Part shown: positions 1-23,953 of the stretch, piece after piece | Layout of the letters: every line of letters begins with the position of its first letter | Position numbering within the stretch: position 1 is the stretch's first letter | Virus record (IMG/VR): IMGVR_UViG_3300033571_013189 | Coordinates: 1 to 23,953 of that record | Length of the DNA stretch: 23,953 nt | From: a virus | Strand: one strand, 5' to 3' | Translations under genes and position numbers: made by a program | The notes under the pieces: generated by a model | The model's input: only the letters and a program-made list of their open reading frames with translations | Databases searched by the model: none | Told to the model about the DNA's origin: nothing

Positions 1-22
1 AGTTTCGTAGTATGTTCTTGGG

Positions 23-1648
23 ATGGCGTTATTAGATTATTTTCCATCCAAATTCAATCCACTTGTCCAACAAGTGGAACTCATTAATAAAATTGACGAG
101 GCTTTTAATGACGGTTATAAATTCGTCATCTGCTGCGCTCCTACTGGCAGTGGCAAGTCGTTTTTATCTAAAACTCTTGCGAATGTTTCTTCTGAACCAT
201 CAAAAGAATTTACAGATCTTGTTGAGAACGGAAGTGCTTTTAGATTGGATAGTTATGGAAACTATACTAAAGAGCAAGAGTGTTTAGATGAAAAGCCTTT
301 TGGGGTGTTTGCATTGACTATTACAAAAAGTTTACAAGATCAATATACAGAACTTTTTGACGATTCTAGGGCGTTAAAAGGCAAGACAAATTATATGTGC
401 AACATCGATCCACAATATGATGTGGATGTAGCTCCTTGCTTGTTTACACCCGGCTTAAAGGAAAAGTGTATCTTGAACAATACATGTTCATATTACAATG
501 CTAGAAAAGATATACTAATCAACAAGTTTGGTATTTTAAACTATAGTATGTTTCTTTCGATGCCAGAACATGTAAGAAATCGTGAATATATTATTTGTGA
601 TGAAGCATCAGAAGTTGAAGATGAATTGGTTAAAAGATTCAGCCGTTCATTGCCGTACAAATTGTTAAAACGGTTGGGTTATTCACCCAGAGAGATTCCT
701 GTAGAGAATTATAGTAAATTTAAAATTTGGTTAGATAATCTAATTATTAAAATTGGTGACGAAGTTGATGCTTTAAAACGTGTTTTAAATAAGAAGAAAG
801 GCAAGGCCGAATTTGATTCAAACATTCAAAGATTTAAATTATTCAATAACTTACTTCGCCAAATGCAGGGAACAATGGATACATGGAAGGAATGTGAATA
901 TGTTGTAGAACATAATTTAGAAGGTATTACATTAAAACCGTTTCGTGTGGATAATTTAGCTAAACATATTTTTTCTCATGCAGATAAGATTCTATTGATG
1001 TCAGCAACAATTATTGATCCTGCAAACTTTGCTAAAACTTTGGGAATTACCAAGTTCAAATATATTGAAGTTGATTCTACATTTGATCCAAAGAATGCAC
1101 CTATTTATGCATCGACTACTACTAAATTTAATCATAAAAATTTAAAAGAGAATTTACCTTTAATTAAAAATACCATTCAAAAACTGTGTAATTCACACAA
1201 AAATGAAAAAGGTATTATTCATACTCATACTAATGAGATCACACAATATTTAAAAGATAATATCGATGATCCTAGATTTTTGTTCCGTATTGATGGAATG
1301 GATAACGAAAAGATTTTAAAGGTTCACTTCGAATCTAAAGAACCAACCATTTTGGTTAGTCCATCAATGGCTTATGGTGTAGACCTCAAAGAAGACCTAG
1401 CAAGGTTTCAAATTGTTTGTAAAGCTGCTTACCTTCCTTTGTATGATGAGCGCATTAAAAGGCTTTTTAATGAAGATAAGGATTGGTATGTAAATAAAAT
1501 GCTTAATAATCTAATTCAAGCATGTGGGAGAGGAGTTAGATCAAAACAAGATAAATGTGTAACCTATATTTTGGATGCTACAATTTCTGATACGGTGATT
1601 AGAGCAGCATCAAAACTACCGAAATATTTTACTGCTAGATTCAATTAA
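23..1648 (+). CDS. DinG/XPD-type superfamily 2 DNA helicase
   Basis: The 541-aa product looks like an ATP-driven DNA helicase. Visible motifs are a Walker A P-loop (TGSGKS, residues 41-46), a Walker B box reading D193-E194-A195-S196 (a variant of DEAH), and a motif VI (QACGRGVRS, near residues 499-507) ending in the arginine finger. Four cysteines between motifs I and II (C126, C139, C149, C155) sit where XPD/DinG helicases hold a 4Fe-4S cluster. Their spacing differs from the cellular enzymes, so the metal is inferred. The ATG at 23 is the first start after an in-frame stop at 8-10. No promoter is visible because the window begins here, so the gene may be cotranscribed with genes to the left. 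The role in replication, recombination or repair is unknown. Confidence 0.8.
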   Translation: MALLDYFPSKFNPLVQQVELINKIDEAFNDGYKFVICCAPTGSGKSFLSKTLANVSSEPSKEFTDLVENGSAFRLDSYGNYTKEQECLDEKPFGVFALTITKSLQDQYTELFDDSRALKGKTNYMCNIDPQYDVDVAPCLFTPGLKEKCILNNTCSYYNARKDILINKFGILNYSMFLSMPEHVRNREYIICDEASEVEDELVKRFSRSLPYKLLKRLGYSPREIPVENYSKFKIWLDNLIIKIGDEVDALKRVLNKKKGKAEFDSNIQRFKLFNNLLRQMQGTMDTWKECEYVVEHNLEGITLKPFRVDNLAKHIFSHADKILLMSATIIDPANFAKTLGITKFKYIEVDSTFDPKNAPIYASTTTKFNHKNLKENLPLIKNTIQKLCNSHKNEKGIIHTHTNEITQYLKDNIDDPRFLFRIDGMDNEKILKVHFESKEPTILVSPSMAYGVDLKEDLARFQIVCKAAYLPLYDERIKRLFNEDKDWYVNKMLNNLIQACGRGVRSKQDKCVTYILDATISDTVIRAASKLPKYFTARFN

Positions 1649-1664
1649 TTTAAGAAAATATAGG

Positions 1665-1700
1665 TAAGCTACTAATACTACTAAATATATTAGTAGCTTA
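1665..1700 (+). promoter_or_regulatory. 12-bp inverted repeat enclosing late promoter and start codon
   Basis: TAAGCTACTAAT (1665-1676) and ATTAGTAGCTTA (1689-1700) are perfect inverted repeats around a 12-nt loop. The loop contains TAAATA (1682-1687), and the right arm ends on the A of the ATG at 1700. In read-through RNA the hairpin would hide the start codon. A transcript starting just downstream of TAAATA would lack the left arm. Confidence 0.75.
1682..1687 (+). promoter_or_regulatory. T4-type late promoter core TAAATA for gp15-like gene
   Basis: TAAATA ends 12 nt before the ATG at 1700. The predicted start of transcription is near 1693, giving a leader of about 7 nt. It lies in the loop of the inverted repeat. 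Confidence 0.55.
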
Positions 1701-2824
1701 TGCATAATAAAACCTTTAATTTTGAAATTCGTGATTTATTGACGCAATTTATAGCGGCAATGGATGACGTAGTTATTTCTCGCTATAATAAAGATAGAGA
1801 AGAAAAAGAAAGAATAAAGGTTAGATATGTACATGCTCCGAAAGAAAGAGTATTTTATGATCTGGTAAATAAGGCACAAAACATAACATTGCCAGTTATA
1901 TCAGTAAATATAACTGGTGTTCAAAGGGATGAATCCAGAGTTTTTAATAAGATTGATGGGTTTTACGAACCAGTAAGAAGAGACACTCAAGGTAAACTTA
2001 CTACTCATGTGGCTATGCCAGTGCCTATAAATGTGAGTGTAGCAGTTAGTATAATAACTAACTATCAATCCGATCTAGAGCAGATAATATCAAACTTCGT
2101 TCCTTATTCTAATCCATATATAATTATATCATGGAAAACACCCGAATCTTTTAGAATTGGTAATTTAGAAGAAATAAGATCTGAAGTATTATGGGATGGG
2201 ACTATTCAAGTCGAATACCCCACAGACATAGAATCATCTACAAAACCAAGATTTGCGGGTAATACTACTTTTACTATTAAAGGTTGGTTATTTCCTGCTG
2301 CTGAAGAAGATTATTATAAAAATATATATTTTGTTAATAATCATTTTAGATTAACAGAAAAATATAATTTAAATTATGATTCGTATTCTACTAATTTATC
2401 AGCAGAAAATGGTTTAACGGTTTCGGAAACTATTTCTATTTCTGGTGCGCCATTAATAACCAATCTATATATTAATAGAGATAATGGACCATTTGAATTA
2501 TCTGGATTTAAAGTAATTATTGAAAATAAAGATACTTTTATAATTTTGGGTCAAAACTTCCAATACACAACAAATGTTTTAATAAGTAGTAACTCTAATA
2601 CATTATATACAAATTTAACATCATTGTCTTATACTTATTATCCAACTATTAGTGGATTTTTGTTACCAGAAACAAATTATAAAGTAATGAATAAAAATGC
2701 TATTCATGTGAACCTACCAAATTTTACTGAATATGCTAATATAAATTTAGTTGTTACTAACCCAATAGGATGGAAAGATACGAACTCAATTAATACACAA
2801 ATGTACTATATTTCTTCTGTGTAA
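1700..2824 (+). CDS. 15: gp15-like tail sheath terminator (tail completion) protein
   Basis: The first ~230 residues follow the pattern of T4 gp15, the protein that caps the tail tube and sheath and joins tail to head. Shared features are an N-terminal helix leading to an Asp-Asp/Val-Ile segment, a central stretch with PVPINVSVAVSIITNY, then LEQIISNFVPYSNPYI, and a GWLFPAAEEDYYKNIYF segment matching the gp15 GW-[ML]-[YF]-P region. At 374 aa it is about 100 residues longer than T4 gp15. The extra C-terminal part (about 250-370) resembles an IPT/TIG immunoglobulin-like fold (ILGQNF early, NLVVTNPIGW late), which could be exposed on the virion neck. Assignment is by remembered family pattern, not alignment. 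The gene lies directly before the portal gene and has a late promoter. Confidence 0.7.
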   Translation: MHNKTFNFEIRDLLTQFIAAMDDVVISRYNKDREEKERIKVRYVHAPKERVFYDLVNKAQNITLPVISVNITGVQRDESRVFNKIDGFYEPVRRDTQGKLTTHVAMPVPINVSVAVSIITNYQSDLEQIISNFVPYSNPYIIISWKTPESFRIGNLEEIRSEVLWDGTIQVEYPTDIESSTKPRFAGNTTFTIKGWLFPAAEEDYYKNIYFVNNHFRLTEKYNLNYDSYSTNLSAENGLTVSETISISGAPLITNLYINRDNGPFELSGFKVIIENKDTFIILGQNFQYTTNVLISSNSNTLYTNLTSLSYTYYPTISGFLLPETNYKVMNKNAIHVNLPNFTEYANINLVVTNPIGWKDTNSINTQMYYISSV

Positions 2825-2828
2825 CGAA

Positions 2829-2834
2829 TAAATA
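2829..2834 (+). promoter_or_regulatory. Late promoter core TAAATA before portal gene
   Basis: The hexamer ends exactly 5 nt before the ATG at 2840. No Shine-Dalgarno sequence lies between. Confidence 0.65.
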
Positions 2835-2839
2835 AAAAC

Positions 2840-5800
2840 ATGGCAGACAATTTTGATGATGGTAAAACTTCTACATTTGGTAGAGAATTGATGAATTATA
2901 TTTCATCTAAATTGCCGTATACTGGCATTGATGTAGCAAAACTTACTGATAGTTTAAATCCTAAATACAAATATTTCGAAGATACTGGAGTTAGAAGAGC
3001 AGAAGTTTTAGCCAGACATTCAATTTCCCAAAATTTTGATTACAATAATGCGTCATTAGGACAAGTAACTTCTGATAAACATTATAGCCAAGTAATGTAT
3101 GCTAATATCCAAAAGGATAAAGCAGCAAGAATCAGAGATTATAGAATAATGGGGGCATTTTCTGAAGTAGCAAATGCTTTGGATGAAATATGTGATGAAT
3201 GTATTAATATTGATTCTGGATCAAATAGTTGCATGAATCTCAAATTTAAAAATATTTCTTTATCCAATTTCCAGATAGAAGCGATTCAAAAAGAATTTTT
3301 AAAATATACTAGTTATTTCGATTTTGAACATAAAGGATGGGGATATTTTAGACAATTCTTAACAGAAGGAGAAATATATTGGGAGCATATTATTCATAAA
3401 GACTATACAGAAGAAGGTATTTTAGGAGTAGTACAAGTCCCGACTGAATTAATTGATCCTGTATTTTCTAATGTTCAAAACGTAATGGTTAAAGGTTATC
3501 TATATAGAAAACCTAAATTTGATCCAAATAATCCATTAAAACAAATTGGCGTTGATTTTGTTCCTATGGATAAGAATCAGATCACTTATGTGAATTCTGA
3601 AGTATGGAATGAAAATAAAACAATGCGGCTTCCGTTCTTGGAAAATTGTCGTAGAGCTTACAGACAATTATCAATGATTGAAGATTCAATTGTTATATAT
3701 CGTTTGGCTAGAGCACCAGAAAGATTGGTATTCAATGTTGATGTTGGTAACATGCCAGCACCAAAAGCCGAAGCATATCTTCGTAAATTAATTACAAATT
3801 ATTGGAGCAGCAAAACTTACGATCCAAATCAAGGTGGTATTGTACAGAAGTTTAATCCACAATCCATTCTTGATAATTTCTGGTTTGCTAAACGTGCTGG
3901 TTCTGAAGGAACTAGTGTAATTCAATTGGCAGGGGCATGTTTAGCTATGGATACTAAAGTTCCATTATTAGACGGAAGGTCTTTAACTATAAGTGAAATC
4001 GAGCAAGAAATTAAAGAAAATAAGAAAGTATGGGTGTATAGCACAGACCCAAAAACTGGTCATGTAGCTCCCGGTTTGGTTACTTGGGCTGGTGTTACTC
4101 AAGAAGAAGCTGAAGTTTATAAACTTACTTTTGATAACGGAAAAGAATTAATTTGCACACCAGATCATAAATTCCCAATTTTAGGCAAAGGATTTGTAGA
4201 AGCAAAAGATCTAGAAATTGGCGAAAGTATGATTCCTTTTTATACTAAGAAGTCTTCTATTCGTAAGGGTACTAGTGAATATGAAATGGTTTATCAAAAT
4301 GATACTAAAAAATGGGAATTTACTCATAGATTAGTAGGAAATTTCTTTAAAAATATAAACGAACACGAAGAAATGGTGTATGGAGAAAGTTATATAAAAC
4401 AAAATAAATTGACTATACATCATAAGAATTTTAATCGTTTTGATAATACTCCAGAAAATCTAGCATTCATGAATAACAGAGATCATGTAAATTATCATGC
4501 TGATTTTTGTGGAGCTATGTGGCATAGCAGAACTGAAGAAGAAATAAAACATATCGGAAAAAAACAATCAGAAGGTATTAAAAATTATTTTTCTCTGTTA
4601 TCAGAAGAAGAAAGAGATATTCGCGCTAATATTTCAAGAGAAAACGGAAGATTGGGGCCAATTGCTTTAGGTGAAAGGCTAAAAGATTCTGAATTTAAAA
4701 AGGAATTTGGGTCAAAAATAAGCAAAGGAATAAAAGCAAAATTTGCTGCGATGACTGAAGAAGAAAGAAAAATTTATTTTTCAAATAGTTATGCAAAGAG
4801 TTTACAAAACGAAAATTATGTAAATGGTTTGAAAAAGATGAAAGAAAATCAATCTCTTATTTTTGATGACAAGATTTTGAAATTTGTTATTGATCAAGTT
4901 CGTGGAAAGACTACTCATGAAGTAACTAGGGAGGATTTATGTGTTATTATTAATAATACACCAGAAATTCTTAACCATTTCTTGAAATTAAACGAAGGAA
5001 GAAAGATTAAAAACTGGTGCGGAACAAAGATTTCTTACACTCATTTTGCACCAATGGTTAAGAATTTTGGTTATAAAACATGGAAGCAATTCCGCAAAGA
5101 ATACGAATTATTCAACCATCGTTTGGTGAGTATCGAAAAACTTCCCAATAAGATTCAAGTAGGTACATTGACGATTGATAATGATGAAAAATATCATGAT
5201 TATCATACGTTTGCTCTTGATTGTGGAGTTTTTACAAAAAATTCCAACCTTGGCGAGCTTGAGGATTTAATGTACTTCGTTAAGAAGCTATATCAATCTT
5301 TAAAAGTGCCTACTACTAGATTAGATCCACAAGACGCATTTCGCGATGGAACTGACATGCTTCGTGAAGAATTGAAGTTTGCTAGATTTATAATTCGCCA
5401 ACAGCAATTATTTGCTCATGGTATTAAAAATAGTTTCGTCACCCATCTCGAAATGAAAGGGATGTGGAAAGATTTCAACTTAAAAGAAGATTCTATACAA
5501 TTGTCTTTTAATGTTCCTACCAATTTTTATGAATTAAGAGAAAGCCAAAAATTAGAATTGAAGGTTTCTAATTTTGGTAGTTTAGCATCAAATGAATCCA
5601 TTTCACCTACATTTGCTCAAAAAAGATATTTAGGTTGGACTGATATCGAAGTAAAAGCTAACAGAGAATTCTTAAGAAAAGATAAAGAACTAAGATGGGA
5701 ATTAACACAGATAGAACAATTTGGTCCTAATTGGAAAGAAATGGCTGCACAACAAGCTCAAGCAGCAGAAGCTGGCGCAGCAGGAGCACCTCCAGCAGGA

Positions 5801-5956
5801 GGCGGCGGAGGAGGAGGTATGCCTCCAGCATTTACTGGTGGACCAGCAGGTCCAGAAGCTGCTGAACCCGAAGCAGGAGCAGAAGCTGGTGGAGCAGCAC
5901 AACCCGAAGCAACACCAGAAGCAGGTGGAGCACCCCCTCCAGAACCAGAAACATAA
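2840..5956 (+). CDS. 20: Portal vertex protein (gp20-like) precursor with intein
   Basis: The 1038-aa precursor is a T4-type portal protein with an in-frame intein at residues 367-801. Splicing would leave a 603-aa portal; T4 gp20 is 524 aa. The exteins carry family hallmarks: FLTEGEIYWEHIIH (~residues 173-186), a YRLARAPERLVFNVDVGNMP segment before the intein, and after it SNLGELEDLMYFVKKLYQSL, which corresponds to the T4 stretch ending in KKLY-x-[AS]-L-x-VP-x-TR. The portal forms the dodecameric ring through which DNA is packaged and on which the head starts to assemble. The last ~70 residues are an Ala/Gly/Pro/Glu-rich tail absent from T4 gp20. A late promoter lies 5 nt before the start. 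Confidence 0.93.
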   Translation: MADNFDDGKTSTFGRELMNYISSKLPYTGIDVAKLTDSLNPKYKYFEDTGVRRAEVLARHSISQNFDYNNASLGQVTSDKHYSQVMYANIQKDKAARIRDYRIMGAFSEVANALDEICDECINIDSGSNSCMNLKFKNISLSNFQIEAIQKEFLKYTSYFDFEHKGWGYFRQFLTEGEIYWEHIIHKDYTEEGILGVVQVPTELIDPVFSNVQNVMVKGYLYRKPKFDPNNPLKQIGVDFVPMDKNQITYVNSEVWNENKTMRLPFLENCRRAYRQLSMIEDSIVIYRLARAPERLVFNVDVGNMPAPKAEAYLRKLITNYWSSKTYDPNQGGIVQKFNPQSILDNFWFAKRAGSEGTSVIQLAGACLAMDTKVPLLDGRSLTISEIEQEIKENKKVWVYSTDPKTGHVAPGLVTWAGVTQEEAEVYKLTFDNGKELICTPDHKFPILGKGFVEAKDLEIGESMIPFYTKKSSIRKGTSEYEMVYQNDTKKWEFTHRLVGNFFKNINEHEEMVYGESYIKQNKLTIHHKNFNRFDNTPENLAFMNNRDHVNYHADFCGAMWHSRTEEEIKHIGKKQSEGIKNYFSLLSEEERDIRANISRENGRLGPIALGERLKDSEFKKEFGSKISKGIKAKFAAMTEEERKIYFSNSYAKSLQNENYVNGLKKMKENQSLIFDDKILKFVIDQVRGKTTHEVTREDLCVIINNTPEILNHFLKLNEGRKIKNWCGTKISYTHFAPMVKNFGYKTWKQFRKEYELFNHRLVSIEKLPNKIQVGTLTIDNDEKYHDYHTFALDCGVFTKNSNLGELEDLMYFVKKLYQSLKVPTTRLDPQDAFRDGTDMLREELKFARFIIRQQQLFAHGIKNSFVTHLEMKGMWKDFNLKEDSIQLSFNVPTNFYELRESQKLELKVSNFGSLASNESISPTFAQKRYLGWTDIEVKANREFLRKDKELRWELTQIEQFGPNWKEMAAQQAQAAEAGAAGAPPAGGGGGGGMPPAFTGGPAGPEAAEPEAGAEAGGAAQPEATPEAGGAPPPEPET
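3938..5242 (+). mobile_element. Intein with HNH homing endonuclease inside the portal gene
   Basis: This is a 435-codon intein, residues 367-801 of the precursor. It begins with Cys (CLAMDTKVPLLDG, splicing block A) and has block B with T440-x-x-H443 (CTPDHKF). A block F-like segment (DYHTFALDCGVF) precedes the terminal Asn801, and the first C-extein residue is Ser802. The residue before the terminal Asn is Lys800 instead of the usual His. The middle holds an HNH nuclease motif (H527-H528, D535-N536, N540, H549 and H553) followed by charged helical stretches with repeated [ST]-EEER motifs, perhaps DNA-binding modules of the NUMOD type. The insertion splits a highly conserved portal segment, a typical intein position. 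Splicing is inferred from intact terminal residues and a continuous reading frame. Confidence 0.9.
5741..5953 (+). repeat. Low-complexity Ala/Gly/Pro/Glu tail of portal protein
   Basis: This stretch encodes a repetitive tail of Ala, Gly, Pro, Glu and Gln, including seven Gly in a row near the middle. It is clearly more GC-rich than its surroundings. It lies beyond the conserved portal core and is probably disordered. Confidence 0.8.
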
Positions 5957-5957
5957 T

Positions 5958-6416
5958 TTAACCTTGATCGTTTAGATATATTTTCTCTGGCTTAACATTA
6001 AGATATTTTTGTATTAAATCAATAACTTCTTTATTGTGTAATTCTTGATTGAAACTAGTAATTATAAATTCATTAAGAGCTTTATCACCATAATTATAAT
6101 AAAATCCATCAACATGATTTTTCTGTTTAAGATTTAAAAGCTGATGTACATCAGTATGTTCTATTTTTCTTCTACTAAAAGAAAATGTTGCATTTAAATC
6201 TGGATAAATTATAATGCCTACTTTTACTCTTTGTGTTTGTCTAACTGAAAAGCTTCCAGAAATATCATCATTAGTATTGGCTAAACTAAGTTGTTCTCTT
6301 CTACTTGCATTTTTAATTACTTCTACGTCTTTTCCATGAAAAGTAAATAAAAATATACGTTGATCAGTTGATTCTATTATATGTTTATATAAAGTATCAA
6401 ATTGTTTGTATACCAT
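5958..6416 (-). CDS. Unknown late protein, candidate capsid-targeted internal protein
   Basis: I do not recognise this 152-aa protein. It is of mixed charge with no membrane segment. Its first 15 residues form a plausible amphipathic helix ending in I13-I14-E15 followed by Ser, which fits the [L/I]-x-E site used by T4-type prohead proteases. Similar N termini occur in the other minus-strand late genes here. It is expressed from its own late promoter (TATTTA on the plus strand, 6422-6427) exactly 5 nt before the start, divergent from the neck gene. Its 3' end meets the portal gene's stop with a 1-nt gap. The internal-protein idea is an inference. Confidence 0.75.
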   Translation of the reverse strand: MVYKQFDTLYKHIIESTDQRIFLFTFHGKDVEVIKNASRREQLSLANTNDDISGSFSVRQTQRVKVGIIIYPDLNATFSFSRRKIEHTDVHQLLNLKQKNHVDGFYYNYGDKALNEFIITSFNQELHNKEVIDLIQKYLNVKPEKIYLNDQG

Positions 6417-6421
6417 TTAGT

Positions 6422-6427
6422 TATTTA
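6422..6427 (-). promoter_or_regulatory. Late promoter core (minus strand) for 5958-6416 gene
   Basis: TAAATA on the minus strand, 5 nt before the ATG ending at 6416. It forms a back-to-back pair with 6439-6444, only 11 nt apart. Confidence 0.65.
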
Positions 6428-6438
6428 ATATTTTATCA

Positions 6439-6444
6439 TAAATA
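6439..6444 (+). promoter_or_regulatory. Late promoter core for neck gene
   Basis: TAAATA followed by 5 nt and the ATG at 6450. It is the divergent partner of the minus-strand hexamer at 6422-6427. Confidence 0.65.
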
Positions 6445-6449
6445 ATTAC

Positions 6450-7622
6450 ATGTCATGTGTGATTACTCCAATAGAAGCATTTCAAAGTACTAATCTAAAT
6501 AGTAAAATAGATTCTTTTGGTAGGTTAGCAGATAGAATTGTTAGAGCTATTGGAGCACCATTAGTATCTGTCGAAGCACACCAAGATCAAATATTCGAAA
6601 ATATAGCACAAGCTTGTGAAATGTTTTCTAAATATGCTGGATATACCAGAGAATATTTGATTTTAGATTCTGCTTTATATGAAAAAGGCAGAGGTATTAG
6701 ATTAGATTATCTATACACTCTAGCAAATAATAGTCTTTCTTTAAAAGAAAAAGCTACACATAAAACAGAATCAGCAGATACTTCGCCATACTTATTAAGC
6801 GAAGCAACATTTTTTATATCAGTATCAGCTTTAAATAAAGTATTCTTTTCATTAAGTCCAGAACTTTCAGCTAGTTTTTCCGAAGGTTTAGAAAGAAATG
6901 TAATATTAGATACGAATTCATATATTACTTTGGTATCTGCTTTTTCTTCTAATCCTACATTAAATGTTATTCCAATATCATCATATTTTATTCCATCACA
7001 TACATCACAAATAAGTATGAAAGGAGTAATTGATAATACACAAAGAACGATGATTTATAATAATATGTTTGATTACGATATTATGGATTATCGTAAAGTT
7101 GTATCAGTTACAAATTTTGAAGAAGGTTCTACTACTGGTGTTAATACATTGTTTACCATAGAACAAACATTAGCACAACAAACATATTTTAGTTATGCTA
7201 TGGGTAATTACGGATTTGATCTTATCAGTTGGTACACTGTTAAAAATTGGTTAGAAACTAGAGAAAAAGTTCTAGCATTAAAACGATCATTTGAATTTAA
7301 TGAAAGAACACAATATCTTCGTATATATCCTGAGCCAACAGATTCTGTAAGATTTTATGGAGTTTTAGATTGTTATATAGAAAAACCAATAAGAGATTTA
7401 ATTAAAGAGCAATGGGTATACAAATATGCATTAGCTCTTACTAAAATAGGTGTTGGTTATGTTCGTGGTAAATTTAGTGGTGTTAATATATTTGGTGGAC
7501 AAGCATGGGCAGCAGATATCAAAGCAGATGGCATAGCAGAAAGAGATAAATTAGAAGAACAGCTATACACTCACGCTGCTGGATTGGGAGACAGTTCCCC
7601 TTGTGAATTTATTATTGGTTAG
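6450..7622 (+). CDS. 13: gp13-like neck protein
   Basis: This 390-aa protein matches the neck protein of marine T4-like phages, related to T4 gp13, which helps close the filled head and joins it to the tail. Typical segments are FENIAQACEMFSKYAGYTRE near the N terminus, EEGSTTGVNTLFTIEQTLAQ, YFSYAMGNYGFDLISWYTVK, and a C-terminal QWVYKYALALTKIGVGYVRG followed by a GG-rich loop. The C-terminal segment parallels the T4 gp13 region with WLKKYATALIKKQWG. It is longer than T4 gp13 (about 300 aa) because of an insertion around residues 90-180. The start is fixed by a late promoter 5 nt upstream. Confidence 0.75.
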   Translation: MSCVITPIEAFQSTNLNSKIDSFGRLADRIVRAIGAPLVSVEAHQDQIFENIAQACEMFSKYAGYTREYLILDSALYEKGRGIRLDYLYTLANNSLSLKEKATHKTESADTSPYLLSEATFFISVSALNKVFFSLSPELSASFSEGLERNVILDTNSYITLVSAFSSNPTLNVIPISSYFIPSHTSQISMKGVIDNTQRTMIYNNMFDYDIMDYRKVVSVTNFEEGSTTGVNTLFTIEQTLAQQTYFSYAMGNYGFDLISWYTVKNWLETREKVLALKRSFEFNERTQYLRIYPEPTDSVRFYGVLDCYIEKPIRDLIKEQWVYKYALALTKIGVGYVRGKFSGVNIFGGQAWAADIKADGIAERDKLEEQLYTHAAGLGDSSPCEFIIG

Positions 7623-7650
7623 TAGGGCTTGGATAAGCGGAGGATTTGCA

Positions 7651-7656
7651 TAAATA
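7651..7656 (+). promoter_or_regulatory. Late promoter core for GIY-YIG endonuclease
   Basis: TAAATA followed by ATATT and the ATG at 7662. This spacing favours ATG 7662 over the upstream TTG at 7629. Confidence 0.65.
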
Positions 7657-7661
7657 ATATT

Positions 7662-8633
7662 ATGGAACCTTCCGAAATAAAATTAATAAATTTATATGTA
7701 GACATACATCCCTTAACAAAAAAAATATTTTATGTTGGGATTGGGAGTGATACTAGAGTTAGAAAAATAAAAAGAAATAAATATCATAATATTATTTTAA
7801 ACACAATACCTAATCAAAAATTTATAAGAAAAATAATATTTAAAAATATCTCACAACAAAAAGCATGGAAAATAGAAAAACAAATAATAAAAAAATGCGG
7901 AAGAATTATCGATGGTAGTGGGTATCTCGCAAATATTCATTCTGGTGGATGTTTTTTACGAAAAAATTTGAATGAAATTGATTGGAGAAAAGGCAAACCA
8001 GCAAAAGAAATATATGGAGAAAATTATAAAGGCCCAGCTAATAAAGGAAAAACATATAAAGAATTAAAAGGACAAGATTATATAGACCCTCGTTCTAAAA
8101 CATTCACTATACAAATAGACAACGAACAACCTATTTTTTGTGAAAGCGAAAGAGATTTTTGTAAAATTTTTAATGTAAACGATGTCCTTTTAGGGAAAAT
8201 TAAAAAATCAAAAAATGATTATTACAAAATAAAGAGACAATTAAATAGTAATCATTATTTTTCTGATGGATCATTAATTAGATTCAAATACTGTGATACA
8301 CAACCCAAACCAGAAATTTTTATTTTAAATGATATTATTAATAGACAAAAGAATAAAATAGAAATTTGGATTTTATCAAAAAATGATAAACCCAAAACAA
8401 AAAAATATTTAAACTACAAATATAAATATCCATTTACTGTTACGATAAATGATGGAGAATCAATTTATTGTAAAAGCGAAAACGATTGTTGTGAAAAATT
8501 CAAATGTGATAGATCTTTTGTTGGAAGAATAAAAAAATCTCCTGAAATGACATATCACGTTAAGAACAAATCCGCTAATTCTAAACATATATTCCCTAAC
8601 AATTCTATAGTTAAGTTTAATTATGTTAAATAA
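7662..8633 (+). CDS. Free-standing GIY-YIG homing endonuclease
   Basis: This 323-aa nuclease starts with a GIY-YIG domain: LYVD (Y12) and FYVGIG (Y24) replace the canonical GIY and YIG strands. The likely catalytic set continues with R32/R34, E72 in the WKIEKQII helix, and N91 in YLANIHSGG. Residues ~105-140 look like NUMOD-type DNA-binding repeats (KPAKEIYGENY, GKTYKELKG). The C-terminal half holds two diverged copies of a ~63-residue module (148-210 and 258-321), each beginning FT-[IV]-x-I and containing C-x-SE-x-D-x-C and GKIKKS/GRIKKS. These are probably target-recognition domains. It probably spreads by cutting intron-less or gene-less alleles near its insertion point. The ATG was chosen because of the late promoter 5 nt upstream. 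Very AT-rich codon use. Confidence 0.8.
   Translation: MEPSEIKLINLYVDIHPLTKKIFYVGIGSDTRVRKIKRNKYHNIILNTIPNQKFIRKIIFKNISQQKAWKIEKQIIKKCGRIIDGSGYLANIHSGGCFLRKNLNEIDWRKGKPAKEIYGENYKGPANKGKTYKELKGQDYIDPRSKTFTIQIDNEQPIFCESERDFCKIFNVNDVLLGKIKKSKNDYYKIKRQLNSNHYFSDGSLIRFKYCDTQPKPEIFILNDIINRQKNKIEIWILSKNDKPKTKKYLNYKYKYPFTVTINDGESIYCKSENDCCEKFKCDRSFVGRIKKSPEMTYHVKNKSANSKHIFPNNSIVKFNYVK
8627..8632 (+). promoter_or_regulatory. Late promoter core for lipoprotein gene
   Basis: TAAATA spans the last codon and stop of the endonuclease gene. It ends 5 nt before the ATG at 8638. Confidence 0.6.
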
Positions 8634-8637
8634 TTAA

Positions 8638-9195
8638 ATGAAAACCATATTAAAATTACTATTATCAATATGTTTGATTTTTTCTGGTTGTGCTACAACA
8701 ACTTCAAATTATACAAAATATCAAAGAGAAATTGATATAAAACAACAAAAGCTACAAGAGGATGCTAAAGATTTTATAGCCACTGCAAAAGGTATTTTAA
8801 ATAAAACAGATTTAAAAAGATCAGAAATTAAAAGAGCAATAGATATAATAGAAAAGAGTCAGACTCTTTTAGGAGCAAAAGTAGATGATGGCTCGGAATT
8901 TAAACATTTATCAGTAGTTGAACAAGACAAAGCAATAAGTGAAAAATTCAACAAAAGTAAAAAAGATTTAGAGGAAATAGAAGTTTTAGAAGATAAAGAC
9001 AAACAATTGGTATCCGAAATAGTGAGTGATAATATAGAAGCAAAAACTATTAAAGATTATGAAAGAAAGAAAACTATAAAATTATATGCCATATTTGGAA
9101 TTATATTTTCTTCTTTAGGAGCTTTGTTTTATTTCTTTCCTACTAAATTTTTAAGTATTGGTGGAAATATAATAGGGTTCTTTTTTAAAAAATAA
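8638..9195 (+). CDS. Phage lipoprotein with C-terminal membrane anchor, candidate unimolecular spanin
   Basis: The 185-aa protein begins with a lipoprotein signal peptide: a positive start, a hydrophobic core (residues 6-15) and a lipobox-like FSGC with C18 as the lipidated residue. The middle (about 20-140) is highly charged and helical, likely coiled coil. The C-terminal end has a membrane segment (about 147-167), a second short hydrophobic stretch (170-183) and a final KK. Lipid anchor in the outer membrane, rod-like middle and inner-membrane anchor together is the layout of unimolecular spanins such as phage T1 gp11, which fuse the two membranes in the last step of lysis. The function is inferred from layout only; a superinfection-exclusion or other envelope lipoprotein is an alternative. 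Late promoter 5 nt upstream; 1 nt separates it from the next gene. Confidence 0.65.
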   Translation: MKTILKLLLSICLIFSGCATTTSNYTKYQREIDIKQQKLQEDAKDFIATAKGILNKTDLKRSEIKRAIDIIEKSQTLLGAKVDDGSEFKHLSVVEQDKAISEKFNKSKKDLEEIEVLEDKDKQLVSEIVSDNIEAKTIKDYERKKTIKLYAIFGIIFSSLGALFYFFPTKFLSIGGNIIGFFFKK

Positions 9196-9196
9196 T

Positions 9197-9682
9197 ATGC
9201 CTCCTTTATTTAAAAAAGACGAACGATTCACTCAAGGTATTTTTAGACCTAAAAATCCAGATAAATTTATAGGAAAAGATCTTATAGTAGAAAAGAAAAA
9301 TTTAGGAAAAGCAGCAATCTTTCGGTCTTCTTATGAACGAAAGTTTTTCATGTGGGCTGATAGCCATCCAAGTGTATTAGAATGGGGATCAGAAAATATA
9401 ATTATTCCCTACATAAGTCCGGTAGATAATCGTTATCATAGATATTTTGTAGACAATTATGTAGTATGGAAAGAAGGATCTGCTATAAAAAAATATCTAA
9501 TTGAGATTAAACCCTTTGCCCAGACGCAACCACCTAAACCTTCTAATAGAAAAAAGAAAGCTACTATGCTTTATGAAAATACTCAATGGAGTATTAATAA
9601 AGCAAAATGGGAAGCAGCTAAAAAAGTTGCTTCCCATATTAATGCTGAATTTTTAATTCTTACAGAGAAAGATTTATTCTAG
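9197..9682 (+). CDS. 4: gp4-like head completion nuclease
   Basis: This 161-aa protein resembles T4 gp4 (also called gp50/gp65), the head completion protein with a PD-(D/E)XK-type nuclease fold. Visible are FRSSYERKFFMWAD (E47), WGSENIIIPY, then the catalytic-looking D86 (VDNYVV) and E103-x-K105 (LIEIKPF). It has the short length typical of the family. In T4 it acts on filled heads before tail joining. The start lies 1 nt after the stop of the lipoprotein gene and has no TAAATA of its own, so translation is probably coupled. Its stop overlaps that of the convergent gene: the CTAG at 9679-9682 supplies TAG on both strands. Confidence 0.8.
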   Translation: MPPLFKKDERFTQGIFRPKNPDKFIGKDLIVEKKNLGKAAIFRSSYERKFFMWADSHPSVLEWGSENIIIPYISPVDNRYHRYFVDNYVVWKEGSAIKKYLIEIKPFAQTQPPKPSNRKKKATMLYENTQWSINKAKWEAAKKVASHINAEFLILTEKDLF

Positions 9683-10899
9683 AACGGTATCACTCTGATA
9701 AATCTTTGGTAAGATTCTTTCACTGACTTTCTTCTCTTTGTAGGAGTTTTCTTAGGTTCTTCTTTAGGTTCTGACTTTTTAGTAGCTGGTCTTTTAGTAG
9801 CTGGTTTTTTAACTGTCTTCTTTTTAGGAGCAGGTTCGGGGGTTGTTAGTTCGGGAGTTGTTAATACTGTCTTTTTAGGATTTGGTTTGATCCTTCTTTT
9901 TTTTGGTGTTTCTAATCTTTCTCTTTCGGGATTAGAAAATGGATTTTTAGATGATAATCTATCTTGGGCAATCACATCTCCTTCACTTCTTGCTTTATCT
10001 AATTCACTTTCCGTATTTCCTAATGAAGGTGCTATATCTTCTGGAGTTCTGCGTTTAGGTAAATATGGGGTTTCTGGATTGCCTTCTATTGGAGCATCAA
10101 TTTCAATTCCTCTTCTTTCAAAATCTTTCATTTCTCCTTCACTATCACCAGACGGCATAATATTAGCTTGGATTTCTTCTCCTCCTTCATGTCCCTTATA
10201 ACCAGTGTAAGAAACTTTTGCTCTCATAGAACCATCTTCCAATACCTCCATTGGCATATTGTAATGTTTATTTTCTGGTTTTTCGCACCATTTAGTTATA
10301 CGCAAAATCGTAATCGCATTAGCTGGACCTTCTGGTATATCCATTCCAGAATCTCTCATTCTAAAATACCAAACTGGGATATCTAACATTTTATTTATTA
10401 ATTTTTCTTTAATATATCGAGCACCTTTTTTTGCACTTGGACTTTGTAACATTAATCTAATTTGTTCATCTAAATTTGCAATTCGATTTGATAATTCAAA
10501 ATCAAATACTAGATAATGTTCTTCAAATTGTAAAGAATTATGACCGACTTGATCTAATTCGGAAAATAATGCGCTAATATTTTCTTGATTTTCTGGATCA
10601 GCATCTTTTGCTAATGCTTCTAAATCAGTAAAATAATCATGTTGTAATGATAATTGTATTTTAGATTCTCTTTTTTCTCTATCCCAAAATCTTTCTTTTT
10701 CTGCAAATTCTTGATTTTTACGAGTCAAACCAGTTCCAGCTAAACTAACATCACCACCAAATCTTCTACCACCAGATCCACCATAATTTCCTCTATCAAC
10801 AAATCTATTAAATGCTCTGCGAGGATCTGCGGGTTCTTCAAAAGCTTCTTTTAAAACTTCTTTATACTTTTCGAATATTAATTTTATATCTTCGGCCAT
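9679..10899 (-). CDS. Basic-tailed unknown late protein, candidate internal head protein
   Basis: I do not recognise this 406-aa protein by name. Residues 1-18 form an amphipathic helix ending in L16-K17-E18 followed by Ala19, an ideal prohead-protease site and similar to the capsid-targeting sequences of T4 internal proteins. A Gly/Arg-rich patch (about 37-50) follows, then a mixed helical and strand region to ~250 with WYFRMRDSGMDIPEGPANAI. The last ~90 residues are a Lys/Pro/Thr-rich, histone H1-like tail (repeats of KKP-A-T-K/R) that should bind DNA. It is transcribed alone from its own late promoter, against the direction of its neighbours and next to the protease gene. A capsid-packaged DNA-binding protein is an inference. 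Confidence 0.8.
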   Translation of the reverse strand: MAEDIKLIFEKYKEVLKEAFEEPADPRRAFNRFVDRGNYGGSGGRRFGGDVSLAGTGLTRKNQEFAEKERFWDREKRESKIQLSLQHDYFTDLEALAKDADPENQENISALFSELDQVGHNSLQFEEHYLVFDFELSNRIANLDEQIRLMLQSPSAKKGARYIKEKLINKMLDIPVWYFRMRDSGMDIPEGPANAITILRITKWCEKPENKHYNMPMEVLEDGSMRAKVSYTGYKGHEGGEEIQANIMPSGDSEGEMKDFERRGIEIDAPIEGNPETPYLPKRRTPEDIAPSLGNTESELDKARSEGDVIAQDRLSSKNPFSNPERERLETPKKRRIKPNPKKTVLTTPELTTPEPAPKKKTVKKPATKRPATKKSEPKEEPKKTPTKRRKSVKESYQRFIRVIPF

Positions 10900-10904
10900 A
10901 AGAT

Positions 10905-10910
10905 TATTTA
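10905..10910 (-). promoter_or_regulatory. Late promoter core (minus strand) for basic-tailed protein
   Basis: TAAATA on the minus strand, 5 nt before the ATG ending at 10899. Confidence 0.65.
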
Positions 10911-10962
10911 GGTTTTTTCGGTATTTTAAATCATTTACACTAAAAAAATTAATAATTTAATC

Positions 10963-10968
10963 TAAATA
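10963..10968 (+). promoter_or_regulatory. Late promoter core for prohead protease
   Basis: TAAATA followed by ATTTT and the ATG at 10974 (5-nt spacer). Divergent from 10905-10910. Confidence 0.65.
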
Positions 10969-10973
10969 ATTTT

Positions 10974-11645
10974 ATGTCATTAAAATTGATCGTTGAAAAA
11001 CCTGCTCCAGAAGAAGAGTTTGAATACATTCTAGAAGAAAAAGATAGAAATAGTCCAGCAACTCTTTACATCAAAGGACCATACATGATGGCAGAAAGTT
11101 ATAATCGAAACAATAGATTATATCGTATTGATGAAATGGTCAAGGAAGTAGATCGGTATTCAAACGAAATGATTAAAACTAATCGTGCATTAGGAACCTT
11201 AAATCATGAAAGCAGTGCAGAAGTTAATTTGGATAGAGTTTGTCATATAGTAACCGAATTAAAACAAGATGGTAATATTTTTCATGGAAAAAGTAAAGTA
11301 TTAACTACACCATGTGGGCACATTGTAAGAGCATTAATTAACGATGGAGTTAAAGTTGGAATGAGTTCTAGAGCATTAGGTCAATTGGTAGAAGCTACTG
11401 GTGGTAAAAATATTGTAAAAGATCTACGTTTAATTTCTGTCGATTGTGTTGCGGATCCAAGTTTTCCCAAAGCTTTCGTAAACGGAATTTTAGAATCCAA
11501 ACAATGGGTTCTTGGTGAGTCAGGTCAATTTGAAGAAGTGTATGATGGTTTCGAAAAACAAATTTCTACATTACCAAAGGCTCAAGTAGAAACATATCTT
11601 AAGGAATGTATATTGGATTTCTTAAATAAAATTAAATTTAACTAA
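10974..11645 (+). CDS. 21: Prohead core scaffold protease (gp21-like)
   Basis: This 223-aa protein is the maturation protease of the T4 gp21 serine protease family. It processes scaffold, capsid and internal proteins inside the prohead. The N-terminal part has GPYMMAESYNRNNRLY. The likely catalytic His is H78 in TLNHESS, the likely catalytic Ser is S131 or S132 in VGMSSRALG, and an acidic residue in LISVDCVADPSFP (D157 or D161) follows. Length and motif order fit the family. It precedes the small core protein, the scaffold and the capsid gene, as expected for the T4-type head module. Confidence 0.93.
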   Translation: MSLKLIVEKPAPEEEFEYILEEKDRNSPATLYIKGPYMMAESYNRNNRLYRIDEMVKEVDRYSNEMIKTNRALGTLNHESSAEVNLDRVCHIVTELKQDGNIFHGKSKVLTTPCGHIVRALINDGVKVGMSSRALGQLVEATGGKNIVKDLRLISVDCVADPSFPKAFVNGILESKQWVLGESGQFEEVYDGFEKQISTLPKAQVETYLKECILDFLNKIKFN

Positions 11646-11648
11646 ATA
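11643..11648 (+). promoter_or_regulatory. Late promoter core for small core protein
   Basis: TAAATA begins on the stop codon of the protease gene and ends 5 nt before the ATG at 11654. Confidence 0.6.
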
Positions 11649-11653
11649 CAATT

Positions 11654-11905
11654 ATGGATGTAATCAAAGAAAATATCGTAAAGTTTATCGATACTATGAT
11701 TGTTGATAATTATAGTAAAGCACATAAATATCTTGAAGTCTTAGTACAAGAAAAGGTAAAAGAAAAAATTAAGAAAGCTTCCTCATTAAAGCCTTTTGGA
11801 AAAAATGAAGACAAAAAGAAATCTAAAAAGAAATCTAAAAAGAAAGGCAAATTACCACCCTTTTTTAAAAAAATGAATGAAAAGGGTTCAAAGGCAAAAA
11901 AATAA
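11654..11905 (+). CDS. Small lysine-rich prohead core protein
   Basis: This 83-aa protein has an N-terminal helical half (about 1-40, VQEKVKEKIKKAS at its end) and a very basic C-terminal half with repeated KKKS units (about 54-65). Its place between the protease and scaffold genes, its size and its charge pattern suggest a minor prohead core component, as gp67 and gp68 are in T4, though T4 places those before gene 21. No sequence identity to them is claimed. It has its own late promoter with a 5-nt spacer. Confidence 0.7.
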   Translation: MDVIKENIVKFIDTMIVDNYSKAHKYLEVLVQEKVKEKIKKASSLKPFGKNEDKKKSKKKSKKKGKLPPFFKKMNEKGSKAKK

Positions 11906-11911
11906 TAAATA
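11906..11911 (+). promoter_or_regulatory. Late promoter core before scaffold gene
   Basis: TAAATA ends 18 nt before the ATG at 11930. A one-mismatch copy, TAACTA (11919-11924), sits at the standard 5-nt spacing, so either could be used. Confidence 0.45.
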
Positions 11912-11929
11912 AAAAAGATAACTAATATT

Positions 11930-12811
11930 ATGGAAATTTCTAAACTTTTAAAGGAAGCAACACAGGGTATTTTAACCGATGAAACCCTATCACAAATTCA
12001 AGAAGCATTTGATGGTGCCGTAAATGAGCGTGTTAAAATCCATGTCGAAAAGGCATTAATGGAACAGGACTTGGAATACACAGCAAAAGCCGAACAGCTT
12101 TTAGAAGCTATTGATGCTGATCATTCTAAAAAATTACAACGTGTTGTAGAAGCAGTTGATACAAATAATGCAGCAAAACTACAAATGGTTGTAAATCATT
12201 ATCAATCAATTATCAGGGAACAGGCTTCCCAATTTAAATCAGATTTAGTTGATAAAATTTCTGATTATATTGATATTTTTATCGAATCTAAAATTCCCCA
12301 GAAATCTATCAACGAAGCAGTTAAGAATCAAAAGGCTAGAATCATTCTTAATAATCTTCGTGAATCTTTAGCTATTAATTCTGCTTTAATGAGTGAATCA
12401 CTAAAAGATGCATTAATTGATGGTAAGACTCAAATTGATAAATCTAAAAATGCACTAAAAGCTGCACAAGATGAAGCTAAGACGCTTCGTGAATCTTTTG
12501 AAAAGACAAAAGCTGCTCTAGTATTAGAGCAAAAGACTGCACATCTAAATCCTAAGAAGAAACAATATGCTCTTCGTGTATTTGAAGGCAAGTCTCCAAA
12601 ATTTATTGTAGAAAATATTGATTACACTTTATCACTCTTTGATAAAAAAGAAGAAGAAAGATTAGTAACTTTAAAGGAAGAAGCATTCGAATCTAGGAAA
12701 GTTAAATCGGATCGTATTGTAATTGAAGAAGATACACAAGAAGAAATTTCAAATTCCGAAAATAATTTTGAACACGTTCGTAATTATTTGAATGAGATGA
12801 GTAAATACTAA
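11930..12811 (+). CDS. 22: Prohead scaffold core protein (gp22-like)
   Basis: This 293-aa, almost entirely helical and highly charged protein is the major scaffold around which the prohead shell assembles. Family signs are the N-terminal LLKEATQGILTDETLSQI, long coiled-coil repeats, NPKKKQYALRVFEGKSPKFI late in the protein, and the position between genes 21 and 23. An LKE-Ala site near residue 9 and further L-x-E sequences would let gp21 degrade it during maturation, as in T4. No cysteines are present. Confidence 0.9.
   Translation: MEISKLLKEATQGILTDETLSQIQEAFDGAVNERVKIHVEKALMEQDLEYTAKAEQLLEAIDADHSKKLQRVVEAVDTNNAAKLQMVVNHYQSIIREQASQFKSDLVDKISDYIDIFIESKIPQKSINEAVKNQKARIILNNLRESLAINSALMSESLKDALIDGKTQIDKSKNALKAAQDEAKTLRESFEKTKAALVLEQKTAHLNPKKKQYALRVFEGKSPKFIVENIDYTLSLFDKKEEERLVTLKEEAFESRKVKSDRIVIEEDTQEEISNSENNFEHVRNYLNEMSKY
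12802..12807 (+). promoter_or_regulatory. Late promoter core upstream of capsid gene leader
   Basis: TAAATA, then CTAAT, then ATG at 12813, which opens a 19-codon ORF. It is the nearest late promoter to the capsid gene, 105 nt before its ATG. GAGTAAA (12799-12805) and TTTACTC (12816-12822) form a 7-bp inverted repeat around it. Confidence 0.6.
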
Positions 12812-12812
12812 T

Positions 12813-12872
12813 ATGTTTACTCAAAAATTTGGTAGAAGTATAACATACTTGAGTTCCTGCATGTTCAACTAA
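12813..12872 (+). CDS. Leader peptide ORF upstream of capsid gene (19 aa)
   Basis: A 20-codon ORF (MFTQKFGRSITYLSSCMFN plus TAA) starts at the standard 5-nt distance from TAAATA and ends 40 nt before the capsid ATG. It could be a translated leader peptide of the capsid mRNA or simply the first AUG of a leaderless transcript. No homologue is known to me. Placement and promoter spacing are the only support. Confidence 0.4.
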   Translation: MFTQKFGRSITYLSSCMFN

Positions 12873-12882
12873 CATGCTTGAG
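12841..12882 (+). repeat. Direct repeat and hairpin in capsid mRNA leader
   Basis: TAACATACTTGAG (12841-12853) recurs as TAACATGCTTGAG (12870-12882), 12 of 13 identical with a 29-nt period. Between and overlapping them, GCATGTT (12859-12865) and AACATGC (12871-12877) form a 7-bp hairpin with a 5-nt loop covering the stop of the leader ORF. Confidence 0.7.
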
Positions 12883-12912
12883 GTCGAAAAAAGAAAGAAA
12901 CAAAAAACACAT

Positions 12913-14520
12913 ATGAAACAAATCAAACCCGCACAATCATATATTGATCAAGATCGCGCTAAGGTTCTATTGGAAAAGTGGGCACCAGTGCTCGACTATA
13001 CCAGCAAAAACGTAGCTGCTATTGAAGACGAACACACTCGTTTAAACACTGCAATGTTGCTTGAGAACCAAGAACAGTATTGCTTACGTGAAGCAAACGT
13101 AGCTGGTGGAGCAGGAAGTGTATTTGGTACTGCAAATAATGGTCAGTTCGGTGGACAAGTTGGTGCAAACACTGACTTTTACGCTGGTGGCGATTCTCGC
13201 TTACCAAAGATTCTTATCCCCATGATTCGCCGTACTTTCCCAGAATTGATCACTAACGAAATCGTTGGTGTTCAGCCTATGTCTGGACCTGTTGGTCTAG
13301 CATTCGCGCTTCGTTACAAGTACAGCAAGGATACATTGGGTGGTAACTTCCAAGATACTACTTATCCAAATAGTGCAACCGGATCTGCATCAACTGCAAC
13401 TCCTGTATACAGCACTTTTGATGCTCAGGGTAATGGTGTGAATCTTCTTGGATACACTGTTGGTGGTCAATGGCTACCAGCTCCCGGTGTCCACGTTAAT
13501 ACAACTGTTAACTTTGCTGGATCTGCTGCTGCTCCCTTCAACAAGTCTCCCGGTGGCGACAACGAACTAGGATGGCAACATCTAGATTCTCGCTTCACTG
13601 GTGTTCAAGCTAAAAATGGTGCTCTATCAGGTAATGCTGAATGGAACTTTGCTGCACAGGATCAAGGCGTTGCTGAAATTCTAAAGAATTTCGAAATCAA
13701 TGCAAACATCCCAACTGTTGAAGTATCCTTCGAAAAGACTGCTGTTGAAGCTGGTACTCGTAGACTTGGTGCTAAATGGTCAGTAGAATTAGAACAGGAC
13801 TTGAAGAACATGAACGGTATCGATATTGATGCTGAGATCACAAATGCTATGGCATATGAGATCCAAGCTGAAATTGACCGTGAAATGATTATCCGTATGA
13901 TCCAGACTTCCTTAAATGGTGGTTTCGGAAAAGGATATTCTATTTGGTCACCTCAGTCCGCTGATGGTCGTTGGTTGGTTGAACGTAATCGTGACTTCTA
14001 CCAGAGAGTTATTATCGAAGCAAACCGCATTGCAATTCGCAATCGCCGTGGACCTGCAAACTTTATTGTTGCAACTCCTCGCGTTTGTGCAATTTTTGAA
14101 ATGCTACCCGAATTCCAATGGGTAACAGTTCAGGGCAATGTTAGCACCCAGTCAACTGGCGTTGCTAAGGTTGGTTCTTTAGGTGGTCGTTTCCAAGTTT
14201 ATCGTGACACTCGCACTGAAGTTCAGAACAGCGATGTCTATGGTGATCAAGGTTATGTAGGCCAAACCCCCGGTGTTGAATATGCCCTATTAGGTTATAA
14301 AGGTACAGAATTCTATGATTCTGGTATCATTTATTGCCCATACATTCCAGTTATGATTCAGAGAACTATTGGACCAAATGATTTTGCTCCTCGCGTAGGT
14401 CTATTGACCAGATATGGCGTGGTAGACAATATTTTTGGAGCCGCATTGTATTACCATACAATCATTCTCAAGAATCTTGGTCAGGCATTTACTCCCGGCA
14501 ATACTTCAGTGTACTTTTAA
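12913..14520 (+). CDS. 23: Major capsid protein precursor (gp23-like)
   Basis: This 535-aa protein is the T4-type shell protein (T4 gp23 is 521 aa). The N-terminal region with LLEKWAPVLDY is the propeptide. The probable gp21 cut is after L58-R59-E60, before ANVAGGAG, close to the T4 cleavage point after residue 65. The mature part contains DSRLPKILIPMIRRTFPELI, VGVQPMSGPVGLAFALRYKY, LEQDLKNMNGIDIDAEITNA and a C-terminal GRYGV-like TRYGVVDNIFGAALYYHTI. The ATG at 12913 was preferred over 12874, which would add 13 mostly basic residues and lies in the leader hairpin. The upstream sequence is A-rich with no clear Shine-Dalgarno. Codon use is noticeably more GC-rich than in neighbours, as expected for a very highly expressed gene. 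Confidence 0.96.
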   Translation: MKQIKPAQSYIDQDRAKVLLEKWAPVLDYTSKNVAAIEDEHTRLNTAMLLENQEQYCLREANVAGGAGSVFGTANNGQFGGQVGANTDFYAGGDSRLPKILIPMIRRTFPELITNEIVGVQPMSGPVGLAFALRYKYSKDTLGGNFQDTTYPNSATGSASTATPVYSTFDAQGNGVNLLGYTVGGQWLPAPGVHVNTTVNFAGSAAAPFNKSPGGDNELGWQHLDSRFTGVQAKNGALSGNAEWNFAAQDQGVAEILKNFEINANIPTVEVSFEKTAVEAGTRRLGAKWSVELEQDLKNMNGIDIDAEITNAMAYEIQAEIDREMIIRMIQTSLNGGFGKGYSIWSPQSADGRWLVERNRDFYQRVIIEANRIAIRNRRGPANFIVATPRVCAIFEMLPEFQWVTVQGNVSTQSTGVAKVGSLGGRFQVYRDTRTEVQNSDVYGDQGYVGQTPGVEYALLGYKGTEFYDSGIIYCPYIPVMIQRTIGPNDFAPRVGLLTRYGVVDNIFGAALYYHTIILKNLGQAFTPGNTSVYF

Positions 14521-14550
14521 ATTTAAGTACTTAAAAGTAAACTGCTTACA

Positions 14551-14584
14551 AAGAACCACAGAGAAATCTGTGGTTCTTTTTTTT
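14551..14584 (+). terminator. Strong intrinsic terminator after capsid gene
   Basis: A perfect 12-bp stem, AAGAACCACAGA (14551-14562) with TCTGTGGTTCTT (14567-14578), closes on a GAAA tetraloop and runs into eight T residues (14577-14584). Confidence 0.95.
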
Positions 14585-14613
14585 ATTTATATGGAAAATG
14601 ATACTTGAAATGA

Positions 14614-14619
14614 TAAATA
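14614..14619 (+). promoter_or_regulatory. Late promoter core for VSR-like endonuclease
   Basis: TAAATA, with a predicted transcript start near 14625, would give a 17-nt leader. Unlike most late genes here, that leader carries a Shine-Dalgarno. Confidence 0.5.
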
Positions 14620-14632
14620 TTGATGATATATT

Positions 14633-14638
14633 AGGAGG
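14633..14638 (+). promoter_or_regulatory. Shine-Dalgarno AGGAGG
   Basis: AGGAGG lies 3 nt before the ATG at 14642. It is the only near-perfect ribosome binding site seen directly upstream of a gene in the window. Confidence 0.75.
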
Positions 14639-14641
14639 TGT

Positions 14642-16204
14642 ATGAAAGAAGAAAAAAACAAAATTGTAGAATTTTTAAAACAAAATTATAAAGGATCGTA
14701 TAGATTCATAAAGAATAAAATGTTTATCAATACATTTGGGATTAGTTTATATAATATAATTCATACAGAGACTAAATTTTTAGATAATAGTAAATACCCA
14801 TTTTCTGTTAGAGTTCGTTCTTTTATAGAAAATATTAATACACAACCCATATGTGTTGTCTGTGCAAAAGATACAATTTTTAATTCTAATAATGGCTGGC
14901 AAGCTACATGTAGTAGATCTTGTCATATGAAATCACCAGAAAGATTAAAAAAATTAAAAGAAACCAATTTAATTAAATATGGATCAACAAATTTTTTAGC
15001 TTCTGAACAAGGGAAAAACAAATTAAAAGAAACGAATATCAAAAAATATGGAGTTGATAATTATGCTAAATCTTTAGAATTTAAAGAAAGGATTAAATCT
15101 GGTGACATAAAACCTAAAAATAACCCAGAATTAATTTCATTCAAATTTAAATTAAATTATTATAATAGTTTAGTTAATGGTGATATAGTTATGCCATTAT
15201 TTCCATTTGAAGAGTACGAAGGTTTTTTAAATGGCTATAAAATGTATAGCTGGAAATGTAAAAAATGTGATTATAAATTCCAAGCTATTATAAAGTATCA
15301 TAAACATTTGGAATGCAGAAAATGTAAACCAACAGGAACTAAAATGGAAATTTTCATTAAAAATTTCTTAGATCAATATAATATAAATTTTATTTATAGA
15401 GATAGAAATGTTTTAAATGGATATGAAATTGATGTGTATATTCCTAGTCATAAATTAGGAATAGAATTACATGGTTTATATTGGCATACAGAATACCATA
15501 AAGATAAAAACTTACATAAATTAAAAGCAGACCTAGCTCATAGTGCAGGTATTAATTTAATTCAAATTTTCGAAGATGAATTAAAATTTAAAAAAGAAAT
15601 AGTATTAAGTAGACTTAAAAATTTATTAAATTTAAATGATAATAAGATATTTGCTCGCAAATGTTCTATAAAAGAAATAAAAAGTAATATCAAATCAGTT
15701 TTTTTGCAGAATTATCATATTCAAGGAAATAGTAATACTTCAATAAATTATGGATTATATCATAATAATGAATTAGTATCTGTAATGACTTTTAGTAAAG
15801 AACGAATTGCATTAGGTTCTAAAACTAGAAATAACGTATACGAATTAAATAGACTTTGCTCTAAATCAAATATTAATGTAATTGGAGGTGCAAGTAAATT
15901 GCTTAAACATTTCATAAAACAATATAATCCTAATGAGATTATAAGTTATGCAGACCGAAGATGGTCTAATGGAAAAGTATACGAAAATATGGGATTTGAG
16001 TTTATTAAAAATACAGAACCTAATTATTGGTATACAAATACATATCAAACAAGAGAACATCGATTTAAATATAGAAAAGATGTTTTGTCTGAAAAATTGG
16101 AAAATTACGATGAAACTTTAACCGAATCCGAAAATATGAGTAATCATGGGTATGTTAAAATATGGGATGCAGGAAGTAAAAAATATATATTAACCTTATG
16201 CTAG
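14642..16204 (+). CDS. VSR-like (EDxHD) mobile endonuclease with zinc fingers
   Basis: This 520-aa protein has the layout of free-standing phage homing endonucleases of the very-short-patch-repair (VSR) fold. In order: a C4 zinc finger (C71, C74, C90, C94); paired repeats ETNLIKYGSTNF / ETNIKKYGVDNY (~107-141), probably DNA-binding; a second zinc ribbon (C206, C209, C225, C228); a nuclease core with E262-x-D264 and IELHGLYWH (E275, H277, H282); then an acetyltransferase-like fold (about 345-470, VIGGASKLLKHFIKQYNP, ISYADRRWSNG) often fused in this group; and an end with VKIWDAGSKKY. It follows the capsid terminator and its end overlaps the next ORF by 7 nt, consistent with insertion between existing genes. 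It has a strong Shine-Dalgarno, unlike its neighbours. Confidence 0.85.
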   Translation: MKEEKNKIVEFLKQNYKGSYRFIKNKMFINTFGISLYNIIHTETKFLDNSKYPFSVRVRSFIENINTQPICVVCAKDTIFNSNNGWQATCSRSCHMKSPERLKKLKETNLIKYGSTNFLASEQGKNKLKETNIKKYGVDNYAKSLEFKERIKSGDIKPKNNPELISFKFKLNYYNSLVNGDIVMPLFPFEEYEGFLNGYKMYSWKCKKCDYKFQAIIKYHKHLECRKCKPTGTKMEIFIKNFLDQYNINFIYRDRNVLNGYEIDVYIPSHKLGIELHGLYWHTEYHKDKNLHKLKADLAHSAGINLIQIFEDELKFKKEIVLSRLKNLLNLNDNKIFARKCSIKEIKSNIKSVFLQNYHIQGNSNTSINYGLYHNNELVSVMTFSKERIALGSKTRNNVYELNRLCSKSNINVIGGASKLLKHFIKQYNPNEIISYADRRWSNGKVYENMGFEFIKNTEPNYWYTNTYQTREHRFKYRKDVLSEKLENYDETLTESENMSNHGYVKIWDAGSKKYILTLC

Positions 16205-16389
16205 AATTTAGAAACCCAATTCCTGTAATAACCCCATTAGGAGAAGGATATGCGATTTATGTAACTAATGGTGGCACTTTTGAAAATGATATATGGGCAG
16301 TATGTTTAGTTGACGGTGGTGATGTGCGTCATTTTAGATCAGATCAAATCAAAATTTATAAAAATGGTACTTTTGATATCAAGAATTAA
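16198..16389 (+). CDS. Small conserved-looking phage protein (63 aa)
   Basis: This 63-aa protein is β-strand-rich (NPIPVITPLGEGYAIYVTNG, then ENDIWAVCLVDGGDVRHF). I recall similar short ORFs in T4-like marine phages but know no function. Its start overlaps the end of the endonuclease (ATGCTAG), so translation is probably coupled. It has no TAAATA of its own. Its original promoter may have been displaced by insertion of the endonuclease. Its stop overlaps the stop of the convergent gene within a TTAA. Confidence 0.7.
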   Translation: MLEFRNPIPVITPLGEGYAIYVTNGGTFENDIWAVCLVDGGDVRHFRSDQIKIYKNGTFDIKN

Positions 16390-16724
16390 ATCTGATGTGG
16401 ATTTTGTGGAGTCCCATTTATATATGCACTATAAGTTTTAATAATATTTTTCTGTTGAAAATTGCGTTTATCTTCTGGAATCATATGTTTTATGAGACAT
16501 CCAGTAATTATATTTTTAACATCATTCAAACCTTCATCAACTGCTTTAATAGATAAAGTATTTCTATCATCAACCTCAAAAGATACTTTAAATGCCAATC
16601 CAGTTGGGGATTCATCTAATGAATCTTCTACTGGTCTATCATATTTTACTAACTCCATATCTTTTCTAGAGATTTCGTTTAGTAATCTATAAGCTTCGTA
16701 GATATTTTTAATATCTTTATTCAT
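16386..16724 (-). CDS. Unknown late protein with capsid-targeting-like N terminus
   Basis: This 112-aa protein is not recognised. Its first 17 residues (DIKNIYEAYRLLNE) closely echo the start of the 406-aa protein at 10899 (DIKLIFEKYKEVLKE) and end in L15-N16-E17, a possible prohead-protease cut site. The remainder is an acidic to neutral small domain, without cysteine clusters or membrane segments. Its own late promoter lies 5 nt before the start, on the strand opposite to neighbouring structural genes. Confidence 0.75.
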   Translation of the reverse strand: MNKDIKNIYEAYRLLNEISRKDMELVKYDRPVEDSLDESPTGLAFKVSFEVDDRNTLSIKAVDEGLNDVKNIITGCLIKHMIPEDKRNFQQKNIIKTYSAYINGTPQNPHQI

Positions 16725-16729
16725 TACAA

Positions 16730-16735
16730 TATTTA
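16730..16735 (-). promoter_or_regulatory. Late promoter core (minus strand) for 16386-16724 gene
   Basis: TAAATA on the minus strand, with a 5-nt spacer to the ATG ending at 16724. Confidence 0.65.
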
Positions 16736-16833
16736 TTAATTTTTTTGACTCTATATCCTTTAGAAGATTTGATAACTTTATTAGAACATCTATTTAAGTT
16801 TGTTTTAAATTTTCCTCTAATGTTATTAACATA

Positions 16834-17112
16834 TTATTTCCAATCTTTGCAAGCCATTGCTTGTGGCGAACCCGCTTTAGCATGTGAACAATTATGTCTT
16901 TTTTTAAAACTCTTTTTTCTCTTTGTATTACCAGATTTACCAGTTACTCTAACTCCGGCTTGGCCCCAGTGTATGCGTTTAATACTGCCATCTGATTGAC
17001 GAGCACATTTAGACCACTTCTTTCCTTTTCTAGTTGAATGTGCTTTCTTTGTAGTCTTTGTACATTTTGATTCTAGCATCATCATACGGTCAAATAATTC
17101 ATCAAAATTCAT
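16834..17112 (-). CDS. Small basic Cys/His protein, unknown function
   Basis: This 92-aa, very basic protein starts at the ATG ending at 17112, not 17127, because a late promoter sits 5 nt upstream of it. Conserved-looking motifs are KWSKCARQSDGSIKRIHWG, then KSFKKRHNCSHAK and MACKDW. Cys and His residues (in SKC, KKAH, SKC, RHNCSH, MAC) could bind zinc. I recall related short proteins with a K-S-F-x-x-R-H-N-C motif in marine T4-like phages but not their function. Its N terminus (DELFDRMMMLE then SKC) may be another short targeting helix, although M12-L13-E14 only partly fits the protease site. A packaged or DNA-associated role is inferred. The frame stays open for 38 codons after its stop. 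Confidence 0.75.
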   Translation of the reverse strand: MNFDELFDRMMMLESKCTKTTKKAHSTRKGKKWSKCARQSDGSIKRIHWGQAGVRVTGKSGNTKRKKSFKKRHNCSHAKAGSPQAMACKDWK

Positions 17113-17117
17113 ATGAG

Positions 17118-17123
17118 TATTTA
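17118..17123 (-). promoter_or_regulatory. Late promoter core (minus strand) for small basic protein
   Basis: TAAATA on the minus strand, 5 nt before the ATG ending at 17112. It decides that start. Confidence 0.65.
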
Positions 17124-17158
17124 TCACATTTTTCTGTAAAAAGTTGGCTAATTTAAAC

Positions 17159-17164
17159 TAAATA
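17159..17164 (+). promoter_or_regulatory. Late promoter core for 129-aa protein
   Basis: TAAATA, then CTATT, then ATG 17170. It is the divergent partner of 17118-17123. Confidence 0.65.
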
Positions 17165-17169
17165 CTATT

Positions 17170-17559
17170 ATGACATTTGATAGCTTTGTATATAACGTAA
17201 ATGCTGATGTACCCCCATTAATTGGCCCTAGCTTAACCGCTACTGATGGTTCAGTTGCATTATTAACTGTAGGTGCCACATATTATGGTAAAGTTGTTGA
17301 TGGTATTCTATATAACGCAATTACTGGAGCTGGAACCGCAACAGCAACATTATCTGTAACATCAACTGTACCAGCAGTATCAATACTAGTAAATCCGGTA
17401 TATAACGGATCTACTTTTGCTCTTTATTTAGATGATCGTAGTACTGTTTTATTTACTGTGGTAACTGGTGTTAGTACTACAGTGCAAACTGTAACTGGTA
17501 ATTCAACATTTAATAATCGCGGACCAAACGAAAGACGCAGATTTGCATTAGAACTTTAA
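17170..17559 (+). CDS. β-rich structural protein candidate (129 aa)
   Basis: This 129-aa protein is unrecognised. It is rich in Thr, Val, Ser and Gly with alternating hydrophobic residues (TATATLSVTSTVPAVSILVN, TVVTGVSTTVQTV) and almost no Lys before its basic C-terminal NRGPNERRRF. Such composition is common in capsid decoration and fibre-type virion proteins. It forms a one-gene transcription unit: its own late promoter before it and a strong terminator 17 nt after it. High-level late expression of a virion component is inferred. Confidence 0.75.
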   Translation: MTFDSFVYNVNADVPPLIGPSLTATDGSVALLTVGATYYGKVVDGILYNAITGAGTATATLSVTSTVPAVSILVNPVYNGSTFALYLDDRSTVLFTVVTGVSTTVQTVTGNSTFNNRGPNERRRFALEL

Positions 17560-17576
17560 TTGTAAATTACTCAATA

Positions 17577-17607
17577 AAAACCCCGCTTAATGCGGGGTTT
17601 TTTGTTT
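17577..17607 (+). terminator. Intrinsic terminator after 129-aa gene
   Basis: The 10-bp stem AAAACCCCGC / GCGGGGTTTT (17577-17586, 17592-17601) with loop TTAAT runs into a T-rich tract. The A and T tracts make it potentially bidirectional. Confidence 0.93.
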
Positions 17608-17614
17608 TATACAG

Positions 17615-17620
17615 TAAATA
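17615..17620 (+). promoter_or_regulatory. Late promoter core for 193-aa protein
   Basis: TAAATA followed by ATTAT and ATG 17626. It lies just past the terminator and rules out the start at 17590 inside the terminator loop. Confidence 0.65.
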
Positions 17621-17625
17621 ATTAT

Positions 17626-18207
17626 ATGGGTCTTCTATATAATCGTTCTAAAACCGGATTTATAAATCCGGTTAATAAAACAGTAGACGGATTGATATCG
17701 GCATCTAATGGATTAATGTGTCTTAAAAATGCCATTATGGGTGCTTTTATGAGTCCAGCTAGTATATTATCTGGATTAGCATTAGCAGCAGGAGCAATGG
17801 TTTTTGCTATAATTGAATCGGTAACATCAGTAATTTATAAAAGAGTAAATCAAACCATCGATTCGGTATTATCTCCAATTAGAAGAATACAAGAATTAAT
17901 ATCTGATCTAACTTCTGTATTAATAGATGTACAAAAATTATTAGATAGAGCTACTAATATGGATAACTATTTTAAAGATAAACAAAATTGTTCCACAATG
18001 GCTGCGGATTTAATGAGTTGTTTAGCTCAATCTGCAATTAATAAAATTACGAACAAAGTAACAATGAACGTGGATAAACACGTAGGAAAAATAGCAGATT
18101 CTGTTTCAAAGAAAGCTTTTAAAGCTGATGGTATTTTAGCTGGTAGAATAGATAGACATACAAAATTCATTGAAAAAGCACAACTACAGAATAAATTATT
18201 AACATAA
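17626..18207 (+). CDS. Putative virion/baseplate-associated protein with hydrophobic segment
   Basis: This 193-aa protein is not recognised. It has a long hydrophobic Ala/Gly-rich segment (about 43-71, SPASILSGLALAAGAMVFAI) followed by helices rich in Ile, Leu and Asp (RIQELISDLTSVLIDVQKLL). Three cysteines lie at 32, ~122 and ~132. It is immediately upstream of the gp5-like gene with a 1-nt gap, so a role in the tail hub or membrane penetration is possible but unproven. The hydrophobic segment could be a membrane helix or a buried core. Confidence 0.7.
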   Translation: MGLLYNRSKTGFINPVNKTVDGLISASNGLMCLKNAIMGAFMSPASILSGLALAAGAMVFAIIESVTSVIYKRVNQTIDSVLSPIRRIQELISDLTSVLIDVQKLLDRATNMDNYFKDKQNCSTMAADLMSCLAQSAINKITNKVTMNVDKHVGKIADSVSKKAFKADGILAGRIDRHTKFIEKAQLQNKLLT

Positions 18208-18208
18208 T

Positions 18209-19444
18209 ATGCCTATTCAAAAAGAAAACAAATTTGATACCAAACATTATGGATTCTTTAGAGGGATTGTTATGCAAAATAATGATCCAGAAAGAAGAGG
18301 TAGAGTTAAAATTGCTATACCAGAATTTACTTCACATTTAGCTAGAGATTTGGGATTATCTCCTGATGTATATGGAGCTAGATTTGTTGGTGGAGATAAC
18401 ATCAATACAATTTATAATAAAGAAGCATTAAAAAAGTTTTGTGATGTTTTAATATGGGCGGAACAAGCTGCACCATTAATTGGTGGTGGAACTGCTGGAG
18501 TTTTTGATGCTAAAACTGGCGTAGCTACAGTTGGTGAAGGACATAGAGGAGGAGATTTTAGAGAAATATTAGGCGATGAAAGTATAACCCCTTCTGGGGA
18601 AAGCGTAGCTCCAAAAGCATGTTTGGCTACAAATGCCGTTCCGGGCAGTTTTGATACTGGATGCAAAACTGGAATGTGTGATGTATATAATGATTCATAC
18701 GCACCAACTCCTATTAGTAATGCAACAAAAGGAATATTTTCTGTACCCAGAGTTGGTTCGCAAGTGTGGTTATTTTTTGAAAATGGAAGTCTGGATCGTC
18801 CTGTATATATTGGTTATGTATTTGATAAATCTGATTGGAATAGTGTAATGAATCCACAAGGATCTAATCCTAGTTTACATTATCCTGCTGGATCCGAAAA
18901 TATGCAGGATGGAGAACCATTCTTTTTTACTGGACAAACCGTTTTCAATACTAAAGCAGGTTCATTAGAATTTGTAGAAACCGATGATTTCGAAAAAATT
19001 AAAATATCTCATTATAGTGGATCCTATTATGAAATAGGAAATCATAATACAGTAGAAATAAATGTAGCAAATAAAGCAACGGTAACTAATACAAACGAAC
19101 ATCACTCTATAAAAGGAGACAGCGCATTCATAGTATTAGGAGATCGTCATGAACATTATCGTGGAGATCATCATTTGACTTATGGTGATCCTGATAACAA
19201 AACATTTTATGATGAGTGGGTACAAACTGCTGGACCTGTGTTTGCTCATGCTGCTCAATTTTCCCAAAAAGAAAGAGTAATTAAAGATCCCACTAAAAAT
19301 GGGGCTTCTAAGGGTGGTCCTAATTCAAAATTTAGTCATCCTCAAAAATTAACTTTAAAAAAGAATTGGGCTAGTTATTTAACAGGAATGAATCCAAGTT
19401 CTCATAATAAAAAAATTCAACACACTGAATTAGGAGTATCATAA
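18209..19444 (+). CDS. 5: Baseplate spike protein, gp5-like OB-fold, no lysozyme domain
   Basis: This 411-aa protein starts with the OB-fold of the T4 gp5 central spike: GFFRGIVMQNNDPERRGRVK (residues ~12-31) parallels T4 WFVGVVEDRMDPLKLGRVRV, and KGIFSVPRVGSQVWLFFENG (~170-189) followed by RPVYIGYVF is the second half of the fold. An insertion of about 100 residues separates the halves. Next comes the start of a β-helix-like region (EINVANKATVTNTNEHHSIK). The T4 lysozyme domain is absent, as in other marine T4-like phages. The spike sits under the tail tube and pierces the outer membrane. Translation is probably coupled to the preceding gene. Confidence 0.8.
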   Translation: MPIQKENKFDTKHYGFFRGIVMQNNDPERRGRVKIAIPEFTSHLARDLGLSPDVYGARFVGGDNINTIYNKEALKKFCDVLIWAEQAAPLIGGGTAGVFDAKTGVATVGEGHRGGDFREILGDESITPSGESVAPKACLATNAVPGSFDTGCKTGMCDVYNDSYAPTPISNATKGIFSVPRVGSQVWLFFENGSLDRPVYIGYVFDKSDWNSVMNPQGSNPSLHYPAGSENMQDGEPFFFTGQTVFNTKAGSLEFVETDDFEKIKISHYSGSYYEIGNHNTVEINVANKATVTNTNEHHSIKGDSAFIVLGDRHEHYRGDHHLTYGDPDNKTFYDEWVQTAGPVFAHAAQFSQKERVIKDPTKNGASKGGPNSKFSHPQKLTLKKNWASYLTGMNPSSHNKKIQHTELGVS

Positions 19445-19447
19445 ATA
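19442..19447 (+). promoter_or_regulatory. Late promoter core for second spike gene
   Basis: TAAATA overlaps the stop region of the gp5-like gene and ends 7 nt before ATG 19455. Confidence 0.5.
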
Positions 19448-19454
19448 TAATATT

Positions 19455-20531
19455 ATGGCGGATGTAATTAATACACAAAAATTCGACAAAAGTAATCAAG
19501 GCGAAGTACTTATAAAAGTAGCAGAAGATTTAATACCAATTGAAAGTAATATTAAAGCTGGTGGTAATCAAATTATTTCTTACGAAAAAGATAAACACGA
19601 ATCAATTGGTGCTGTAATTAATACGTTTGCTCCAATTAGAAAAGATGTGTTAGGTGAGTTTAGACCTAAAGCTGTAACAATTGAAGGAAAGGGTTCTTTC
19701 GTAAAAAATGAAACAGTTCCTTATACAGAAGAAGTAGAAAATACTAGATTTCCTTGTGGAACATATTCATTAAATGTTGCCAATAAATATGATGTTAGTG
19801 TAGGTGCTGGTGGCATGAACATATCATCAATAGGAAATACTAAAATAGGATCCAATGCACGAATGAATATCGTTGCTGGAGAAGAAATAAACATGAGTTC
19901 TGGAAATGGAAATATTAATTTGAGAGCTGATCATAATATATCCATTAAATCAGATTCAATGAATCTAGAGTGTCCTAATCAAGTAGTAGTAAATTGTAAT
20001 TTAGGTGTTTCTAAAAATGCAATAATTAATGGATGTGCATTTGTTGATGGAGAAGTTTATTTACATCATGTAACATGTCCAGCAGAAGTACAATATACAG
20101 GGGGAGGTATTGGCGCATTTGGTCAGTTAATGACAGGAGCCGGTCCCACTGGATCGCAAAAAGGGGGAGGTGGCACTACAATTATTGCATATGCAGATGT
20201 CAGTTATATTAAAACTTTATATAATAGTATTGTCGCGTTGAAATTGCCTTGGGTGTTGCCAGATAAAATTCCTGTATTGGTTTTATCCGAAGTAGGAACT
20301 CCAGTAGCTTCTACCGCAGGAAATGCTGGTGCGCCAGTAAATCCAACATATTCTGTATATGTTTATCCACATCAACATCCATTTAATAATATTCCAATAA
20401 CATTTACTGATGGCAATGAATCATTACGAGCTGCTGCATCTAAATTAAATTCTGGTGAATTGGGGTTAGCTTCAAAAATAGAACATGGATATAAGACTAT
20501 TGGTGCTACCTTACCCGGTACTTCAATTTAG
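19455..20531 (+). CDS. Baseplate spike β-helix protein (gp5 C-terminal-like)
   Basis: This 358-aa protein has a run of short alternating strands typical of spike β-helices (about 107-190: YSLNVANKYDVSVGAGGMNI, KIGSNARMNIVAGEEINMSS, NINLRADHNISIKSDSMNLE, VVVNCNLGVSKNAIING). It then has a Gly-rich stretch and a late histidine cluster PHQHPF (around residue 302), as often found where such spikes bind a metal ion near the tip. It probably completes the spike begun by the preceding gp5-like protein, which lacks a full β-helix. Whether the two assemble as partners or this is a separate puncturing tip is not decidable here. The gene is last in the plus-strand tail cluster and faces thyX. Confidence 0.75.
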   Translation: MADVINTQKFDKSNQGEVLIKVAEDLIPIESNIKAGGNQIISYEKDKHESIGAVINTFAPIRKDVLGEFRPKAVTIEGKGSFVKNETVPYTEEVENTRFPCGTYSLNVANKYDVSVGAGGMNISSIGNTKIGSNARMNIVAGEEINMSSGNGNINLRADHNISIKSDSMNLECPNQVVVNCNLGVSKNAIINGCAFVDGEVYLHHVTCPAEVQYTGGGIGAFGQLMTGAGPTGSQKGGGGTTIIAYADVSYIKTLYNSIVALKLPWVLPDKIPVLVLSEVGTPVASTAGNAGAPVNPTYSVYVYPHQHPFNNIPITFTDGNESLRAAASKLNSGELGLASKIEHGYKTIGATLPGTSI

Positions 20532-20566
20532 GCGAAAATAGGCAATACTAGTATTACAGGACTATT

Positions 20567-21370
20567 TCAATCCTTTTTGAAATTTGATGAAATGATTTTT
20601 CTATAAGATAACCATTGCGAAAAATTATCATGAATTCCACTACATGCTTTTGCACAATGCTCGAAAGGACTGTAATGACCTTCTGCTAATAATTGATCAT
20701 GTAATGAATAATCCTTGTCGTAATTAATTTCTCCATCAAAAGTTTTATACGAAACTCTTGCTGCTCTAGCAGTAGCTACTTTTAATTTTTGTTCTATTGA
20801 AAGACCATCGATAAATTTATCGCCAAATGGAATGTGCCATTCGCCTTCAATTTTATTTTGTGGTGTGCTTTCTTTTAGAGCATCTTGCATTTTATATGCT
20901 AATTCTCTGATTTCTGGTTGAGCTGCACTATGGGCACGAAGTTTAAAAAAGTTTTCATATTCGGTTGCAGTAACTAAAGTAGTGATATGAAAAAATGGTT
21001 CCATCAGCCGGTTAGCAACTTGCTTATGAATGCCTAAGTCATTTAATTGTTTAGCATGAGACACGGTAGAATCTCTAGCTTGATTCCAAATTTGCATTGC
21101 TTTAATTTTAGTCGCTTCATCAACTTCATTATCAGCTTGCATACCTTTTTGATTTGCGCCCCAATGAATAGGGAGTGCTGGATCAGTCAATACATCTTCA
21201 ATGAATTTTTCAATAGGAATTGCTCTAGATGAGGCAGCATTTCTAGAAAACATTCTATGAGTCATTAATTCGGAATGAATAAAACGAGGATATGTTAAAA
21301 CAAAACTAGTAATTCTCTTGTTACGAATTTCTGTGTTATTACTATCGGCAACAATTTTTGCAGTAATCAT
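20567..21370 (-). CDS. thyX: Flavin-dependent thymidylate synthase ThyX
   Basis: This 267-aa enzyme makes dTMP from dUMP using FAD and methylenetetrahydrofolate, supplying thymidine for phage DNA. The ThyX signature is present as H38-R39-x-x-S42-x-N44-x-x-S47-x-R49 within THRMFSRNAASSR. The conserved LAEGHYSPFEHCAKA lies near the C terminus. It belongs to the longer ThyX type seen in phages. There is no TAAATA directly before its ATG; it follows the clpP-like gene by 37 nt on the same strand and is probably cotranscribed. An early or middle promoter was not identified. Confidence 0.93.
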   Translation of the reverse strand: MITAKIVADSNNTEIRNKRITSFVLTYPRFIHSELMTHRMFSRNAASSRAIPIEKFIEDVLTDPALPIHWGANQKGMQADNEVDEATKIKAMQIWNQARDSTVSHAKQLNDLGIHKQVANRLMEPFFHITTLVTATEYENFFKLRAHSAAQPEIRELAYKMQDALKESTPQNKIEGEWHIPFGDKFIDGLSIEQKLKVATARAARVSYKTFDGEINYDKDYSLHDQLLAEGHYSPFEHCAKACSGIHDNFSQWLSYRKIISSNFKKD

Positions 21371-21407
21371 TTATGGATGATACCACAAATTTTAACTTTG
21401 TAAAGTA

Positions 21408-22037
21408 TTAAATGACACCATCTACTAACCCATATTTTAAACATGTAGCAGAATCAAACCAAAGATCTTTTTTGAGAATACCATCTAGTTCCTTCATAGG
21501 AATTTTAGTATATTCTTTATATAATGATTTAATACAAGTCATTAATCTACGATTATTTTCTTGTTCGTCTTCTAATTTTTCAAATGTTCCAGCGCAAATA
21601 GAACTAAGTTGATGGATAAGCATGAATCCATTTTTACCTATAAATCTTTTCTTTCCTGCTATACTAATCAATGTAGCAGCACTTGCAGCAGCACCTTCGA
21701 TATAAGTATATACTTTTGTACGAAGTGATCGAATTACATCTACTGTTGCTAATCCAGCAAAAATTTCTCCACCATAACTGTTGATCCTTAAATGAATAGT
21801 TGGATCATAATCAGGATCATTTAAAGTAATTTTAGCATGTTGCATTCGAACATCTAATTCTCTTAAAATGCGATTTAATTCAGCACATGTTATCGAAGAA
21901 ATATCAGCATAAAAATTAACTGAATTGTCCAACATTTTAATTGAACTTTGAGGCATTAATAAATCCGAAGTTGGTAACGATGAAGGTAATTCTTTGAAGT
22001 CTTCATCCTCTTCCGTCATTCCCCAATGTTTTCTCAT
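21408..22037 (-). CDS. clpP: ClpP-like serine protease
   Basis: This 209-aa protein is a phage member of the ClpP peptidase family. The triad is visible: S119 in EGAAASAATL, H142 in FMLIHQLSS, and D191 in KKDLWFDS followed by LKYGLVDG. The oxyanion region INSYGGEIFAG (85-95) has Tyr instead of the usual Pro. The N terminus (about 1-35) is acidic and lacks the usual ClpP start, so docking with host ClpX or ClpA is uncertain. Marine T4-like phages often carry such genes; the substrate is unknown. A late promoter 6 nt upstream suggests late expression. Confidence 0.88.
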   Translation of the reverse strand: MRKHWGMTEEDEDFKELPSSLPTSDLLMPQSSIKMLDNSVNFYADISSITCAELNRILRELDVRMQHAKITLNDPDYDPTIHLRINSYGGEIFAGLATVDVIRSLRTKVYTYIEGAAASAATLISIAGKKRFIGKNGFMLIHQLSSICAGTFEKLEDEQENNRRLMTCIKSLYKEYTKIPMKELDGILKKDLWFDSATCLKYGLVDGVI

Positions 22038-22043
22038 ATAAAG

Positions 22044-22049
22044 TATTTA
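22044..22049 (-). promoter_or_regulatory. Late promoter core (minus strand) for clpP-like gene
   Basis: TAAATA on the minus strand, 6 nt before the ATG ending at 22037. Confidence 0.55.
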
Positions 22050-22066
22050 TCCTATATTTTTAAAAC

Positions 22067-22072
22067 TAAATA
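22067..22072 (+). promoter_or_regulatory. Late promoter core for 211-aa protein
   Basis: TAAATA, then CCAAT, then ATG 22078. Divergent from 22044-22049. Confidence 0.65.
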
Positions 22073-22077
22073 CCAAT

Positions 22078-22713
22078 ATGACATATTTGGAGTTATTAGA
22101 AAGATTGAATATTTTAGAAGAAAAGATAATAGTAAAAAATCTAAATGATGTTAGTATACGTGAAATTTCTTCTGATATGGAAACAATAGAACGAAATAAT
22201 TTTAATGCATATTATGCTAATGACGCAGAAGATATAGAAGAAGATACGGATCAGAGAGGATTTATTGGATTTGGACTATTTGATGATACTGATGATAAAA
22301 TAAAGGGATATGTTTATGGGTATGGAATTACAGAAGACGAATACGAAGATATAGACGATATTCCTATAGATCAATTTAGAGAATTAGTAAATTTATATGA
22401 TGATAGATATTCTGGTATAAATCCAGATAATTTCAGACAAACTTTTACTCCAGAAAATACAGTTTATGTATCTAATATGGTAGTAGATAAACCATTTAGA
22501 ATGTATTTATTACCTTTACTTAAAGAATTTTTTAATGCATTAAGACAAAGAAATATAAAATATGTTCAATTTGATGCTCTAAAAGATACAGAAAATTTAT
22601 TATTTAATCCCGATAAAACAGTAAAACAGGAAAGAATGCGTAAGTATAATTTAAATCTAATTGCTTCTATGAAGACATATGACGATTCTTCTATGGCTAT
22701 TATAGAACTCTAG
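22078..22713 (+). CDS. Unknown acidic protein, possibly acetyltransferase-like fold
   Basis: This 211-aa acidic protein is not firmly recognised. The order of elements is reminiscent of GNAT acetyltransferases: DDKIKGYVYGYGI as a central strand, VYVSNMVVDKPFRMYLLPLL as the strand plus acetyl-CoA-binding helix, and IKYVQFDALKDTENLLFN as a late strand. The classic Q/R-x-x-G-x-G/A loop is missing, so an active enzyme is doubtful. It has its own late promoter, and its 3' end overlaps the convergent PAS gene by 14 nt. Confidence 0.7.
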   Translation: MTYLELLERLNILEEKIIVKNLNDVSIREISSDMETIERNNFNAYYANDAEDIEEDTDQRGFIGFGLFDDTDDKIKGYVYGYGITEDEYEDIDDIPIDQFRELVNLYDDRYSGINPDNFRQTFTPENTVYVSNMVVDKPFRMYLLPLLKEFFNALRQRNIKYVQFDALKDTENLLFNPDKTVKQERMRKYNLNLIASMKTYDDSSMAIIEL

Positions 22714-23260
22714 ATAATCCTAATATAAATATTCTTTCTCCACTTTCATCTTCTACATCAGTAGCAGTGCATTTTACTTTTGTAATTACATCGGTCACAC
22801 GATGTTGATAACGAAAAATTTCCTCAAATGGTGTATTGTATGTAATCATATTGTGCCACTTCTTCTGAACTTCTTGACGATCTTCTATATGTACAGATAA
22901 TAACCAGTTATGACCGTGGGCTTCTTCTTCGGATAATCCAGTAAGTGATGTCCATTTAGGATTAACTTTTATGCATTTTCCTTCTGAATCACAAATAAAT
23001 TGAGCTAATTCTAATGTATCTAATATAGAATTAACTAGTTTTCTTTGTAACTTAATTTCATTAAATATTTCTTTTTGTCCTTCTTTAATCTGTAATATAA
23101 TTTCTGGAGTTTCATTTAATAATCTTATTAGATTATAAAAATCAGTTTTCTTGAATGTTTTAGTAGTAAACCTATAAAATCCATACATAATGCCAATAAT
23201 AGCTAGTATGGAATAAACTGAGTTTAGATGATATTGTAAAAAATCTAAATTTGTTTTCAT
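22700..23260 (-). CDS. Membrane-anchored PAS-domain protein
   Basis: This 186-aa protein has one membrane segment (residues ~13-31), a helical linker (about 40-80, likely coiled coil) and a single PAS domain (about 80-186). PAS signs are LELAQFICDSEGKCIKVNPK, WTSLTGLSEEEAHGHNWLLS, VHIEDRQEV and a PAC-type end ERIFILGLSR. No kinase, cyclase or DNA-binding output domain follows. PAS domains sense ligands, redox state or light, or mediate protein contacts. The ligand and partner here are unknown. It follows the holin-like gene by 5 nt, with AGGATAGG as a ribosome binding site spanning that gene's stop, so the two are probably one operon. Confidence 0.85.
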   Translation of the reverse strand: MKTNLDFLQYHLNSVYSILAIIGIMYGFYRFTTKTFKKTDFYNLIRLLNETPEIILQIKEGQKEIFNEIKLQRKLVNSILDTLELAQFICDSEGKCIKVNPKWTSLTGLSEEEAHGHNWLLSVHIEDRQEVQKKWHNMITYNTPFEEIFRYQHRVTDVITKVKCTATDVEDESGERIFILGLSRVL

Positions 23261-23265
23261 ATTAC

Positions 23266-23502
23266 CTATCCTTGTAATACTTCGGATTCTGATTTTTTAT
23301 TGCTATTAATAGTGGTATCCAAGAACGCTTTAAGAGAAACAAATCCGGGTAATAGGGATTTTAATAATAATTTTACCCATTCTAAATTAGAAATATCGGA
23401 AAAATTACGTCCTTCTATAGTGTCTAATAGAGTAATAAATGTTATCACAGTAGTAACAAATACATAAGCACTCATTCTAAAATATAAATTATATTTTTCC
23501 AT
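23266..23502 (-). CDS. Small two-helix membrane protein, holin-like
   Basis: This 78-aa protein has two hydrophobic segments (about 11-27 and 42-62) and a charged C-terminal tail (NSNKKSESE). Size and topology fit a class II-type holin, but many small phage membrane proteins look alike and no endolysin gene is in the window to support it. The ATG ending at 23502 was chosen over 23529 because a late promoter lies exactly 5 nt before it. It is cotranscribed with the PAS gene downstream. Confidence 0.7.
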   Translation of the reverse strand: MEKYNLYFRMSAYVFVTTVITFITLLDTIEGRNFSDISNLEWVKLLLKSLLPGFVSLKAFLDTTINSNKKSESEVLQG

Positions 23503-23507
23503 ATTAT

Positions 23508-23513
23508 TATTTA
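23508..23513 (-). promoter_or_regulatory. Late promoter core (minus strand) for holin-like/PAS operon
   Basis: TAAATA on the minus strand with a 5-nt spacer (ATAAT) to the ATG ending at 23502. Confidence 0.65.
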
Positions 23514-23525
23514 TCCAAAAACCAC

Positions 23526-23559
23526 ACAAAAAAGAGTTTAGGATTTATCCTAAACTCTT
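23526..23559 (-). terminator. Intrinsic terminator for leftward transcription
   Basis: A perfect 12-bp stem, AAGAGTTTAGGA (23532-23543) with TCCTAAACTCTT (23548-23559), and a 4-nt loop. On the minus strand it is followed by a run of six T. It would end transcripts of the 52-aa gene just before the next late promoter. Confidence 0.85.
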
Positions 23560-23580
23560 CTGTTGGAAGAACTTTACATT

Positions 23581-23739
23581 TTACCAGTGTCTAATCACAC
23601 CAGAAATAATAAAAAAACACGTAATAATATGCATGAACCACCAAAATGTCCGTATATAGGCGGCGATATCAGCTTCTTTTTCGTCTTCTGATATCTTTCC
23701 TCCCATTGTCCTACACCATATTTTCCAAATATTACTCAT
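23581..23739 (-). CDS. Small membrane protein (52 aa)
   Basis: This 52-aa ORF starts MSNIWKIWCRTMGGKISEDE and continues with KEADIAAYIRTFWWF and a hydrophobic end (about 31-50) closing on VIRHW. I recall similar short proteins with an IWC / GGKIS-[DE]-x-[DE]-KEAD pattern in marine T4-like phages; the function is unknown. One membrane helix with the N terminus probably inside. Its ATG overlaps the TGA of the candidate upstream ORF (ATGA). A terminator follows 21 nt after its stop. Confidence 0.7.
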   Translation of the reverse strand: MSNIWKIWCRTMGGKISEDEKEADIAAYIRTFWWFMHIITCFFIISGVIRHW

Positions 23740-23843
23740 GGATTTGTAATTTTATCAGCAATTTGTTGCAAATGATTACGTTTGTCTCCTTGTACTTTTG
23801 CCGCATACTCGTTTAACATGCGGAATGCATATTCTATCCTCAC
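23736..23843 (-). CDS. Possible small ORF (35 aa, GTG start)
   Basis: In the frame ending with the TGA that overlaps the next start, codons read VRIEYAFRMLNEYAAKVQGD and then KRNHLQQIADKITNP. This looks like real coding sequence (helical, charged). The only in-frame starts are the GTG ending at 23843 and an ATG ending at 23819. The GTG lies at the foot of a 13-bp inverted repeat. The frame is closed by a TGA further upstream, so a longer gene is not possible without a frameshift. Confidence 0.4.
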   Translation of the reverse strand: MRIEYAFRMLNEYAAKVQGDKRNHLQQIADKITNP

Positions 23844-23875
23844 CCAAGATAGACTAGTTCTATCTATCTTGGGTG
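23841..23875. repeat. 13-bp perfect inverted repeat
   Basis: CACCCAAGATAGA (23841-23853) and TCTATCTTGGGTG (23863-23875) around a 9-nt loop. Only three T follow on the plus strand and none on the minus, so it is a poor terminator. It may be a leader hairpin of the minus-strand genes. Nothing further is recognised from 23876 to the window end. Confidence 0.75.
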
Positions 23876-23953
23876 TTTCGATATTCCCGTCAGAGCGTCA
23901 AAATACAAGCCTCTAAGGTTTGTAGTACTATAATCTGTTTAAGTTGTGTGTAT

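Follow-up and report, generated by a model that had tools for sequence, protein, structure and literature searches.

The start codon of a gp15-like gene in an uncultured T4-like phage lies at the edge of a perfect hairpin whose loop holds a late-promoter-like box, and this arrangement very probably reflects selection for a switch like that of the T4 lysozyme gene (gene e). The window, meaning the whole stretch of DNA that was analyzed, is a 24-kb piece (23,953 nucleotides) of this phage genome, with genes for a helicase, gp15, a portal protein with an HNH insert, a prohead protease, and the major capsid protein. Comparison with T4 supports the hairpin as a variant of the gene e kind of switch in structure and logic, with a timing that we infer. 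The gene e switch is a textbook case, found in close T4 relatives and at a few homing endonucleases. Here its layout is seen again at a structural gene of a T4-like lineage that is distant and uncultured; covariation over many contigs is strong, and the genomes show no sign of Shine-Dalgarno use. This recurrence suggests that such gates arise repeatedly with new sequences, and it offers a clean natural test of whether structure at the AUG alone can gate translation when the 5′ end lies at or next to the start codon.

The hairpin and its putative loop promoter

The gp15-like gene (positions 1700 to 2824, plus strand), a putative tail sheath stabilizer and the proposed gated gene, was identified by a match to phrog_227 (E value, 6.7e-18) and by tblastn matches to annotated gp15, in agreement with the preliminary description of this DNA. 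Immediately before it lies a perfect inverted repeat on the plus strand, consisting of a left arm, TAAGCTACTAATA (1665 to 1677), present only in RNA reading through from upstream; a 10-nt loop, CTACTAAATA (1678 to 1687); and a right arm, TATTAGTAGCTTA (1688 to 1700). The preliminary description had reported a 12-bp repeat with a 12-nt loop; the repeat is indeed there, but it measures 13 bp with a loop of 10 nt, the innermost A-T pair having been omitted. Its placement of the start codon on the last base of the right arm was correct, the A of the ATG being at 1700. With a G1664-U1701 wobble pair added to the hairpin, the first two bases of the AUG are both paired. The hairpin folds at -16.2 kcal/mol (z = -3.06). 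The window contains three perfect inverted repeats with arms of 13 bp or more and a loop of 3 to 15 nt, and none of 30 whole-window dinucleotide shuffles contains any. In the loci fetched first there were 607 distinct TAAATA sites; when the stems enclosing them were ranked by strength, 10 of the top 12 proved to be at gp15 starts. No Rfam family matched at gathering score anywhere in the window.

The late-promoter-like box, ACTAAATA (1680 to 1687, plus strand), includes TAAATA at 1682 to 1687, within the hairpin loop and 12 nt from the gp15 ATG. Its assignment draws on the position of TAAATA in the hairpin-bearing orthologs, on a genome-wide spacing rule, and on the literature on the T4 box, which occupies -13 to -6 and has a variant with a/gC at -13/-12 in phage Aeh1 (PMC2988020). 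The spacing rule had been noticed in the preliminary description and was borne out: exactly 5 nt separate TAAATA from the start codon at 14 genes of the window (for example, those at 2840, 6450, 8638, 10974, 11654, 17170, and 22078) and at 66 genes of a 236-kb relative (contig G001, loci L047 to L058), in which TAAATA-N5-ATG has 72 matches versus 5 for the reversed pattern. Most late-type genes have this spacing, and no Shine-Dalgarno site accompanies it. With the T4 box geometry, a 5-nt spacing places +1 on the A of the ATG, so that the late RNAs of these phages would be leaderless. Homologs of the late sigma factor gp55 (phrog_234; E values, 1e-16 to 5e-27) are encoded in the related contigs G001, G003, and G006, the window itself being a 24-kb fragment. 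Shine-Dalgarno-like sites were absent from all 86 genes of the 236-kb relative with TAAATA 4 to 7 nt before the start, and at its other genes they were about as frequent as at internal control starts (20 versus 17).

The gp15 start breaks the 5-nt rule, as had also been remarked. From the T4 geometry, its 12-nt spacing would put +1 at G1693 (plus strand), the sixth base after TAAATA, giving a 7-nt leader, GUAGCUU, with neither the left arm nor a Shine-Dalgarno site. The base at the inferred +1 is a purine in 12 of 13 hairpin-bearing orthologs. Spacing from TAAATA to the start is 9 to 13 nt in these orthologs and 5 to 6 nt in most of those lacking the hairpin (L010, L018, L031 with a GTG start, L033, L038, L040, and L044), indicating that the extra spacing goes with the right arm.

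Covariation among gp15 orthologs

Relatives of gp15 were fetched from viral contigs; none were found in bacterial or archaeal genomes, and a nucleotide search for related phage records returned only short portal matches. In 13 orthologs, a number that includes the window and near-copies such as L036/L039/L042, a hairpin was found at the gene start. Its right arm stops 1 nt short of the start codon in L004 and abuts or overlaps it elsewhere. The arm sequences differ among loci, with GATACTACT/AGTAGTATC in L004, GTTACTCTTAT/ATAAGAGTAAC in L005, GTTACTCTAGTAT/ATACTAGAGTAAC in L035, GTTCC/GGAGC in L045, and the nonrepetitive pairs CGTTCCAA/TTGGAACG in L036 and GCTTCT/AGAAGC in L037. In all hairpin-bearing orthologs, TAAATA is found either within the loop or, as in L034, L035, L037, and L045, partly in the innermost pairs.

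Because a MAFFT alignment of the hairpin region mixes the arms, covariation was assessed by arm swapping and by pair counts anchored at the start codon instead of column-based tools. In the alignment-free swap, folds were computed for all combinations of right and left arms. Across eight lineages, the summed fold energy of the own arms was -91.3, versus a mean of -45.7, and 2 of 40,320 permutations, the observed one included, were as good. Across nine lineages, the corresponding values were -100.0 and -47.4 (standard deviation, 9.8), with 2 of 362,880 permutations as good, again counting the observed one. Pair positions -1 to -9 from the ATG each show three to five pair types among the 13 hairpin orthologs. 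Furthermore, contigs L091 to L093, fetched after the idea had formed, carry the arms TTTCTTCTA/TAGAAGAA; the right arm again ends at the ATG, which TAAATA precedes by 13 nt. These contigs are identical at the hairpin and were counted as one independent case. Arms that failed to covary in relatives had been named beforehand as an observation that would speak against a switch, and the arm swaps, the pair types, and the later-fetched contigs all indicate that the arms do covary.

The hairpin is absent from L010, L018, L038, and L041, in which gp15 also follows the helicase. Its history requires at least three gains or losses on the tree. Its absence from several orthologs behind the same helicase indicates that gp15 can do without it.

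Comparison with T4 gene e and the proposed gate

In T4, the long early RNA of gene e folds over the start, reducing lysozyme synthesis about 100-fold, whereas the 5′ strand of the hairpin is missing from transcripts that begin at the late promoters just upstream, a mechanism shown by experiment (PMC3014915). We read the T4 record directly and found AATACCTTCTATAAATACTTAGGAGGTATT followed by ATG, with the late box TATAAATA in the loop of the stem-loop and the right arm ending at the ATG. The precedent cited in the preliminary description therefore matches in detail: in both phages the late box is in the loop, the left arm lies upstream of +1, and the right arm ends at the ATG. The distance from box to ATG is 13 nt in gene e and 12 nt in the window, and in 12 further orthologs and the later-fetched contigs the box is likewise placed such that late RNA, from its inferred start, would lack the 5′ strand. 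The two systems also differ. The right arm of gene e hides a strong Shine-Dalgarno sequence, TAGGAGGT, which has no counterpart in the window, where the edge of the AUG itself is buried in the helix. The late RNA of gp15, with a predicted leader of only 7 nt, would be near-leaderless, unlike that of gene e; the gated gene encodes a tail protein and not a lysis enzyme; and the gene e switch is experimentally proven, whereas that of gp15 is proposed from sequence.

Hairpins of this sort have also been described at T4 I-TevI, I-TevII, I-TevIII, segB, soc, and gene 49 and at Aeh1 mobE (PMC2988022, PMC3014915). As proposed for gp15 in the window, these are late genes also present on longer transcripts, in which the long RNA covers the start and RNA from the nearby late promoter does not. 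These cases, however, sequester a ribosome binding site, many of them are homing endonucleases, and no gp15 is among those described. A further parallel is Bacillus subtilis sigG, whose RNA is predicted to form a large hairpin when transcribed from the upstream (spoIIG) promoter but not when transcribed from its own; it differs in being a bacterial sporulation gene with at least 20 pairs and a ribosome binding site (PMC5942855).

Under the proposed gate, RNA reading through from the helicase gene would carry both arms and form a hairpin of 13 to 14 bp, covering the region before the gp15 start together with the A and U of the AUG, and gp15 would hardly be translated. Late RNA polymerase of the gp55 type would start at the TAAATA in the loop, with RNA beginning at about 1693, inside the right arm. 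Such RNA would lack the left arm, stay open, and be translated. Upstream RNA would be present when gp15 should be silent. The preliminary description had proposed folding the early and late RNAs as a check. In read-through RNA, the predicted cost of opening positions -6 to +3 is 4.4 to 13.7 kcal/mol across the 13 hairpin orthologs, and in RNA from the inferred +1 it is 0.3 to 2.7 kcal/mol in 12 of the 13; the window values are 11.6 and 2.2 kcal/mol, respectively. The start is thus predicted to be open in late RNA, with the exception of L002, for which folding of late and read-through RNA is predicted to be equally tight (8.2 kcal/mol in late RNA).

Considering what is read from sequence (a covarying hairpin with TAAATA in its loop, the gene e layout, and gp55 in relatives), together with a transcription start, a ribosome block, and upstream RNA that we infer, we think it likely that a translational gate set by the position of the RNA start operates at gp15. 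More cautiously, the start is predicted to be open only in RNA that begins at the gene's own promoter; the gate may act by transcript origin rather than strictly by early versus late timing. A point against the gate is that the left arm in L037 adjoins the stop codon of the helicase gene, where a terminating ribosome would cover it. Another is that, with no Shine-Dalgarno site, initiation at the internal gp15 start might be poor regardless of the hairpin.

A possible but clearly less probable refinement holds that the hairpin stops ribosomes finishing the helicase from restarting at gp15, on early and late read-through RNA alike, making the loop promoter the sole source of gp15 and the hairpin an origin gate instead of a timer. 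The gene preceding the helicase in relatives has TAAATA at its start, so that read-through into gp15 need not be early and is likely to occur late as well, and the missing Shine-Dalgarno sites (none at the 86 late-type genes) would leave restart or direct binding for internal starts. The distance from helicase stop to gp15 ATG (51 nt in the window; 22 to 51 nt across relatives) is nevertheless fairly long for restart, and a timing role remains compatible with this refinement.

That the repeat acts as DNA, as an operator bound by a dimeric regulator or as a cruciform that helps to open the TATA box, and so affects transcription and not translation, is improbable. The repeat is centered on the promoter, and late promoters open through melting at the box (PMC2988020); yet the arm sequences are wholly different between lineages with pairing kept, which a sequence-specific operator would forbid. 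A cruciform is compatible with covariation, and this evidence does not formally count against it. The right arm is fixed to the ATG, which lies anywhere from 9 to 13 nt from the box, and most other late-type promoters of the window and its relatives have no such repeat.

Still less probable is a transcription terminator or processing site that ends the helicase transcript, on either strand. There is a weak terminator-like match on the minus strand (1700 to 1665), but its T-rich tail is not kept in relatives; on the plus strand no terminator match was found at the hairpin, and the stem is followed not by a T run but by the ATG in every hairpin ortholog. The terminator scan and this conservation led us to reject a terminator or antisense terminator. 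A functionless chance palindrome or TACTA-type repeat is scarcely credible despite the 31% GC content of the window and the TACTA repeats in the hairpin arms, given that the 30 shuffles yielded no equal, that nonrepetitive arms stand at the same place in other lineages, and that the arms covary by the permutation test.

The helicase, the gene before it, and other features

The DNA helicase gene (phrog_2488; 23 to 1648, plus strand) is the proposed source of read-through RNA, and no terminator-like site was found on the plus strand between it and gp15. In 15 relatives, no TAAATA lies within 30 nt of the helicase start, as would be expected if RNA begun farther upstream supplies this gene, and this start is predicted to be mostly cheaper to open (0.6 to 9.3 kcal/mol).

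Just before the helicase, relatives carry a gene of about 118 amino acids (L069, ~13551, minus strand; L060, ~18329, minus; L066, ~17820, plus; L089, ~2629, plus; L086, ~2187, plus) belonging to no known PHROG family. TAAATA lies 5 to 6 nt before its start, and in most relatives a hairpin runs over the ATG into the first codons. Only 10 of 40,320 arm permutations were as good, and comparison of these relatives shows a second covarying hairpin of the gp15 design. On a simple reading, through-going RNA would make the helicase but not its two neighbors.

When late-type starts of the window were pooled with those of six related contigs, 15 of 216 folded at -10 kcal/mol or below around TAAATA, versus 3.7 expected on swapping of the upstream parts, and gp15 of the window has the strongest fold of all. 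Divergent late promoters were removed before this count, as TAAATA-N5-ATG facing its mirror image is a trivial inverted repeat. In our estimate there is an about even chance that the gate recurs in this T4-like group, whose late RNAs appear to be leaderless and to lack Shine-Dalgarno sites: several genes (gp15, the ~118-amino-acid gene, and some others) would have a start-burying hairpin with a late promoter in its loop, the helicase would be made alone from through-going RNA, and burial of the AUG would replace sequestration of a ribosome binding site.

A Bacteroidota host, suggested by the missing Shine-Dalgarno sites, was unsupported: TAnnTTTG was not enriched and TTGAC..TAnnAT only weakly so.

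Several other features were observed. The portal gene (2840 to 5956) is a single open frame of 1,038 amino acids with an HNH-bearing insert of about 430 amino acids that looks like an intein with a homing endonuclease. In G001 (103597 to 104970, plus strand), the gp55 match falls into two parts of a single open frame of about 500 amino acids, as if this late sigma factor held an intein. At 14642 to 16204 there is a free-standing homing endonuclease gene, perhaps a recent arrival, with a strong AGGAGG before its ATG in a genome that otherwise has hardly any Shine-Dalgarno sites. The major capsid leader (12800 to 12918), also found in G003, G004, G005, and G006, is strongly conserved and apparently structured, and no Rfam match was found for it. 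It comprises, in order, AAATTTGGTAGAAGTA..TACTTGAGTTCCTGC, a stem-loop with changing yet complementary arms, GCTTGAGGTCGAA, an A-rich stretch, and ATGAAACAA, the last of which is probably the true capsid start. Finally, sigma-70-like promoters (TTGAC..TAnnnT) were seen by eye to end sometimes 3 to 8 nt before an ATG (G001 at 37294, 54929, and 232131, plus strand; G004 at 592, plus; G005 at 35757, minus), as if some early RNAs were leaderless too.
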